Part shown: piece by piece, positions 1 through 64,000 of the stretch
How the letters are laid out: every line of letters starts with the position of its first letter
Numbering within the stretch: position 1 is the first letter of the stretch
From: Opitutus sp. GAS368
GTDB lineage: Bacteria > Verrucomicrobiota > Verrucomicrobiia > Opitutales > Opitutaceae
Assembly: GCF_900104925.1 (NCBI RefSeq)
Contig: NZ_LT629735.1
Coordinates: forward strand, 4,013,001-4,077,000
Direction: 5' to 3'
DNA: 64,000 nucleotides
Position numbers and translations under genes: made by a program
The notes under the pieces: model-generated
Database searches by the model: none
What the model saw: the letters and a program-made list of their open reading frames with translations, nothing else
Told to the model about the DNA's origin: nothing

Positions 1-43
1 TAGGGGAATTTAATAGCCCTCCTTCGCCAAGGCTGCGGAGGGC

Positions 44-72
44 AATTTTCTTTCCGGGTCGGAAAGAAAATT
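44..72 (-). terminator. hairpin just downstream of tRNA-Gly
   Basis: Two 12-base arms (44-55 and 61-72) are perfect inverted copies around a 5-base loop, with A/T-rich outer ends that give a U-run on the minus strand. It begins where the encoded CCA of the tRNA ends, so it is probably the tRNA terminator. A second hairpin (arms 16-22 and 37-43) follows immediately. Seen directly; the function is inferred. Confidence 0.55.
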
Positions 73-145
73 GGTGCGGGCGGCGGGAATCGAACCCGCC
101 TCTCATGCTTGGGAAGCACGCATAATACCGATATACTACGCCCGC
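72..145 (-). tRNA. tRNA-Gly (anticodon CCC)
   Basis: The minus strand folds into a complete cloverleaf. The 7-bp acceptor stem pairs bases 139-145 with 76-82. The anticodon stem CGUGC/GCAUG encloses the loop UUCCCAA, giving anticodon CCC, which reads the glycine codon GGG. The T arm contains the standard GGTTCGATTCC segment. Discriminator A is at 75 and a genomically encoded CCA at 72-74. Fold and anticodon were read by eye. Confidence 0.93.
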
Positions 146-219
146 AAGGAACCGAGGCGGCACTAAAAGCGGCCGGTGGCCGGGCTGCAAGTCATGAATA
201 CTGACCGGGGTTCAGCTTG

Positions 220-292
220 GGTGGAACCCGGCCTCCGGACGGGTTTTTGCCAGTGTGAATCCTGAAAGCGCGTCCGGAGGCCGCGCTCCACC
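220..292. repeat. intergenic inverted repeat
   Basis: Arms at 220-240 and 272-292 are imperfect reverse complements sharing GGTGGA and GGCCTCCGGAC blocks, separated by about 31 bases. It lies between the tRNA and the 3' end of recR and looks like a REP-type or MITE-like element. No coding content is seen. Confidence 0.6.
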
Positions 293-299
293 TTCGATC

Positions 300-893
300 T
301 CAGGTATAATCCCGCCGCGCCTCGAGTGCGCTCTTCAGCGTGACGGCGTCGGCATAAAGCACCCCGCCGCCGCTGGGCAGGCCGAAACCGATGCGGGTCA
401 CCTTCACCCCCGTCTTCGGCAGGCGTTCGGTCAGGTAATGGCACGTTGCCTCGCCCTCCACGTCATTCGACAGCGCCAGGATGACCTCCGTGATCTCGCC
501 CGATTCGATGCGCTGCAGCAGAGCGGCAAGATTGAGATCCTCCGGCGCGACGCCGCGGATCGGGGAAAGCTTGCCGTGCAGGACGTGGTAGCGGCCACGG
601 AAGGCGCCCGAACGCTCGATGGCGGCGAGGTCCGGCACGTATTCCACCACGCACACCTGGCCGGTGCGGCGGCGTTCGTCGGCGCACACCGCGCAGTGCT
701 CCTGCTCCGCGAGGTTACCGCACACGGTGCAGCGGCGGACGTTCTGCGCGGCGGATTGCAGGGCCATGACCAGCTCGGGCAGCCGGCCCGGTTTCTCGAC
801 CAGCAGGTGGAGCGCGATGCGCTCGGCCGACCGATAGCCGATACCGGGCAGCTGCTTCAGCTGCTTCTGCAATGTTTCAAGGGCGGGGGTCAT
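300..893 (-). CDS. recR: recombination protein RecR
   Basis: RecR works with RecO and RecF to load RecA on gapped DNA. The 197-residue length is normal for the family. An N-terminal helix-hairpin-helix covers about residues 10-35 (LPGIGYRSAERIALHLL). A four-cysteine zinc finger uses C55, C58, C67 and C70. A Toprim domain begins at VVEYVPDL (E84) and includes the NDVEGEAT acidic segment near 143-150. The C-terminal GFGLPSGGG segment is also typical. It lies downstream of ybaB on the same strand, as in many bacteria, but a repeat separates the two genes and dnaX is not adjacent. Confidence 0.96.
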   Translation of the reverse strand: MTPALETLQKQLKQLPGIGYRSAERIALHLLVEKPGRLPELVMALQSAAQNVRRCTVCGNLAEQEHCAVCADERRRTGQVCVVEYVPDLAAIERSGAFRGRYHVLHGKLSPIRGVAPEDLNLAALLQRIESGEITEVILALSNDVEGEATCHYLTERLPKTGVKVTRIGFGLPSGGGVLYADAVTLKSALEARRDYT

Positions 894-907
894 GAAAGGG
901 ATTTCCC

Positions 908-983
908 GTGGATTACGCGGATAAAGGCACGGATAAAACCAAATCCTTCAGTCGATCCGCGTTCATCGGCGTCATCCGCGGTG
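908..983. repeat. periodic CACGGAT-type inverted repeat between ybaB and recR
   Basis: The left arm (about 908-937) carries GATTACGCGGAT followed by CACGGAT. The right arm (about 955-983) carries the inverse motifs CGCGTTCATC and ATCCGCGG. It fills the whole ybaB-recR gap. The same motif family recurs at 1391-1548, 2542-2601 and 34163-34230. Confidence 0.6.
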
Positions 984-1000
984 TGCTGCGGTTTGATGCC

Positions 1001-1309
1001 TCAGAACATGCCGGGCATCTGGAACGCCGCGGAAATCTTCTGCATCTCCGCCTCGTTGCGTTCCTTGGCCTTGGCGGCGGCTTCCTGGGTGGCCTGCAGC
1101 AGCGTCTCTTCGATGAGTTTCACGTCCTCCTTCAGGAATTCGGGGTCCAGTTTGATGGCCAGAAATTTTCCCGCGCCGTTGATCCTGACCTGCACGGCAC
1201 CGCCGCCGCTGGACACGTCGATCACCTGCGTCTCGAGCGTCGACTGCAACGTCTCGATCTGCTTCTGCATTTTCTGCGCCTGTTTGAGGAGTTTGCCTAC
1301 GCCGGCCAT
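1001..1309 (-). CDS. ybaB: YbaB/EbfC family nucleoid-associated protein
   Basis: Small DNA-binding protein of the YbaB/EbfC family; family members bind DNA as homodimers and are often encoded beside recR. The 102-residue product starts MAGVGKLLKQAQKMQKQ, the typical N-terminal helix, and has the central VSSGGGAVQVRINGAGK strand region. The start at 1309 is preferred because the in-frame ATG upstream (1348) would add 13 residues encoded by an intergenic repeat. Co-directional with recR. Confidence 0.93.
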   Translation of the reverse strand: MAGVGKLLKQAQKMQKQIETLQSTLETQVIDVSSGGGAVQVRINGAGKFLAIKLDPEFLKEDVKLIEETLLQATQEAAAKAKERNEAEMQKISAAFQMPGMF

Positions 1310-1334
1310 GATTGGATTGGGTTGGGTTTTGGAA

Positions 1335-1593
1335 CCACTAATGGACACTAACCGTGACTAATCACGCATAATTTCCGGAAATTCTTTTTAACCACGGATT
1401 ACACGGATAATCACGGATTGAAAACAGCCCAATCATTTCACAGGAGGCCGCGGAGGTAACAGAGACTCACTTTTCTTACCTTTCCCTGCGTGCTCCTGTG
1501 AAAACCCTGCCTTGGTCCTTATCCGTGTTCATCCGTGTAATCCGCGGTCTCTGCGGCTAGGGCAATTAGTGAGAGCTTAGTGTGGATTAGTGG
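1335..1593. repeat. nested composite inverted repeat
   Basis: Three inverted pairs are stacked concentrically. The outer pair is CCACTAATGGACACTAA (1335-1351) against TTAGTGTGGATTAGTGG (1577-1593). The middle pair is ACCACGGATTACACGGAT-type (1391-1418) against its inverse (1521-1548); 25 of 28 positions match by eye. The inner pair is TTTCACAGGAG (1436-1446) against CTCCTGTGAAA (1493-1503). The outer right arm contains the stop codon of the adjacent epimerase gene. No ORF is seen inside. Confidence 0.75.
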
Positions 1594-2485
1594 TGCCAAG
1601 GATTGATTCAAAGCCCGCGCGGTAGTCCGGATAATGCGGCCGCCAGCCGAGCACCTGCCGGATGCGGGCATTGCTGATGGTCCGGTCGGGCATCGGCGCC
1701 CCGCCCCGCCGGGTCGTGGTCGAGCCGTCGAAGCCCGGCGCTGGGCGCCCCAAGTGCTGCGCCAGCCAGGCTACCACCTCCGTCCGTGCTGCGGGCGCGT
1801 TGTCGGCGACATTGAAAATGCCACTGCCGATTGCAGCCGGCGCGGTGAGGCAGGCCAGAATAGCGGAGACAATGTCGTCGCGGTGGGCCAGGTTCAGCCG
1901 GTGGTTGCCGGAACCCCCGAGAACCGGCAGGCCCGCGCGCAGTTGGTCCAGCAGGTGATGCCGCTCCGGACCGTAGATGCCGGCCAGGCGGAGGATGAAG
2001 TGCCGGTGCACGGCTGCGGCGCGCGCCTGTTGCAGGAGAACTTCGGATTCCCGGATGATGGCTCCGTTGGGCGTGGCCCCGTCCGCGGTGGCGGACTCAT
2101 CGAGCACCGCACCTGCGCCCTGCGGGTAAACCGCCGTGCTGCTGGTGTAGACCAGGGTGCCGACCGGTGCCGGGCCCCGGGCCGCCCAGGTCAGCACGGA
2201 CTGCATGCCGCCAACATAGGATTGGCGATAGGTTTCGGGTCCGCCTGAGCTGACACAATTGACGACCAGGTCGGCGCCGCCCGCGATCTGTCCGTGCCAA
2301 TCCGCCGAGGACAGGTCCGCCACCGCGACTTTTGCCAGGCCGGCGGCACGCAAGGCCGCGGCCTTCTCCGGGTTGCGCGTCAGGGCCTCGACCTGCGCGC
2401 CAGCCGCGAGCGCGGCGCGGGCCAAAGCCGAGCCGACGTAGCCGCAGCCGAAGATGACGAGGCGTTTGCCGTTGAGAGGAGCCAT
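1577..2485 (-). CDS. NAD(P)-dependent epimerase/dehydratase-like SDR protein (YeeZ-like)
   Basis: Extended or atypical short-chain dehydrogenase of 302 residues. The N-terminus RLVIFGCGYVGSALA carries the Rossmann glycine motif (G13, G15, G18), and TSSTAVYP near residue 115 is the usual SDR strand-5 segment. There is no clear YxxxK pair, which fits the YeeZ-type atypical SDR group rather than a standard sugar epimerase. The substrate is unknown. The last residues (GTTNPH) and the stop codon lie inside the outer arm of an intergenic repeat, so the C-terminus may be repeat-derived. Nested repeats bound it on both sides. Confidence 0.82.
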   Translation of the reverse strand: MAPLNGKRLVIFGCGYVGSALARAALAAGAQVEALTRNPEKAAALRAAGLAKVAVADLSSADWHGQIAGGADLVVNCVSSGGPETYRQSYVGGMQSVLTWAARGPAPVGTLVYTSSTAVYPQGAGAVLDESATADGATPNGAIIRESEVLLQQARAAAVHRHFILRLAGIYGPERHHLLDQLRAGLPVLGGSGNHRLNLAHRDDIVSAILACLTAPAAIGSGIFNVADNAPAARTEVVAWLAQHLGRPAPGFDGSTTTRRGGAPMPDRTISNARIRQVLGWRPHYPDYRAGFESILGTTNPH

Positions 2486-2494
2486 GCTTTGAAA

Positions 2495-2655
2495 CCACTA
2501 ATGGACACTAATGCCCCACTAATCTCAACCCAGCAGCAGAGACCACGGATTACACGGATAGCACGGATAAAAATCCATCCATGTTCATCCGTGCAATGGT
2601 CAAATGCCTTGGTGGCTCCCTCCAAAATTAGTGTCCCATTAGTGTGGATTGGTGG
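2495..2655. repeat. nested composite inverted repeat, second copy
   Basis: Same architecture as 1335-1593 but without the inner pair. The outer pair is CCACTAATGGACACTAAT (2495-2512) against a TTAGTGTCCATTAGTGG-like arm (2627-2655). The inner pair is ACCACGGATTACACGGAT (2542-2559) against ATGTTCATCCGTGCAATGGTC-like sequence (2581-2601). It fills the gap between two divergent genes. Confidence 0.72.
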
Positions 2656-2670
2656 TTAAACACTCCGTCC

Positions 2671-3210
2671 ATGCCCACCGTGCTTGTGCTGTTGGCCGAT
2701 GGCTTCGAGGAAATCGAGGCGCTGGCGCCCGTCGATCTGCTGCGGCGCGCAGGGATCGAAGTCACGGTCGCCTCGCTCAACGAGAACCGCCACGCCACCG
2801 GCCGCAGCGGCATCACCACCCATGCGGATGCGGCCCTGTCCGCGGTGCTGGAGCAGGCCTTCGATCTTGTATTTTTGCCCGGTGGCGCCGGGGTCAAAAA
2901 CCTTCGCGCCGACGGGCGCGTGGTGGAAACAATCCGCCGGCAACACGCGGCCGGCCGCTGGCTGGCGGCGATCTGTGCCGCGCCCACGGTGTTGCACGAT
3001 GCCGGGTTGCTGGCCGGCCGGCGTTACACGGCGCATTTCTCCGTGGCCAACGAGTTGTCCGCCATCCTCGCCGGCGAGCGCATTGTCACCGACGGCAGGA
3101 TCACCACTTCCCGGGGCGCCGGCACCGCGGTGGAATTCGGCCTGCATCTGGTTGCGTTGCTGACCACCGCGGACAAAGCGGCGGAAATTAGCAAAGCTAT
3201 TTGCTTCTAA
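2671..3210 (+). CDS. DJ-1/PfpI family protein
   Basis: 179 residues, the usual length for the DJ-1/YajL/ThiJ branch. The N-terminus VLVLLADGFEEIEA carries the conserved glutamate (E14) and the nucleophile elbow AICAAP places the reactive cysteine at C102; together these are the DJ-1 signature. Family members act as glyoxalase or deglycase-like proteins or as redox-sensitive chaperones, and which applies here cannot be told. The start at MPTVLV is chosen because the nine upstream in-frame residues come from the neighbouring repeat. Confidence 0.9.
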   Translation: MPTVLVLLADGFEEIEALAPVDLLRRAGIEVTVASLNENRHATGRSGITTHADAALSAVLEQAFDLVFLPGGAGVKNLRADGRVVETIRRQHAAGRWLAAICAAPTVLHDAGLLAGRRYTAHFSVANELSAILAGERIVTDGRITTSRGAGTAVEFGLHLVALLTTADKAAEISKAICF

Positions 3211-3372
3211 GGCTTTGCGTAAAATCGGCATTGCCACGCCGGAGGCTCTGCCGTTGCATGAGGGCGGCCGCTTTCCGGCCGATGATTTGCGAGTGAATAG
3301 AGCTGAATGCCGACTCGCCGCCTCCCGTGAACGGAAGCGACGCGGCGAAGCTGTCCCTGGTGTGTTTTCCTT

Positions 3373-5268
3373 ATGTGCGGCATAGCCGGAATGGTCTCAC
3401 CCAAGCGTGATCGCGCGGACCGCGAGGCCGCGGTGGACCGCATGGTGCAGCGGCAGCAGCACCGCGGACCGGATGACCGCGGCGTGCACTCGGACGGCCC
3501 CGCCACCCTTGGCATGTGCCGGCTGGCGATCATTGACCCGGCCAACGGTCACCAGCCGATGATCAGTCCCGACGGGCGCTTCACCCTCGTCTTCAACGGC
3601 GCCATCTACAACTACCGCGCGCTCCAGACCGACCTCGCGTCCGGCGGCTGGAATTTCCGCACCAACTGCGACACCGAGGTGCTGCTCGCGGCCTATGCCC
3701 GGCACGGCGCCGGCTGCCTGCGGCGGCTGCGCGGCATGTTCGCCTTCGCCGTCTGGGACGCGCACGAGCAAACCCTCTTTGCCGCCCGCGACCCGCTGGG
3801 CATCAAGCCGCTCTATTTTGCCCGGCTGCCCGACGAGGGCGTCGTGCTGGCCTCGGAACTGAACGCCCTCCTCGCCAGCGGCGCGGTGCCGCGCGAGATT
3901 GACCCCACATCCGTCGGCGAATACCTCGCATGGTTCAGCGTGCCGGCGCCGCGCACGCTTTACCGGGGCATCGCCAATCTGCCGCCGGGACACAGCCTCA
4001 CGGTGGATGCCGCGGGTCGGGTGCAGACCAGCCAGTGGTGGCAGCTGCCCGCGCCGACGCAGCCGGGCCGCATCGCCACCAACTACCACGACTTCGTCAG
4101 CGGCCTGCGCTACCAGCTGGAGGATTCCATCCGGGCCCACCGCGTGGCGGACGTTCCCGTGGGCGCCTTCCTATCGGGCGGCATGGACTCGACCGCCGTC
4201 GTCGGCCTGATGGCCCGCAGCGGCGCGACGAAGCTGAAGACCTTCTCACTGGTCTTCGGCGAGGCCGGTTTCTCCGAGCAGGCCAGCGCGCGGCTCGCCG
4301 CGACGGCGTTCGGCACGGAACACCACGAGGAACTCATCACCGGCGCCCGGGTCGCCGCGGACCTGCCGCACCTGCTCGCCAGTTTCGACCAGCCGACCGG
4401 TGACGGCATCAACACCTATTACGCCAGCCAGACCGCCCGCCGCGGGGGCGTGACGGTGGCACTGTCCGGTCTGGGCGGCGACGAGTTGTTCGGCGGCTAC
4501 CCGTCGTTCCGCGACCTGCCGCGCCTGCAGCGGCTGCTCCCGTTCTGGCGGCGGTTGCCGGGCGGGCTGCGCCGCACCGTGGTGGCGCAGTTGCGCGAGC
4601 GCCCCGGCGCCCGCGCCCGCAAGCTGGCCGATTTCCTCGCCCACGCCCGCGACCTGCACGAGCTCGCCTCGCTCCAGCGCCGGGTGCTGCCGGAGACGGC
4701 CCGCCTCGCCCTGCTCGCGCCGGAGGCCCGGGCCCAGGCGGAACGGCTCGGGCCCAACCACCCGATGCTCGAGGACTTCGCCTTCGAGCTGATCGGCGCC
4801 GACCCCTTCCAGATTATCAGCGCCTGGGAGCTGCGTACCTACATGGCGGACGTGCTGCTGCGCGACAGCGACGTCTTCAGCATGGCGCACTCGCTGGAAC
4901 TGCGCGTGCCCTTTGTCGACCGCCAGCTGCTCGAATGGCTGTGGCCCCAGCAATCTTACTTCAAATACGACCCGGCGCGGTCCAAGCGCGCGCTGGCCGA
5001 CGCCACGGCCGACCTGGTGCCCGCGGCCATCCGCAACCGCCGCAAACAGGGGTTCACCCTGCCCTTCGCGCTCTGGATGCTGGCCGAGCTGCGGCCGTTC
5101 CTCGACGAGACCTTCTCCACCGCCTCGCTGGGTGCGTGCCCCTGGCTCCAGGCCGCGGAGGTCCAGCAGGTGTGGGCCAGTTACAAGACCGGCCGTGACC
5201 CCCGCGCGTGGTCGCGCGTCTGGACCCTCGCCGTGCTCATCGCCTTCGCCAACCGCCGCGCCCCATGA
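3373..5268 (+). CDS. asnB: glutamine-hydrolysing asparagine synthetase-type amidotransferase
   Basis: 631-residue two-domain enzyme. The N-terminal Ntn-type glutaminase domain begins MCGIAG with catalytic C2 and has the QHRGPDDRG segment. The C-terminal ATP-PPi synthetase domain has the loop SGGMDSTA near residue 267 and LSGLGGDELFGGY near 370. AsnB makes asparagine, but AsnB paralogs in glycan loci can amidate uronic acids. As first gene of the polysaccharide locus, overlapping the next gene by ATGA, a sugar-modifying role is as likely as asparagine synthesis. The 162-base gap upstream must hold any locus promoter; I could not pick a convincing -10/-35 pair in it. Confidence 0.92.
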   Translation: MCGIAGMVSPKRDRADREAAVDRMVQRQQHRGPDDRGVHSDGPATLGMCRLAIIDPANGHQPMISPDGRFTLVFNGAIYNYRALQTDLASGGWNFRTNCDTEVLLAAYARHGAGCLRRLRGMFAFAVWDAHEQTLFAARDPLGIKPLYFARLPDEGVVLASELNALLASGAVPREIDPTSVGEYLAWFSVPAPRTLYRGIANLPPGHSLTVDAAGRVQTSQWWQLPAPTQPGRIATNYHDFVSGLRYQLEDSIRAHRVADVPVGAFLSGGMDSTAVVGLMARSGATKLKTFSLVFGEAGFSEQASARLAATAFGTEHHEELITGARVAADLPHLLASFDQPTGDGINTYYASQTARRGGVTVALSGLGGDELFGGYPSFRDLPRLQRLLPFWRRLPGGLRRTVVAQLRERPGARARKLADFLAHARDLHELASLQRRVLPETARLALLAPEARAQAERLGPNHPMLEDFAFELIGADPFQIISAWELRTYMADVLLRDSDVFSMAHSLELRVPFVDRQLLEWLWPQQSYFKYDPARSKRALADATADLVPAAIRNRRKQGFTLPFALWMLAELRPFLDETFSTASLGACPWLQAAEVQQVWASYKTGRDPRAWSRVWTLAVLIAFANRRAP

Positions 5269-6344
5269 AGGCCCTCCTCCTCTCGCCCGAACTGTTCCTG
5301 AACGAAGGCGGCATCGCGCGCATCATGCGGCTCTACCTCAAGGCGCTGTGCGAGATCGCCGGGCCGGCGGGCCGGGTGGACTCGCTGGTGTTGAACGACC
5401 AACCCGGCCGCGACCCCCGTCTGCCGCGCTACAGCGGGCCGCAGTTCGGCGAGCCGGTCGGGTGCAGCCGGAGCAAACTGCGCTTCATTCGCGAGACCAT
5501 CCGGCTCGGCCGGCGGGCCGACGTGCTCGTCTGCGGCCACCTGCACCAGCTCGCGATCGCCCGGCTCGCCAAACTCCTCAACCCCGGGCTCCGCTATTAC
5601 CTCGTGGCCCACGGCATCGAGGTCTGGCGGCCTTACAGCCTGCTCGAACGCCGGGCCCTGCTGGGTGCCCACCGCATCCTCTGCATCAGCGAATACACGC
5701 GCCGCCAGATGCTGCGGTTTTTCCCGGGTCTGCCGGCGGAGCGCCTCGTCGTCGTGCCCAATACGCTCGATCCCTACTTCGCCCCGGCCCTCAACGACCG
5801 GTTGTCGAAGGCGCCCTTCGCCACGCCGCGCATCCTCACGGTCTCGCGGCTCGCGGCGACCGACACCTACAAGGGCGTGGACACCCTCATCGAGGCGATG
5901 CCGCTGGTGCGGCAGGAATTCCCCCTGGCGCGGCTGCGCGTGGTCGGCCAGGGCGACGACCTCCCGCGCCTGCAGGCGATCGTCCAGCGCTGCGGCGTCG
6001 GCTTCGCGGTCGACTTCACCGGCCCGCTCAGCGACGAGGCGCTCCGCACCGAATACGCCGGGTGCGACCTCTTCGCGCTGCCCAGCCGCAAGGAAGGCTT
6101 CGGCCTGGTCTTCCTCGAGGCCATGACCTACGGCAAGGCCTGTCTCGGCGCGCGCGCCGGCGGCACCCCCGAGGTCATCACCGACGCCACCGGTCAGCTG
6201 GTCGAATACGGGAACATCCCCGACCTGGCCGCGGCCGTGGCCGACCTGGTCCGCCACCCGCGCGATTCGGAGGTTGTGCGGCGGCACGCCGACTCCTTTG
6301 CTTTCCCCGCCTTCACGCGGCGCCTCGCCACCGCCCTTGCCTGA
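5265..6344 (+). CDS. glycosyltransferase family 4 (GT-B)
   Basis: 359 residues with a GT-B layout: N-terminal acceptor domain with the glycine loop NEGGIARIMRL, linker, and C-terminal nucleotide-sugar domain. The retaining-GT signature E-x7-E is in KEGFGLVFLEAM near residues 277-285. The start ATG overlaps the stop of the amidotransferase gene (ATGA), which fixes the start and implies translational coupling. Donor and acceptor sugars cannot be assigned. Confidence 0.88.
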   Translation: MKALLLSPELFLNEGGIARIMRLYLKALCEIAGPAGRVDSLVLNDQPGRDPRLPRYSGPQFGEPVGCSRSKLRFIRETIRLGRRADVLVCGHLHQLAIARLAKLLNPGLRYYLVAHGIEVWRPYSLLERRALLGAHRILCISEYTRRQMLRFFPGLPAERLVVVPNTLDPYFAPALNDRLSKAPFATPRILTVSRLAATDTYKGVDTLIEAMPLVRQEFPLARLRVVGQGDDLPRLQAIVQRCGVGFAVDFTGPLSDEALRTEYAGCDLFALPSRKEGFGLVFLEAMTYGKACLGARAGGTPEVITDATGQLVEYGNIPDLAAAVADLVRHPRDSEVVRRHADSFAFPAFTRRLATALA

Positions 6345-6348
6345 CCTC

Positions 6349-7179
6349 ATGGAGAAACCCGCCCCGCCCGAACTCGTCCTCGAAGCCGGCCGCGCCAGCC
6401 GCAATTACTGGCGGGATCTCTGGCGCTACCGGGATCTCCTGGCGTTCCTGACGTGGCGCGACCTCGTCGTGCGCTACAAGCAGACCGCCGTCGGCGTGGC
6501 CTGGGCGCTCCTGCAGCCGCTGCTGACGATGGCGGTCTTCGTCGTCTTTGGCGGCCTGCTCGGCGTGCCGACCGGCGGAGTGCCGCGGCCGGTGATGGTC
6601 TTTGCCGCCCTGCTGCCCTGGCAGTTTTTCTCCGCCGCGCTGAGCGCCTGCAGCGGCAGCCTCGTGAACAGCAGCAACCTGATCTCCAAGGTCTATTTCC
6701 CGCGCCTCATCGTCCCGCTCAGCGCGATCCTCGTGAGCCTGGTCGACTTCTTCGTCTCCGCCGTGTTTCTCGCCCTGCTCATGCTGTGGTATGGGTTGGT
6801 GCCGGACTGGCGGATCGTGGCGCTGCCGCTGTTCACGTTCCTCGCCTTCGCCTGCGCCCTGGGCGGCGGCCTGTGGCTGACCGCGCTGATGGTGCGCTAC
6901 CGGGATTTCCGCATCGTGCTGCCGTTCGTCCTGCAATTCGGCACCTATGTGTCGCCGGTCGCCTTCAACAGCAGCCTCGTGCCGCAGAAATGGTTCCTGT
7001 TCTACAGCCTCAACCCGATGGTCTCCGTCATCGACGGTTTCCGCTGGTGCCTGCTCGGCGGCGGCCAGGCGCTGAACCCCGCGGGGCTGGCCCTGTCGGC
7101 GGCGTTCGCCGCGGTGCTGCTGTGGTCGGGTCTGGCCTATTTCCGGAAAACCGAACGCTCGTTCGCCGACGTCATCTGA
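6349..7179 (+). CDS. wzm: ABC-2 type polysaccharide exporter, permease
   Basis: 276-residue membrane protein of the Wzm/TagG/KpsM type, with about six membrane segments. The amphipathic N-terminal stretch LTWRDLVVRYKQTAVGVAW and the following LLQPLLTMAVFVVF helix are characteristic. It pairs with the ATPase gene two bases downstream. The two should export a lipid-linked polysaccharide across the inner membrane. Confidence 0.93.
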   Translation: MEKPAPPELVLEAGRASRNYWRDLWRYRDLLAFLTWRDLVVRYKQTAVGVAWALLQPLLTMAVFVVFGGLLGVPTGGVPRPVMVFAALLPWQFFSAALSACSGSLVNSSNLISKVYFPRLIVPLSAILVSLVDFFVSAVFLALLMLWYGLVPDWRIVALPLFTFLAFACALGGGLWLTALMVRYRDFRIVLPFVLQFGTYVSPVAFNSSLVPQKWFLFYSLNPMVSVIDGFRWCLLGGGQALNPAGLALSAAFAAVLLWSGLAYFRKTERSFADVI

Positions 7180-7181
7180 CC

Positions 7182-8420
7182 ATGCCCGAACCGATCATCG
7201 CCGTCGAAAACCTGGGCAAGTGCTACGCCTTGCGCGCGCCCGCCGCGCGTTCCGGCCTGCTGCGCGACACCCTGGGCGGCGCGCTGCGGAACCCGCTGCG
7301 GATGCTGCGCGGCGCCGTGGCCGGCGCCGGCGCGGCGGAGGATTTCTGGGCCGTGCGCGACCTGTCGTTCACGGTCCAGCCCGGCGAGATTGTCGGCATC
7401 ATCGGCCGCAACGGCGCCGGCAAGTCCACGCTCCTCAAGATGCTTTCGCGCATCACCGACCCCACCGCCGGCCGCATCCGGCTGCGCGGCCGCGTGGCCT
7501 CGCTGCTCGAGGTCGGCACGGGGTTCCACCCCGATCTCAGCGGCCGCGAGAACATCTTCCTCAATGGTGCCATCCTCGGCATGACGCGCGCCGAGATCCG
7601 GCGGCGCCTCGACGAGATCGTCGCGTTCGCCGAGGTCGAGCAGTTCCTCGACACCCCGGTCAAGCGCTACTCCAGCGGCATGTATGTGCGCCTGGCCTTT
7701 GCCGTCGCGGCCCACCTGGACCCGGAGATCCTCATCATCGACGAGGTGCTCGCGGTCGGCGACGCCGCCTTCCAGCGCAAGTGCCTGGCCAAGCTCCAGA
7801 GCGCCACGCGCGACGAGGGCCGCACCATCCTGTTCGTCAGCCACAACCTCGCCGCCGTCCGCCAGCTCTGCAGCCGCGCGCTGGTGCTGCAGGCCGGCCG
7901 GCTCGTGGCCGACGGCCCGCCGCCCGAGGCCATCGCCCAATACATGAGCCTCATGCCGCGCGACCGCGGCGCCGCGGGCTACCGCCACATCGCGGGCGAC
8001 GGTCGCGCCCTCATCACCTCCCTCCGGCTCAACGTCCCCGGCGGCACCGAGCCGCTCTACGCGGTTTTCGAGCCGATCCGCCTCGAGATCGACTTCGCGG
8101 TGAAACCCGACGCGGGGCCGCTGGAATTTTTCCTCCTCATCTACGGCGAGGACGGCGAGTGCCTCGCCTCCAGCTTCCAACGGGACACGGTCGACTTCCA
8201 CCAGCCGGCGAGCGGCACCGGGACGGTCAGCGTGGCCTTCAAGAACATGTTCCTGCCCGGCCGCTACCTCGTCTCCGCCGGCATCTTCGACCGCTCGCGG
8301 CAGTTCCTCGACTGGGTTGAGTTCGCCGAGGGCTTCCAGGTCGAATCCAGCTTCGCCGACGGCCGCGCCTTTGACAACCGCCTCGGCCGTGTCTCAATCC
8401 TGCCCGAGTGGTCCGTATGA
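7182..8420 (+). CDS. wzt: ABC polysaccharide exporter, ATP-binding subunit with C-terminal carbohydrate-binding domain
   Basis: 412 residues. Walker A GRNGAGKST is near residues 75-83, the ABC signature is in VKRYSSGMYVRLAF near 158-171, and Walker B is ILIIDEVLAVGD. After about residue 265 there is an extra C-terminal domain of about 145 residues like that of Wzt proteins that recognise a capped polysaccharide end. The ATG at 7182 is chosen because the open frame upstream lies over the permease gene. ATGA overlap with the next gene, an acyltransferase. Confidence 0.93.
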   Translation: MPEPIIAVENLGKCYALRAPAARSGLLRDTLGGALRNPLRMLRGAVAGAGAAEDFWAVRDLSFTVQPGEIVGIIGRNGAGKSTLLKMLSRITDPTAGRIRLRGRVASLLEVGTGFHPDLSGRENIFLNGAILGMTRAEIRRRLDEIVAFAEVEQFLDTPVKRYSSGMYVRLAFAVAAHLDPEILIIDEVLAVGDAAFQRKCLAKLQSATRDEGRTILFVSHNLAAVRQLCSRALVLQAGRLVADGPPPEAIAQYMSLMPRDRGAAGYRHIAGDGRALITSLRLNVPGGTEPLYAVFEPIRLEIDFAVKPDAGPLEFFLLIYGEDGECLASSFQRDTVDFHQPASGTGTVSVAFKNMFLPGRYLVSAGIFDRSRQFLDWVEFAEGFQVESSFADGRAFDNRLGRVSILPEWSV

Positions 8421-8896
8421 GCGCCGCGCAACCCACGTTCCTCCCGCGCCTGATCGGCCGCCTCGACCGGTGGCTGAACGCGCAACGTCGCGCCGCTTTG
8501 CTGGGCCAGTTCGCCGAGTGCGGCGAGGGCGTCTCGATCCAGCTCCCTGTGGTGATCAACCACCCCGACCATCTGCGGGTCGGCGCACGCGTCTCGCTCA
8601 ACGCCTTCGTGCACATCTGGGCGCTGGGCGGCGTCACCATCGGCGACGACACGCTCATTGCCAGCCATGTGGCCATCACATCGCTGACCCACGACCCGCA
8701 GGCGCGGCTTTTCTCCGCCTCGGCGCTGACGCGTCCGGTCGTCATCGGCCGCAACGTCTGGATCGGCGCGCACGCCGTCATCCTGCCCGGGGTCACGATT
8801 GGCGCCGGCGCGATCATCGGCGCCGGCGCCGTGGTGACAAAAAATGTCGCTCCCGGCGCCGTGGTGGTGGGGGTGCCCGCCCGGCCGCGTGCGTGA
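8417..8896 (+). CDS. hexapeptide-repeat (LbH) O-acyltransferase
   Basis: 159 residues with left-handed beta-helix hexapeptide repeats (VGARVSLNAFVHIW, IGRNVWIGAHAVILPGVTIGAGAIIGAGAVV) and the typical acetyltransferase C-terminus VVVGVPARP. It probably O-acetylates a sugar of the exported glycan or its precursor with acetyl-CoA. It is translationally coupled to wzt, so a role in modifying or capping the polymer recognised by the exporter is plausible but unproven. Confidence 0.87.
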   Translation: MSAAQPTFLPRLIGRLDRWLNAQRRAALLGQFAECGEGVSIQLPVVINHPDHLRVGARVSLNAFVHIWALGGVTIGDDTLIASHVAITSLTHDPQARLFSASALTRPVVIGRNVWIGAHAVILPGVTIGAGAIIGAGAVVTKNVAPGAVVVGVPARPRA

Positions 8897-8976
8897 TTCC
8901 CCGTTCGTCTCCTGATCTGTCCCACTCAGAAAGTGTCCGGTCCCGGGCCGCTCCGCGGCCCACCCCGCCCGTTCGC

Positions 8977-9903
8977 ATGAATCTTCCCCGCCTCCTCGCC
9001 CAGCTGCCCGCCCCGCCGGCAGGGCGCTCCGGCTGGCCGTGGACGGTCGAAACCGCGCCGCCGGCGGACGCCGCGACGGTCGCCTGGCCGCGCATCACGA
9101 TTGTCATGCCCAGTTACCAACAGGCGGCCTTTCTCGAGGAAGGCCTGCGCTCGGTGCTCCTGCAGAACTATCCCAACCTCGAGTTCATCGTGAACGATGG
9201 TGGCTCCAAAGACGGTTCCGCGGAAATCATCGCGCGCTACGCCCCGTTCCTCGCCCACTGGCAATCGGCTCGGGACGGGGGCCAGGGCCACGCGATCAAC
9301 CAGGGTTTCGACCGCGCCACCGGCGAGCTCGTGGGCTGGCTCAACAGCGACGATTTCTACCTTCCCGGCGTGCTCTTCGCCACCGCCCGCGAATTCCTCC
9401 GCGGCGCGCCGGACATCGTCTACGGCGACGCCCTCAACCTCTTTGAGGAGGACGGGCGCGCGTTCCAATACTGGCAGGGCTACTGGATCAGCCGGGGCTT
9501 CCTCCAATTCGGCGGCCTGTTCTCCTCCCACGCGATCTTCTGGCGCCGGGCGGTCCACGAACGGCTGTGGGACGAGCTCAACTGCAACGTCGACGGCGAA
9601 CTCTGGCAGCGCCTCGTGCCCGGCCGCCACCTGCGCTACCTGCCGCTGCCGCTCGGGGTCTGCCGCATCCACGGCGAGACGAAGAGCAACGCGGAACAGT
9701 GGCGCAAGAAGTGGCAGGAGGACGACGAGCGCATCTGGGCGCGCCACGGCCGACCGACCCGCAGCCGGATCTACCGCCGCTGGTTCAATTGGAGCCAGCG
9801 CCTGTTCAAGTGGTTCACCCGCCGCCGCAACCGGCCCGCCAAGCACGCCCTGCTCGCCGCCTGCCAGTGGCCCACGCCGCGCTGGCGCGGCACCCTGCCA
9901 TGA
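8977..9903 (+). CDS. glycosyltransferase family 2
   Basis: 308 residues with a GT-A fold. ITIVMPSYQQAAFLEEGLRS begins near residue 38, the nucleotide-binding IVNDGGSKDGS near 70, and the metal-binding acidic motif is LNSDDFYLPG. The first ATG of the clear GT domain with a short N-terminal extension is at 8977; the longer frame upstream overlaps two other genes. A gap of about 80 bases precedes it, a break in the overlap chain. The C-terminus is basic (RRRNRPAKH), suggesting membrane-surface association. Confidence 0.87.
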   Translation: MNLPRLLAQLPAPPAGRSGWPWTVETAPPADAATVAWPRITIVMPSYQQAAFLEEGLRSVLLQNYPNLEFIVNDGGSKDGSAEIIARYAPFLAHWQSARDGGQGHAINQGFDRATGELVGWLNSDDFYLPGVLFATAREFLRGAPDIVYGDALNLFEEDGRAFQYWQGYWISRGFLQFGGLFSSHAIFWRRAVHERLWDELNCNVDGELWQRLVPGRHLRYLPLPLGVCRIHGETKSNAEQWRKKWQEDDERIWARHGRPTRSRIYRRWFNWSQRLFKWFTRRRNRPAKHALLAACQWPTPRWRGTLP

Positions 9904-10880
9904 GCCGTCCGACGCTCGCCCTCTGCATTCCCGCGTATAACGCCACCGGGTTTCTCGGCCGCCTGCTGGCCGGGGCGCGCGCACAGACGATACCGTTCGA
10001 CGAGATCTGGGTCTATGACGACGCCAGCACGGACGGGACGGCGGCTCTCGCCGAGAAACTGGGCGCGCGCGTCGTGCGCGGGGAAAAGAACGCCGGCTGC
10101 TCCCACGGCAAGAACGCCGTCGCCGCCCGTTGCACCAGCACCTGGCTGCACTTCCACGACGCCGACGACGCGCTCGAGCCCAACTTCGTCGCGACCGCCC
10201 GCCGCTGGATGGAGCGCCCGGATGCGCCCGACGTGGTGCTTTTCAACTACCGCACGCTGGAGGACGGGACCGAGCGCCCGCTCGGCATCCGCGAGTTCGA
10301 CGGCGCCGCCCTGCGCGCCGATGCCCTCGCCTACTGCCTCGCCGAGCAGATCAACCCGTTCTGCGGCCTCTACCGCCGCGAACCCTTCCTCGCCGCCGGG
10401 GGCTGGGACGAGGACTACCAGGTGCTGCAGAGCGAGGACCAGGCCGGCCACCTGCGCCTCGCGCTCGCCGGCCTGCGCTTCGACGCCGATCCGACCTACA
10501 CCGTCATCAACTACATCCGGGCCGGCTCCATGACGACCAGCAATCTCGCCGGCGCCCAGCGTTCCACTTACCACGTGCTCGCGAAGGGCGCCGCTGCCGC
10601 ACCGGCGCGTTATCTCCCGATCATCGCCCGCCGCCTGTGGATCACGGCCGGGTTCTCCGGCGCCTACAATGACTGGGAGAACGCCGACCGCGCCGCGGCG
10701 CTGGCACGGCGCATCGCCCCGGCCCTGCCGCCGGTGGGCGGCCCGCTCATGCGGTTCGGTGCCCGCCATTTCCCACGGCTGACTCTGCGGCTCCGCGAAA
10801 AGCTTATCCGCCTGTTCCGGCCCTCGGCCCGCGCCGAACCGGTTTATCAGCGCGCGCCCAAAATCCGCCCCGGGACATGA
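9900..10880 (+). CDS. glycosyltransferase family 2
   Basis: 326 residues. LALCIPAYNATGFLGRLL, VYDDASTDGT and the D-x-D-like FHDADDALEP are the three landmarks of a GT-A family 2 enzyme. ATGA overlaps on both sides tie it to the preceding GT2 and the following membrane protein. The sugar specificity is unknown. Confidence 0.87.
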   Translation: MSRPTLALCIPAYNATGFLGRLLAGARAQTIPFDEIWVYDDASTDGTAALAEKLGARVVRGEKNAGCSHGKNAVAARCTSTWLHFHDADDALEPNFVATARRWMERPDAPDVVLFNYRTLEDGTERPLGIREFDGAALRADALAYCLAEQINPFCGLYRREPFLAAGGWDEDYQVLQSEDQAGHLRLALAGLRFDADPTYTVINYIRAGSMTTSNLAGAQRSTYHVLAKGAAAAPARYLPIIARRLWITAGFSGAYNDWENADRAAALARRIAPALPPVGGPLMRFGARHFPRLTLRLREKLIRLFRPSARAEPVYQRAPKIRPGT

Positions 10881-11938
10881 ACGCCCCGCTGTCCACCGAA
10901 CCACCCCAGCCGCTGCGCCCCTGGCTCCTGCGCGCCGCCGCCCTGTTGGGTCTGGCGCTCGGCGGCGCCGTGCTGGCGCATTTCTCGATGGCGACGCATC
11001 CGCGCTTCCTGCACCTGCCCTGGTCGGTCGACAGCCAGAATGCCATCCTCGAGCGGCGGGTTTTTGTCTTCGAGGGCGTCCCGGTCGAGTTTCCCTCCTG
11101 GCGGAACCGCGTGCTGGTGCCACTGGCCATGCGGGCCATCACCGCTGTCACGCCCGCGTCGTCCAGCCAGGCCTACCTGCTCGTCCGCTGGGCGTCGGCG
11201 TGTGCGGCGCTCGCCGCCTTCACCTGGCTGGTGCGCACCGCGACCCGGGCGGGCTGGTGGCTGAGCGGCGGAGCCGCCCTCGTGTTCGCGCTCAGCCTGT
11301 TCCCCACCTTCCTGCATCTCTATGAGGTGCCCTCCGATTTCCTCGACGCGGCGTTTTTCAGCCTGCTCCTCGGCTGCCTGCTGCAAAGGCGCCGGCTGGT
11401 TTTCGCCGGCTGCCTGCTGCTGGCGCTGCTCAACCGGGAATCCGCCATTTTCGCGCTCATCGCCTGGTGGGCCGTGCACGCGTGGCCCTTCGCCCGGAGG
11501 AATTTCCTGCGCGAATCGGCCTTCTGCCTCACCCTCGGCGTCGCCGGCACGGCGCTGGTGATGGGCGTGCGCCAGGCCAACGCCATGGTCGCTGCCCCGG
11601 GATCCAGCGGACTGCAGCCTTTCGAGCCGGCGATGCTGTTCGGCATGCACTGGAACATGGTCGTGGAGTTTCTCCGGCACCCGAACTACGCGAATCCGTT
11701 GTTCTTCCTCGGCGCCTATCTGGCCTTCGTCGGGCTGGTCGCCGCGGCCAGCTGGTCCCGGCTGCCGGCCGAGTTGCGCCGGCTCGGATGGACCGCCCTG
11801 GCGCTGTATGTGGTCTCGGTGCTCTACGGTAACATCGACGAGTTGCGCATCAACATCCCGGCGCTCGTGGTCAGCACGCTGCTGCTCGCGTGGCTGGCTT
11901 TTCGCGACACCCGGCCGGAACCCGGGCCCGCGCCATGA
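10877..11938 (+). CDS. polytopic membrane protein of the glycan locus
   Basis: 353 residues with about eight to ten hydrophobic segments and a large first periplasmic loop after helix 1 containing FPSWRNRVLVPLAM. The R-N-R-x2-x-P feature resembles hypothetical membrane proteins found in polysaccharide clusters. It could be a membrane GT-C-type transferase, but no catalytic motif can be named. Four-base overlaps with both neighbours show it belongs to the operon. Confidence 0.72.
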   Translation: MNAPLSTEPPQPLRPWLLRAAALLGLALGGAVLAHFSMATHPRFLHLPWSVDSQNAILERRVFVFEGVPVEFPSWRNRVLVPLAMRAITAVTPASSSQAYLLVRWASACAALAAFTWLVRTATRAGWWLSGGAALVFALSLFPTFLHLYEVPSDFLDAAFFSLLLGCLLQRRRLVFAGCLLLALLNRESAIFALIAWWAVHAWPFARRNFLRESAFCLTLGVAGTALVMGVRQANAMVAAPGSSGLQPFEPAMLFGMHWNMVVEFLRHPNYANPLFFLGAYLAFVGLVAAASWSRLPAELRRLGWTALALYVVSVLYGNIDELRINIPALVVSTLLLAWLAFRDTRPEPGPAP

Positions 11939-12888
11939 ACCCGCTCATTACCGTCGTCATTCCCTGCTACAATGCGGCGCCCTGGATGGCCGGCACCATC
12001 GCCTCCGTGCGGGCCCAGACGTGGCGGCGCTACGAGATCATCCTGGTCAATGACGGCTCGAAGGACGGCTCCGGCGAAATCGCCGACCGGCTGGCCGGCC
12101 CGGACCTACAGGTGGTGCACCAGGCCAATGCGGGCCAATGCGCGGCGTTCAACCGCGGGCTGGCCCTCGCCCAGGGGGATTACATCGAATACCTCGACGC
12201 CGACGACCTGCTCGCAGCGGACAAGCTGCAGATCCAGATCGAGCGCCTGCAGCAGCTGCCGCCCGGTTGGATCGCCTCCGGCGCCTGGGGCCGTTTCGCG
12301 GAGAATCCCGCGGAGACGAAGTTCGAACCCGAGGCCGTGTGGCGCGACCTGTCGCCGGTGGAATGGCTGGTCACTTCCTGGCAGGGCGGCGGCATGATGC
12401 ACGGGGCCGCCTGGTTGGTGCCGCGGTCGGTGGCGCAGGCCGCCGGCCTGTGGGACGAACGGCTTTCGCTCATCAACGACTTTGATTATTTCTCCCGCGT
12501 CCTTCTGGCCAGCCAGGGAATTGCGTTCTGTGCCCGGGCCCGCACCTACTACCGCTCCGGCCTGGCCGGCAGCCTGAGCGCCAGCACCAGCCGGCGGGCC
12601 TGGGACTCGGCCTTTCTCTCCACCGAGCTCGGCACGAAGTCGCTCCTCGCCCGCGAGGACAGCCCGCGCACGCGTGCCGCCGCGGCCATCAACTGGCAGC
12701 GGCTGATCTACTCGGCCTATCCCTTCGTGCCCGATCTGGTCCGGAAGGGCGAAGCGGAAGTTCGCCGCCTCGGTGGCTGCGAACTCGAGATCGGCGGCGG
12801 GCCCGTCTTCCAGGTCCTGCGCCGTGTCCTCGGCTGGAAACCCGCCCGCCGCGCCCAGGTGTTCGGCCGCCGCCTCTTCAAACGCTGA
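11935..12888 (+). CDS. glycosyltransferase family 2
   Basis: 317 residues. ITVVIPCYNAAPWMAGTIAS, ILVNDGSKDGSGEIADRL and YLDADDLLAADKL define a GT-A family 2 domain. The start at 11935 is fixed by the ATGA overlap with the membrane protein gene. The C-terminus ends in a basic run (KPARRAQVFGRRLFKR), like other transferases of this locus. Confidence 0.88.
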   Translation: MNPLITVVIPCYNAAPWMAGTIASVRAQTWRRYEIILVNDGSKDGSGEIADRLAGPDLQVVHQANAGQCAAFNRGLALAQGDYIEYLDADDLLAADKLQIQIERLQQLPPGWIASGAWGRFAENPAETKFEPEAVWRDLSPVEWLVTSWQGGGMMHGAAWLVPRSVAQAAGLWDERLSLINDFDYFSRVLLASQGIAFCARARTYYRSGLAGSLSASTSRRAWDSAFLSTELGTKSLLAREDSPRTRAAAAINWQRLIYSAYPFVPDLVRKGEAEVRRLGGCELEIGGGPVFQVLRRVLGWKPARRAQVFGRRLFKR

Positions 12889-12892
12889 TTCC

Positions 12893-13606
12893 ATGATCGC
12901 CGTCGTCTCCTCCTGCGTCGCACCGAGTGTGCTCCCGAGCCATGACGGCGCGCGCACCACGCTCACCCCCGAGGTCCGGCTCCAGCACACGCGCGGCACG
13001 GTCGACTCCCTGCTCGCCCTCGGCGTGAAGCAGATCTTCGTCACGGACAACTCCGCCGGTTCGTGGCTGGTCGACCGCGCCGCCGAACTTGCGCCCGCCC
13101 GCATCATCCCCTTCACGCAACCACCCATCCGCAACAAGGGTATCGGCGAGATGTGGTTGCTGCTCGGCGTCCTCCAACACTTGCCCGAAAACGAGCCGGT
13201 CCTGAAGATCTCCGGCCGCTACCGGGTCGGCCCGGCCACGGAACTGAAACTGCGCGAGGGCGACGACGTCGTCGGCAAGCTCTACGTCCACGGCCGCGTG
13301 CGCAGCCTTTCCACGCGTTGCTACCTGATGCGCGACCGGGCGGTCGCGGCGCGGTTATGGGAACGGACGCTGGACGAAATCTACGCCGAGGCGGCCCGCA
13401 TCCACGGCCCGCGCTCGTTGCTGCGCATCCTGCAGAGTTCGTTGCGGCCGGCCCGGGACCGGCTGCGTTATGGCGATCCGACTGCGGCCGTCGAGACGGC
13501 GATCTACCACGCCATCCGCCACCTGTCCCTGCGCCTGCGCGAGGTCGAGCACCTCGACGTCGAGGGCATCATGGGCAGCTGGATCAACGAGGTCGTGACG
13601 GAATAA
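12893..13606 (+). CDS. conserved protein of the glycan locus, function unknown
   Basis: 237 residues, no recognised family. It has an N-terminal Rossmann-like strand (MIAVVSSCVAP), then VKQIFVTDNSAG and VLKISGRYRVGPATELKL near residue 104. The K-[IL]-[ST]-GRY segment recurs in uncharacterised proteins of capsule clusters that may be transferases. There are no transmembrane segments. It lies between a GT2 gene and a CgeB-like gene with short spacing, so it probably takes part in glycan assembly. Confidence 0.6.
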   Translation: MIAVVSSCVAPSVLPSHDGARTTLTPEVRLQHTRGTVDSLLALGVKQIFVTDNSAGSWLVDRAAELAPARIIPFTQPPIRNKGIGEMWLLLGVLQHLPENEPVLKISGRYRVGPATELKLREGDDVVGKLYVHGRVRSLSTRCYLMRDRAVAARLWERTLDEIYAEAARIHGPRSLLRILQSSLRPARDRLRYGDPTAAVETAIYHAIRHLSLRLREVEHLDVEGIMGSWINEVVTE

Positions 13607-13617
13607 CGCCCCGCGCG

Positions 13618-14775
13618 ATGCGCATCTTTCTCTCCAGCCAGCAGGCCCTCCGCCGGCACGCCGTGCCGGCCTACGCCTTTTGGGAATACTATTTCCGGAA
13701 CGGCCTGCTCGAAGCCGGTCACGAGATCGTCGAGGCCCCCGGCGTCGACTGGGCTGAAGGCCTGACGACCATGGCGCCCGTGGCACGGCAGCGCTGGCTG
13801 GCCGACACCTGGGGACGCACCGTGGATTTCATCCGGGCGGAACATGCCCGCCGGCCCATCGGGATGTTTCTCGGCTACCTTTTCCCCAACCAGGTGGAAC
13901 CGTCCGCCGTAGATGCCATCCGCGTCCTGGGCATCCCGTGCGTGAATTTTTTCTGCGACAACGTCCGCGAGTTCACGCGCGTGCCCGCCAGCTTCCGGCC
14001 CTTCGACCTGCACTGGGTGCCGGAAGCCGGGGCGCGGGCCATGTATGCGGACGCCGGGCTGCCGCTCATCTATGCCCCGATGGCGCTGTGGATTCCGCCG
14101 GCCTACCGCACTCCGCCGGAGCGCGAGGAATCCGACATCATCTTCCTCGGTTCGCACGACCTGCTCCGCGAGGACCTGCTCGGCGACGCCGTTGAACGCG
14201 GCCTGCCGCTGCGCCTGCACGGCGCCGGCTGGCGCGATGGTGGCACCACGTCCGCCCCGCCCCGCGGCTCCCCGTGGCGGACGCTCCAGAACCAGTTCGC
14301 CTTTCTCCGGGACCACGGCCTGCGCGGCCTTGCGATGCGCGCCACCTACCAGCACCACCGTCCGCGAAATCCCGCCTGGATCGACCGCTGCTGGCAGCCG
14401 GCCCTCTTGGGGGACGACTATTTCCGCGGCACCCGCGAGAGCGCCGTGGTCATCGGCATCAACCGCTACCCAAGCTTCCGGCATTCGTTTTCCCATCCCG
14501 GCCGCTATTCCCGCCTGCGCGACATCGAGGCGCCGATGCTGGGCGCCTGCTATCTGGTGGAAAAAGCGCCGGGCCTGGAGGATCTCTATGAGCCGGGTCG
14601 GGAGATCGAGACCTACGACAACGCCGCCGAACTCGTCGAGAAGGCCGGCCGGCTCGCCCGCGATCCCGGATTGCGGGCTGGGCTGCGCCGCCTCGGCCAG
14701 CGGCGCGCGCTGTCCGATCACACTTTGGCCCGCACCCTCACCCGCATCGGCGAACGTCTCGGTCTTCCCGCATGA
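13618..14775 (+). CDS. CgeB-like glycosyltransferase
   Basis: 385 residues. A GT-B-like arrangement has N-terminal LSSQQALRRH and a middle VNFFCDNVREF. The C-terminal region YLVEKAPGLEDLYEPGREI is followed by a terminal helix pair as in the CgeB / Glyco_trans_1_2 group, where an EW..P-type pyrophosphate loop is replaced by this PGLEDLYEPG segment. The start at 13618 comes 11 bases after the preceding stop. The long open frame upstream is a shadow. Confidence 0.72.
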   Translation: MRIFLSSQQALRRHAVPAYAFWEYYFRNGLLEAGHEIVEAPGVDWAEGLTTMAPVARQRWLADTWGRTVDFIRAEHARRPIGMFLGYLFPNQVEPSAVDAIRVLGIPCVNFFCDNVREFTRVPASFRPFDLHWVPEAGARAMYADAGLPLIYAPMALWIPPAYRTPPEREESDIIFLGSHDLLREDLLGDAVERGLPLRLHGAGWRDGGTTSAPPRGSPWRTLQNQFAFLRDHGLRGLAMRATYQHHRPRNPAWIDRCWQPALLGDDYFRGTRESAVVIGINRYPSFRHSFSHPGRYSRLRDIEAPMLGACYLVEKAPGLEDLYEPGREIETYDNAAELVEKAGRLARDPGLRAGLRRLGQRRALSDHTLARTLTRIGERLGLPA

Positions 14776-15995
14776 CCGCGGCCCGTCCTCTCAATGCCGA
14801 GCTGGAAGGAGTGCGCGGGCTGGCCTGCCTGATGGTCGCCTGCAGCCACGTCTTTTATGTCACCCATCTCGACCCGACGGTGACGCTGCCGGGCTGGCTG
14901 CACCACCTCGAGGCCGGACAGACCGGTGTGCTCGTCTTCTTTGTGCTTTCGGGTTACCTGATCAGCTGGACCAATCCCGGCGACTGCACGGCGGAGAATC
15001 GCCGCGCCTACCTGTGGCGTCGCTTCGTCCGATTGGGCCCCATCTACTACGCCGCCCTGGCCCTGACATTTGCGGTGCTTTTCTGGCGCCGGGACCCGGC
15101 GCCTCCTTCCATGGTAATCGCGCTGCTGGCCGGCGCGCATAATTTCAACGACTACTTCGGCCTGCATGTGCCTCCGCCGATGGTCAACGGTCCGCTGTGG
15201 AGCTTGAACTACGAAATCCTGTATTACGGCCTGTTCATCCTCCTGTGGCGTTTCTCACCGCGCCTGGGCTGGGTTTTTCTCCCGGCGGCGGTGGCCACGG
15301 TGCTCGGCTGGTTCACGCCGCAATGGATGCCGCTGTTCCTCGCCAGCTATGCCTGCGGCTGGCTGTATTGGGCCGCCGGCTGGTGGCTCGCCCGCCTGCC
15401 GGAATTGCCGGCGACCGCGCCGGCCCCGGCCGCGGTCACCTGGCTGCTGCTGGTCTTTGCCGGCCACCAGATCGGCGGGATGGTGCGTGTCCTCAATGCC
15501 CTCGGCTTGCACAGTCAGGATGCCGGCATGGTGACATTGGGCCAGCTGGGGGGGCTGCCGGCGATCCTGCTGCTGCTCGCGGCGGTCACCCGGCGCCGGT
15601 TGCCCGGTGCGGTCTGGCTCGCCGCGCTGGCCTGGATATCCTGTGTGGTACCGCTGGCCGGCATGTTGTGGACGGGCCGGCTGTGGAGCGAGCCCGGTTG
15701 GATCAATGGCGGGATCGCGGTCCTCCTCGCCGTCGCGGCGCTTCCCATCCGGAGCACGGGCTGGTTGAAATCCTTGGCCGGGCTGGGGCGCATTTCCTAC
15801 GCCTTCTACGTGGTGCACTTTCCGATGCTCTTCCTCGTGCTCCTGCTGCCGTTGCCCGGCGGCACCCTGCCCGCCTATCTGGGGCGCGTGCTTGTCTGGG
15901 CCGTTACCTCCCTCGCGTTGGCCTGTTTCCTCGAGCTACGCCTCCAGCCCTGGGCCAAGGCCCGCCTGTCCCCGCCCCGTTCTGCCCTGACGTGA
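14772..15995 (+). CDS. acyltransferase 3 family membrane protein
   Basis: 407 residues with about ten membrane helices. The N-terminus LNAELEGVRGLACLMVACSHVFY contains the family's conserved E/R/H region, and FFVLSGYLISW follows. These proteins transfer acetyl or other acyl groups to sugars at the membrane. ATGA with the upstream gene and a GTGA overlap with the downstream gene put it in the operon. It is the second acyl-modifying enzyme of the locus. Confidence 0.88.
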   Translation: MTAARPLNAELEGVRGLACLMVACSHVFYVTHLDPTVTLPGWLHHLEAGQTGVLVFFVLSGYLISWTNPGDCTAENRRAYLWRRFVRLGPIYYAALALTFAVLFWRRDPAPPSMVIALLAGAHNFNDYFGLHVPPPMVNGPLWSLNYEILYYGLFILLWRFSPRLGWVFLPAAVATVLGWFTPQWMPLFLASYACGWLYWAAGWWLARLPELPATAPAPAAVTWLLLVFAGHQIGGMVRVLNALGLHSQDAGMVTLGQLGGLPAILLLLAAVTRRRLPGAVWLAALAWISCVVPLAGMLWTGRLWSEPGWINGGIAVLLAVAALPIRSTGWLKSLAGLGRISYAFYVVHFPMLFLVLLLPLPGGTLPAYLGRVLVWAVTSLALACFLELRLQPWAKARLSPPRSALT

Positions 15996-16969
15996 GCCGC
16001 CTCTGCCTCTACTATGTTCCCGAGCCCGAGCGCGATCGCTGGGTGCCCGGCGACCGCTTCGTGCGTCCCGTCGTGCGGCGGCTGGTCCGCGGCCAACCGC
16101 GGCCAGGCGGCCTGGCCAAGGTCTTCCTCAACCTCCGGCTGGGGCTCGACCGCCTCGGCGTGCGCCACGAGGTTAATCTTCCCTTTCGCAAGCTCCGCGG
16201 GGACGACCGTGTCGCCATCCTCGGCCTCGGCCGCCACTGCCTCGACGGCTACGCCCAGCCCAACCCCATCGTCGCCGGCATCGGGCTCATGACGCATCCC
16301 TCGGAATGGCCCACCCTCTGCACCGACTATCCCGTCGTGCGCTACCTGCAGCACAGCGCCTGGTGCGACGCCGTCTACCGGCCCTTCTTCGGCGACCGCT
16401 GCGCGATCTGGCCGGTCGGGATCGACACCGACCGCTGGCAACCGGGACCGGCCGGCGCCAAGACGACCGATTTCCTGATCTACGACAAGATCCACTGGGA
16501 CCGGGAACGACGTGAAACCGAATTGCTGGCGCCGCTGCGCGCGGAACTCGCGCGGCGGGGCTGCACCCATGAGACGCTGCGCTACGGCTTCTACCAGCCC
16601 GGCGCCTATCGCGAATCGCTCCAGCGTTGCCGGGCGATGCTCTTCCTCTCCGCCCACGAAAGCCAGGGGATCGCGGCCGAGGAGGCCATGGCCGCCGGCG
16701 TCCCCTTGCTCGCGTGGGACCCCGGGTTTCTGGAGGATCCCGAGCGCTTCCGGTGGGGCCAGGCCGAGATCCCCGCGACCTCGGTGCCGTATTTCGATGC
16801 GCGCTGCGGTCTCACGTTTCGCGACGCCCGGGAATTCGCCGCGCAACTGCCGGCGTTTCTTGCCACGCGCTTCTCGCCCCGCGACTACATCCTGGAAAAC
16901 CTGACCCTGGAGAAGTGTTCACGCCATTTCGTCGGGATCGTCGATGCCGCGCAAGCCGCCCGCCCATGA
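15992..16969 (+). CDS. GT-B-like glycosyltransferase
   Basis: 325 residues starting at a GTG that overlaps the previous stop (GTGA). The long frame upstream of this GTG overlaps the acyltransferase gene and is rejected. It carries LFLSAHESQGIAAEEAMAAGVPLLAWD near the C-terminus, the E-x6-E-like region of family 4 transferases, and IWPVGIDTDRW in the linker. The donor is unknown. Confidence 0.78.
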   Translation: MSRLCLYYVPEPERDRWVPGDRFVRPVVRRLVRGQPRPGGLAKVFLNLRLGLDRLGVRHEVNLPFRKLRGDDRVAILGLGRHCLDGYAQPNPIVAGIGLMTHPSEWPTLCTDYPVVRYLQHSAWCDAVYRPFFGDRCAIWPVGIDTDRWQPGPAGAKTTDFLIYDKIHWDRERRETELLAPLRAELARRGCTHETLRYGFYQPGAYRESLQRCRAMLFLSAHESQGIAAEEAMAAGVPLLAWDPGFLEDPERFRWGQAEIPATSVPYFDARCGLTFRDAREFAAQLPAFLATRFSPRDYILENLTLEKCSRHFVGIVDAAQAARP

Positions 16970-17928
16970 CGCCGCCCGTCACCCTCCAGATCAGCCTCGC
17001 CCCGTCGGACCACCGGCTGGCCGCTGAAATCCTGCCGCACCAGATCCGCACGTGGCGCGGGCAGGTGGCGGAAATCCTCCTGACCATCGACCTGCACCGC
17101 AGCCGCGGGCGGTTCGCCGACGGCTGGGCCGGGGGCCGCGACGCCATCCTCGCGCTGGCAAATTCCATCGCGGGCGCCCGGGTGGTCGCGGTCGACGACG
17201 GCCCGGAGGCCATGGCGGCGGTTTCGCGCGAGTTCTTCGGCGGCCGCCCGATCCCGCGCAAGGATCACCGCGGCGGGCCCTATTATTCCTATTTCTTCGC
17301 GTTGCATGCCGCGACTCACCCGCGGGTGCTGCATTGCGACGCCGACATGATGTTTGGCGGAGGTTCGCCGACCTGGGTCGCCGAGGCCTGCGCCCTGCTC
17401 GACGAAAACCCCGACGTGCTGCTCACGGCGCCGCTGCCGGGACCTCCGGCGCCGGACGGCCGCCTGCGCGAATTGCCCGGCCGGCGGCTCGCCCGCCCGG
17501 AGTTTGCCTACGAGTTTCCCGACGTCAGCACGCGGGTGTTCCTGCTGGACCGCAACCGGTGGCGCGACCGGCTCGGCGCACTGCGGCCCGGTTTGGCCGC
17601 GCCCCGCGGATTCATCCTGGCGCTCCTCGAGGGCAACCCCCCGCGGCAGCTGCCCGAGCGGCTGCTGGCGGCCGAGCTGGAGCGCCGCCACCTGCGCCGG
17701 ATCGATTTTCTCGGCCAGGCCCCCGGCATGTGGTCGCTGCATCCCCCTTACCGTGGCGCGGACTTCTTTGCGAAACTGCCGGCACTGGTCCGCCGCGTCG
17801 AAGCCGGCGACATGCCACCGGAGCAGCTGGGCTTCCATGACGTCTGCGACCAGCTCGTCGACTGGTCCGAGGGCCGGCAGCGGCTCGCCGAGCGCCGCTG
17901 GTGGCGCCGTCTCCGGGAGAAAAAATAG
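16966..17928 (+). CDS. putative GT-A glycosyltransferase
   Basis: 320 residues. VTLQISLAPSDHRLAAEILP opens a nucleotide-binding-like domain and VLHCDADMMFGG near residue 123 supplies a D-x-D metal site. It is not a standard GT2: the usual PxxN motif is replaced. The start overlaps the previous stop (ATGA). Probably another sugar transferase of the pathway. Confidence 0.68.
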   Translation: MTPPVTLQISLAPSDHRLAAEILPHQIRTWRGQVAEILLTIDLHRSRGRFADGWAGGRDAILALANSIAGARVVAVDDGPEAMAAVSREFFGGRPIPRKDHRGGPYYSYFFALHAATHPRVLHCDADMMFGGGSPTWVAEACALLDENPDVLLTAPLPGPPAPDGRLRELPGRRLARPEFAYEFPDVSTRVFLLDRNRWRDRLGALRPGLAAPRGFILALLEGNPPRQLPERLLAAELERRHLRRIDFLGQAPGMWSLHPPYRGADFFAKLPALVRRVEAGDMPPEQLGFHDVCDQLVDWSEGRQRLAERRWWRRLREKK

Positions 17929-17932
17929 CCGC

Positions 17933-19147
17933 ATGGCCCGCATCCTCATTGTCAGCCCCGGCAGCCCGTGCCGCAATCCGCGCCCCGTCAAGGAGGCGCA
18001 GACGCTGGGCGCGGCCGGACATGATGTGGTGCTGCTTACCGTGAGCGAGTCGCCCGAGCTGGATGTCCTGGAAAAGAACCTCACCGCGGGTGCGGCCTAC
18101 CGGCACGAAACGGTCGGCCGGGACCCGTCTCGTGTGGCGAAGCTGCTCCAGCGGGTGGGCATCCGGCTGGCGGTGCAGGCGACCATCGCCGGCTTCGAGA
18201 CGCTCCATGCCCTTGGCGCGGTCGCGGCGCTGCGCCGTCGCGCCCGGGCCATTCCCGCCGACCTGACCATCGTGCACAACGAGCTGCCCCACTGGATCGG
18301 CTGCATCCTGTTGGACGAGGGCCGCCGCGTCGCCGCGGATTTCGAGGACTGGCACTCCGAGGATTTGCTGCCGGCCGACCGCCGCGGCCGGCCGCTTGCA
18401 CGCCTGCGCGAAGTCGAGCGCCGGCTGCTGCACGAGGCCGCCTACGTCTCGACCACGTCCGCGGCGCTCAGCGCGGCGCTCGCGGCGCGCTACGACAGTC
18501 CGCCGCCGGTGGTGATCACCAATGCGTTCCCGCTCCAATCGGAGCCGCGCTCCGGGCCGGCCGGCCAGCCGCCTGCGTTTTTCTGGTTCTCCCAAACCAT
18601 CGGGCCCGGGCGGGGGCTCGAGGAATTTTGCGCCGCGTGGGCCCGGACGACGCATCCCAGCCGTCTGGTGCTGTTGGGGCAAATCCGCGGGAGCTTCGCC
18701 GAGCGGCTGCGGGCGGGCCTGCCGGCGGCCTTCCGCCCCCGCCTCGCGTTCCTGCCGCTGGTGCCCCCCGGCGATCTGCCCGCGGTCATCGCCCGGCACG
18801 ACATCGGCCTCGCCCTCGAGCAGCCGGCCATTCCCAGCCGCGACCTCACGATCACGAACAAGATCCTGCAATACCTCAATGCGGGCCTGGCGGTGATCGC
18901 CTCGGGCACGGCCGGCCAGCGCGAGGTGTTGGCCCGCGCCCCCGGTGCGGGCCTGGCCGTGGATCCGGCCCAGCGCGAGGCGTTCACCCGGCAGCTCGAC
19001 ACCCTGCTCGCCGACCGGGCGCAAATCGGAGCGATGGGCGCCGCCGCCCGGCGGGCCGCTGAGACCGTCTATTGCTGGGAAAAAGAATCGCCCCGGCTGA
19101 TCGCGCGGGTGGAGGCGGCGCTTGCGCCGCCCCGCCGCAAACCCTGA
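17933..19147 (+). CDS. GT-B-like glycosyltransferase
   Basis: 404 residues. The N-terminus ILIVSPGSPCRNPRPVKEAQTL and the C-terminal nucleotide-sugar domain (PSRDLTITNKILQYLNAGLAVIASG) match family 4-like transferases that keep a short glycine-rich N-terminal loop. The start at 17933 is the first ATG after the preceding stop. The extension upstream lies over the preceding gene. Confidence 0.8.
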   Translation: MARILIVSPGSPCRNPRPVKEAQTLGAAGHDVVLLTVSESPELDVLEKNLTAGAAYRHETVGRDPSRVAKLLQRVGIRLAVQATIAGFETLHALGAVAALRRRARAIPADLTIVHNELPHWIGCILLDEGRRVAADFEDWHSEDLLPADRRGRPLARLREVERRLLHEAAYVSTTSAALSAALAARYDSPPPVVITNAFPLQSEPRSGPAGQPPAFFWFSQTIGPGRGLEEFCAAWARTTHPSRLVLLGQIRGSFAERLRAGLPAAFRPRLAFLPLVPPGDLPAVIARHDIGLALEQPAIPSRDLTITNKILQYLNAGLAVIASGTAGQREVLARAPGAGLAVDPAQREAFTRQLDTLLADRAQIGAMGAAARRAAETVYCWEKESPRLIARVEAALAPPRRKP

Positions 19148-19161
19148 CATTACCCCGGACC

Positions 19162-20526
19162 ATGCCCCGGCTCCTGATTGTCTCCCCGCACTTTCCCCCG
19201 GTGAACACGCCGGACATGCAGCGCGTGCGGATGAGCCTGCCGTATTTTGTCGATGCGGGCTGGGAGGTGGTGGTCCTCACCGTCGACGACCGGCAGCCGC
19301 TCGCTCCCGTGGAGCCCGACCTGCTCGCCACCGTGCCGCGGCCGGTCCGCGTGGTGCGGACGGGGGCCTTTTCCCGCAACTGGTCGCGTTACCTCGGCAT
19401 GAACAACCTCGGCTTGCGCACGCTGCCTCACCTCTACCTCCGCGGCCGGCAGCTGCTCAAGAAGGAAGCCTTCGACCTCGTCTATTTTTCCACCACCCAG
19501 TTCATCGTCTGCGTCCTCGGCCGGGTCTGGCACATGGAATTCGACACGCCCTACGTCATCGACCTGCAGGATCCCTGGCTGAGCGACTACTACCAGCAGC
19601 CGGGCGCGCCACCGCCGCCGGGCGGCTGGAAATACCACTTCTCGCATGCACTGGCCAAGCACCTCGAGCGCTGGACGCTGCGCCAGTGCGCGCACGTCGT
19701 CAGCGTTTCCGGGCATTACCTGCTCGCCCTGCGCCAGCGCTACCGCTGGTTTCACGAGGATTCCGGCTCCGTGCTGACCTTTGGCGCGCCGGACGAGGAT
19801 TTTGCCGTCGCGCGGGAAAAACGGACGACAGCGCCGGCCCTGCTGCCCGCCACCGCCAGCATCAAGATCGCCTACGCCGGCCGGCTGGGCCCGGACATGC
19901 GCCCGGCCCTCGACGTCCTCTTTGCCGCCATCGCGCGATTCAAGGACGCGCCCCGGCCGTTTGAGCTGTTCTTTTTCGGCACTTCCTATGCTCCGGCGGG
20001 CCAGGGCGCGGCGTCGACGACCGACCTGGCGGCCCGCCATGGCATCAGCCACCTCGTGCACGAAAAAACGGCGCGCATCGGCTACATCGATTCGCTCCGC
20101 ATCATGCTGGAGACCGATCTGGCGCTCCTGCTCGGCTCCGAAGATCGCGCCTATTCTCCTTCGAAGGTCTATCCCACGCTGCTCGCGAGCCGGCCGACGC
20201 TGGCGGTCGCCCCCGCCAACAGCGTGCTGGAAGCCAAGATCCAGGAACTGGGCGGGGCGGCGCTGATCACCTTTGCGCCGGGCGCGGGCGGGGCGGCCGA
20301 CGCCGCGCAAAACCTGTCGGCGCTGCTGGCCGGTTTCGCCGGGAATCCCGGCCGGCCGCTCGGCGCCCCTCCGCAGCTGGCCGTGCTGGAGCAGCAATAT
20401 TCGGCGGCCGCCATCGCCCGGCGCCAGCTGGAGGTTTTCAACCGCTTGATTGCGCGATCCCGCACCACCCCACCCCCTCTGCCAGTGGCGGAATATTGGC
20501 CCACCTTGCCGCCCCTCCAGCCATGA
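19162..20526 (+). CDS. family 4-like glycosyltransferase (paralog 1)
   Basis: 454 residues. The N-terminus LLIVSPHFPPVNTPDMQR is almost the same as that of the gene at 21876. They also share RVRMSLPY, YVIDLQDPW, SDYY, PPPPGGWKY and the late segment RIGYIDSLR. The two are clearly duplicated copies that flank a deacetylase and a methyltransferase gene. The C-terminal GT-B domain has YSPSKVYP, a nucleotide-sugar-site-like segment. ATGA overlap with the deacetylase gene. Confidence 0.8.
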   Translation: MPRLLIVSPHFPPVNTPDMQRVRMSLPYFVDAGWEVVVLTVDDRQPLAPVEPDLLATVPRPVRVVRTGAFSRNWSRYLGMNNLGLRTLPHLYLRGRQLLKKEAFDLVYFSTTQFIVCVLGRVWHMEFDTPYVIDLQDPWLSDYYQQPGAPPPPGGWKYHFSHALAKHLERWTLRQCAHVVSVSGHYLLALRQRYRWFHEDSGSVLTFGAPDEDFAVAREKRTTAPALLPATASIKIAYAGRLGPDMRPALDVLFAAIARFKDAPRPFELFFFGTSYAPAGQGAASTTDLAARHGISHLVHEKTARIGYIDSLRIMLETDLALLLGSEDRAYSPSKVYPTLLASRPTLAVAPANSVLEAKIQELGGAALITFAPGAGGAADAAQNLSALLAGFAGNPGRPLGAPPQLAVLEQQYSAAAIARRQLEVFNRLIARSRTTPPPLPVAEYWPTLPPLQP

Positions 20527-21248
20527 AGAACGTCCTCCGTCGGGTGCTCGGCGTCGGACTGGCCTGGTTGCTGCGCCTGCGCAGCCAGCCCTATCCCTTT
20601 CCGCCCGGGGTGGCACTCGTGCTGGCTCCGCATGCGGATGACGAAACCCTCGGATGCGGCGGCCTGCTGGCGCTCAAGCAAGCGCGGGGCGACGCGGTCC
20701 GGGTGGTATTTGTCACGGACAGCGCCGGCTCGCCGGCGGTGCCCGGGCTGTCCGCCCGGCGCCGGGACGAGGCCCTCGCCGCGCTGGCAACGCTCGGGCT
20801 CGCGCACGACTGCGCTCATTTCCTCGGCGCCCCCGACGGGCGGTTGAACTCTCTGGCCCCGGCGGAGGGGGCGAGACTGACCGCCGCCCTCGCGGCGCTG
20901 CTGGCAAAACTCCAGCCCGCGGAAGTCTTCGTCCCCTATCTCGGCGGCGGCAGCAGCGAGCACGATGCCACCGTCCAGCTTGCCCGGGTGGCCCTCGCGT
21001 CGGCGGGAATGTCCCCGCGGGTCTGGGAGTATCCCGTGTGGGCGTGGTGGAATCCCGCCCGTCTGGCCGGGCAGCTGGCGCAACCCGCGCAAAACTTCCA
21101 TCTCAAGCTGGGGGCCGTCCGCGCCCGGAAGCGCGCGGCCCTCACCTGCCACGCCAGCCAGTGCGCCGGCCGGCCGCCGGCCCTGCCCAGCGTGCTCGCC
21201 GCGCTGTGCACCGGCCCGGTCGAATTCTACTTTCACCGGCAGCCCTGA
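20523..21248 (+). CDS. PIG-L/LmbE family deacetylase
   Basis: 241 residues. The zinc-binding motif APHADDETLGCGG (H37, D39, D40) corresponds to the usual PHPDDE. The second-site segment GGGSSEHDATV supplies the later His and Asp. PIG-L enzymes remove N-acetyl groups from GlcNAc-type substrates, so this protein may create a free amino sugar in the glycan. The start is set by the ATGA overlap with the preceding transferase. A basic hydrophobic N-terminus (VLRRVLGVGLAWLLRL) may bind the membrane. Confidence 0.88.
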   Translation: MKNVLRRVLGVGLAWLLRLRSQPYPFPPGVALVLAPHADDETLGCGGLLALKQARGDAVRVVFVTDSAGSPAVPGLSARRRDEALAALATLGLAHDCAHFLGAPDGRLNSLAPAEGARLTAALAALLAKLQPAEVFVPYLGGGSSEHDATVQLARVALASAGMSPRVWEYPVWAWWNPARLAGQLAQPAQNFHLKLGAVRARKRAALTCHASQCAGRPPALPSVLAALCTGPVEFYFHRQP

Positions 21249-21255
21249 ACCCGCC

Positions 21256-21879
21256 ATGGATTCCCTCAAACGCCTCCCCTCGCGCCTGTGGCAAAAATTC
21301 GTCGGGGACCCGGCGGGCCTCGGCCGCCCGGCCCCGGCGGAGGTGTTCGACCGCGAATACCGCAGCGGCAGCTGGGATCATTTCTCCGACTCCACCGAAT
21401 TGCCGCGCTACCTGGCGCTCGCCGGCGCCATTCACCACCACTACCCCGAAAAGCCGGCCGTGCTCGACCTCGGTTGCGGCAACGGGCGGCTGGCCGAGGT
21501 TTTCCAACCCCACCCGTTCTCGCGCTATGTGGGTGTGGATCTGTCAACCGCGGGCCTCGAGCGCGCGCGGACCCTCGCCCTGCCCCGCGTGGAATTTCTC
21601 CTCGGCGACTACGAGACCTGGCGGCCCGCGGGCCGCTTCGATGCCATCGTATTCAACGAGAGCATCGGGTATGCCCGCGATCCGGCCGCCACCCTGGCGG
21701 CGTTCCGCGCGGTGCTCACGCCCGGCGGACTTTTCTTCATCTCGCTGTTCCGCTTTGGCCACGCCGCGGCCCAATGGCGCCGCCTGGCCGGCATCTGCGC
21801 CACCGTGGCGGCGGCGGCCGTGACGGACGCGTCCGGCGAAAAAACCTGGGACATCAAGGTGCTGCGCCCCCGCCCATGA
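21256..21879 (+). CDS. SAM-dependent methyltransferase
   Basis: 207 residues. Motif I AVLDLGCGNGRLAEVF, the acidic motif II region YVGVDLS, and the motif IV-like FDAIVFNESIGYA mark a class I Rossmann methyltransferase. In this place it probably methylates a sugar. Some ABC-exported O-antigens are terminated by methylation, so a capping role in the Wzm/Wzt system is possible but not shown. Overlaps the next gene by ATGA. Confidence 0.85.
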   Translation: MDSLKRLPSRLWQKFVGDPAGLGRPAPAEVFDREYRSGSWDHFSDSTELPRYLALAGAIHHHYPEKPAVLDLGCGNGRLAEVFQPHPFSRYVGVDLSTAGLERARTLALPRVEFLLGDYETWRPAGRFDAIVFNESIGYARDPAATLAAFRAVLTPGGLFFISLFRFGHAAAQWRRLAGICATVAAAAVTDASGEKTWDIKVLRPRP

Positions 21880-23198
21880 AGCGCGTCCTGATCATCAGCC
21901 CCCACTTTCCGCCGGTGAACGCCCCGGACTGCCAGCGCGTGCGGATGAGCCTGCCCTATTACCGCCAGTTCGGCTGGGATCCGGTGGTGCTCGCCGTGCA
22001 TCCCAAGCACCGCTCCGACTGGCGGGACGAATCCCTGCTGGCGGGCCTGCCCGGCGATGTGCCGATCCACTACTGCGGGGCGCTGCCGACGGCGCTCACC
22101 CGCCTGATTGGCATCCAGAACATCGGCCTGCGCTGCGCCGCGTTCCTCAGCCCGCGCGGGCTGGAGCTGCTCACCCAGCAGTCCTTCGACCTGGTGTTCT
22201 TCAGCACCACGCAATATCTCGTGACCCCGCTCGGGCGCATCTGGCGCCGGCAGACGGGCGTGCCCTATGTGATCGACCTGCAGGATCCCTGGCGCAGCGA
22301 CTACTATGAGCGGCCGGGCGCGCCGCCGCCGCCCGGCGGCTGGAAATACCAGTTCGCGCGGCTCACGGCCTGGCTCTGCGAGGAGCGGACCTTCCGCGAC
22401 GCGGCGGGCTTCATGAGCGTGTCGCACCATTATTTCCGCGAGCTGCAGGGGCGTTATCCGTGGTTTGCCAGCCGGCTGCAAACGGTGATCCCGTTCGGCG
22501 GACCCCAGGCCGATTTTGATTTCCTCCGCCAGCATCCCGCGCCTTCGTCGATCCCGCTGAACCCCGCCGGCTGCATCCACTGGGTCGCCGCCGGCAGTCT
22601 CAGCCCCTCCTTCAGTCATGCCCTGCGCGTGTTGTTTGCCGGCCTGCGGCGCCTGCGGCAGCAAAATCCGGCCCTGGCCCAGCGGCTGCGCCTTCATTTT
22701 GCCGGCACCAGTTACGCCCCTCCCGATCAGGCGCCCTTGACGGCAAAGCCGATTGCGGAACTCTATGGCGTCGGCGACCTCGTCACCGAATATCCCGTGC
22801 GCATCGGTTATCTCGACTCCCTGCGCCTGATGCAGGCCGCCGACGGCCTGCTGCTGCTGGGCTCGGACGACCTCACCTATTCACCCTCGAAGATTTATCC
22901 CAGTTACATGACCGACCGGCCCATCCTGGCCCTTGTCCATCACGGCAGCCTGCTCGGCGAGCTGCTCGAACGCCTGCGCTGCGCGCGGCTGGTCACCCTG
23001 CTGGTCCCGGGCAAGGAGACCGAGCCGGCCGGTGAGGTCGCCGGATTCTTCCAGGCCGTGGCGGAACAGCGCAACGCGAGCCACGAGCAGCCGGCGCGCG
23101 ATTCCCGCTGGTTCCAGGAGCACCTGCTCGCCGAGGTCTCCACCCGGCGGCAATGCGCCCTGTTCGACGAAGCCGTGGCCCGGGCGGGCCGCGCCTGA
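21876..23198 (+). CDS. family 4-like glycosyltransferase (paralog 2)
   Basis: 440 residues and a close paralog of the gene at 19162: the N-terminus VLIISPHFPPVNAPD, the block QRVRMSLPYY, and YVIDLQDPWRSDYYERPGA are shared. It retains the RIGYLDSLR and YSPSKIYPSYM segments. The two copies probably add sugars to related acceptors. The duplication brackets the deacetylase and methyltransferase genes. Confidence 0.8.
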   Translation: MKRVLIISPHFPPVNAPDCQRVRMSLPYYRQFGWDPVVLAVHPKHRSDWRDESLLAGLPGDVPIHYCGALPTALTRLIGIQNIGLRCAAFLSPRGLELLTQQSFDLVFFSTTQYLVTPLGRIWRRQTGVPYVIDLQDPWRSDYYERPGAPPPPGGWKYQFARLTAWLCEERTFRDAAGFMSVSHHYFRELQGRYPWFASRLQTVIPFGGPQADFDFLRQHPAPSSIPLNPAGCIHWVAAGSLSPSFSHALRVLFAGLRRLRQQNPALAQRLRLHFAGTSYAPPDQAPLTAKPIAELYGVGDLVTEYPVRIGYLDSLRLMQAADGLLLLGSDDLTYSPSKIYPSYMTDRPILALVHHGSLLGELLERLRCARLVTLLVPGKETEPAGEVAGFFQAVAEQRNASHEQPARDSRWFQEHLLAEVSTRRQCALFDEAVARAGRA

Positions 23199-23207
23199 AT
23201 TACATCC

Positions 23208-24659
23208 ATGGAATACGTCAGCCGCACGCCCCTGCCCGACGAGACCGCGATGGACTACGCCATGCTCGGCGGCGCCCACGCCGAGCGCGGCCGCCGCCTC
23301 TTTGCCACCGGCCTGGTGCTGCTCGGCGTCATTCTGCTGTATCTGGTCTACACGGCCCAGGTGGATGACATTCTCCACCTGGGACTAGGGTTGATCATGT
23401 TCACCCTGTCCGTGCTCCCCTCGCTCCTGTGGGCCCGTGCCGGCGGCAGCCGGTTTCCGGTTTTTGAAACCATTCTCATCCTTTGCGCCAGCGCCTATGC
23501 CATGCCGGTGTTGAATGCCCGCGAGCAACTCGCCGGCTATTCCCCGGACGTGATCACCAAGGCCAGCCTGACGGTGATCCTCTACCAATTGAGCGCGATC
23601 CTGACCTATGTCGGCACGCGCGGCGTGCCGGGCCGGACCCCGTTCTGGCGCGAATCCCTCATCACCAACCGGGTCGAGAAGCTGATGGTCTACGGTCTCC
23701 TCCTTTCCAGCACCTACATCTGGATCAGCACCTTCACCACCTGGATACCCGGTGACCTCGAGAGCATCCTGCGCGCCATTTTTTACGGCGTGAGCATCCT
23801 GTGCACCTTTGTCAGCAGCCAGCGGTGGGGGCGGGGCGAGCTGACGCAGACCGAAAAGGCCGTGGTGCTGTGCACGGTGATTCCCCAGATGATCATGATG
23901 AGCGTCGGCCTCATCCTGATCTCCTCCATCAGCCTGCTCGGCATCGCGCTGCTCGGCTACCTCTGCGGGGGGAAGCGCATTCCCTGGCTTGTCGTCATCA
24001 TCACCTTCCCCGTGCTGGCCGTGCTGCACACCGGCAAGACCCGGATGCGGGAGATATACTGGCAGGCGGACGTCCCCGCGCCCACCCTGACCCAGCTGCC
24101 GGCCTATTATGCCGAGTGGATTGATTTCGGGCTTCAGCCGACCAGTGGCGACAAAACGATCGGCCACAAGATGCTCGAGCGCACGTCGCTGATGCACCTG
24201 CTCTGCCTCATCATCGACTACACCCCGGGGCGGCAGGATTACCTGTATGGCAAGACCTATGCCTATGTCCTGCCCCAGCTGATTCCCCGGTTCTTCTGGC
24301 ATGACAAGCCCCGCTCCCATGTCGCCACCTACGCACTGGCCATTTACTACGGATTGCAACGCGAGGAAGACACGGCGACCACCACCATCGCCTTCGGTCT
24401 CGTCACGGAAGCCTACGCCAATTTCGGCCTGTTCGGTGCGCTCATGCTCGGGGTGTTCTGGGGCTTCTGGCTGAAAAAGCTGCAGATTTGGTCGACCTTC
24501 AGCCCCATGTTCTCCTTTGCCGGGCTGCTGATGGTCCTGCTGACCGCCTGGGCCTTCAATGCCGAGCTGACCTTGGCGGCTTGGGTGTCGTCATTGCAGC
24601 AGGCCGTCATCGCGGTTCTCGGCCTGCCGCTGCTCATTCGCAGCTTTTTCGGCAACTGA
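23208..24659 (+). CDS. oligosaccharide repeat-unit polymerase (Wzy-like)
   Basis: 483 residues with about ten to twelve membrane helices and a large periplasmic loop near residues 280-390. The segment LPQLIPRFFWHDKPRSHVA, followed later by ATTTIAFGLVTEAYANFG, matches the conserved region of O-antigen/EPS polymerases. It should join repeat units at the periplasmic face. Its presence beside a Wzm/Wzt exporter is unusual, since that exporter normally moves already complete chains. Confidence 0.78.
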   Translation: MEYVSRTPLPDETAMDYAMLGGAHAERGRRLFATGLVLLGVILLYLVYTAQVDDILHLGLGLIMFTLSVLPSLLWARAGGSRFPVFETILILCASAYAMPVLNAREQLAGYSPDVITKASLTVILYQLSAILTYVGTRGVPGRTPFWRESLITNRVEKLMVYGLLLSSTYIWISTFTTWIPGDLESILRAIFYGVSILCTFVSSQRWGRGELTQTEKAVVLCTVIPQMIMMSVGLILISSISLLGIALLGYLCGGKRIPWLVVIITFPVLAVLHTGKTRMREIYWQADVPAPTLTQLPAYYAEWIDFGLQPTSGDKTIGHKMLERTSLMHLLCLIIDYTPGRQDYLYGKTYAYVLPQLIPRFFWHDKPRSHVATYALAIYYGLQREEDTATTTIAFGLVTEAYANFGLFGALMLGVFWGFWLKKLQIWSTFSPMFSFAGLLMVLLTAWAFNAELTLAAWVSSLQQAVIAVLGLPLLIRSFFGN

Positions 24660-24666
24660 CCGGTTC

Positions 24667-25842
24667 ATGCGCCGCCTCGCCGTCATCCTGTCGCACCCGG
24701 TGCAATACTACAGCCCGTGGTTCCGCTGGCTGCGGGCGAACACGCCGCTTGAGTTCCGCGTGTTCTACCTTTGGGAGTTCGGCGTCACCGCGCAGCGCGA
24801 CCGGCAGTTCGGGACCACCTTCCAATGGGACGTGGATCTCCTCGCCGGCTACGAATCCGAATTCGTGCCGAACGTCGCGCGCGATCCGGGCACGCACCAT
24901 TTCGGTGGGCTCGACAACCCGGCGCTGGTCGACCGCCTCGCCGCGTGGCATCCCGGGGCCGTGCTGCTCTTCGGCTACAACTGGCGTTCGCACCAGCGCG
25001 CGCTCTGGTGGGCGCGCCGCCACGGCGTTCCCCTGCTTTTCCGCGGTGATTCCCACCTCCTCGGCCGGACGGGCCTGCCCTTCCTGCGCCGCCAGCTGCT
25101 CCGGTTCCTCTACCGCCAGTTCGCCGCGCTCACCTATGTCGGCGCCGCCAACCGGGACTACTTCCGGGCGTTGGGCGTGCCGGAAAAAAAGCTCTTCTTC
25201 GCCCCCCACTCGGTCAATGCCGCACACTTCGATCCCGCCGACCCGGCCCCGCAGGCCGCGGCAGACCGGCTGCGGGCCGATCTCGGCCTCGCGGGCAAGC
25301 GCGTCGTGCTCTTCGCCGGCAAGTTCTCGGCCGCCAAGCAGCCCGCGGAACTGCTCGCGGCCTTCCAACATGTGGCCACCTCCGCCGACGCGCTGCTCTT
25401 TGTCGGCGACGGCGACGAGCGGTCGCGGCTGCAGAAACTCGCGGCCGCGCACCCCGCCACCCACGTCCGCTTCCTGCCCTTTGCCAACCAGAGCGAAATG
25501 CCGGCGCGCTACCGGCTGGCCGACATCTTTGTGCTGCCCTCGCGCGGCCACTATGAGACGTGGGGCCTCGCGGTGAACGAGGCGATGCACCTCGGCGTGC
25601 CCTGCCTGGTTTCGGACCTGGTCGGCTGTCAGCGCGATCTGGTCACGCCCGGCGAAACGGGCTGGGTTTTCCCGGCGGCGGACCCGGCCGCCTTGGCCGC
25701 CGCGCTGCGCACCGCCTTGCGCACGCCACCCGAGGAAATGTCGCGGCTTCGCCGAAATGCGTGCGCGACCGCCGGGCGTTACACCTACCAGCAGACCAGC
25801 GACGGCCTGCTCGCCGCCCTGGCCAGCCTGCCACCGGCCTGA
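24667..25842 (+). CDS. glycosyltransferase family 4
   Basis: 391 residues. The N-terminus RRLAVILSHPVQYYSPWFRWL is typical of transferases with an N-terminal SHPVQYYSP motif. The C-terminal signature is in RGHYETWGLAVNEAMHLGVP near residues 295-315 (E-x7-E). The segment KRVVLFAGKFSAAKQP opens the C-terminal Rossmann domain. Starts 7 bases after the polymerase gene. Confidence 0.88.
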   Translation: MRRLAVILSHPVQYYSPWFRWLRANTPLEFRVFYLWEFGVTAQRDRQFGTTFQWDVDLLAGYESEFVPNVARDPGTHHFGGLDNPALVDRLAAWHPGAVLLFGYNWRSHQRALWWARRHGVPLLFRGDSHLLGRTGLPFLRRQLLRFLYRQFAALTYVGAANRDYFRALGVPEKKLFFAPHSVNAAHFDPADPAPQAAADRLRADLGLAGKRVVLFAGKFSAAKQPAELLAAFQHVATSADALLFVGDGDERSRLQKLAAAHPATHVRFLPFANQSEMPARYRLADIFVLPSRGHYETWGLAVNEAMHLGVPCLVSDLVGCQRDLVTPGETGWVFPAADPAALAAALRTALRTPPEEMSRLRRNACATAGRYTYQQTSDGLLAALASLPPA

Positions 25843-25844
25843 AC

Positions 25845-25907
25845 CATGCGCCTTCACCCGAGCCTAAGTATACTATTAGTTGACATCAACTGACGGCCCG
25901 CGAACCC
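25845..25907 (+). other. AT-rich spacer with a small palindrome
   Basis: This 65-base gap is the only clearly AT-rich break in this part of the coupled gene chain. It holds AGTTGA-CA-TCAACT (25878-25891), a TATACT hexamer at 25869 and a TTGACA hexamer at 25880, but the two hexamers are not correctly spaced for one promoter. A 15-codon ORF starts at 25845 and ends at 25892. It may be an internal regulatory site or the scar of a lost gene. Confidence 0.3.
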
Positions 25908-27095
25908 ATGCGCATCACCATTGTCAGCGGTTTCTTCCTGCCCATGCCTCCGGTTGGCGGCGGGGCCACGGAAAAATCCTGGCACCGGCTCGGGCAGGAG
26001 TTCGCCGCGCGCGGCCACAAGGTGACCATGATCTCGCGCCGCTGGCGGGGCTTTCCCCACGACGAGACCGGCGCCGGCATCCGGCATCTGCGCCTGCCCG
26101 GCTGGGACCACCAGAGCAGCCTGCTGCGCAACCTGCTGCTCGATTTCTGGTGGAGCTGGCGCGTGTTCTTTGCCCTGCCGAACGCTGACATCGTCGTGGT
26201 CAACGCCGTTGCGCTGCCGGTCTGGCTTGGCTGGCTGAAACCCCGGGCCGGACGGGTGGTCATCATGACCGGCCGCATGCCGAAGGGCCAGTATCGCCGC
26301 TACCGCGCCATCGCCCGGGTGCTGGCGGCGAGCAGTTATGTTCGCGACCGCGTGCTGGCGGAAAACCCCGGCCTGGCCCCGGTCACGCAGCTCTACGGCT
26401 ATCCCATCGACTGGCGGATGCTGAACGAATCCGCCGGCAGCGCCCCGCCGACGATGCCGCCGTTCGCAGCCACCGAGGTTGTGTTCGGGTTTGTCGGTCG
26501 CATCCATGAGGAGAAGGGGCTCATGCTCCTGACCGAGGCGCTCCAACTCCTGGCCGCCCAACCCGGCTTGCCACCCTGGCGCCTGTTGCTGTGCGGCCCG
26601 ACCGATGTGGCCCGCGGCGGTTCCGGCCCCGGGTTCCGCAGCCGGTTGATGCGGCAGCTCTCCGCCGTGATGCCCACCGAGCGCTTCCATCTGCTGGACC
26701 CGCAGTTCAACGAGCGCACGCTGGCCGGGGTCTATCACCGCCTGCAGGTTTTCTGCTACCCCAGCCTCGCCGCGCAGGGCGAGACTTTCGGCGTCGCCGT
26801 GGCCGAGGCCATGGCCGCCGGCGCCGTGCCGGTCGTGTCGCGGCTCGCCTGCTTCACCGATTTCGTGCGCGACGGGCAGAACGGCCTGGTCTTCGATCAC
26901 GACGCCCCCGATGCTGCGGCCCGGCTGGCCGATGCCCTCCGCCGCCTGTTGACCGACGCCGACCTGCGGACCCGTCTGGCCGCGGCGGCCCGGCAGGACG
27001 TCAGTTCCTATGATTACGCCGCGTATGCCGGACGTCTGCTCGCCGACTTCGAGCAGTTGACCGCCCCCGCAAAGCCCGCATCCTCCGCCTCGTGA
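25908..27095 (+). CDS. glycosyltransferase family 4
   Basis: 395 residues. The N-terminal sugar-acceptor loop is PMPPVGGGATEKSWHRLG. The C-terminal signature GETFGVAVAEAMAAGAVPVVS lies near residue 290, with E-x7-E. KGQYRRYRAIARVLAASSYV is the middle linker. It begins after the AT-rich spacer, so it may have its own promoter. GTGA overlap with the next gene. Confidence 0.87.
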   Translation: MRITIVSGFFLPMPPVGGGATEKSWHRLGQEFAARGHKVTMISRRWRGFPHDETGAGIRHLRLPGWDHQSSLLRNLLLDFWWSWRVFFALPNADIVVVNAVALPVWLGWLKPRAGRVVIMTGRMPKGQYRRYRAIARVLAASSYVRDRVLAENPGLAPVTQLYGYPIDWRMLNESAGSAPPTMPPFAATEVVFGFVGRIHEEKGLMLLTEALQLLAAQPGLPPWRLLLCGPTDVARGGSGPGFRSRLMRQLSAVMPTERFHLLDPQFNERTLAGVYHRLQVFCYPSLAAQGETFGVAVAEAMAAGAVPVVSRLACFTDFVRDGQNGLVFDHDAPDAAARLADALRRLLTDADLRTRLAAAARQDVSSYDYAAYAGRLLADFEQLTAPAKPASSAS

Positions 27096-27643
27096 GCGCC
27101 CCCTACCTCGGCCAGGATTGCACCACGCCCTACCCGAAGTCGGCCGTCATTGGCCGCTGGCTGTGGCTGGTCGTCCAATCCACGCTGTTCCGCTGGAGTC
27201 CCCGCCCGTTCCACGGTTTCCGCGCGGCGTTGCTGCGCCTGTTCGGCGCCGACATCACCGGTCCGGTCGTGATTTTCCCCACCGCCCGCGTCGTCTTTCC
27301 GAAAAACCTCTCGCTCGCGCCGCACAGCATGGTCGGCCCGCACGTCAACCTCTACAACCTCGCCCGCATCCGCCTCGAGACCGGCGCCAACCTGAGCCAG
27401 CACTGCCACCTGTGCGCCGGCACGCACGATTTCACGCAATGGTCCATGCCGCTGGTCACCAAGCCGATCGTCATCGGCCCCAACGTCTGGCTCGGGGCCG
27501 ACGTCTTTGTCGGCCCCGGCGTCACGATCGGCGAACTCTGCGTCGTCGGCGCCCGCTCGGTCGTGGTGAAGGACCTGCCCGCCCGGCAGGTTTGCGTCGG
27601 CTCGCCGTGTCGCCCGGTCAAGCCCCGGCCCGACCCGGTCTGA
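27092..27643 (+). CDS. WcaF-like hexapeptide acetyltransferase
   Basis: 183 residues with a GTG start at 27092 overlapping the preceding TGA. The C-terminal half is a left-handed beta-helix (VIGPNVWLGADVFVGPGVTI) with a catalytic-type histidine in CAGTHDFTQ. The N-terminal segment SVAL-like FRAALLRLFGADI is typical of WcaF, the colanic acid acetyltransferase. Third putative acyl-modifying enzyme of the locus. Confidence 0.85.
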   Translation: MSAPYLGQDCTTPYPKSAVIGRWLWLVVQSTLFRWSPRPFHGFRAALLRLFGADITGPVVIFPTARVVFPKNLSLAPHSMVGPHVNLYNLARIRLETGANLSQHCHLCAGTHDFTQWSMPLVTKPIVIGPNVWLGADVFVGPGVTIGELCVVGARSVVVKDLPARQVCVGSPCRPVKPRPDPV

Positions 27644-27649
27644 ATTGTC

Positions 27650-28098
27650 ACCACGACGGCACGACGACACCACGATGAAGCCCATCACCTCCCTTTCGGT
27701 TGAGACCGAATCGGTCGCGTCGGGCGCTATTGAATGTGCCTTTAGGGTTCACCGGCAACTGGGACCGGGGCTGCTCGAATCTGTTTATGAGGCCTGTCTC
27801 CTGCACGAACTGAAAAAATCAGGACTTCGATTCGAAAGCCAAAAAATCCTTCCTGTGATCTATGATGACCTGAAGTTGGAAACCGGTTTACGGCTCGATG
27901 TCGTCGTGCAGGAACAAGTCGTCTTGGAGCTCAAAGCCGTGGAGGCGTTGCTGCCGATTCATCAAGCGCAGGTGCTCACTTATCTAAAGCTGACGGGCTT
28001 CCGTCTCGGCTTGCTCATCAATTTCAACACGGTGCTGCTTAAGGATGGCATCAGGCGCGTGGTGTTGTGACTGCGTTGTGCCGTAGTGTCGTCGTGGT
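27650..28098. mobile_element. inverted-repeat unit carrying a GxxExxY gene
   Basis: The left arm (27650-27674) and the reverse complement of the right arm (28074-28098) match at 21 of 25 positions. Both have CACG-like motifs about every 8-9 bases, starting ACCACGACG. The only gene inside starts at 27675, immediately after the left arm, and ends at 28070, four bases before the right arm. The unit is markedly less GC-rich than its neighbours and interrupts the polysaccharide locus. It looks inserted; no target duplication could be recognised. Confidence 0.6.
27675..28070 (+). CDS. GxxExxY family protein (PD-(D/E)XK-like)
   Basis: 131 residues. The name-giving motif is G32-x2-E35-x2-Y38 in GPGLLESVYEACL. 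A PD-(D/E)XK-like pattern follows: D75 in GLRLDVVV and E85-L-K87 in VLELKAVE. The biochemical role of this family is unknown; a nuclease-like fold is suggested by these residues. Codons are far less GC-rich than in the flanking transferases, indicating recent acquisition. The ATG at 27675 is preferred over an in-frame GTG-type start at 27645, which would encode repeat sequence. Confidence 0.8.
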   Translation: MKPITSLSVETESVASGAIECAFRVHRQLGPGLLESVYEACLLHELKKSGLRFESQKILPVIYDDLKLETGLRLDVVVQEQVVLELKAVEALLPIHQAQVLTYLKLTGFRLGLLINFNTVLLKDGIRRVVL

Positions 28099-28107
28099 TC
28101 AACTCTA

Positions 28108-29235
28108 ATGCGCGTCTGCCATATTGTGCCCAGCCTTGAGGAGCGTCACGGCGGGCCTTCGCGGTCGGTCCGCGCCCTCGCCAACGCCGGGGCGGCGCTG
28201 GGTGAATCGGTCGAGTTGCTGGCCACCCTTGAGGCGGGCCAGACGGTGGCGGGCGGCGAGGACCTCGCGACGGTCCGCACCTTTCCGCGAGTGGCCCCGC
28301 GCTGGCTTTCGCGTTCGCCGGAGATGCGCCGTTACCTGCAGGACACTCCCGCCGATATCGTGCACCATCACTCGCTCTGGCTGCTGCCGCTGCGCTATGC
28401 CGGCGAGGCGGCGCGCCGGCAATCCGTGCCGCTGGTAATCTCGCCGCGCGGCATGATGAGTGGCTGGGCCTACCGGCACCGGCGCGGCCGCAAGCGCCTG
28501 GCCGAGTGGCTGGTCCATCCCGGCGCCTTCGCCGCCGCGGCCGGCTGGCATGCCACCAGCCCGGAGGAACGCGCTGACATCCAAGCCCTCGGGTTCAAGC
28601 AGCCGGTCTGCGTCTCGCCCAACGGCGTGTCGTTGCCGGGCGAGGCCGAACTCGCCGCCGCCCGCGCCGCCTGGCACCAGCTCTGCCCCGCGACCCGGGC
28701 GCGGCCCGTCGCGCTCTTCTATTCGCGCCTGCACCGGAAAAAGCGCGTGCGCGAGCTGATCGACCTTTGGCTGGCCGCCTCGCGCGGCGACTGGCTGCTG
28801 CTCGTTGTGGGTGTCGCGGAGGACTACACTCCCGCCGAACTCGCCGCGAATGTGGCCGCGGCAGGCGCGCAGGACCGCGTGGCGGTCTTTGACGGCGCCG
28901 GCCGGCCACCGCCCTACGCGGCGGCCTCGTTGTTCGTGCTGCCGTCCCATTCGGAAAATTTCGGCCTGGTCATCGCCGAGGCCCTCGCCGCCGGAGTGCC
29001 CGCGCTGGTGACCGACACGACCCCTTGGACAGGTCTCGCCAAGAGCGGCTGCGGCTGGTGCACGCCGTGGGAAAACTACGGCACCGCGCTAACGGCGGCG
29101 CTGGCCACCCCCGCCGCCGAACTGACCGCAATGGGCCGGCGCGGCCGCGACTGGACCGCCCGTGAGTTTTCCTGGGCGCGGGCCGCCGGCCTGCTCAATG
29201 AATTCTACCGCCACCTCCGCCATGAGCGCCGCTGA
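28108..29235 (+). CDS. glycosyltransferase family 4
   Basis: 375 residues. The N-terminus VCHIVPSLEERHGGPSRSVRAL carries the glycine loop, IVHHHSLW is a typical middle segment, and the C-terminal signature is in HSENFGLVIAEALAAGVPALV (E-x7-E). It resumes the locus after the GxxExxY unit and overlaps the next gene by 14 bases. Confidence 0.88.
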   Translation: MRVCHIVPSLEERHGGPSRSVRALANAGAALGESVELLATLEAGQTVAGGEDLATVRTFPRVAPRWLSRSPEMRRYLQDTPADIVHHHSLWLLPLRYAGEAARRQSVPLVISPRGMMSGWAYRHRRGRKRLAEWLVHPGAFAAAAGWHATSPEERADIQALGFKQPVCVSPNGVSLPGEAELAAARAAWHQLCPATRARPVALFYSRLHRKKRVRELIDLWLAASRGDWLLLVVGVAEDYTPAELAANVAAAGAQDRVAVFDGAGRPPPYAAASLFVLPSHSENFGLVIAEALAAGVPALVTDTTPWTGLAKSGCGWCTPWENYGTALTAALATPAAELTAMGRRGRDWTAREFSWARAAGLLNEFYRHLRHERR

Positions 29236-30673
29236 CCCCACCCATCGCCGTCGCAGCGCCGGCTGGCTGGAAAAGCTGGTGCTGTTTCACTTCGGCAGCC
29301 TCCTGGTTTTCACCACGTGGGCCTTCGGCGGGCAGGCGCCCTGGGTGCGGCAAGGCATCGCCGGCTGGGGTGCCGGGGGCGTGCTGCTGTTCATCGTGGC
29401 CTGCGTGCGCCGGAACAAATCCACCGGCGACCAGCCCTGGCCGGCGCTGCGCTATCTCTGGCCGCTGTGGCTCTACGACCTGCTCGTGATCATCAGCTGC
29501 TTCAACCCGGGCTTCAAGGAGCAGATGATTGCGGGTGAGCGCTCGCTGGTCATGGCCAATCCCATCCCCTGGCTGCCGACCGCGGCACTGCCGGGGCTGG
29601 CGTGGAAGGAGCTGTGGCAGTTCAACGTCATCGTGCTGTCCTGCTTCAACCTGTTCCTCGTGCTGCCCGGCCGCCGGTTCGTGCGCGGCGTCCTTTTCCT
29701 GATTGGCGGCAACGCCGTCTCGCTGGCCGTGTTCGGCACCTTTCAGAAACTCGCCGGGGCCAAGGGACTGTGGTTTGGCCTCGTGGCGTCGCCCAACAGC
29801 CGCTTCTTCTCCACCTTCATCTACCACAACCACTGGGGCGCGTTCACCCTGCTGAACACGGCCGTGTGCCTCGCCCTGCTCTTCCACGCCCTTCGCCGCG
29901 GCGGCCAGCGCGATCTCTGGCATTCCCCCGTCCTGATGGGGGCCGTCGTCACCCTGTTGCTGGCCGCCTCGGTGCCGCTTAGCGCCTCGCGCTCCTGCAC
30001 CGTGCTCATCGGGCTGCTCTTGCTGGGCGCCCTGACGCACTTCCTGCTCCGGGTCGTCCGGCGGCAGCGAGAGCGGCACGCGTCGGTCCTGCTGCCGGTC
30101 GCAAGCATTGTCCTGGCGGCGCTGCTCGCCGCCACCGCCATCGCGTGGCTGGGCCGCGGCGCCATTGCCCAGCGGTTGGAGCAAACCACTGCGCAGCTCG
30201 CGCCGGGCGCCCGGGAAGTCACCTTCGGCTCCCGGCTCACGCTTTATCGTGACACCTGGCGCATGGCGTCAGAAAAGCCCTGGTTCGGCTGGGGTTTGGA
30301 AAGCTACGCCCACGTCTTCCGTGTCTTCAACACCCAGCGCACCACGGAGATCGTCTTCTGGATCCCCTTCTACGCCGAGGCCCACAACGACTGGCTGCAA
30401 TCGCTGGCCGAGGTCGGTTTCGTGGGCACCGGCTTGCTGGCCCTGCTCGTCCTGCTGCCCCTGTGCGCGATCCCCTGGCGCCGGGCCGGATCGACCGTGC
30501 CGCGCTATCTCCTGACCGGCTGCGGCCTCGTGCTGCTCTACGCGTGGGTCGAATTCCCCTTCGCCAATCCCGCCGTCATGCTCACCTTCTGCGCCCTGTT
30601 CTACTGCGCCCTGCGCTACGCACAGCTGGAACTGCAGGCCCAGCGGGAAGAGGCGGGTTCCAGCCATGGCTGA
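29222..30673 (+). CDS. O-antigen ligase/polymerase family membrane protein
   Basis: 483 residues with about eleven helices. The segment FYAEAHNDWLQSLAEVGFVG near residue 390 is the conserved Wzy_C-type motif of O-antigen ligases (WaaL) and some polymerases. Such proteins transfer glycan from undecaprenyl diphosphate to lipid A-core or protein. Together with the polymerase-like gene at 23208 it is the second Wzy/WaaL-type protein of the locus. The start is inside the end of the previous gene. Confidence 0.83.
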   Translation: MSAADPTHRRRSAGWLEKLVLFHFGSLLVFTTWAFGGQAPWVRQGIAGWGAGGVLLFIVACVRRNKSTGDQPWPALRYLWPLWLYDLLVIISCFNPGFKEQMIAGERSLVMANPIPWLPTAALPGLAWKELWQFNVIVLSCFNLFLVLPGRRFVRGVLFLIGGNAVSLAVFGTFQKLAGAKGLWFGLVASPNSRFFSTFIYHNHWGAFTLLNTAVCLALLFHALRRGGQRDLWHSPVLMGAVVTLLLAASVPLSASRSCTVLIGLLLLGALTHFLLRVVRRQRERHASVLLPVASIVLAALLAATAIAWLGRGAIAQRLEQTTAQLAPGAREVTFGSRLTLYRDTWRMASEKPWFGWGLESYAHVFRVFNTQRTTEIVFWIPFYAEAHNDWLQSLAEVGFVGTGLLALLVLLPLCAIPWRRAGSTVPRYLLTGCGLVLLYAWVEFPFANPAVMLTFCALFYCALRYAQLELQAQREEAGSSHG

Positions 30674-31499
30674 CTCCCCGCCGGTCTCCATCCTCATCCT
30701 CACGCTCAATGAGGAGAAAAAACTTCCCGCCTGCCTGGCGGCCGTGGCGCGCTTTGACGATATCGTCGTGCTCGACTCCGGCTCGACCGACCGGACCGCG
30801 GCAGTGGCCCGGGCCGCCGGCGCCCGCGTTTTTGTCAACCCGTTCCGGGACTTTGCCAGCCAGCGCAACCATGCCCACGAGACGATCGCGTTCAAGCACC
30901 CCTGGGTGCTTCACCTCGATGCGGATGAGATCATGATGCCCGAACTGGCGGCCGAGTGCACCACGCTGGACCCGGCCGCCCCGCTGGACGGTTATTACAT
31001 CGCCCCGCGCATGATGTTTCACGGCAACTGGCTGCGCCGCTGCACCGATTTCCCCGCCTGGCAGGCGCGCTGCGTGCGGGCCCGCGGCTTCCGTTTCATC
31101 CAGACCGGCCACGGCCAGCGGGAGGCGCCGGAGATGCGCATGGGCCGGCTCGCGGGCAATTATCTGCACGACATTTCCGTCGACGACATCGCCGAGTGGG
31201 AGGCCCGTCACCAGCGCTACGCCCGCCAAGAGGCGAGCCAGTTCCTCGCCGCGCCCGAGACGCTCGGACAGACCTTGCAAAAACTCCTCGCCGGCGCGCC
31301 GCTCGCGCGCCGGCGCGCGCTCAAGCGCCTGAGCTACCACCTGCCGGCCCGGCCGCTCATGCGTCTGCTCTACCAGTATGTGCTGCGCGGCGGCTTCCTG
31401 GATGGTGCCGGCGCCTGGCGCTACTGCCTCCTGCTGGCCCGCTATGAGCGGATCGCCGCGGCCGAAATCAAGCGCCAGCGCGCTGCCGGGCATGGATAA
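30666..31499 (+). CDS. glycosyltransferase family 2 (WaaE/KdtX-like)
   Basis: 277 residues. SILILTLNEEKKLPACLAAV, VVLDSGSTDRTAAVA, NPFRDFASQRNHAH and VLHLDADEIMMPEL form the signature of the WaaE/KdtX branch of GT2, which adds hexose or heptose residues to lipopolysaccharide cores and related glycans. Overlaps its neighbours by 8 bases at each end. Confidence 0.88.
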   Translation: MADSPPVSILILTLNEEKKLPACLAAVARFDDIVVLDSGSTDRTAAVARAAGARVFVNPFRDFASQRNHAHETIAFKHPWVLHLDADEIMMPELAAECTTLDPAAPLDGYYIAPRMMFHGNWLRRCTDFPAWQARCVRARGFRFIQTGHGQREAPEMRMGRLAGNYLHDISVDDIAEWEARHQRYARQEASQFLAAPETLGQTLQKLLAGAPLARRRALKRLSYHLPARPLMRLLYQYVLRGGFLDGAGAWRYCLLLARYERIAAAEIKRQRAAGHG

Positions 31500-32685
31500 A
31501 CCGCGCCTGATCCTGGTCAACCGCGTCTACTGGCCCTCGACCGCGGCCACGGCCCAGCTGCTCACCGACTTGGCGGAGGGTCTGGCCGCCCGCGGCTGGC
31601 CGGTGCACGTCATCGCCGCCGGCGAGGCCTCGACCCGCCACAAGGGCGTGACCATTCATCGCACCGGCGGGAGCGACCGGCACGGCGGCTTGTTCTCGCG
31701 ACTGGTCAATTACGGGCATTTTCGTCGCGAAGCCCGACGGCAGCTCGCCGCGCTGCTCCAGCCGGGTGATGTTGTCGTGGTCATGACCGACCCGCCGATG
31801 CTCGGGGCCGCCCTGACCGGCCTGGCCGGGCAGCGCGGGGCGTCCGTCGTCCACTGGATCCAGGACATCTACCCGGAGATTGTCTCGGCGCATGTCGGCG
31901 CGCTCGCGGCCCTGCCGCTCAGTCCCTTGCGGGCCCGGCGCGATGCGGCGTGGCGCGCGGCCCGCGCCTGCGTGACCCTGGGCGAGGACATGGCGCAACT
32001 GGTGCGGGAGCGCCAGGTGCCGGCGGACCGCATCGCCCTCGTGCCCAATTGGGCGCCGCGCGAGCTGCATGAACCGGCCGCAACGGAAGCCATCACCGCG
32101 CGTCGCCTGGCCTGGGGCGTGGGCGACAAGTTCGTCATCGCCTACTCCGGCAACCTCGGACGCGTGCACGAGTTCACCGCCGTGCTCGCGGCCGCCGAAC
32201 GCCTGAAGGCGCAGCGCAACATCGTCTTCCTGTTCATCGGCACCGGGGCCCGCTTCGAGGAGATCCGCACGGCGGCCGCCGCGCGTGGGCTGGACAATGT
32301 CCGGTTGCTCCCGCCCGCGCCACGCGCCGAACTCGCCGCCGCCCTCGCCGCCGCGGACGTCCAGCTGGTGACGCTCAAGCCCGCGTTCGGCCGGCTGGTC
32401 TATCCCAGCAAGCTCGCCGGCGTCCTGGCGGCCGCCCGTCCCGTGCTGTTCGTCGGGCCGCCGGAAGGCGAAATCGCCCGGTTTCTGGCGCGCGCGCAAT
32501 GCGGCGCGGCCGTCGGCCCCGATGACGGGACCCGCCTGGCCGGCTTGATCGCCGAATGGCGCGCCGACCCGGCGCGTTGTGCGCACCTCGGCCGGCAGGC
32601 GCGCGCCGCCTACGAGCGCCATTTCACCTTTGATTCGGCCCTGGCGGCTTGGGAGACGATCCTGCACCACGCCCGAGGAAAGTAG
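31492..32685 (+). CDS. glycosyltransferase family 4 (WcaI/WbuB-like)
   Basis: 397 residues. The N-terminus LILVNRVYWPSTAATAQLL and HWIQDIYPE near residue 122 match the WcaI/WbuB type of fucose or amino-sugar transferase. KFVIAYSGNLGRVHEFTAVL opens the C-terminal domain. The stop codon TAG (32683-32685) is part of a hairpin repeat that begins at the same place. Confidence 0.87.
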   Translation: MDKPRLILVNRVYWPSTAATAQLLTDLAEGLAARGWPVHVIAAGEASTRHKGVTIHRTGGSDRHGGLFSRLVNYGHFRREARRQLAALLQPGDVVVVMTDPPMLGAALTGLAGQRGASVVHWIQDIYPEIVSAHVGALAALPLSPLRARRDAAWRAARACVTLGEDMAQLVRERQVPADRIALVPNWAPRELHEPAATEAITARRLAWGVGDKFVIAYSGNLGRVHEFTAVLAAAERLKAQRNIVFLFIGTGARFEEIRTAAAARGLDNVRLLPPAPRAELAAALAAADVQLVTLKPAFGRLVYPSKLAGVLAAARPVLFVGPPEGEIARFLARAQCGAAVGPDDGTRLAGLIAEWRADPARCAHLGRQARAAYERHFTFDSALAAWETILHHARGK

Positions 32686-32710
32686 GTCGGGCCCATAAAG
32701 CCCGACCTAC
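32682..32710. repeat. GTAG-headed hairpin repeat
   Basis: Perfect 11-base arms (GTAGGTCGGGC at 32682-32692, GCCCGACCTAC at 32700-32710) around a 7-base loop. It contains the stop codon of the preceding transferase gene. It may act as an attenuator or terminator in front of the last gene of the locus, but there is no T-run. Confidence 0.75.
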
Positions 32711-32779
32711 GGCACAAACCGAGGCCGGGACCCGAAGTTCAGTTGCTATGAGGGGAAACCGCCGCGTAATGCTCACGCC

Positions 32780-34153
32780 ATGATCCAGGGAAGAACCATC
32801 ACCTTCATCCTCGTCCTGCTGGACGCGCTCGCGGTGGTGGTGGCGTTCAACAGCGTCGCCTGGGCGTGGGGCGTGCTGCAGTGGGAGGGATTCATCCTGG
32901 TGCCGCTGGCCCTGCCCGCGTTGATGCACTTTCTGGCCGTCTATCTCATCGATGGCTACAATCCGCGGACGGACATGATGTCGGTCACCTATACCAGCCT
33001 GCACACCATCGCGCTGGTCTTCGTCCTGCTGTTCACGCTGCTGCTCACCTACGCCTTCATTCCGGCGGGTTTCGCCCTGCAGGTCAGCCGCCTCGTCATC
33101 ACGGGCTCCTGCCTGACGCTGATCCCGGTCACCCTGCTCTACCGGCGGTTTTTCTACCAGCGGCAGCTGGCGCACAAGCAGCAGCGCTATTTCCTGTTTC
33201 TGGGCACGCCGGAGAACTGCGTGGCCTTCAAGGAAGAATGCCGCAAGACCGGCATGCAGCAGTCCGTGCTCTACGCCACGCACTCCACCTTCGCCCGCGC
33301 CCTCACCCCGGCCACCCCCGCGGCCTCCGCGCCCCCCTTCGGCGACGTGGCGCACTACCTCGAGGAATACGAGGGCAATCTCGACGCCATCATCCTCCGC
33401 GAGACCAGCCAGGCCCTCCCGCCGGCGGTGGCCCAGAAACTGATGGAGTTGCATTTCTCCGGCGTGCCGACCTACACGCTCGAGCTGTTTCATGAGGTTT
33501 ACTGGCGGAAAATCCCGCTCTACCGGCTGAACCAGACCTGGCTGTTTCAGGAAGGCTTCCAGATTGCCCGCGAACCGGTCTTCGAGCGCCTCAAGCGCAT
33601 CAGCGACATCGGGCTGGCCGCCTTCGGCCTGCTGCTGGCGCTGCCGTTCTTCCCGTTCGTGGCGGCGGCGATCTGGCTCGATGACCGCGGGCCGGTCTTC
33701 TTCCGCCAGCCGCGCGTCGGCCGGAACCGCGTGCTCTTTGCCATCGTCAAGCTCCGCACCATGCGCGTGGGCGGCACCGGCAGCGACTATACGCAGAAGA
33801 ACGACAACCGCATCACCCGCCTCGGCCGCTTCCTCCGCGCCAGCCGGCTCGACGAGGTGCCGCAGCTCTGGAATGTCCTCGTCGGCGACATGAGCCTGAT
33901 CGGGCCGCGCGCCGAGTGGGTGCGGCTCGTCGAGGAGTATGAGAAGCAGATCCCGTGTTATCACTTCCGTCACCTGGTGAAACCGGGCATCACCGGCTGG
34001 GCCCAGGTGAACTATCCCTACGGGGCCAACCTCGAGGACACGCTCCGGAAACTGGAATACGATCTCTACTACATCCGCTATTTCTCGTTCGTGCTCGATG
34101 CCTCCATCGTCCTGAAGACGATTCACATCATGCTTTTTGGCAAGGGCCGGTGA
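32780..34153 (+). CDS. polyprenyl-phosphate sugar phosphotransferase (initiating glycosyltransferase)
   Basis: 457 residues of the WbaP/WcaJ (PNPT-like bacterial sugar transferase) type. The N-terminal half has about four hydrophobic segments and a Rossmann-like soluble part. The C-terminal catalytic half (from about residue 270) contains FERLKRISDIGLAAFGLLLALP and KLRTMRV. Then follow RASRLDEVPQLWNVLVGDMS, with catalytic-type Asp/Glu, and GPRAEW. It transfers a sugar-1-phosphate to undecaprenyl phosphate and so starts glycan synthesis. It is the last gene of the locus. Confidence 0.93.
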   Translation: MIQGRTITFILVLLDALAVVVAFNSVAWAWGVLQWEGFILVPLALPALMHFLAVYLIDGYNPRTDMMSVTYTSLHTIALVFVLLFTLLLTYAFIPAGFALQVSRLVITGSCLTLIPVTLLYRRFFYQRQLAHKQQRYFLFLGTPENCVAFKEECRKTGMQQSVLYATHSTFARALTPATPAASAPPFGDVAHYLEEYEGNLDAIILRETSQALPPAVAQKLMELHFSGVPTYTLELFHEVYWRKIPLYRLNQTWLFQEGFQIAREPVFERLKRISDIGLAAFGLLLALPFFPFVAAAIWLDDRGPVFFRQPRVGRNRVLFAIVKLRTMRVGGTGSDYTQKNDNRITRLGRFLRASRLDEVPQLWNVLVGDMSLIGPRAEWVRLVEEYEKQIPCYHFRHLVKPGITGWAQVNYPYGANLEDTLRKLEYDLYYIRYFSFVLDASIVLKTIHIMLFGKGR

Positions 34154-34162
34154 AATACGCCT

Positions 34163-34230
34163 CCCGCGGATTGCGCGGATGCCCCGGATGGCTTTCTTCC
34201 TTAATCAGCGTTCATCCGCGTAATCCGCGG
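34163..34230. repeat. periodic CGCGGAT inverted repeat
   Basis: The left arm (34163-34189) shows CGCGGAT then CCCGGAT-type repeats. The right arm (34209-34230) has the inverse CGTTCATCCGCGTAATCCGC. Same family as 908-983. It marks the downstream boundary of the polysaccharide locus. Confidence 0.58.
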
Positions 34231-34246
34231 AGCATCTTCTCCTTTT

Positions 34247-35632
34247 TTGAAAACCTACGATTTCATCTGCATCGGCGGCGGCAGCGCCGGCTTCAACGCC
34301 GCCCGCGTCGCCGCCGGGCTTGGCCAAAGGGTTGCCGTCATCGATGGCGCCCGGCAGCTCGGCGGTCTCTGCATCCTGCGCGGCTGCATGCCGTCCAAGA
34401 CCCTGATCTACGCCGCCGAGGTCCTGCACCACGCCCGGCACGCGGGCCGCTTCGGCCTGAGGGTCACCGGCGCCCGCGCCGACATGAAGGCGGTGCATGC
34501 CCGCAAGAAGCGCATCATCGCTGATTTCGCCCGTTACCGCGTGGACGCCCTCACCGGTGGCAAGTTCGACCTCTACCGGGCCTACGCGCGTTTCCTGGAC
34601 CCGCATACGCTGGAGCTATCCGACGGCACCAAGCTCCGCGGGCGGCACTTCCTCATCGGCACCGGCTCCAAGGTCAGCGTCCCGCCGGTGCCGGGCCTGA
34701 AGGAGGCCAAGGCCTGGACCAGCGACGACGTGCTCGACCTCGACTTCCTGCCGAAGAGCGTGCTTGTGCTCGGCGGCGGCATCGTCGCCTGCGAGCTGGC
34801 CCAATACCTCAGCCGCATGGGCAGCAAGGTGACGCTCGTCCAGCGCAGCCCCAACATCCTGCGCGACCACTCCGACGACGCCTCCTGCGTCGTGCAGCAG
34901 GCCTTCCGCGACGAGGGCATCGAGCTGTTCACCGACACCAGGCTCCAGTCCGTCGCCGCGGACCGGCACGGCGCCACGGTGAAATTCCACCACGACGGCA
35001 AACTCGTGACGCGCCGCGCCGCACACCTCTTCAACGCCCTCGGCCGCGAACCCAACACCGCCGGCCTTAACCTCGCCGCCGCCGGCGTGAAAACCCGGCC
35101 CGACGGCCAGATCATCATCAACCGCTGGCAGCAGAGCAGCACCCCGCACATCTACGCCGCCGGCGACTGTTCCGGCCCGCACGAGATTGTCCATATCGCG
35201 ATCGAACAGGGCATCCTCGCCGCCCGCCACGCCGTCAAGGCGAAAGGCCTCAAACCCGTGGACTGGTCGCTGCTCCTGAACGTCGTCTTCACCGATCCGC
35301 AGCTCGCCACCATCGGCCGGCTCGAACGCGATCTCGACGCGGCCGGCGTCAGCTATCTCACCGCCTCCCATCCCTTCAACGACCACGGCAAGTCCATCCT
35401 GATGGAGGCCAACTACGGCTACGTGAAGATCATCGCCGAGCCGAAGCGCGGACGCATCCTCGGCGCCGAGATCGTCGGCAAGGACGCCGGCGAGCTGATC
35501 CACGCCTTTTCCACCGCCCTCGCCCTGCGCGCCACGGTGCGCGACATGCTGCGCGCTCCCTGGTATCACCCGACGCTGGCCGAGATCGTCACCTACCCGC
35601 TCGAGGAGATCGCGGACAAGCTGGCGAAATAA
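34247..35632 (+). CDS. FAD-dependent pyridine nucleotide disulfide oxidoreductase
   Basis: 461 residues related to dihydrolipoamide dehydrogenase and mercuric reductase. The FAD site is ICIGGGSAGFNAAR. The redox-active pair is C42-x4-C47 in GLCILRGCMPSK. The NAD site is VLVLGGGIVACELAQYLSRMG, and the second FAD strand is IYAAGDCSG. The C-terminal HPTLAE segment provides the base. The start is TTG at 34247. The substrate cannot be told. A terminator follows at 35651. Confidence 0.88.
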   Translation: MKTYDFICIGGGSAGFNAARVAAGLGQRVAVIDGARQLGGLCILRGCMPSKTLIYAAEVLHHARHAGRFGLRVTGARADMKAVHARKKRIIADFARYRVDALTGGKFDLYRAYARFLDPHTLELSDGTKLRGRHFLIGTGSKVSVPPVPGLKEAKAWTSDDVLDLDFLPKSVLVLGGGIVACELAQYLSRMGSKVTLVQRSPNILRDHSDDASCVVQQAFRDEGIELFTDTRLQSVAADRHGATVKFHHDGKLVTRRAAHLFNALGREPNTAGLNLAAAGVKTRPDGQIIINRWQQSSTPHIYAAGDCSGPHEIVHIAIEQGILAARHAVKAKGLKPVDWSLLLNVVFTDPQLATIGRLERDLDAAGVSYLTASHPFNDHGKSILMEANYGYVKIIAEPKRGRILGAEIVGKDAGELIHAFSTALALRATVRDMLRAPWYHPTLAEIVTYPLEEIADKLAK

Positions 35633-35650
35633 TCGCCGCCCTTCCCCGCC

Positions 35651-35680
35651 AAGGCGCGCCCATCCGGCGCGCCTTTTATA
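35651..35680 (+). terminator. intrinsic terminator after the flavin reductase gene
   Basis: A perfect 10-bp stem (AAGGCGCGCC at 35651-35660, GGCGCGCCTT at 35666-35675) with a 5-base loop, followed by TTTTATATT. It is 19 bases after the stop and is the clearest terminator on this strand. Confidence 0.85.
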
Positions 35681-35730
35681 TTGCTGTTTTTCCGGTTGCA
35701 CGCCGCGCCCGCGGCCCCTCGACTCGCCCC

Positions 35731-36540
35731 GTGGTCGCCGAAGCTGATTATCGCATCAAACTCCCCGTCTTTGAGGGTCCCCTGGACCTGCTCCTCTTCC
35801 TCATCCGGAAGAGCGAGCTGGACATCTATGACATCCCGATCTCCACGGTGACCAAGCAGTATCTGGACGTCATCTACGCGATGAAGGAGCTGCAGATTGA
35901 GGTCGCCGGCGAGTTCTTCGTCATGGCGGCGACGCTCATGGAGATCAAAAGCCGGATGCTCCTGCCCAAGCACCAGCAGGCCGTCGATCCCAACGCCGAG
36001 GAGGACGACCTCGACCCGCGCTGGGAGCTCGTCCACCAGCTCCTCCAATACAAGAAGTTCAAGGAGGCCGCCGGCACCCTCAACCAGATGTCGCTCGACG
36101 CCCAGAACCAGCATGGCCGCGCCGCCTCGGCTTTCGCGCCCGCCTCGGAGCGCCCCCTGAAGCACGTCGACCGCATCGACCTCTGGAACTCCTTCAACCT
36201 CGTCCTGCGCCGCCTGGCCGAGAAGCTGGTCGTCGGCGAGATCCACGCCGAGCAGGTGACGGTCGCCGACCAGATGGAATACGTGCTTGACCGCCTCAAG
36301 ACCGAGAAGTCCTTCGTCTTCTCCGCCCTCTTCCCCGGCAAGATCTCGCTCCGCCGGCTTGTGGCCACGTTCCTCGCCGTGCTGGAGCTGACCCGCCTGA
36401 AGAAGCTGCGCCTGGAGCAGACCGAGGCCTTCACCGACATCCTCTGCACCGCCGTCGAGGAAATCCCGCTTGAAACTCCGGCCGACCCGCACACGGTGCC
36501 CGTTTCAGATGAAGAAGACTCCGCGCCGCCGCAAAACTAA
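35731..36540 (+). CDS. scpA: segregation and condensation protein A
   Basis: 269 residues. The N-terminal YRIKLPVFEGPLDLLLFLIRKSELDIYDIPI is the ScpA kleisin signature, and the C-terminal helical domain follows an acidic linker. ScpA joins SMC and ScpB in the bacterial condensin. It starts with GTG at 35731, directly after a terminator. The small gene at 36509 overlaps its end. scpB is not adjacent. Confidence 0.94.
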   Translation: MVAEADYRIKLPVFEGPLDLLLFLIRKSELDIYDIPISTVTKQYLDVIYAMKELQIEVAGEFFVMAATLMEIKSRMLLPKHQQAVDPNAEEDDLDPRWELVHQLLQYKKFKEAAGTLNQMSLDAQNQHGRAASAFAPASERPLKHVDRIDLWNSFNLVLRRLAEKLVVGEIHAEQVTVADQMEYVLDRLKTEKSFVFSALFPGKISLRRLVATFLAVLELTRLKKLRLEQTEAFTDILCTAVEEIPLETPADPHTVPVSDEEDSAPPQN

Positions 36541-36763
36541 GTCCGCCCACCTGCTGGGCTTGGGCCTCGACAATGAGGACGGCCACAAGCGCCTGACCTC
36601 GGCCGAGCAGTTCACCATCGTCGGCGGCTCGGACGAGACCCACACGAAGATGACCGAGACCGTGATCAAGACCTTCGAGGAATTGAAGACCCGCGGCAAG
36701 CACCTGCACGCCGTCGAGCCCCGGGAGCTGGCCGAGATCATCCACAAGTCCACGCCGCGGTAG
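36509..36763 (+). CDS. small conserved protein of unknown function
   Basis: 84 residues starting MKKTPRRRKTKSAHLLGLGL, with a basic N-terminus and then a charged helix (TVIKTFEELKTRGKHL). No family is recognised. It overlaps the end of scpA, so it is co-translated and may have a role in chromosome organisation. An in-frame ATG at 36470 would lengthen it by 13 residues but lies inside scpA. Confidence 0.65.
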   Translation: MKKTPRRRKTKSAHLLGLGLDNEDGHKRLTSAEQFTIVGGSDETHTKMTETVIKTFEELKTRGKHLHAVEPRELAEIIHKSTPR

Positions 36764-36787
36764 GCTGGGCGCGGACTATGTCTTGTT

Positions 36788-36866
36788 GTAGGGCGGGATC
36801 ACCGTATCCCGCCTCAGTTCGACAATGATATCACGCTCAAGGCGGGATGCGGTGATCCCGCCCTGC
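36788..36866. repeat. paired GTAG-headed hairpins, GGCGGGATC family
   Basis: A forward unit (36788-36813: GTAG then GGCGGGAT hairpin) and an inverted unit (36841-36866) face each other about 27 bases apart. The same pair is found at 57947-58025. It lies in the gap before trxA. Confidence 0.8.
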
Positions 36867-36938
36867 AATTTCAAACCAGGACACCACCCTTTTCGCCCCC
36901 CGGCTTGCCTTTTCCCGGCCGCCAACTTTACTCCCCGC

Positions 36939-37262
36939 ATGTCCGAAAAAATCGCCCACCTCGACACCGCCACCTTCCCGTCCGCCGTCGCCGGCGCCAC
37001 GCCCGTCCTCGTGGACTTCTGGGCGCCGTGGTGCGGACCGTGCAAGGCGATCGCCCCCATCCTCGACGAGCTGGCCGTCGAGCTCGAGGGCAAGCTGAAG
37101 ATCGCCAAGGTCAACGTGGACGACAACGGCGACCTCGCCGCGCAATACGGCGTCCGGGCCATCCCGACCATGCTCCTCTTCAAGGGCGGTCAGCTGGCCG
37201 AGCAGTTCGTCGGCATGATGGACAAGGCTTCGCTCAAGGCGAAGCTAGCTGGCAAGATCTGA
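36939..37262 (+). CDS. trxA: thioredoxin
   Basis: 107 residues with the active site WCGPC (C32, C35) after VLVDFWAP, the cis-proline region RAIPTMLLFKGG, and the normal thioredoxin length. Reduces disulfides in the cytoplasm. The start at 36939 is preferred because the 38 in-frame residues upstream derive from repeat sequence. A terminator follows at 37288. Confidence 0.95.
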   Translation: MSEKIAHLDTATFPSAVAGATPVLVDFWAPWCGPCKAIAPILDELAVELEGKLKIAKVNVDDNGDLAAQYGVRAIPTMLLFKGGQLAEQFVGMMDKASLKAKLAGKI

Positions 37263-37283
37263 ACTCGATTCCAGTTTCTCACT

Positions 37284-37315
37284 GTAGCGGCGCTCTATGA
37301 GCGCCGTTTTTCTTT
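37284..37315 (+). terminator. GTAG-headed hairpin acting as trxA terminator
   Basis: CGGCGCTC-TAT-GAGCGCCG hairpin (37288-37306) followed by a T-run (37307-37315). The same hairpin family occurs at 41887-41943 without the T-run, so a repeat unit appears to serve as terminator here. Confidence 0.8.
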
Positions 37316-37390
37316 GGAGGGCCCGCGTCCCTGCGGGCCGTGCGCTCTGACTATGGGGTTGATCGCGGCCCGCAGGAACGCGGGCCCTCC
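37316..37390. repeat. GGAG-headed inverted repeat before menA 3' end
   Basis: GGAGGGCCCGCG (37316-37327) and its inverse CGCGGGCCCTCC (37379-37390) with further pairing inside (CTGCGGGCCG against CGGCCCGCAG). It ends two bases before the stop codon of menA, which is on the minus strand. Confidence 0.75.
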
Positions 37391-37391
37391 A

Positions 37392-38279
37392 CTATCGTCC
37401 CAAAATCAGTCCCGCACTCAACAGCACACCAAACGCCGCGAGATACTTGGCCGTGGCCGCGAGCAGCGCGATCTGCTCCGCCGGCTCGCGTGACGCTGCC
37501 AGCCGCCGGGTCAGGCCGAACGCCCACGGCGCCAGGACCAGCGGCAGCAACACCGGCCAGCGGTAGCCATGAATGATCAGGGCGGCCGGACACAGCAGCG
37601 CGACGATATGCGACAGGGCATATTGCCAGACGGCGAATTTCCGGCCGAAGCGCACCACGAGGGTCCTCTTGCCCGCGCGCGCGTCCGTCTCCGCGTCGCG
37701 ATAATTGTTCGCGACGAGGATGTTCGCGGCGAGCAGGCCGACCGCCGCCGCACAGGAGGTCGCGTCCGGCGCCAGGCCGCCCGCCTGCACATAGAAGGTG
37801 GTGTCCACCGCCACGAGCCCGAAGAAGATGAACACAAACAGGTCGCCGAGGCCGTTATATCCGAGCGGAAACGGCCCGCCGGTATACGCAATCGCGCAGA
37901 CGATGCTGATGATGCCGATGGGCAGCAGGATCCAGCCCCCCTCGCGGACCAGCAGCAGGCCCACGAGGAAGGCCACACCCAGCACCAGCCCCGTGGCGCG
38001 CAGCATGGTCCGCGGCGCGATCAGTCCCGCCGCCACGGCACGCCGCGGCCCCACCCGCGCCGGCGTGTCGGCACCCTTGACGAAGTCGAAGTAGTCGTTG
38101 GCGAAGTTGGTGCCGATCTGCACCAGCAGGGCGAAGAGCAGGCAGATGGCCGCCTTGCCGCAGTCCGCCGTGCGGTGCGCCGCCGCCAGGGCGGTGCCGA
38201 CCAGGACTGGGATCACCGCCGCCGGCAGCGTCTTGGGGCGCGCCGCCTCCGCCCAGTGGCGCCATGCGGTCGGCCCCAT
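37392..38279 (-). CDS. menA: 1,4-dihydroxy-2-naphthoate polyprenyltransferase
   Basis: 295-residue UbiA-superfamily membrane enzyme with about eight helices. The prenyl-diphosphate Mg2+ motif is NFANDYFDFVKGAD and the second Asp-rich motif is YRDAETDARAGKRTL. The product is demethylmenaquinone, so the organism makes menaquinone. The start overlaps the stop of the upstream membrane gene (ATGA on the minus strand). Confidence 0.93.
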   Translation of the reverse strand: MGPTAWRHWAEAARPKTLPAAVIPVLVGTALAAAHRTADCGKAAICLLFALLVQIGTNFANDYFDFVKGADTPARVGPRRAVAAGLIAPRTMLRATGLVLGVAFLVGLLLVREGGWILLPIGIISIVCAIAYTGGPFPLGYNGLGDLFVFIFFGLVAVDTTFYVQAGGLAPDATSCAAAVGLLAANILVANNYRDAETDARAGKRTLVVRFGRKFAVWQYALSHIVALLCPAALIIHGYRWPVLLPLVLAPWAFGLTRRLAASREPAEQIALLAATAKYLAAFGVLLSAGLILGR

Positions 38280-38947
38280 CAGGAAGGCGTGGCCGCCGTC
38301 TTCGCCTTCTTGGTGAAGATGACCAGCGGCCGCTTGGACAGCAGGCTGAGCAGCGGTGGCAGCAGGATCAGCGCCGCATTCACCCCGAGCAGTTCCAGGT
38401 CGGCCCCGAACACGAACCCGAACGGCAGCAGCAGCAGGCCGTAGGCGATGAGAAACAGGCGCGGATTGGGTATGATCGGGTTGATTGCCAGCACGAGGGC
38501 GAACGCAAAAAACCCCGTGTAATGGCCGCTGGCCCCCACGCTCATGCCCACAAAGTAGAAAATCGGCGCAAAGAAACTCAGCCGGCCGTCAAAGCGCACG
38601 GACTGGATCAGCACCGCCACCAGCAGGACCGCCGCCTGCGCGATAAACGCCGCCTGCTCCGCGTCGTCATTGCCGGCGGTGAAGGCGAATTGCGACAGGC
38701 TGTAGCCGCCGGCGAGGGCCCGGAACAGGTCGAGGTAATTGCGAAAGTTCGCAAATTCGCGGCCCGGCTGCACCGACTTGTCGTCCGGGTCGCGCGCGCC
38801 CATGCCGGCCAGCCGCTCCAAGGCGCCATCGGGCTTGCGGCGCTTTTTCAGGACCCGGATCCCGGTGCGCAGCCACTGCCGGGGAAACCAGAGCATGGCC
38901 ACGGCCATGAGCAGGTAAGGCCAGTTGATCGTCAGTTGGTCGGGCAT
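38279..38947 (-). CDS. conserved membrane protein of unknown function
   Basis: 222 residues with about five to six hydrophobic helices and an N-terminal soluble segment around GMGARDPDDKSVQPGREF. No family is recognised. It is translationally coupled to menA (ATGA), so it is probably a partner in the same membrane process or a quinone-related accessory protein. Confidence 0.68.
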   Translation of the reverse strand: MPDQLTINWPYLLMAVAMLWFPRQWLRTGIRVLKKRRKPDGALERLAGMGARDPDDKSVQPGREFANFRNYLDLFRALAGGYSLSQFAFTAGNDDAEQAAFIAQAAVLLVAVLIQSVRFDGRLSFFAPIFYFVGMSVGASGHYTGFFAFALVLAINPIIPNPRLFLIAYGLLLLPFGFVFGADLELLGVNAALILLPPLLSLLSKRPLVIFTKKAKTAATPS

Positions 38948-39043
38948 GATGGGTCAGGCCAGTCCAAGCGGCCCCGGGGACCATGTCAAAGGCATCGTCA
39001 TGCGGAGTCTCTTCGACATGAGCGGGCTTTATGCCCGTCAACC

Positions 39044-39149
39044 AACACACCCCGGCGCTGCGCGCCACCCCTCTCCAGAGGGGATCAAGGCAACGTGACT
39101 CCAGCTTGGGTCCCCTCTGGAGGGGGGTGCCCGTCAGGGCAGGGTGTGT
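39044..39149. repeat. nested inverted repeat at the 3' end of the TPR-like gene
   Basis: The outer pair is AACACACCC (39044-39052) against GGGTGTGT (about 39142-39149). The inner pair is CACCCCTCTCCAGAGGGGA-like (39065-39083) against TCCCCTCTGGAGGGGGGTG (39110-39128). The outer right arm forms the last codons of the gene that ends at 39134. Confidence 0.7.
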
Positions 39150-39880
39150 CGGATTTCCGCCTCCAGGGCATTGATCCGCGCCCGGACCACCTCGCGCCGC
39201 GCCGACGGATCGTCCGCCGGCAACGCGGGCAGCACCCGCCGGAGCCAATCCAGCGCGGCCTGCGGGCGGCCCAGTTCCCGGAGCAGCTCGGCATGGATGC
39301 GCGCGGCGTAATACGGCGCCCCGGGCTGTTCGGCCGCGAGCCGGTAGCAGCGCGCGGCCGCCTCCAGGTCGCCGCGACGGCGGAGGTGGATGTTGGCCAT
39401 CTCCACATACAGTTCGGCGGCGGCACCGTGCCAGCGCAGCCCTTTTTCGAGAAAGCGGAGCGCCAGCTGGGCCTGCCTTTCACCGGCCTGCTGCCGGATC
39501 GCGGCGGGCGCCGTGACGGGCAGCCACTCCGGCACGTCATACGCCAGCATCCGCGCCCCGTTCAGCCAGAAATAGACCGGTCGCTCATCGGCGGCGACGG
39601 TCAGCTCGAGCAAGGCCGCCGTCTCCACCGGATCGCGGTGTTCCCACGCCAGGTTCGCCCTCAGCCAGAAGCCGCCGGCCGCCACGGACCGCAGGCCGCC
39701 GAGCCCCGCGACGACACCGCCCTGCCCCGCCAACGCGGCCAGTTGGTCGCCGCGCCATGGGGCCGGCGCCATCGCCGGCGTTTCCAGCGCCCGCAGCAGA
39801 AATCCCGCCGCGAGCAACGCGGCCACAGGCAGCCCCCACCGGATCAGACAAGGAAGTATCCTTAAATCCTGGTTTGTCAT
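39134..39880 (-). CDS. membrane-anchored TPR-like protein
   Basis: 248 residues. The N-terminal anchor WGLPVAALLAAGFLLRAL is followed by helical repeats in which alanine-rich pairs such as GDLEAAARCYRLAAEQPGAP resemble TPR motifs. The function is unknown. The start ATG (39878-39880) lies inside one repeat family and the C-terminal RHTLP and stop lie inside another, so both ends are repeat-derived. No other suitable start is seen before the anchor. The frame continues upstream without meaning. Confidence 0.66.
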   Translation of the reverse strand: MTNQDLRILPCLIRWGLPVAALLAAGFLLRALETPAMAPAPWRGDQLAALAGQGGVVAGLGGLRSVAAGGFWLRANLAWEHRDPVETAALLELTVAADERPVYFWLNGARMLAYDVPEWLPVTAPAAIRQQAGERQAQLALRFLEKGLRWHGAAAELYVEMANIHLRRRGDLEAAARCYRLAAEQPGAPYYAARIHAELLRELGRPQAALDWLRRVLPALPADDPSARREVVRARINALEAEIRHTLP

Positions 39881-39958
39881 TCTGAACGCAGTGAAGAATC
39901 CAGCAGCATGACCGCTGGCGCCCATCCTACTGGATCCTTCGCGCTGCTCAGGATGACG
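39875..39958. repeat. TCATTCTGAACGCAGTGAAG-type inverted repeat, copy 1
   Basis: The arm TGTCATTCTGAACGCAGTG (from 39875) and the inverse arm ending at 39958 (GGATCCTTCGC...CAGGATGAC) face each other. The second copy is at 55222-55309. It contains the start codon of the gene at 39134-39880. Confidence 0.78.
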
Positions 39959-40037
39959 ATTTCGATAATTTCGGTGTGGGGTCACGTTGGATGCCCGGGT
40001 GCTTGCTGTAAGCAAATGGGTAGAGTGAAGGCACTGC

Positions 40038-40799
40038 CTAAAACTCGCGGTGCTTGAATGCATGGGAGGCCAGAACACCGAACAGCAGCAGGCACGCCGC
40101 CCAGTAGCCCGCCAGGCTGAGCAACAGGGAGCCCGCGAGCGGCTGGCCCGCGGCCAGCAGGGCCTCGGCATCGAACAGCGCGAGATTGGGCCAGACGCGC
40201 AGCCAGACGACTGCGCCGCCGCCGAACGGCCGCAGATGCCCGATCACCGCGAAGAGCAGGCCCGCACAGCTCGCGAACAGCGCCGTGCCGGCGTAACTGC
40301 AGACAAACAGCGTCATGGTGGCGACCACGGTGAATTTCATCCACTGCAGCGCGCAGGCGGAAAGCAGCACCGGCAGGGACACCGGGGGCACGCCCAGCTG
40401 GCCGCTGCGCCACCACAGCAACGCCGCCAGCAGCGCGCCGAGCGTCGCGGTGAACAGGGCCAGCAACGCCGCCACGCCGCCGAGCTGGCCGGCCACATAT
40501 TCCCACCGGCGCACCGGCCGCGTCAGCACGCAGGCGGCCGCGCCGCCCGCCAGGTCGCCGAAGAACAACTGCGCCGGGGCCAGCGCCGCCAGCAGCGTGC
40601 CGAGCAAACCGATCGCCCCCAGGCCGAAGTCCCCGATGAACTTCAACTCCGCGGTGCCGAAGTTGAATTCCCGCAACCCCAGCGCGCCGAGCACCAGCAG
40701 CGCCGCCACGGCCGCCAGGAGCAGGCTCAGTTTCATCCACAGGGCGGTGCCGAGCGTGTGGCCGGCGATGAGCCGGATCCGGTGCAACGTCGCGCTCAT
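40038..40799 (-). CDS. ABC-2 type transporter permease
   Basis: 253 residues with about six helices. It begins MSATLHRIRLIAGHTLGTALWMKL, a typical ABC-2 N-terminus. The middle segment ACVLTRPVRRWEYVAGQ is the conserved cytoplasmic turn of these permeases. Overlaps the ATPase gene (ATGA on the minus strand). The substrate is unknown. Confidence 0.83.
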   Translation of the reverse strand: MSATLHRIRLIAGHTLGTALWMKLSLLLAAVAALLVLGALGLREFNFGTAELKFIGDFGLGAIGLLGTLLAALAPAQLFFGDLAGGAAACVLTRPVRRWEYVAGQLGGVAALLALFTATLGALLAALLWWRSGQLGVPPVSLPVLLSACALQWMKFTVVATMTLFVCSYAGTALFASCAGLLFAVIGHLRPFGGGAVVWLRVWPNLALFDAEALLAAGQPLAGSLLLSLAGYWAACLLLFGVLASHAFKHREF

Positions 40800-41566
40800 G
40801 ACCGCATTTTCTCCAGATAGAGCTGCTCGAGCCGCGAGGGCGTCGGCGCCACCGTCACCCCGGCGCCGAGCAATCCGGCCGGGGTGCCTTCCGCGAGCAA
40901 CCGCCCGCGACCCAGCAGGGCGAGGCGGTCGCACAAGGTTTCCGCCTGGGCGAGCAGGTGGGAGCTGAACACGACGGCCTTGCCGCGGGCCGCGAGGTCA
41001 CGGATCAACCGGCCCAGCGCCAGCCGGCCCTCCGGGTCGAGACCGCTGGCGGGCTCGTCGAGCAGCACCAGCCCGGGATCGTGCAGGATGGCCTGCGCCA
41101 GGCCGAGCCGCTGCGCCAGGCCCTTGGAATAAGTCGCCAGCCGCCGGTCCGCCGCCTCGCGCAGTCCGCTCCAGGCCAGCACTTCGTCCACCCGCCGGGC
41201 GACCGCCGCGGCCGGCAGCGAACTGAGCCCGGCACAGTAGTGAAGAAATTCCCGCCCCGTTTGGTGCGGCGCGAAGCGCGGCGTCTCGGGCAAATAGCCC
41301 ACCCGGGCCCGGGCGGCATCGCTGCCGGCGGCATGGCCGAAAACCCGGCATTCCCCGGCGGTGGGTGCGAGCAATCCCGCCAGGGCCTTGAGCGTCGTGC
41401 TCTTGCCCGAGCCATTGGGCCCAAGCAGCCCGAGCACCTGCCCGGGCGCAAGCTGCAGCGAAAGTCCCTGCACCGCGGCCACCGGGGCGGTCGCCCAGCC
41501 GGAGTGGTAGCTCTTGGCGAAGCCGCGCAATTCGCACGCCCAGGCATCCGTCGCCGTCGGGCTCAT
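40796..41566 (-). CDS. ABC transporter ATP-binding protein
   Basis: 256 residues. Walker A GPNGSGKST (49-57), signature YSKGLAQRLGLAQ, and Walker B LVLLDEPASGLDP are all intact. It resembles NatA/CcmA-type ATPases for ABC-2 exporters. It lies between acyP and the permease gene with ATGA overlaps on both sides. Confidence 0.9.
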   Translation of the reverse strand: MSPTATDAWACELRGFAKSYHSGWATAPVAAVQGLSLQLAPGQVLGLLGPNGSGKSTTLKALAGLLAPTAGECRVFGHAAGSDAARARVGYLPETPRFAPHQTGREFLHYCAGLSSLPAAAVARRVDEVLAWSGLREAADRRLATYSKGLAQRLGLAQAILHDPGLVLLDEPASGLDPEGRLALGRLIRDLAARGKAVVFSSHLLAQAETLCDRLALLGRGRLLAEGTPAGLLGAGVTVAPTPSRLEQLYLEKMRS

Positions 41567-41838
41567 CGGATGGTGAACCCCGCGTATTGCGCGGCGCGCT
41601 TGGCCTCGCTCTGCTCGGTCTGGCGGATGTAGCCCTCCATCCGCTCCTGCACGGCCGTGATGAATTCGCGCACCTCGGGCGCCGCCCCCTCGGCCTCGAG
41701 CTGCACCCGCCCGTCGGGCAGGTTCTGCACAAAACCCGACACTTCAAAGCCCTTGGCCACCTGCAGGGCCTGGTAACGGAACCCCACGCCCTGGACGCGC
41801 CCCGTGAAAAAGACCGTGGCATGATGGACTTCCGACAT
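41563..41838 (-). CDS. acyP: acylphosphatase
   Basis: 91 residues. RVQGVGFRYQ (catalytic R21) and the substrate-binding asparagine N39 in GFVQNLPDG are both present, as in active acylphosphatases. It hydrolyses small acyl phosphates such as carbamoyl or 1,3-bisphosphoglycerate. First gene of a three-gene operon with the ABC transporter. Confidence 0.93.
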   Translation of the reverse strand: MSEVHHATVFFTGRVQGVGFRYQALQVAKGFEVSGFVQNLPDGRVQLEAEGAAPEVREFITAVQERMEGYIRQTEQSEAKRAAQYAGFTIR

Positions 41839-41886
41839 GCGGTCAGGAAAAACCTCCGGCCGGCGCGACTCAAGGCCGGAACCACT

Positions 41887-41943
41887 GTAGCGGCGCTCTA
41901 TGAGCGCCGTTCCGCCAGACCGGCGGTCATAGACCGCCGCTAC
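41887..41943. repeat. pair of GTAG-headed hairpins (CGGCGCTC family)
   Basis: GTAG + CGGCGCTC-TAT-GAGCGCCG (41887-41909), then an inverted unit CGGCGGTC-ATA-GACCGCCG + CTAC (41921-41943). Arms differ between units but pair within each unit, as expected of selected hairpins. A related copy ends trxA. Confidence 0.8.
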
Positions 41944-42027
41944 AGGCAGGCCACGCCCGGAATTTTATTTGCCAGCGGGCACGGTCTAAGCACTCTCTGC
42001 CCTGACGCCGCAAGGCGTCTTCATTAC

Positions 42028-42708
42028 ATGACCAATTCTGATTCCGACGGGTTGTTTGATAACGACTGGGAAGACCGCGGCGAGCTCGCCTGGACCGAGC
42101 TGGATTGGCAGAAGTATTTGACCACGCAGGAGGCCGCCGTCCGCGCCTACATCAAGCATTACGACCAGCTGCCCGAAGCCATCGACCGCATCGACGAGGC
42201 CGCCCGGCGCATGGGTTGGGAACTCGCCGAGACGCCCGAGAGCGCGGCCGAGGAGGAGACCAAGGAAGAGGAAGACGAGGAGATATTCGCCGGCGACTGG
42301 GATCCCTACACCCTGCATCGCAACCCGGTCTACATTTCCACCCGTGCACTCTATGTGAGCCTGCTGGCCCACTGGGAACGCGTGGCGGCCCAGCCGGAGC
42401 GCGTGCCCGCCGCCTTGGGCATCACCCTCCAGGCCCTGCTCTACCGTGGCAACGAACAGGCCCTGCAGGCCGTGCAGGCGCTCGAGATGGGCGACTACAC
42501 GCTCGCCGTCTGCCTTTTCAAGCGGGCCCTCAAGGAACTCAACCTGACGCTCGCCCGGCTCAGCCAGCCCGATGTCGCCGGGACCCCGCTGGCCATGCGT
42601 TACCGCGAATACGCCCTGCCCCGCCTCTTCGACCTGCGCGAGATCTGGCTGCGCGTCATGAACGAGTGCCGCCAGAGCGGCGGGAGCGACGATTCGCTGT
42701 CGGAGTGA
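42028..42708 (+). CDS. conserved acidic protein of unknown function
   Basis: 226 residues, mostly helical, with an acidic stretch at about residues 72-86 (EEETKEEEDEEIF). The C-terminal part is rich in short helix motifs (LFKRALKELNLTLARL). No family is recognised; no membrane segment or signal peptide. A small hairpin with a GCAA loop (GACGCC/GGCGTC, 42004-42019) precedes the start by 8 bases and may affect translation. Convergent with uvrB. Confidence 0.68.
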   Translation: MTNSDSDGLFDNDWEDRGELAWTELDWQKYLTTQEAAVRAYIKHYDQLPEAIDRIDEAARRMGWELAETPESAAEEETKEEEDEEIFAGDWDPYTLHRNPVYISTRALYVSLLAHWERVAAQPERVPAALGITLQALLYRGNEQALQAVQALEMGDYTLAVCLFKRALKELNLTLARLSQPDVAGTPLAMRYREYALPRLFDLREIWLRVMNECRQSGGSDDSLSE

Positions 42709-42714
42709 ACAATC

Positions 42715-42776
42715 GCGGGCGAGGTCGCCCGCACTCCAGCCAGACGATCCTTGGAGCCACGGCGACCTCGCCGTGG
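42715..42776. repeat. opposed GGAG-type hairpins between convergent genes
   Basis: Hairpin 1 GCGGGCGA-GG-TCGCCCGC (42715-42732) and hairpin 2 CCACGGCGA-CC-TCGCCGTGG (42757-42776), with ACTCCA and TGGAG edges. Fills the gap between a + gene and uvrB. Could serve as a bidirectional terminator. Confidence 0.7.
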
Positions 42777-42793
42777 AATTCCCCCCGCGCCGG

Positions 42794-44812
<2,019 letters not shown>

Positions 44813-44871
44813 GCGGGTATATTCAGAAGCCAGGAAACCGGAAAAGGCTAGGAGGATTCGCAACGTTTGGG

Positions 44872-44947
44872 TGGAGGCGGGGCTAGCAGCCCCGCGAGGC
44901 TTGAGCTTCGATGACGGTAACTCGCGGGACTGATAGTCCCGCCTCCA
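44872..44947. repeat. GGAG-headed REP pair, family A
   Basis: A forward unit TGGAG + GCGGGGCT-AGC-AGCCCCGC (44872-44894) and an inverted unit (44921-44947) are separated by about 25 bases. Same family as the units surrounding the RAYT gene at 47.8-48.4 kb. It lies between uvrB and the downstream gene. Confidence 0.85.
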
Positions 44948-44961
44948 AGGAAAGAATAATC

Positions 44962-46371
44962 CTACAGCCCGAAGATCCGCAGCACGCCGCCCCACAGGGC
45001 GGCCCAGAATTTCCGCACCTGTTCCTGCGGGCCCTTGGCCGAGGTTTCCTGGCAGAGGAAAACGCCCTCCCCCTCGAAGAGGTCGTCGAACAGCGGGTTC
45101 ATGCCGCGGAAATACGCCCAGAAGGTCTCGGCCCGCACCGGCCGGTAGGCCAGGCCCGGGGTGAAACCGATCGTCGCGTCCTGGTTCGTGCGCCGGGCCG
45201 GCGCCAGGTTGCCCGGCATGGGGGTCAGCACCTCCGCGCGCACCCCGCGGCTGCCGGCCACCAGCAGGCGGCAGGGACCGACAAACTCGAAATAACGGAA
45301 CTGCCCGGTGACCCACGACTGCATCTTGAACAGGCGCCAGTGCCGCCGGATGCGCACCTTTCCCCCGCCGACCCCGACCGCCCCGGCCAGGAAGCTCGGG
45401 CGCATGACCAGCGAGGCCCCGGGCGGGACGGAGACCAGCACCAGCTCGGTGTTGGGATTTTCCTTGCTGGAAAAGGTCGCGCGGTAGGTCGCCGCGTCCG
45501 TGCGGTTGTGCATCTCGATGAGTTCGCTGAGTCCGGCCGCCACGCACGTGACCGGCATGCTCCAGTCGAGCACGGTCTTGGTCCGCTTGTTCAGCCCCTC
45601 GTCCGAGGCTTGCAGGAATTTCTCCTTCACCCACAGCGTGTCGCCCGGGCCCAGGGTCAGATCCATGGAGGAGCGGCTCACGGTGATCTCGGGCAGCACT
45701 TCCGTCGCCGCCCCCAGCAACACCGGCGACCGTCCCGACACGAACGGCGCGAAGACCGTGTAGAGGAAGACCCGGCCGAGCGGCGGCCCCAGGAAATACA
45801 GCCCGACGATCAGCAGCACATAGGGTCCGTGCCGGGCCCAGGCCTCCCGGGCATAGTGCAGCACCTTGGACTTGTTCTCCTCGACCGACTTCAGCTGCAT
45901 TTGCATCCGGCCGAGCGCGATCTCCAGGCCATCCTTTTCCCACTGCGTGCGCTTGAGGCCGTCCTGCAGGTCGGCGACGCGCTTGAGCGAATCCGCCTCC
46001 ATCTGCCTCATGCGCGCCCGCCGCTCGTCGTTCTCCTTCAATTGGGCCGCGTCGGTGGTCAGCCGGTTCAGCCCGCCGCTGAGGCCCTCCAGATCCCGCG
46101 CCACCTTCGCGGCCTGGGCGGCGCGATCCTGCTGCGCGCCCAGCTCGACGCGCGCCGCCGCCATGCGGGCCTCCACATCGGACAGCGCGGCTTGGAGCTT
46201 GGCCGTTTCACCGGTGAGCGCCCGGACGATCTCCAGCCGGCGCACATCGAAATCCACCTGATCGCGCAGGTAGACCCAAAAGCCAAAGCCGGCCAGGCCG
46301 ACCACGGCCAGAACCGCCCCAAAGATAAGCTTGTGCGTCAACCACGAGATAAATCGGCCGAGAGCCCCCAT
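44962..46371 (-). CDS. membrane protein with coiled coil and C-terminal beta domain
   Basis: 469 residues. An N-terminal membrane helix (residues 15-33) is followed by a coiled coil to about residue 170, with A/L/E-rich heptads (EIVRALTGETAKLQAALSD). A second hydrophobic segment is YVLLIVGLYFLGPPLG. The C-terminal half is soluble and beta-rich (GPGDTLWVKEKF, FEFVGPCRLLVAGSRGVR). The late region resembles AIM24-like folds, but this is a guess. No enzyme motif is seen. Confidence 0.66.
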   Translation of the reverse strand: MGALGRFISWLTHKLIFGAVLAVVGLAGFGFWVYLRDQVDFDVRRLEIVRALTGETAKLQAALSDVEARMAAARVELGAQQDRAAQAAKVARDLEGLSGGLNRLTTDAAQLKENDERRARMRQMEADSLKRVADLQDGLKRTQWEKDGLEIALGRMQMQLKSVEENKSKVLHYAREAWARHGPYVLLIVGLYFLGPPLGRVFLYTVFAPFVSGRSPVLLGAATEVLPEITVSRSSMDLTLGPGDTLWVKEKFLQASDEGLNKRTKTVLDWSMPVTCVAAGLSELIEMHNRTDAATYRATFSSKENPNTELVLVSVPPGASLVMRPSFLAGAVGVGGGKVRIRRHWRLFKMQSWVTGQFRYFEFVGPCRLLVAGSRGVRAEVLTPMPGNLAPARRTNQDATIGFTPGLAYRPVRAETFWAYFRGMNPLFDDLFEGEGVFLCQETSAKGPQEQVRKFWAALWGGVLRIFGL

Positions 46372-46489
46372 AAATCATGCAGACTTCATTAGTGATTAGA
46401 TAGTTTCATTGAATTCGATGCCAATTGCTAAACGCCACCGAATGACGCAATCTGCGGCAAAACCAACGGGCCTCCCCGCCCCCATCCCC

Positions 46490-47758
46490 ATGGCTCTTAA
46501 CGAAACCATCTACAATTCGCCTGTCTTCCAGCAGGCCTGCACCCAGTTCGACGCCGCCGCCGACATCCTCGGCATGGAGGCCGGACTCCGCGAACGCACC
46601 AAGCGCCCCCGCCGCTGTGTCATCGTCTCGATGCCCGTCCGCATGGACAGCGGCAAGGTCGAGATCTTCGAGGGCTACCGCGTGCAGCACAACCTCTCCA
46701 CCGGTCCGGCCAAGGGCGGCATCCGCTTCCACCAGGACGTCACCCTCGGCGAGGTCGCCGCGCTGGCCATGTGGATGAGCTGGAAATGCTCGCTGGTCGG
46801 CCTGCCCTACGGCGGCGCCAAGGGCGGCGTGGTCGTCAACGCCCGCGACATGTCCCTGACCGAGCTCGAACGCCTCTCGCGCCGCTACATGCAGGAGATC
46901 ACGCCCTTCATCGGGCCCAACATCGACATCCCGGCGCCTGACGTCGGCACCAACGAGCAGGTCATGGGCTGGATGATGGACACCTATTCCAACCACAAGG
47001 GCTTCTATGATCCGGGCGTCGTCACCGGCAAACCGATTGCGCTCGGCGGCTCGCTCGGCCGCCGCGAGGCCACTGGTGAAGGTGTGGCGTGGTTCGTGAA
47101 GGCCTACCTGCAGGACATGGGCATCCCGCCCGAGAAGACCACCGTCGTCATCCAGGGCTTCGGCAACGTCGGCAGCGAGACCGCCCTCGCCCTCTACCAC
47201 TGGGGCGCCGAGATCACCGGCATCTCCGACTTCACCGGCGGCATCCACAATCCCAAGGGCATCGACCTCAAGGCCGCCCTCGCCTACGTCGCGGCGAACA
47301 AATCCCTGCAGGGCTTCCCCGGCGGCGAGTCCGTCACCAACGAGCAGCTCCTCGAGCTGCCCTGCACCGTCCTCATTCCCGCCGCGCTGGAACGCGTCAT
47401 CACCGGGCAGAACGCCCGCAAGCTCAAGTGCCGCCTGCTGGCCGAGGGCGCCAACGGCCCGACCACCAACGAGGCCGACCAGATCCTCAGCGAGCGCGGC
47501 GACATCCAGATCATCCCCGACGTGCTCTGCAACTCGGGCGGCGTCATCGTCTCCTACTTCGAGTGGCTGCAGAACCTGCAGAACTATTATTGGACGAAGA
47601 ACGAGGTCTTCGACAAATTGCACCGCATGCTGGCCAAGGCGAAGGCCTCGGTCGACGAGACGCAGAAGAAATACAACTGCAGCCGCCGCACCGCCGCGCT
47701 CGTGCTCGGCATCGCCCGGGTCTCCGAGGCCAAGGCCAAGCGCGGGCTGTTTCCGTAA
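46490..47758 (+). CDS. gdhA: glutamate dehydrogenase
   Basis: 422 residues if started at 46490. It contains PAKGGIRFHQDVT, KCSLVGLPYGGAKGGV (catalytic lysine region), APDVGTNEQVMGWMMD and the Rossmann VIQGFGNVGSETA. The enzyme interconverts glutamate and 2-oxoglutarate plus ammonia; the cofactor cannot be read off reliably. The start is uncertain: ATG at 46442 or 46418 and TTG at 46409 are in frame, and 46490 begins the conserved MALNETIYNSPVF region. No Shine-Dalgarno is visible for any of them. Confidence 0.94.
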   Translation: MALNETIYNSPVFQQACTQFDAAADILGMEAGLRERTKRPRRCVIVSMPVRMDSGKVEIFEGYRVQHNLSTGPAKGGIRFHQDVTLGEVAALAMWMSWKCSLVGLPYGGAKGGVVVNARDMSLTELERLSRRYMQEITPFIGPNIDIPAPDVGTNEQVMGWMMDTYSNHKGFYDPGVVTGKPIALGGSLGRREATGEGVAWFVKAYLQDMGIPPEKTTVVIQGFGNVGSETALALYHWGAEITGISDFTGGIHNPKGIDLKAALAYVAANKSLQGFPGGESVTNEQLLELPCTVLIPAALERVITGQNARKLKCRLLAEGANGPTTNEADQILSERGDIQIIPDVLCNSGGVIVSYFEWLQNLQNYYWTKNEVFDKLHRMLAKAKASVDETQKKYNCSRRTAALVLGIARVSEAKAKRGLFP

Positions 47759-47787
47759 GGCGCGGGCTCAGACCGCTCGGTTTTGAC

Positions 47788-47873
47788 TGGAGGCGGGACT
47801 ATCAGTCCCGCTGGTTATCACCTGCGCGGAAATATCAGCTCCCAATGGAGGCGGGGCCATCAGCCCCGCGAGG
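47788..47873. repeat. two forward REP units, family A, downstream of RAYT
   Basis: Unit 1 TGGAG + GCGGGACT-ATC-AGTCCCGC (47788-47811). Unit 2 TGGAG + GCGGGGC-CATCA-GCCCCGC (47846-47869). The second contains the stop codon of the RAYT gene. Variation between units is compensatory at the A:T / G:C pair of the arms. Confidence 0.88.
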
Positions 47874-48327
47874 CACGATGCCACAAATCATGTATTAATC
47901 CGCGGTATGGCCAGTCGTCGGCATTCGCCACCAACCCCTTGCGCACGGGATTCTGGGCAACGTATTCCCATTTTTGCCTGTAATCCTCCAGCGAGCGAAG
48001 ATAGCGGTCGAAATAATCCGGCTGCCACATGGCACCACTGCAACCAATGCTCCGGTTGATGCGGGTGGCTGAAATCGATTTCCAAGTCCGCGTCCAAACA
48101 GCCAACGGCAGGGCCTCTGCGCCCGCTTGGGCGAACAAATGCACATGGTCGGGCATCAGCATGTATTGTCCGACAAACCACCCGTTCAGGTCGGCCGACC
48201 GGGTCCAGACGTCATGCAGTATCCCATGCGGCGTGGGATCGGCCAGCAGTAGCTGCCGCCCTCGCGTGCAAACGGTCAGGAACAGGATGGGCGTCCTCTG
48301 AAAGGCCGGAAGATGGGGAAGATGCAT
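47860..48327 (-). CDS. RAYT-type (REP-associated tyrosine) transposase
   Basis: 155 residues of the IS200/Y1 transposase superfamily. The HUH motif is MPDHVHLF near residue 58. The C-terminal segment WEYVAQNPVRKGLV holds the catalytic tyrosine and the conserved NPVR feature of RAYT proteins, and RAYT genes are not themselves framed by IS ends. The stop codon TGA lies inside a REP unit. It is flanked by two REP units on each side, in inverted orientation. Possibly the enzyme that moved or maintains the REP units of this chromosome. Confidence 0.9.
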   Translation of the reverse strand: MHLPHLPAFQRTPILFLTVCTRGRQLLLADPTPHGILHDVWTRSADLNGWFVGQYMLMPDHVHLFAQAGAEALPLAVWTRTWKSISATRINRSIGCSGAMWQPDYFDRYLRSLEDYRQKWEYVAQNPVRKGLVANADDWPYRGLIHDLWHRASRG

Positions 48328-48370
48328 AAGCGGCTGCTGGGACGGCCCGATCCTCGCTGACAGTGATATA

Positions 48371-48436
48371 GCGGGGCTGATGGCCCCGCCTCCAGATTAT
48401 TGCTCGCATCTCGCGGGACTGATAGTCCCGCCTCCA
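48371..48436. repeat. two inverted REP units, family A, upstream of RAYT
   Basis: Inverse units at 48371-48394 (GCGGGGCTGATGGCCCCGC + CTCCA) and 48410-48436 (GCGGGACTGATAGTCCCGC + CTCCA). Their orientation is opposite to the pair at 47788-47873. The last one stops just before the antiporter gene's stop codon. Confidence 0.88.
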
Positions 48437-48437
48437 A

Positions 48438-49778
48438 TCACAGCACCATGAACGAAAATGCCACGAGCAGGGTCGGCACGAGCGCCCCGAGCAGCAGGCC
48501 GAGCGGCGACACGCCGTCGGGAAAATAACGCTGCAGGATCGACTGCCCCGCGGGATTCGGCGCGTTGGCGATCACCGTGAGACCGCCCCCGGTGACAGCG
48601 CCGGACACGACGGCGAACTTCAGCTCCTCGGTGAAATTCGGCACCAGCGTGGCCAGGTAGGTGATGAGGGCGTTGTCGTTGAAGGCCGTCAGGATCGTGG
48701 CCCCAACAAACAGCGGCGCCTGGCCGAGACCGCCGAGCACCGGCTCGATCCACCAGCCTTGCAGGCCGCCGTGGACGACCAGGCCGGCCAAAAAGAATCC
48801 CACGAGCAACGGGCTGCGAAACGCCAGCTTGTCCTGATGCCGGGCCGTCAACCGGACGAAGCCGAGAAAGAGCCCAAAACCGGGAATGAACCACGCGGGA
48901 TGGTGTGCCGCCCAGACCGTGAACCCGAGAAACAGGAGGTGCACCAGGGTCACCCAGACCGGCACCCGCGTCCCGTCGCCGTCCGCGGTGGACGGGGCCC
49001 GGAGCGCGAGCAGCTCGGATTTGAACACCAGCAGATAAACGACGTTGGACAGCAGGATGCCTGCGACGGCGTGCCAGCCGAAATGGGTGAACATGTAGGC
49101 GATGTCCCAGCCCCACGCTGCGGCGACCATCAGCACGGGGGGGGCGGCGAAGTGCGTGAGCGTGCCGCCGATCGAGATGTTGACGAAGAGCAGCCCGAGC
49201 GTCGCATACATCAGCCTGGGCGACGGCCGCAGGTCATAGAATTGTTTCGCCAGCAGCAGCGCCGCGATCGTCATCGCCGCCGGCTCGGTGATGAACGAGC
49301 CCAGCAGCGGCGCGACCGTCAAAATGGAAAGCCACCACGCCACCGGCCGGCCGCCGCCGAGCGCGGCCACCCGGCGCAGGCTTTGCTCGGCCAGCCGCAT
49401 GACCGGCCGGGTCGAGGCCAGCGCCATGATGACGATGACAAACAACGGTTCGGTAAAGCTGACACTGCCGAAATACTGCCCCAAGGCACCGGGACCCTTG
49501 GCCCAGAGAAAAGCCGCCGCCAGGACCACCACCCACAGGCCGAACACCATCTCCACCTCGCCCAGCACGTGCAGCATCCGGGCGCGGGGGCTGCCCTTGG
49601 GGGCGGCATGCGCCGCGTGCGTCAGTTTCGGGCAGAAAAAAGTGTGCAGCACGGCCAGGGCGAAGATCGCCGTCACCGCCACGTTGAACGGTTCGGCCGC
49701 GGCGCGCGACTGGATCACCTCCCACATCCCGGCATGGGCCGGGTCGGCGTAGGCGGAGAGCTCGCGCGGGAAGCTCAT
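48438..49778 (-). CDS. putative Na+/H+ antiporter
   Basis: 446 residues with about twelve to thirteen helices. It resembles the Na_H_antiport_3 group; SFITEPAAMTIAALLLAKQFY and GGTLTHFAAPPVLMVAA are the conserved membrane segments. The internal repeat halves of ion transporters are visible as LFVNISIGGTLTHF and ATILTAFNDNALITYLA. Overlaps the upstream gene (ATGA), so it is the second gene of an operon with a SerB-like phosphatase. Confidence 0.78.
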   Translation of the reverse strand: MSFPRELSAYADPAHAGMWEVIQSRAAAEPFNVAVTAIFALAVLHTFFCPKLTHAAHAAPKGSPRARMLHVLGEVEMVFGLWVVVLAAAFLWAKGPGALGQYFGSVSFTEPLFVIVIMALASTRPVMRLAEQSLRRVAALGGGRPVAWWLSILTVAPLLGSFITEPAAMTIAALLLAKQFYDLRPSPRLMYATLGLLFVNISIGGTLTHFAAPPVLMVAAAWGWDIAYMFTHFGWHAVAGILLSNVVYLLVFKSELLALRAPSTADGDGTRVPVWVTLVHLLFLGFTVWAAHHPAWFIPGFGLFLGFVRLTARHQDKLAFRSPLLVGFFLAGLVVHGGLQGWWIEPVLGGLGQAPLFVGATILTAFNDNALITYLATLVPNFTEELKFAVVSGAVTGGGLTVIANAPNPAGQSILQRYFPDGVSPLGLLLGALVPTLLVAFSFMVL

Positions 49779-50425
49779 CCCTGAAGCAAGGCCGGCAGCT
49801 CCGCCAGGCTGTTGATGAAGGCGTGCGCCCCGGCCTTCACCTTGGCGCGCGGCGTGTAGCGGCCGAAACCGACGAAGAGATCCACCACGGGCTTGGTCTC
49901 GAGGTCGCTGACCCCGTCGCCCACCATCACGACGCGAGCCGGCGTCAGCTCGCGCTTGAGCCCGGTGATCAGCTCGGGTTTGCCCCCGGAGCGGGTCGTG
50001 GGGAATTTGTCGTCGTAGCCGGTGTAGTTGCCCGCCGCGTCGAAAAACAGGTCCACCGCCTCGACCCGGGCGATGCCGAGATGCGCCGCCAGCGGCGCGA
50101 TGATCGGCCGGAAGCCCCCACTCAGGATCAGCGGGGTCCAGCCGGCGGCCTTGAGCTCGACGATGGTCGCCAAGGCGGTGGGTTCAACCCGCTCCACATA
50201 CAAGCGGCCCACGGCGGCGACATCCGCGCGGCGCGGCCGGATGATGGCCAGCCGGCGGGCAAAGACATCCTCCACGGCGATTTTGCCCTCCATGGCGGCG
50301 GTCGTCATGGCCTCGACCGCGGCGAACACCTGCGGGCCGCGCACCCGCGCCAGCTCGTCAATGCCCTCGATGGCACTGAGCGTCGAATCGCAATCGAAGA
50401 TGACCAGTTTGGGTGATTTTGTCAC
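49775..50425 (-). CDS. serB: HAD-family phosphoserine phosphatase-like protein
   Basis: About 216 residues. The HAD motif I is VIFDCDSTLS (both Asp), motif II LILSGGFRPI, and motif III/IV VMVGDGVSDLETK. The closest match is phosphoserine phosphatase. The start is uncertain: GTG at 50425 (MTKSPKLV) or at 50434, both within a repeat that supplies the codons. Coupled to the antiporter gene. Confidence 0.87.
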   Translation of the reverse strand: MTKSPKLVIFDCDSTLSAIEGIDELARVRGPQVFAAVEAMTTAAMEGKIAVEDVFARRLAIIRPRRADVAAVGRLYVERVEPTALATIVELKAAGWTPLILSGGFRPIIAPLAAHLGIARVEAVDLFFDAAGNYTGYDDKFPTTRSGGKPELITGLKRELTPARVVMVGDGVSDLETKPVVDLFVGFGRYTPRAKVKAGAHAFINSLAELPALLQG

Positions 50426-50540
50426 AGAGGGCACCGAGACTCCGACACAGAGCGCACAGAGAGAAAAGCCGAAAGATTAGCCTATCTGGCTTGGGGCATC
50501 CCTCCGTGAACTCTGTGCTCATCTCCGTGTTCTCTGTGAC
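50421..50540. repeat. periodic CACAGAG inverted repeat
   Basis: The left arm (50421-50463) carries CACAGAG at roughly 10-base steps. The right arm (50501-50540) carries the inverse CTCTGTG at 50511 and 50533. It supplies the start region of the SerB-like gene and sits upstream of the L31/L36 terminator. Same design as the CACGGAT class but a different core. Confidence 0.65.
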
Positions 50541-50572
50541 AATAAAAAAGCCCTCCGCGACGGGAGGGCTTC
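50541..50572 (-). terminator. intrinsic terminator of the L31/L36 operon
   Basis: On the minus strand GAAGCCCTCCC is followed by GTCGC and GGAGGGCTTTTTTATT: a stem of about 8-9 bp with a U-run. It lies 23 bases after the L31 stop codon. Strong candidate. Confidence 0.88.
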
Positions 50573-50594
50573 GGGAAGCGGGCGGGAAGCCGGC

Positions 50595-50849
50595 TTACTT
50601 GACCTTGGTGGCGCGCTTGAACTTCGTGGTGAACTTCTCCACGCGGCCGGCGGTGTCGACCATGCGCTTCTCGCCGGTGTAGGCGGGATGCGAGTCCATG
50701 GTGACGTCGCGCACGATGACGAAATAATCCTGGCCGTCGATCTTCTCGGTGCGGGCGGACTTCATCGTGGACTTGGTCAGGAATTTCTTGCCTGTTCCGA
50801 TGTCGAGGAAACAGACGTGGTTGAGGACGGGATGGCCTTCGGTCTTCAC
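50595..50849 (-). CDS. rpmE2: ribosomal protein L31, type B
   Basis: 84 residues. DVTMDSHPAYTGEKRMVDTAGRVEKF is the diagnostic type-B L31 C-terminal region. It has one cysteine (C13) and so lacks the CxxC zinc motif; such C-minus forms replace zinc-binding L31 in many genomes. Second gene after rpmJ on the same strand. Confidence 0.93.
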   Translation of the reverse strand: MKTEGHPVLNHVCFLDIGTGKKFLTKSTMKSARTEKIDGQDYFVIVRDVTMDSHPAYTGEKRMVDTAGRVEKFTTKFKRATKVK

Positions 50850-50868
50850 GGTAAAAGGGGGGATTTAA

Positions 50869-50994
50869 TTAGCCTTGGCGCGCCTTGTAACGCGGTTCGA
50901 CTTTGTTGATGACGTAGATCTTGCCCTTGCGCCGGACGACCTGGCAGGCCGGGTGACGCATCTTGGCGGATTTGATGGAGGAGACGACTTTCAT
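50869..50994 (-). CDS. rpmJ: ribosomal protein L36 (C-minus type)
   Basis: 41 residues, [18 protein letters not shown] and ending [11 protein letters not shown]. The length and [17 protein letters not shown] core identify L36. Only C17 of the usual four zinc ligands remains, so it is the zinc-free type like E. coli YkgO. It precedes rpmE2 and the same terminator ends both. In E. coli the zinc-free pair is induced under zinc starvation; no zinc-repressor site was recognised here. Confidence 0.93.
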
Positions 50995-51174
50995 AAAAAC
51001 TAAGGAAGAAGATGGCGGCGGCCTACCCTGTCAAAGGAAAAGATTTGGCGGCCGTTTTTAATCGATCGGACGCCCGGACCAAACCGCCGCCGGACGCGTA
51101 AACTGCCCTGCCTGCGTCTATTAGGACTCGTCTTCCCCGGCCGGCCCGGCAGTCTCACCCTAACCCTATATCCC

Positions 51175-52470
51175 ATGTGCCTTGACCGCAGAGAATTCAT
51201 CCGCCTCTCCGCCGGTGCCGCCGGGGTGGCTTTCCTGGGCGCCCCGGTCGCCCATGCCCAGAACATGATCAGCGCGCCAACGGGCCAGGCCACGTTGCCC
51301 GAGCCCATCCGTGCCCTGCGGCGCATGACTGACGGCGTCGCCCCCATCAGCCTCGACGAGCGCCGCACCCGCATCGCCCGGGCCCAACAGCTGATGGCCG
51401 AGCACAAGATCGGCGCCATCTACCTCGAGCCGGGCTCCAGCTTTTATTACTTCACGGGCATCAGGTGGGGCAACAGCGAGCGCATGTTCGCCGTGGTCAT
51501 CCCCGCGACCGGCGAGCCGGCCTACGTCTGCCCCAAGTTCGAGGAGGAACGCGCTCGCGAACTCATCAAGCCCGGCGGCGACGTGCGCACCTGGGAGGAG
51601 GACGAGAGCCCCTACCGGCGCGTGGCGGAGATTTTCCACGACCGCGGCCTCCGCTCCGGCCGGATCGGCATGGAGGAGCGTGTGCGGTTCTTCCTGTTCG
51701 ACGGCATCCGCCGCGAGGCGCCGGCTTTCGACTACGTGAGCGCCGACCCGGTCACCGCCGGTTGCCGGATGTTCAAGTCGCCCGCGGAGATCGCGCTGCT
51801 CAAGCGCTCCAACGAAATCACGCTCGCCGCCTACCGCGCCACTTGGCTCACGGTGCGCGAGGGCATGCCGCAGCAGGAGTTCGCCGGCAACTGCGCCGCG
51901 GCCCTCGCCACGCTGGGCGGCGCCGAGGGCGGCATCTTCTGCAGTTTCGGCAAGTTCACCGCCTTCCCCCACGGCAGCATCACGCCGCAGGTGCTCCATG
52001 AGGGCGACGTCATCCTGATGGACGGCGGCTGCACCCTGGACGGCTACCAGTCGGACATCACGCGCACCTTTGTCTTCGGCCGGCCGACCCAGCGCCAGCG
52101 CGACATCTGGAACCTCGAGCGCGAGGCGCAGGACGCGGCGTTTGCGGCGGTCAAGATCGGCGCGCCCTGCGAGAGCGTCGACGCGGCCGCGCGGGCGGTC
52201 ATCACCAAGGCGGGCTTCGGGCCGGACTACCGGCTGCCCGGCCTGCCGCACCGCACCGGACATGGCATCGGCCTCGATTACCACGAGTGGACCAACTTCG
52301 TCCGCGGCAACCAGACCCCCATCCAGCCGGGCATGTGCTTCAGCGACGAGCCGACCATCGCCATCTACGGCGAGTTCGGCATCCGTCTGGAGGACTGCCT
52401 GCACATCACCGAACACGGGGCGGAGTTCTTCACGCCGCAAAGCCCGTCGCTCGACCGGCCGTTCGGTTGA
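51175..52470 (+). CDS. M24 family (Xaa-Pro) aminopeptidase with a Tat signal
   Basis: 431 residues. The N-terminus DRREFIRLSAGAAGVAFLG followed by APVAHAQ is a twin-arginine export signal, so the enzyme should be periplasmic or secreted. The pita-bread metal-binding set is present: D283 and D294 in MDGGCTLDGYQSD, then HRTGHGIGLDYHE, DEPTI and RLEDCLHI. It probably cleaves Xaa-Pro bonds. Divergent from rpmJ across a 180-base gap in which no clear promoter was picked. Confidence 0.87.
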   Translation: MCLDRREFIRLSAGAAGVAFLGAPVAHAQNMISAPTGQATLPEPIRALRRMTDGVAPISLDERRTRIARAQQLMAEHKIGAIYLEPGSSFYYFTGIRWGNSERMFAVVIPATGEPAYVCPKFEEERARELIKPGGDVRTWEEDESPYRRVAEIFHDRGLRSGRIGMEERVRFFLFDGIRREAPAFDYVSADPVTAGCRMFKSPAEIALLKRSNEITLAAYRATWLTVREGMPQQEFAGNCAAALATLGGAEGGIFCSFGKFTAFPHGSITPQVLHEGDVILMDGGCTLDGYQSDITRTFVFGRPTQRQRDIWNLEREAQDAAFAAVKIGAPCESVDAAARAVITKAGFGPDYRLPGLPHRTGHGIGLDYHEWTNFVRGNQTPIQPGMCFSDEPTIAIYGEFGIRLEDCLHITEHGAEFFTPQSPSLDRPFG

Positions 52471-52488
52471 GCCGGACGCCATCCCCGC

Positions 52489-53052
52489 TCAGTTTACGGA
52501 CGGATCATCGGGCTCGTCCGCCATCAGCTTCAGTTCCGGATCGATCGACCCCAAAATCTGCCGCCAGAGCGCGACGCCGTCGCTCTGGCCGAGCATCTCA
52601 CCCTCGACCGCGGAAACCAACCAGGTGTCGTGCTTCAGCTCGTTTTCGAGCTGCCCCTTGCTCCAGCCGGCGTAGCCCAGGAAGGCCCGGAGAGTCACGC
52701 CGGGCGACCCGACCAACTCCAGGGCCTTGTCCGGCTCGAGGCCGAAGTGCAATTGGAAGGCATGGTCGGCCTCCAGCCACTGCCACGAAACGATGACGAG
52801 CTGCCCGGGCTCGACCGGGCCGCCGGCGTAGACCGGCACCCCGGCCAGCGGGCCGAACGCGAACCCGGCGTTCACTTCGCCCAGCTGCTTGTCCAGCGGC
52901 CGGTTCAGCACGACACCCATCGACCCGTCGCCGCTGTGCGCGGACAGGAGGATGACGGTGCGCTTGAAATTCGGGTCGCGCAGCGCCGGGTGCGCCAGCA
53001 GCAGCTGGCCGGCGAGGCTCTCGGCTTTCCGCGCGGTGCGGCGTTCCTTCAT
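52489..53052 (-). CDS. YqgE/AlgH family protein
   Basis: 187 residues. AHPALRDPNFKRTVILLSAHSGDGSMGVVLNRPLD is the family N-terminal signature. The function is not established in detail. It follows the dCMP deaminase gene on the same strand. Convergent with the M24 peptidase gene. Confidence 0.92.
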   Translation of the reverse strand: MKERRTARKAESLAGQLLLAHPALRDPNFKRTVILLSAHSGDGSMGVVLNRPLDKQLGEVNAGFAFGPLAGVPVYAGGPVEPGQLVIVSWQWLEADHAFQLHFGLEPDKALELVGSPGVTLRAFLGYAGWSKGQLENELKHDTWLVSAVEGEMLGQSDGVALWRQILGSIDPELKLMADEPDDPSVN

Positions 53053-53080
53053 GGGGAGACCCGGAGCGGATGCTGCGCCC

Positions 53081-53560
53081 TCAGAGCTTGCTGATTTTCA
53101 CCCCGGCGTCCTTGAGGATGGGGCGCACCAGCGGATCGTTGTGGTAGTCCTGGTGATACTTGACCTCGGCGATGCCGGCGGCCGCCAGGATCTTGGCGCA
53201 GTTGATGCACGGGTAGTGCGTCACATAGGCCGTGCAGCCGTCGACGCTCGAGCCGCGGCGCGCGGCATCGGCGATGGCGTTCTGCTCGGCGTGGACCGTC
53301 GCCTGCTCGTGGCCGTCGCGCATCCGCGAGGCGTGCGGCGTGCCCGGGAGCCAGCCGTTGTAGCCGGCGGCGACCAGCCGGTTCTTGCGGTCACCGGCCG
53401 TGACGATGACGCAGCCGACAGTGAGCCGCTCGCAGTTGGATCGCGACGCGATGAGCTTGGCCGTGGCCATGAAATACTCGTCCCAGCTCGGCCGGTGGGG
53501 GAAGGCCTCGGTGGCCTGCGCGATGAGGTCGATCGGGTTCTGCTTCTTGCCAGCTGCCAT
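53081..53560 (-). CDS. dCMP/cytidine deaminase family protein
   Basis: 159 residues. Zinc-site motifs are H90-A-E92 in ATVHAEQNAI and P117-C118-x2-C121 in YPCINCAK, with GYNGWLPGTPHAS as in ComEB-like dCMP deaminases. It should convert dCMP to dUMP for thymidylate synthesis. Alternatively a related nucleotide deaminase. Confidence 0.88.
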   Translation of the reverse strand: MAAGKKQNPIDLIAQATEAFPHRPSWDEYFMATAKLIASRSNCERLTVGCVIVTAGDRKNRLVAAGYNGWLPGTPHASRMRDGHEQATVHAEQNAIADAARRGSSVDGCTAYVTHYPCINCAKILAAAGIAEVKYHQDYHNDPLVRPILKDAGVKISKL

Positions 53561-53930
53561 GACCCCAACGGTGGGAAGCGGCTGCCGTCTGGCAACCCGT
53601 AAACGTCCGCGGCCGCGAACCCGGGAACAACAATGGAGGCGGGGCCATCAGCCCCGCTGATTGGCGATGGAAGGCCGGTCTCCGGGCCGGCTGCGGCTGG
53701 TGCGGAGACCAGCCCTCCCAAGCAAAAGACGTCTGTGCAATGGAGGCGGGACCATCAGTCCCGCGAGTTGATGGCTTCGACGCCTGGCTTCGGTGCTCAT
53801 GCCTCGCGGGGCTGATGGCCCCGCCTCCAACTCTCGGACCAACTCTGCAAAGCGGGACTGATGGTCCCGTCTCCGGCACATGAACTCACCCCCGGCTTGC
53901 GCGCCGCATCCCCGCCCCTCAACCTGCGGC
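53561..53930. repeat. gene-free region with four family-A REP units
   Basis: A 370-base gap. Units at 53634-53657 and 53741-53766 (forward), and at 53803-53829 and 53852-53875 (inverse), share the GGAG head and the GCGGG(A/G)C hairpin. Between the first two is another hairpin region with GGCCGG motifs. No ORF of significance, no promoter recognised. Confidence 0.85.
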
Positions 53931-54683
53931 ATGGCTTCGCTCCAGCAACTCGTCGATTATTGCGACAAACGCACCCGCCGCCCGGCCTTCCGGGACTTTC
54001 CGGGCGCGCACAACGGCTTGCAGGTGGCCAACGACGGCCGCGTGACCCGCATCGGCGCGGCGGTGGACGCGGGGCTGGTGCCGTTCGAGCGCGCCGCCGA
54101 GCGGGGCGTGGATTTCCTCCTCGTGCACCACGGCCTGTTCTGGAGCGGCGTCCAGCCGCTGACCGGCTCGGTCTACAGCCGCTTCGCCGCCCTCGTGCGC
54201 GGCAACTGCGCCGTCTACTCCAGCCACCTGCCGCTCGACGCCCACGAGGAGCTCGGCAACAACGTCCTCCTCGCCCGCCAGCTCGGCCTGAAACCCAGGC
54301 GCCGGTTCCTGCCGCACGAGGGTGAGTTCATCGGCTGGATCGCGCCCAACAAGCTCAAGCGCTCCCAGCTCTGCGCCCGCCTCGAGGAGCTCTACCCGCG
54401 CGTCATCAGTCTCGACTGCGGCCCCGCCGCCCCGAAGCAGGTCGCGTTCTGCAGCGGCAGCGGCAACAGCGCCGTGCCCCAGCTCGTCGCCGCCGGCGTC
54501 GACACGCTTATCACGGGCGAGCTCCGCGAGGAATGGTTCAACTACGCCCAGGAGCACCGGCTCAATCTCATCTGCTGCGGTCACTACGCCACCGAGGTGC
54601 ACGGGGTGAAAGCCCTGGCGGCCGAGCTGGCCAAAAAATTCCACCTGCCCTGGGAATTCATCGAAACGGAGAACCCCTTGTGA
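53931..54683 (+). CDS. Nif3-like dinuclear metal center protein
   Basis: 250 residues. Metal-site histidines are in LLVHHGLFW and HYATEVHGVKAL, and ITGELREEWFNYAQE is the conserved late segment of the Nif3/GTP cyclohydrolase 1 type 2 family. The start at 53931 (MASLQQLVDYCD) is preferred to an in-frame ATG at 53880, which lies at the end of the REP region. The function of the family is uncertain. Confidence 0.88.
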   Translation: MASLQQLVDYCDKRTRRPAFRDFPGAHNGLQVANDGRVTRIGAAVDAGLVPFERAAERGVDFLLVHHGLFWSGVQPLTGSVYSRFAALVRGNCAVYSSHLPLDAHEELGNNVLLARQLGLKPRRRFLPHEGEFIGWIAPNKLKRSQLCARLEELYPRVISLDCGPAAPKQVAFCSGSGNSAVPQLVAAGVDTLITGELREEWFNYAQEHRLNLICCGHYATEVHGVKALAAELAKKFHLPWEFIETENPL

Positions 54684-54689
54684 TTTTCC

Positions 54690-54756
54690 ACCCCAAGGAC
54701 GCAAAGATCACCAAGACATGCTTTGAGGTTGCTTCACTTCCTTTGCGTTCTTCGTG
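54690..54756. repeat. AAGGACGCAAAG-type inverted repeat
   Basis: The left arm (54690-54715) has CCAAGGACGCAAAG and CACCAAG. The right arm (54739-54756) has CCTTTGCGTTCTTCGTG. It fills the gap before aroQ and belongs to the same periodic class as the CACGGAT and CACAGAG repeats. Confidence 0.55.
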
Positions 54757-54771
54757 TAAAGTCGTTTTCCG

Positions 54772-55200
54772 ATGAAAATCGCCATCCTGCACGGCCCCAA
54801 CCTCGACCGGCTCGGCAAGCGCGAGCCGGAGATCTACGGCACCGCCACCCTCAAGGATCTGGAGAAGCTCATCCGCGCCGAGGCGAAGAGCCTCGGTTTC
54901 GCGACCGTGTTCTTCCAGTCGGCCCACGAAGGCGCGTTGGTGGACCGGATCCACGCCCTCACCGACCGCGGGATCGACGCCTTCATCGTCAACTTCGGCG
55001 CCTACTCCCACACCAGCATCGCCCTGCACGACGCCCTCAAGGCTTCGGGCCTGCCCGCCGTCGAGGTCCACATTTCTGACATCAGGAAGCGCGAGAAATT
55101 CCGGCATAAGTCCATGACGGCCGGCGCCTGCGTTGCCATGATCTCCGGCAAGGGGTTCCCCGGCTACGGCGAGGCGCTGCAGCTCCTCGCGAAGATCTGA
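54772..55200 (+). CDS. aroQ: type II 3-dehydroquinate dehydratase
   Basis: 142 residues. ILHGPNLDRLGKREPEIYG contains the substrate Asn and the catalytic Y22, NFGAYSHTS the anion-binding loop, and VEVHISD the conserved histidine region. It catalyses the third step of the shikimate pathway. Length and motifs are normal. Confidence 0.95.
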   Translation: MKIAILHGPNLDRLGKREPEIYGTATLKDLEKLIRAEAKSLGFATVFFQSAHEGALVDRIHALTDRGIDAFIVNFGAYSHTSIALHDALKASGLPAVEVHISDIRKREKFRHKSMTAGACVAMISGKGFPGYGEALQLLAKI

Positions 55201-55221
55201 ACGCATGGGCCGGCACCGTAT

Positions 55222-55309
55222 TGTCATTCTGAACGCAGTGAAGAATCCACGGCATCGAACATGATATCACCAGTAAACGCATGGATTCTTCGCTGCGCTC
55301 AGAATGACA
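55222..55309. repeat. TCATTCTGAACGCAGTGAAG-type inverted repeat, copy 2
   Basis: Near-perfect 28-base arms at 55222-55249 and 55282-55309 with about 32 bases between. Same element as 39875-39958. It fills the gap between aroQ and the NusG paralog. Confidence 0.85.
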
Positions 55310-55352
55310 GCGGGTGGACGGTGGCCGTTGCCCCACAACACCCGCTTTCGTA

Positions 55353-55865
55353 ATGGGCCAGCACCTGCCTGATTTCGCCGGCCCGCGCTGGTTCGCCTGC
55401 CACACGAAGCCGCGCTGCGAGAAGAAATTCGACGATCTGATGGCGCGCGAGCAGTTCGCGCACTACCTGCCGCTCATCCAGAGCGTGCGCCGCTACGGCA
55501 CGCAGAAGAAGACCTTCACCAAGCCGCTCTTCGCCGGCTACGTGTTCGCCCGGCTCGAGCCCGCCCGCAAGGACCGCATCTACCAGCAGGACCTGCTGGT
55601 CCGGGCCATGCTGGTCGAGAACGAGGAAATCTTCCTCCGTCAGCTGGAGGACGTGAAAGTCATCTGCGCCTCCGGCTTCGAGGCCGCCATCCATCCCCTG
55701 GTCCGCAAGGGCACCCATGTCCGCGTGCAGGGCGGCCCGCTGCACGGCCTCGAGGGCTACGTGGACAACCCCGCGAACCCGCAGGGCATTGTGGTGTCAG
55801 TGGACGTGTTGCAGCAGGGCCTGCTCGTGCGTTTGCCGCTCGAAAGCCTGCAGCTTTTGCCCTGA
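55353..55865 (+). CDS. NusG-like transcription antitermination factor (paralog)
   Basis: 170 residues. The NGN domain signature is WFACHTKPRCEKKFDDLMA, and KGTHVRVQGGPLHGLEGYV is a KOW-like domain. It is shorter and more divergent than a housekeeping NusG. Specialised paralogs (RfaH, UpxY) promote expression of long surface-polysaccharide operons, so a role for the locus at 3.4-34 kb is plausible. The start at 55353 is just after the repeat. Confidence 0.83.
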   Translation: MGQHLPDFAGPRWFACHTKPRCEKKFDDLMAREQFAHYLPLIQSVRRYGTQKKTFTKPLFAGYVFARLEPARKDRIYQQDLLVRAMLVENEEIFLRQLEDVKVICASGFEAAIHPLVRKGTHVRVQGGPLHGLEGYVDNPANPQGIVVSVDVLQQGLLVRLPLESLQLLP

Positions 55866-55876
55866 GCCCCTCCTTC

Positions 55877-56773
55877 ATGCTCCGCCGCCAGATCCTCCTC
55901 TTCCTGCTCGGCCTCGCCGCCACGCAGGCCCAGACCTCCTCCGCGGTCAGCCCCGCGCCGGAGCCGCCGCGGGTCCGGGGGCTGTTCGACTTCCAGCTGC
56001 CCAACCTGGATCCCCCGGGCACGATCAAGCTGATCTTTCATCCCCATGTCAGCGACCTGATCCGCCGGGACTACCTGCGGACCGACATGGGCCTGCGCTG
56101 GGCGCTGAACGACGATTTCGAGGTGAGCGTCGAAGCCGACACCTATATCAACCACCGGCTGGGCGGCGCCAACCCGGGCAACGGCATCGGTGAACTGCGG
56201 CTGGGCACCAAATACGTCTTCAAGGACTGGCTCCGGCCGCAGCACGAGGCCAGCGTGTCGTTTGACTTTTCCCACCCTCACGGCACCCCGCCGCTCGACA
56301 TGACCGACGGCGTGAATCACTACCAGCCGAGCCTGACGATCCAGCGGCACTCGCGGCGCAACGCCAAGCTCACCACGTTCGCCAGCGTGGGCCTCGACCT
56401 CATCACGCCCAGCTCCTCCCCGGGCACCTTCGGCAAGAACGAACCGCATGACAACTCCGCCTCGTTCACCGGCGGCGCGGTCTACGACCTCGGCCAGTTC
56501 AAGTGGACGCTCTCCGCCACCTACACCACGACCACCCTCATTGGCGACGAGTCGCACCAGTTCGTCAACCTGCAGCCCAGCGTCCTGTGGTATGTGCCCA
56601 AGAAATACACCTTCAACTTCAAGACCCAGTGGATCGTCGGCCTCGGGGTGCGCTCGTCGTGGGGGCCGGACGGCTACGACTTCGGCCTGAACACCCGGGT
56701 GCGGGCGGAGATCACCTTCCGCCAGGTGCTCGAAAACATCCGCGAGCGGACGATGGGCGGCAAGGCGCGCTGA
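55877..56773 (+). CDS. outer-membrane beta-barrel-like protein
   Basis: 298 residues with an N-terminal signal (MLRRQILLFLLGLAATQA, cut after AQA). The rest is beta-rich with alternating aromatic and polar residues (KLTTFASVGLDLI, KYTFNFKTQWIVGLGV), consistent with an outer-membrane barrel. No ligand or substrate can be assigned. It follows the NusG paralog by 11 bases on the same strand. Confidence 0.72.
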   Translation: MLRRQILLFLLGLAATQAQTSSAVSPAPEPPRVRGLFDFQLPNLDPPGTIKLIFHPHVSDLIRRDYLRTDMGLRWALNDDFEVSVEADTYINHRLGGANPGNGIGELRLGTKYVFKDWLRPQHEASVSFDFSHPHGTPPLDMTDGVNHYQPSLTIQRHSRRNAKLTTFASVGLDLITPSSSPGTFGKNEPHDNSASFTGGAVYDLGQFKWTLSATYTTTTLIGDESHQFVNLQPSVLWYVPKKYTFNFKTQWIVGLGVRSSWGPDGYDFGLNTRVRAEITFRQVLENIRERTMGGKAR

Positions 56774-56774
56774 T

Positions 56775-57293
56775 TCAGCGCAGCCACACCCAGAGCGCCG
56801 CGCCGAGGTGCAGCGTGCCGCACGCCGCCAGCGCGGCGACGAAATCATCCACCACGATGCCCCAGCCGCCCGGCCAGCTTTGCAGCCGCGCAATGCCGAG
56901 CGGCTTGAGGATGTCGTAGAAGCGGAACAGCCCGAAACCGGCGAGCAGCCCCACCCATTCCGGCAGGCTGGCCGCATACCCCGCGCGCCAGCCGAGGAAC
57001 ACCAGCGGCATCACCACGAACTCGTCGAGGTTCACCTCGCCCGGATCGGTCCGGCCCATCCGGCGCGCCGCGTCGCCGCAAAACGCGACCGCGAAATAAC
57101 TGAGCAGCACGGTCCAGGCAAAGATCACCTCCCAGCGCGCGTGCCGGAAAACCAGCACGAAATAGCCCAGCCCCGCCAGCGACCCCCACGTGCCCGGGGC
57201 CGGCAGCCGCGCGCCGATCGGGCCCAGCGTGGCCACCGTGCAGACAAACCGGGTGGAGAAGAGCCGCGGCCAGCGGGGTTCCGGCAGTTCCAT
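56775..57293 (-). CDS. pgpA: phosphatidylglycerophosphatase A
   Basis: 172 residues. GARLPAPGTWGSLAGL is the PgpA signature, and VNLDEFVVMPLVF the conserved acidic segment, with several membrane helices. It removes the phosphate of phosphatidylglycerophosphate to give phosphatidylglycerol, the next step after PgsA, encoded directly upstream with a 2-base gap. Confidence 0.92.
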   Translation of the reverse strand: MELPEPRWPRLFSTRFVCTVATLGPIGARLPAPGTWGSLAGLGYFVLVFRHARWEVIFAWTVLLSYFAVAFCGDAARRMGRTDPGEVNLDEFVVMPLVFLGWRAGYAASLPEWVGLLAGFGLFRFYDILKPLGIARLQSWPGGWGIVVDDFVAALAACGTLHLGAALWVWLR

Positions 57294-57295
57294 GT

Positions 57296-57898
57296 TCAGT
57301 CCTTCACCACGTGCCCGTGCCGCCGGAAGTAGGCGTAGCCGGAGGTGACGGTCAGCACGGCCGACAGCACGTAAAGGCCCAGGCCGCCCCAGTGCACCAC
57401 CCGGACCATGGTGTCCTCGCTGCCGGTGAACAGGTCGCTGAAATCCCGGGCGAACATCCGCGCACCGAGCAGCCAGCCGATGGCGTTGAGTTGCACGAAG
57501 GTCTTCACCTTGCCGCCGGCGTCGGCCTCGACCACGAGGCCCCGGGTGGCCGCCGCCATGCGCAGGCCGGAAATGGTGAACTCACGCGCGATGATCAGCA
57601 ACAGCAGCAGCATGGCGGTGATGCGGTAGCCCTCGAAGTAACCGCCGTTCACCAGGGCGATCATCAGGCCGATGACCATGACCTTGTCGATGACCGCGTC
57701 CATGAACCGGCCGAAGGAGGAGACCTGGTTCGCCTGGCGCGCGAGCAGGCCGTCGAGCCAGTCCGTCAGGGCCGCGGCAATGAACAACCAGAACGCCCAC
57801 GTGGCCGCCCCGTGCCAGTCCGAATACATCAGGGCCACGATGACAAACATCATCGGGACGCGTGAAATGGTCAGGACGTTGGGCAGGGTGAACTTCAC
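57296..57898 (-). CDS. pgsA: CDP-diacylglycerol-glycerol-3-phosphate 3-phosphatidyltransferase
   Basis: 200 residues. The CDP-alcohol phosphotransferase motif D-G-x2-A-R-x8-G-x3-D-x3-D is in LDGLLARQANQVSSFGRF followed by MDAVID. It makes phosphatidylglycerophosphate. The GTG at 57898 is preferred because MKFTLPNVLTISRVPMM is the standard start. An in-frame GTG at 57961 would add 21 residues, the first of them (MIPPYNN) encoded by a repeat. Confidence 0.93.
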   Translation of the reverse strand: MKFTLPNVLTISRVPMMFVIVALMYSDWHGAATWAFWLFIAAALTDWLDGLLARQANQVSSFGRFMDAVIDKVMVIGLMIALVNGGYFEGYRITAMLLLLLIIAREFTISGLRMAAATRGLVVEADAGGKVKTFVQLNAIGWLLGARMFARDFSDLFTGSEDTMVRVVHWGGLGLYVLSAVLTVTSGYAYFRRHGHVVKD

Positions 57899-57946
57899 CC
57901 GCGCAGTCCAGACAACCCCCGCAACCTTGGCAATCCATTGATTATT

Positions 57947-58025
57947 GTAGGGCGGGATCACCGCATCCCGCCTTGGTTCGAAGACGCTATCACCTTCGAG
58001 GCGGGATGCGGTGATCCCGCCCTAC
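57947..58025. repeat. paired GTAG-headed hairpins, GGCGGGATC family, copy 2
   Basis: A forward unit (57947-57972) and an inverse unit (58000-58025), 27 bases apart, almost identical to 36788-36866. It lies between divergent pgsA and coaD. Spurious in-frame extensions of both genes run into it. Confidence 0.88.
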
Positions 58026-58097
58026 AATCCCTCCACTTTGACACAAAACTTCCTCGCCATCCCTTGGTGCCCTGCAATCCTCATTCCGGTCCGCCGC

Positions 58098-58580
58098 ATG
58101 AAACTCTGCATCTACCCCGGAACCTTCGATCCGTTTACCAACGGCCACCTCGACGTGCTGCAACGCGCCGCCAAGCTCTTCAAGCACGTGCGCGTGGCGG
58201 TCGCGATCGACTCGACCAAGAAGCCCCTGTTCAGCCCCGAAAAGCGCGTCGAACTGATCCGCGCCAACCTCCGCGGCCTGCCGAATGTGGACGTCACGAG
58301 CTTTGACGGCCTGCTCGTCGAGTTCGCCCGCAAGGAGAAGGCCGTGGCCATCATCCGCGGCCTGCGCGCCCTCTCCGACTTCGAGTTCGAGTTCAACATG
58401 GCGCTGATGAACCGCCACCTCGAGCCGAAGGTGGAGACGATTTTCGTCATGCCGAACGAGTCCTACAGCTACACCAGCTCCTCGCTGGTCAAGCAGATCG
58501 CCAAGCTCGGCGGCGACGTCCGGAAGTTCGTCCCCGCCAACGTGGCGCAGGCCTTGCGCAAGGCCTACCCGAAGAAGTAG
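58098..58580 (+). CDS. coaD: phosphopantetheine adenylyltransferase
   Basis: 160 residues. YPGTFDPFTNGHLDV holds the nucleotidyltransferase GxxxPxxxxH motif (H17), and NESYSYTSSSLVKQI the C-terminal ISSTxxR-like region. It makes dephospho-CoA. The start at 58098 is fixed by the family N-terminus; upstream in-frame codons are repeat. The stop TAG is the beginning of a GTAG repeat. Confidence 0.95.
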   Translation: MKLCIYPGTFDPFTNGHLDVLQRAAKLFKHVRVAVAIDSTKKPLFSPEKRVELIRANLRGLPNVDVTSFDGLLVEFARKEKAVAIIRGLRALSDFEFEFNMALMNRHLEPKVETIFVMPNESYSYTSSSLVKQIAKLGGDVRKFVPANVAQALRKAYPKK

Positions 58581-58655
58581 GCGTCCGCCGGGTTGGGCTA
58601 CCGCACCCGGCGCGAATTCCCGGATGTAACCGCCGGCGGGTGCCCGGCGTCCTAC
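58577..58655. repeat. GTAG-headed repeat containing the coaD stop codon
   Basis: GTAGGCGTCCGCCGGGT (58577-58593) and the near-inverse GGGTGCCCGGCGTCCTAC (58638-58655). It abuts the TetR gene. Confidence 0.68.
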
Positions 58656-58659
58656 CGCC

Positions 58660-59307
58660 GTGAATATTAAACAGAATATTCAGGATTCAGGCCAGGAGGA
58701 GACCCGCGCGCGCATCGTGGCCTCCGCCCGGGAGCTGTTCCGGCAGTTCGGCTACGCCAAGACCGCCATGCAGGACATCGCCCGGACCAGCGGCATGTCG
58801 GCCGCCAACCTTTACCGGTTCTACGAAAGCAAGCTGGCCATCGGTTGCGCCGTGGCGGTCGCGGAACGCACCACCCTGCTCGCGGTCTGCGACGCGGCGG
58901 TGGCGACGGCCGGCCCCCGCGTGTCCGACCGCCTGATCGCGCTGTTTCGCGCAAACATCGACACGGTCCGCCGGAAAATGAAGCGCACGCCAATGCTCTT
59001 CGAGCTCGATCTCGCCGTCGCCCGCGAGCATCAGAAATTGCGCCGGGAACTGCTCGACCTGATCGAGACCCGCATCGTGGCCATTCTCGCGGGTGAGGCC
59101 GGCCCGGGCAGCCTGGCCAATGCCGCCGTGAAGGTCCGCAGCCGGATGATCCTGCTCGCCAGCGCACCTTTCATCCTGCCATGGATGCTGGCCAACGAGC
59201 CATTTGGCGACCCGCGGGCCATGGTCGAACCGATCGTGCGGGCCCTTGTCGCGGGTCTGGACGACGGCCAGTCCATCCCGGCACCCGCCGCCCGTTCCCC
59301 CGCCTGA
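58660..59307 (+). CDS. TetR family transcriptional regulator
   Basis: 215 residues. The N-terminal helix-turn-helix is ARELFRQFGYAKTAMQDIA followed by RTSGMSAANLYRFYESK, a full TetR signature. It is probably the local repressor of the downstream RND pump operon. The GTG at 58660 overlaps the putative operator. No other good start precedes the HTH. The C-terminal domain is variable as usual, and the ligand unknown. Confidence 0.92.
   Translation: MNIKQNIQDSGQEETRARIVASARELFRQFGYAKTAMQDIARTSGMSAANLYRFYESKLAIGCAVAVAERTTLLAVCDAAVATAGPRVSDRLIALFRANIDTVRRKMKRTPMLFELDLAVAREHQKLRRELLDLIETRIVAILAGEAGPGSLANAAVKVRSRMILLASAPFILPWMLANEPFGDPRAMVEPIVRALVAGLDDGQSIPAPAARSPA
58662..58681 (+). promoter_or_regulatory. 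candidate TetR operator
   Basis: GAATATT-AAACAG-AATATTC: seven-base inverted arms with a 6-base center, an A/T island in GC-rich DNA at the very start of the TetR gene. This is the expected size and position for autoregulation. It could also be an unrelated AT-rich 5' feature. Confidence 0.5.
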
Positions 59308-59320
59308 CCCCCTTCCCCTC

Positions 59321-60598
59321 ATGCCCATGCAGCCTCCCGTTTCACCCCTCGTTCCACCCGCGGATGCCGGCCTTGCCGGCGGATCAGCGCCCCGCCGCCA
59401 TTGGCTTCGCTGGACCCTTTTGACCATCGTCGGCCTGGCCGTGGCTTATGCGCTCTTCGTGCGGCCGTTCACCAAGCCGGCCGCCGCGGGCCGCGGCGCC
59501 GCCGGCGGCCCCATGCCGGTGACGGCCGAGCCGGCCCGCACGGCCGACCTCGACGTGCGCCTGGTCTCGCTGGGCACCGTCACTCCCGTGAGCACCGCCA
59601 CCGTGCGCAGCCGCGTGGATGGCGAGCTCCAGAAGCTCTTTTTCAAGGAAGGCCAGACGGTCGAGGCGGGCGCCCCGCTGGCGGAGCTGGATCCGCGGCC
59701 GTTCGAAGTCCAGAAGATGCAGGCCGAGGCCCAGCAGGCCAAGGACAACGCCCTGCTCGAAAACGCCCGCGTCGACCTCAAGCGTTTCCAGACCCTGCTG
59801 GCGCAGGACTCCGTGGCCGAACAGCAGGTGGAAACCCAGGCCGCCCTCGTCCGCCAGTATGAGGCCGCCCTGAAGGTCGACCAGGCCCAGGTGGCCAGCG
59901 CCGCCCTGCAGCTCAGCTACGCCCACATCACTGCGCCCATCCCCGGCCGCATCGGCCTGCGCAATGTCGACCTGGGCAACATCGTCCACGCCTCCGACGC
60001 CGGTGGCATCGCCGTCATCACCCAGCTTCACCCGATCACCGTGCTGTTCTCCATCCCGCAGGACTCGGTGCTCAAGGTCATGAAGCGCTTCGGCACCGGC
60101 GAGACGATGCAGGTCGAGGCCTTCGATCGCGACGGCCGCACGCGCCTCGCCGCCGGCAAGCTCGCGACGGTCGACAACCAGATCGACCCGGCCACGGGCA
60201 CCGTGAAGCTCCGCGCGGAATTCGACAACACCGACGAAACCCTCTTCCCCAACCAGTTCGTGAATGTCCAGCTGGTCGTCGATGAACTCAAGGGCGTCAC
60301 CGTCATCCCGACCGCCGGCGTCCAGCGCGGCACCGTGGGAACCTACGTCTACGTCGTGGGCGCGAACAACACCGTCTCCGTGCGCGTCGTCGAGACGGGT
60401 CCCTCGGAAAAGGGCCAGATCGTGATCAACAAGGGCCTGCAGCCCGGCGACGTCGTCGTGGTTGACGGCGTGGACAAGCTCAAGGATGGCGCTGCCGTCG
60501 AACTGGTCAGCCGTGATACCGGGGTGCCGGCCGCCGCCAAGGGCGGCCCGCGGACCGGCAAGCGGCCCGCCGACGGCAGCACGAACCCGTCCCACTAA
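59321..60598 (+). CDS. RND efflux periplasmic adaptor (MdtA-like)
   Basis: 425 residues. An N-terminal membrane anchor (HWLRWTLLTIVGLAVAYALFV) is followed by the HlyD/biotinyl-lipoyl halves: DGELQKLFFKEGQTVEAGAPLAELD and AHITAPIPGRIGLRN, with a coiled-coil hairpin between. It should link the RND pump to an outer-membrane channel. Starts 13 bases after the TetR gene, with an alternative ATG two codons later. Confidence 0.92.
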   Translation: MPMQPPVSPLVPPADAGLAGGSAPRRHWLRWTLLTIVGLAVAYALFVRPFTKPAAAGRGAAGGPMPVTAEPARTADLDVRLVSLGTVTPVSTATVRSRVDGELQKLFFKEGQTVEAGAPLAELDPRPFEVQKMQAEAQQAKDNALLENARVDLKRFQTLLAQDSVAEQQVETQAALVRQYEAALKVDQAQVASAALQLSYAHITAPIPGRIGLRNVDLGNIVHASDAGGIAVITQLHPITVLFSIPQDSVLKVMKRFGTGETMQVEAFDRDGRTRLAAGKLATVDNQIDPATGTVKLRAEFDNTDETLFPNQFVNVQLVVDELKGVTVIPTAGVQRGTVGTYVYVVGANNTVSVRVVETGPSEKGQIVINKGLQPGDVVVVDGVDKLKDGAAVELVSRDTGVPAAAKGGPRTGKRPADGSTNPSH

Positions 60599-60619
60599 GC
60601 CGGTCCGCCGCGCGTTCCC

Positions 60620-63600
60620 TTGAATCCGTCGAAGCCCTTCATTCTGCGTCCGGTCGCGACGTCGCTGTTCATGGTCGCCATCCTGCTGGCGGGCATTTTC
60701 GCCTACCGGCTGCTGCCGATCTCCGCGCTGCCGGAGGTGGATTATCCCACCATCCAGGTCGTCACGCTCTACCCGGGCGCCAGTCCCGAGGTCATCACCT
60801 CATCCATCACCGCCCCGCTCGAGCGCCAGTTCGGCCAGATGCCCGGCCTCGACCGCATGGCCTCCACGAGCTCCGGCGGCGCGTCGATCATCACCCTGAC
60901 CTTCAGCCTCGACCTGACCCTCGACGTGGCCGAGCAGGAGGTGCAGGCCGCGATCAACGCCGCCACCAACCTGCTCCCGAACGACCTGCCGACCCCGCCC
61001 ATCTACAACAAGGTCAACCCCGCCGACGCGCCGATCCTCACGCTCGGCATCACCTCCACCGCCATGCCGCTGCCCCAGGTCGAGGACCTGGTGGACACGC
61101 GCCTCGCGCAGAAGCTCTCGCAGATCCCCGGCGTGGGCCTCGTGAGCATCAGCGGCGGCCAGCGCCCGGCCGTGCGCGTGCAGGCCGACCCGCGCGCCCT
61201 CGCCACCAACGGCCTGACGCTGGACGACGTGCGCACCGCCATCGCCACGGCCAACGTCAACCAGGCCAAGGGCAGCTTCGACGGCCCGACCCGCGCCTCG
61301 ACCATCGACGCCAACGACCAGCTCAAGTCCGTCGGCGATTACAAGAAGCTCGTCATCGCCTTCCGCAACGGCGCGCCCATCCGCCTCGGCGACGTGGCCG
61401 AGATCGTCAACAGCGCCGAGAACGTCCAGCTCGCCGCCTGGGCCAACGACCGTGCCGCCATCATCCTCAACATCCAGCGCCAGCCGGGCGCCAACGTCAT
61501 CGCCGTCGTGGACCGCATCAAGGCTCTCCTGCCCGCGCTGTCGGCCAGCCTGCCGGCCTCCGTCGAGGTCATCCCGCTGACCGACCGCACGGTGACCATC
61601 CGCGCCTCGGTCGAGGACGTGCAGGTGGAGCTCATGATCTCCATCGCGCTGGTCGTGATGGTCGTGTTCCTCTTCCTGCGCAACGTCCCCGCCACCATCA
61701 TCCCCGGCGTGGCCGTCCCCCTCTCGCTCGTCGGCACCTTCGGCGTGATGTATCTCGCCGGCTTCAGCATCAACAACCTCACGCTCATGGCCCTGACCAT
61801 CGCCACGGGCTTCGTGGTCGACGACGCCATCGTGATGATCGAGAACATCGCGCGCTACCTCGAGGAGGGCGACACGCCCATGCAGGCCGCCCTGAAGGGC
61901 GCCGAGCAGATCGGCTTCACCATCATCTCGCTGACCGTGTCCCTGATCGCCGTGCTGATCCCGCTGCTGTTCATGGGCGACGTGGTCGGCCGGCTGTTCC
62001 GCGAGTTCGCCATCACCCTCGCCGTTTCCATCCTGATCTCGGCGGTTGTTTCCCTGACCCTCACCCCGATGATGTGCGCGAAGCTGCTGCACCACACGCC
62101 CGAGGAGAAGCAGGGGCGCTTCTACCGCGCGAGCGGGCATTTCTTCGACGCCGTCATCGCCCGCTACGGAAAGCTGCTGCAATGGGTCCTGCGGCACCAG
62201 ACCCTGACGCTGGGCGTCGCCGCGGGCACACTCGTCCTAACCGTCCTGCTTTACGCCGTCATTCCAAAGGGATTTTTCCCGGTGCAGGACACCGGGGCGA
62301 TCCAAGGCATCTCGCAGGCCGCGCAGTCGATCTCATTTTCCGCGATGGCGGAGCGCCAGCAGGCCCTCGGCCGCCTGATCCTGGCCGACCCGGATGTCGC
62401 CAGCCTGTCCTCCTACATCGGCGTCGACGGCACCAACACCACGCTCAACAGCGGCCGCTTCCTCATCAACCTCAAGCCCCAGCACGAGCGCAAGAGCAGC
62501 GCGATCGAGGTCATCCGCCGCCTCCAGCCGGCGCTCGCCCGCCTGCCGGGCATCACGCTCTACCTGCAGCCCGTGCAGGACCTCTCCATCGAGAGCACGG
62601 TCAGCCGCACCCAATACCAGCTGAGCGTCGAGTCCGCGGACCCGGAGGCGCTAGCCGAGTGGGTCGGCAAGCTGCTTGAAGGCCTGGGCCAGCTGCCGGC
62701 GATCACCGATGTCGCCAGCGATCTCCAGAACCAGGGGCTCCAGGCCTACCTGGAAATCGACCGCGACTCCGCCGCGCGACTGGGTGTCACCGTCGCCGCC
62801 ATCGACAACGCGCTCTACAATTCTTTCGGCCAGCGCCTCGTCTCGACCATCTTCACCCAGGCCAACCAGTATCGCGTGGTGCTGGAGGCGCCGCCGGCGC
62901 TGCAGCGCAGCCTGACGTCGCTCGACAACATCTATGTCACCTCCGTCACCGGCGCGCAGGTGCGGCTGACCTCGGTCGCGCGGGTCAGCGAACGCCACGC
63001 GGCGCTCGTCATCAACCACGTCGCCCAGTTCCCGGCCGCGACCATCTCCTTCAACCTCGCGCCCGGCTACTCGCTCGGCGACGCGGTCAAGGCCATCAAG
63101 GCCTGCGAGGAGAGCATGGATATTCCGGCCAGCATCCGGCTGGGCTTCCAGGGCGCGGCCCTGGCCTTCAGCGCCTCGCTCAACAACACGCTGTTCCTGA
63201 TCATTGCCGCCATCGTCACGATGTATATCGTGCTGGGCGTGCTCTATGAGAGCTACATCCACCCGATCACGATCCTCTCGACGCTCCCGTCGGCGGGCGT
63301 CGGCGCCCTCCTCGCCCTGCAGCTCGCGAACACCGACCTGGGCATGATCGGCATCATCGGCATCATCCTGCTCATCGGCATCGTGAAAAAGAACGCCATC
63401 ATGATGATTGATTTCGCCCTCGAGGCCGAGCGCGACCAGGGCAAGGCCCCCGAGGAGGCCATCTACCAGGCCTGCCTGCTGCGTTTCCGCCCAATCCTGA
63501 TGACCACGATGGCGGCGCTCCTCGGCGCGCTGCCGCTCATGCTCGGCACCGGCGTCGGCTCCGAACTGCGTCATCCGCTCGGCATCACGATGGTGGGCGG

Positions 63601-63706
63601 ACTCATCTTCAGCCAGGTGCTCACGCTGTTCACCACGCCGGTCATCTACCTGATGTTTGACCGGCTCGCCCGCCGGACCCGGAAAACGCCACCCGCCACG
63701 GCATGA
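60620..63706 (+). CDS. RND multidrug efflux permease (MdtB-like)
   Basis: 1028 residues starting with TTG at 60620. [21 protein letters not shown]4 [17 protein letters not shown] with the Asp pair used for proton relay, and TM10 [16 protein letters not shown] are hallmarks of the HAE1 group. It should export drugs or lipophilic compounds from the periplasm by proton antiport. Overlaps the next RND gene by ATGA. Confidence 0.95.
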
Positions 63707-64000
63707 CCATCTCGGAACCATTCATCCGGCGGCCCATCGCCACGACTCTGCTGACCATCGGCGTCGCCCTGGCCGGCATCCTCGCCTACAATCTCCTGCC
63801 GGTGTCGCCCCTGCCGCAGGTGGATTACCCGTCCGTGTCGGTCTCCGCCAACCTGCCCGGCGCCAGTCCCGAGACGATGGCCTCGACCGTCGCCACGCCC
63901 CTCGAGCGCGCCCTCGGCCGCATCGCGGGGGTGAACGAGATGACTTCCTCCAGTTCGCTGGGCTCGACCAACATCAACCTGCAGTTCGACCTCAACCGCG
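63703..64000 (+). CDS. second RND efflux permease (MdtC-like), cut by window end
   Basis: The visible N-terminal 99 codons, [20 protein letters not shown] and [20 protein letters not shown], match the start of an HAE1 RND permease and align with the previous gene. The tandem order adaptor-pump-pump resembles MdtABC, in which MdtB and MdtC form a heteromeric pump. It starts inside the previous stop (ATGA). The rest lies beyond the window. Confidence 0.93.

Follow-up and report, generated by a model that had tools for sequence, protein, structure and literature searches.

A GxxExxY gene framed by mirrored seven-nucleotide word arrays in Opitutus sp. GAS368, a probable REP/RAYT-like system with an unrelated enzyme

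The window analysed here, a 64,000-nucleotide stretch of the Opitutus sp. GAS368 genome, contains a small gene of the GxxExxY family enclosed by two mirrored arrays of a seven-nucleotide word. It was found that GxxExxY genes are mostly framed by mirrored word arrays in the genomes examined, each lineage having its own word. The feature in the window is probably a unit of a repeat-associated nuclease system, similar to REP/RAYT and built around an unrelated enzyme, for which both catalysis and mobilisation would be expected.

The left arm of the unit (27650-27674, + strand) consists of the words CACGACG, CACGACG and CACCACG, separated by the single spacers G and A. The right arm (28074-28098) is its mirror image and reads on the - strand as CACGACG, CACTACG and CACAACG, with the spacers A and G, the periods being 8,8 in both arms. 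Mechanical inverted-repeat detection followed by a recount gave 21 matches in 25 positions (84% complementary), the very figure given in an earlier note on this DNA, and the periodic CACG-type motif described there resolves into three 7-nt words per arm. The gene (27675-28070, + strand, 131 aa) has its ATG at 27675, immediately 3' of the left arm, and its stop ends three bases short of the right arm. It is located between two protein genes, outside 23S rRNA. The upstream neighbour (27092-27643, + strand) appears to be hexapeptide acetyltransferase-like and the downstream one (28108-29235, + strand) glycosyltransferase-like, both functions being taken from a look at the sequence. The unit splits co-directional genes, which the earlier note called a polysaccharide operon, and the base composition, described earlier as unlike that of the neighbours, is indeed different, with a GC content of 0.53 in the GxxExxY gene versus 0.69 and 0.72 in the adjoining genes. 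An Rfam scan of the 64-kb window at gathering threshold returned one tRNA only.

The comparison of orthologous loci without the unit, which the earlier note had proposed as a check, revealed an empty junction in two relatives: in G014 the stop of the upstream neighbour and the ATG of the downstream one overlap, and in G018 the neighbour genes abut with no unit between them. The remaining relatives have a short gap, extra genes or an arm pair of another word at this place. At the junction orthologous to window 27644-28107 (L068, L071, L072 and L074) the extra genes differ among G004, G010 and G001 and are, by eye, of acyltransferase, methyltransferase and membrane-protein types and of polysaccharide type; G011 carries a GACTAC-type gene-free unit there. 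By eye, neither the comparison with the empty sites nor the surroundings of the gene-free copies showed a target-site duplication.

The assignment of the protein to a small PD-(D/E)XK-like GxxExxY family, as the earlier note had it, was borne out by the profiles, with 148.1 bits against TIGR04256 (GxxExxY; cut-off 35) and 146.4 bits against PF13366 (cut-off 22), the latter being the sole Pfam family at E<=0.001. The AlphaFold2 model built from 59 aligned proteins had a pLDDT of 95.1 and a pTM of 0.87. The nearest solved folds found by Foldseek were SSO0001 (4ic1, E 6e-4), which we take to be a Cas4-family protein, an alkaline exonuclease, the Cas4 protein Pcal_0546 (4r5q, 8e-3) and lambda exonuclease; the fit is a loose one, since the TM-scores were about 0.5 and the rmsd about 13. 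No significant hit came from searching the PDB by sequence, where the best match (E 0.05) was an unrelated factor and Cas4 appeared at 0.9. Residues G32, E35, D75, K87, Q99, Y103 and N116 are invariant in the 59 proteins, and E85 is conserved in 90% or more of them. The arrangement D75...E85xK87 on a matching fold is that of PD-(D/E)XK enzymes, and the protein is a predicted nuclease. In 12 of 16 hand-picked ortholog pairs dN/dS was 0.02-0.19, dS being saturated in the other four; these values indicate purifying selection at the sequence level and a gene kept as a working protein.

How unusual is the frame was assessed by a score of matches minus mismatches, which for the 25-nt arms of the window is 21 - 4 = 17; the unit reaches 21 in the own-genome scoring, where chance extension past the arms is counted. 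An arm score of at least 17 was used as the threshold throughout. In the same genome it was reached by 69 of 5796 random intervals and, among the other genes, by 6 of 301. The window arm pair by itself is thus no more than moderately unusual, at about 1 to 2%, and the case for framing rests on the series of genes. The six other genes comprise three RAYT-like genes in REP-type repeats, one gene between two word-array gene-free units and two that look like chance. The genome contains 11 GxxExxY genes, nine of which score at least 17 with 150-nt flanks; the two below the threshold (L002, 15; L008, 8) have word arms on inspection, and in L008 another repeat intervenes between the gene and the left arm. 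One of the framed RAYT-like genes lies in the window itself (47860-48327, - strand; NPVRKG motif by eye) between REP-type arms at 47784-47869 and 48371-48440; it and two more in the same genome (L020:2978-3424 and L026:13189-13656) offer a natural comparison.

The series was extended to the order, where 149 GxxExxY matches were collected from 38 genomes. The 100 loci taken first were mostly the stronger ones and included the 11 genes of the own genome; five cut loci were skipped, and 90 of the 95 scorable genes reached the threshold, versus 11 of 497 control intervals. A later set of 20 matches, weaker or nearer to contig ends, together with two of those skipped earlier, gave 21 scorable genes, of which 14 were at or above 17 and seven below, bringing the order-level total to 104 of 116. 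Beyond the order, the closest 80 of 187 relatives from a single-protein search were chosen with the arms ignored, and 63 of the 75 scorable genes among these closest relatives passed, versus 20 of 1022 control intervals; of the 12 that did not, six scored 10.5 or less. These genes came from Pseudomonadota, Planctomycetota, Chloroflexota, Acidobacteriota, Bacteroidota and other groups, and one match, which has a stop inside the matched frame, is from a metagenomic contig attributed to a methanogenic archaeon. The proposed enrichment of frames around GxxExxY genes over other genes was thus found at both levels. Framing is common and falls short of "always", the wording used for RAYTs.

GxxExxY genes are not alone in having repeat frames: S23 genes, chosen for scoring on the suspicion of such frames, carry like ones. 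The own genome has six S23 genes (TIGR02436, four-helix bundle), five of which score at least 17. The S23 set comprised 35 loci among the matches listed and was scored for framing only; of these matches 30 were scorable and 18 reached at least 17, versus 1 of 154 controls. Their arm words, likewise with a period near 8, differ in make-up, for instance TAAGC, GACGGAG, GTGCGGA and GCTGAA. S23 loci with period-8 word arrays are L012-L016 in the own genome and L157-L185 in the relatives, and the framed S23 genes are possible relatives of the rRNA intervening sequences.

The construction of the arms is fairly uniform. Three near-identical 7-mers are chained in each arm of 154 out of 193 GxxExxY units (at most 9 mismatches in 42), the commonest words consisting of C(A/G)C and four further letters, and in 123 of the 154 the same pair of periods is present on both sides. 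The identity between arms is 0.92 in the words, a value for which the word finder itself selects, 0.55 in the spacers (305 of 551 positions), 0.50 in the 12 nt outside the arms and 0.36 inside. High identity in the words together with low identity in the spacers points to conservation of the word and not of continuous pairing: each arm is a direct array of a 7-nt word, with the opposite arm as its mirror image, and not a tagged palindromic hairpin. These values bear on the proposal that pairing of the arms in the transcript makes the unit an RNA hairpin which is excised or processed, as in the S23-bearing intervening sequences of 23S rRNA, a class marked by RNase III excision from the RNA. Mirrored arms around an operon-embedded gene would suit such a hairpin, and heptamer repeats with terminal inverted repeats are described in a passage on one S23 rRNA intervening sequence (PMC4990558). 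Against it, the spacer agreement is barely over the 0.50 outside the arms, mismatches tolerable as G-U on the gene strand are a minority (94 of 237 transitions), and pairing needs no repetition of a word within an arm. Neither the spacer identity nor the G-U mismatch counts gave an RNA-pairing signal in the GxxExxY arms, selection for an RNA hairpin is unsupported by them, and we consider this proposal to have little probability.

The relation between word and protein was followed on a tree of 127 proteins, taken from those of the 154 units that have a word starting with C(A/G)C (or are L006 or L198), lack stops and encode at least 95 residues; the tree was made by a quick method and many of its forks are weak. 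The last letter of the word required 7 changes on it versus a mean of 45 and a minimum of 41 in 100 shuffles. The corresponding changes, observed and shuffled, were 26 and 51 for letter 4, 11 and 31 for letter 5, and 16 and 34 for letter 2, while the nearly invariant letter 6 gave 4 and 6. The spacing, expressed as the pair of periods, changed 34 times versus 83 in shuffles. Framed genes within the genome of the window have mostly unlike words, and sister genes across species have a common word. This pattern shows that gene and arms are inherited jointly; recognition of the word by the protein is compatible with it and is not proven by it alone. A mapping of specificity residues by independent pairs was dropped when a trial yielded only about six such pairs.

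The abundance of loose arrays provides information complementary to that of the tree. Arrays, defined as word-N2-4-word, were counted in 21 genus genomes, and the words of the genes were taken from 102 of 116 genus matches (L213 entered the count under two words, and the word rule overlooked L047); pairs inside the gene unit itself were subtracted before comparison. The counts vary strongly among the 21 genomes, and the pattern read backward occurs 0 to 2 times per strand. For all six words examined, genomes with the cognate GxxExxY gene hold more arrays (one-sided p 0.0012 to 0.021), these cross-genome tests not being fully independent since the 21 genomes are related species. In a within-genome permutation 0 of 20000 trials reached the observed association of gene and array. 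The forecast for CGCGAAT, fixed in advance, held fully: the three predicted genomes contain 78, 34 and 13 arrays (ranks 1-3 of 21) and the other 18 contain 0-3. For CACGGAA it held largely, with 71, 45, 20 and 16 arrays in the four predicted genomes (ranks 1, 2, 4 and 5) and 0-28 in the other 17, rank 3 being the unpredicted G005.

The association is not specific in every case. Array counts of different words co-vary (mean difference 0.89 off-diagonal versus 2.04 on-diagonal), the CGCGGAT gene tracks CACTAAT arrays (2.09) above its own (1.67), and for the CACGGAT gene the two values are equal (1.70). In several genomes many arrays of a word occur with no cognate gene detected: G003 has 35 CGCGGAT arrays (99% complete, one contig), G016 has 26 CACTAAT arrays (100% complete), G017 has 46 CACGGAT arrays and G005 has 28 CACGGAA arrays. 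G007, with 18 CGCGGAT arrays, has no GxxExxY match at all and is 86% complete.

Gene-free units occur in the window as well. An outer CACTAAT frame at 1334-1599, delimited by inverted-repeat and word-array detection and by the junctions of relatives, encloses a CACGGAT unit at 1385-1549, the innermost CACAGGAG-type pair of which lies, by eye, at about 1438-1502. Within a second CACTAAT unit, at 2494-2657, lies another CACGGAT unit, placed by eye at about 2541-2601, and the word-array detector located a CGCGGAT unit at 34165-34229. Of the seven gene-free gaps of like style that had been claimed for the window, these three were found to be word arrays, though a looser style may have been meant. 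Several other inverted repeats of the window, at 36786-36868, 44872-44947, 47784-48440, 53634-53829 and 57944-58028, look non-periodic by eye. Over 393 kb the detector found 15 inverted pairs; the same procedure gave 5 when set to direct orientation, and 0 when run on triplet-shuffled sequence. GC-rich coding words (GCGCCG, TCGGCG) account for three of the 15, and another two connect arms that belong to neighbouring units. An inverted repeat of the TTCTGA...GAAGAATCC type at 55222-55309 recurs beside the L008 gene and in the loop of the L267 B-C junction, inside a CACTAAT frame. A T-run (TTTTAACCAC) often precedes the arms of gene-free units, by eye.

The roughly 165-nt CACGGAT unit at 1385-1549, which contains the inner CACAGGAG-type pair, can be aligned to eight further stretches of the own genome. 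In seven of the nine sequences both outer arms are recognisable by eye and the identity ends there; in L285 and L286 an outer arm is degraded. Most of the nine are in unlike flanks, L283 and L285, about 2.3 kb apart, have flanks in common, and L281 is a copy nested in a further CACTAAT frame. At two junctions of the window, around 1326-1605 and 2478-2672, the outer CACTAAT frame is common to relatives and the inner units differ by species, being of CACGGAT, CGCGGAT, CACGAAA type, CACGGAA or CGCAAAG type. Only part of the outer frame is kept in G005 and G009, and further relatives show an S23-type arm pair or a short gap. In four species different inner units lie, by eye, near one point of one loop, perhaps as a result of a target preference. 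The different flanks, the nesting and the site differences between species indicate, as far as sequence comparison can, that the arrays move.

A REPIN consists of two REPs and a variable loop, and the gene-free units resemble such arm pairs rather than deletion derivatives, since the 15 sequences compared have only the arms in common, with short and variable loops. No coding trace was detected at E<=0.01 when 15 gene-free sequences were compared with the coding parts of 197 gene units, and an origin by internal deletion was not supported for the 15. The earlier note's view of the gene-free copies as non-autonomous derivatives is corrected accordingly. When recent gene-bearing copies were sought by DNA identity, 163 similar pairs were found; 105 of them also had common flanks, and the search thus offered no case of a gene-bearing unit that had freshly transposed.

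Nesting is also what would be expected if the arm pairs were independent palindromic repeats and the GxxExxY and S23 genes were parasites inserting into their loops: the loops repeatedly hold other units, and two unrelated gene families are found in one style of frame. A gene hopping between arrays would break the pairing of word and protein, and the words track protein lineages from species to species, just as the genes go with the numbers of their cognate arrays. Such homing into loops is very improbable. Somewhat less so, and still unlikely, is the possibility that the GxxExxY protein binds its word solely for the control of its own expression or for chromosome structure, the arrays being its sites and other machinery moving them. 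Binding of this type would account for the conservation of words rather than spacers between arms (with the reservation, made above, that the finder selects for word identity), for the way the word follows the protein and for the genomes with arrays and no detected cognate gene. It accounts less well for similar copies in differing flanks, for nesting and for the species differences in sites, which indicate movement, for the conservation of the predicted nuclease residues D75, K87 and E85, and for the association of the gene with the abundance of its cognate array.

The repeat-associated nuclease system remains, in our judgement, the probable explanation. The GxxExxY nuclease would bind its own word, probably several copies of it per arm and with several subunits, and would cut at or near arm pairs; such cuts could cause gene-free arm pairs to be copied or moved in trans. 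For its part the gene would be mostly a vertically inherited single copy that rarely spreads. The analogy with RAYT drawn in the earlier note gains support from the co-inheritance of word and protein and from the cognate gene predicting the number of arrays. One may speculate further, with rather less than even confidence, that a broad class of word-array mobile elements exists in Bacteria, perhaps also in some archaea, convergent with REP/RAYT, in which each GxxExxY or S23 protein would recognise a private 7-8-nt word, present about three times per arm, and would disperse bare arm pairs that stack into each other's loops; the S23 rRNA intervening sequences would be members that landed in rRNA.

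These results suggest a testable function for GxxExxY, a widespread family named only by its motif, and a likely origin of the periodic repeats that abound between genes. The pairing of protein and word should be readable, many natural proteins of about 130 residues being available, each with a known 7-nt word. They also supply a concrete hypothesis for the origin of the S23-bearing rRNA intervening sequences.

At the level of titles and abstracts, the open-access literature (subscription papers and preprints being outside it) yielded no paper on GxxExxY genes in repeat frames. The word GxxExxY occurs in PMC12085832 and in a paper that mentions such a gene beside a reverse transcriptase, and the accession PF13366 occurs in PMC9756366. 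The GTAG-type REPs of Verrucomicrobia, as they appear in a passage of PMC3733652, are a different type of repeat. Among enzymes, the Cas4 and lambda-exonuclease PD-(D/E)XK nucleases are the nearest solved folds, with weak geometry. The gene-free units share with MITEs and non-autonomous IS derivatives a short length, dispersal and terminal inverted repeats near a gene-bearing unit; unlike MITEs, they showed no coding remnant in the 15 tested. Inspection by eye brought no target-site duplication to notice. The S23 rRNA intervening sequences resemble the GxxExxY unit in containing a short gene within terminal inverted repeats, and the portion of PMC4990558 dealing with one of them places its ORF behind the heptamer repeats. 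They differ in being inserted into 23S rRNA, whereas the GxxExxY unit lies between protein genes and belongs to another family.

The closest parallel is REP/RAYT. A passage of PMC2817692 describes two repeats in inverted orientation around the RAYT ORF, co-evolution of the two and the abundance of the cognate repeat, and one of PMC3116915 states that each RAYT in a genome is distinctive and present as a single copy. Both systems have genes framed by inverted repeats, co-inheritance of protein and repeat, and a number of loose repeats that tracks the gene. They differ in that the RAYT enzyme is an HUH-tyrosine (Y1) protein and the GxxExxY enzyme a predicted PD-(D/E)XK one, and in that a REP is a tagged hairpin whereas a GxxExxY arm is an array, in most cases of three 7-nt words. 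Moreover, unlike in REP/RAYT, the loops of word arrays are often occupied by other units and the unrelated S23 family has like frames. Since three features of REP/RAYT are shared while the enzyme and the structure of the repeat are different, the GxxExxY gene is not a RAYT, and the system would represent a second, non-homologous solution to the role that RAYT plays for REPs.
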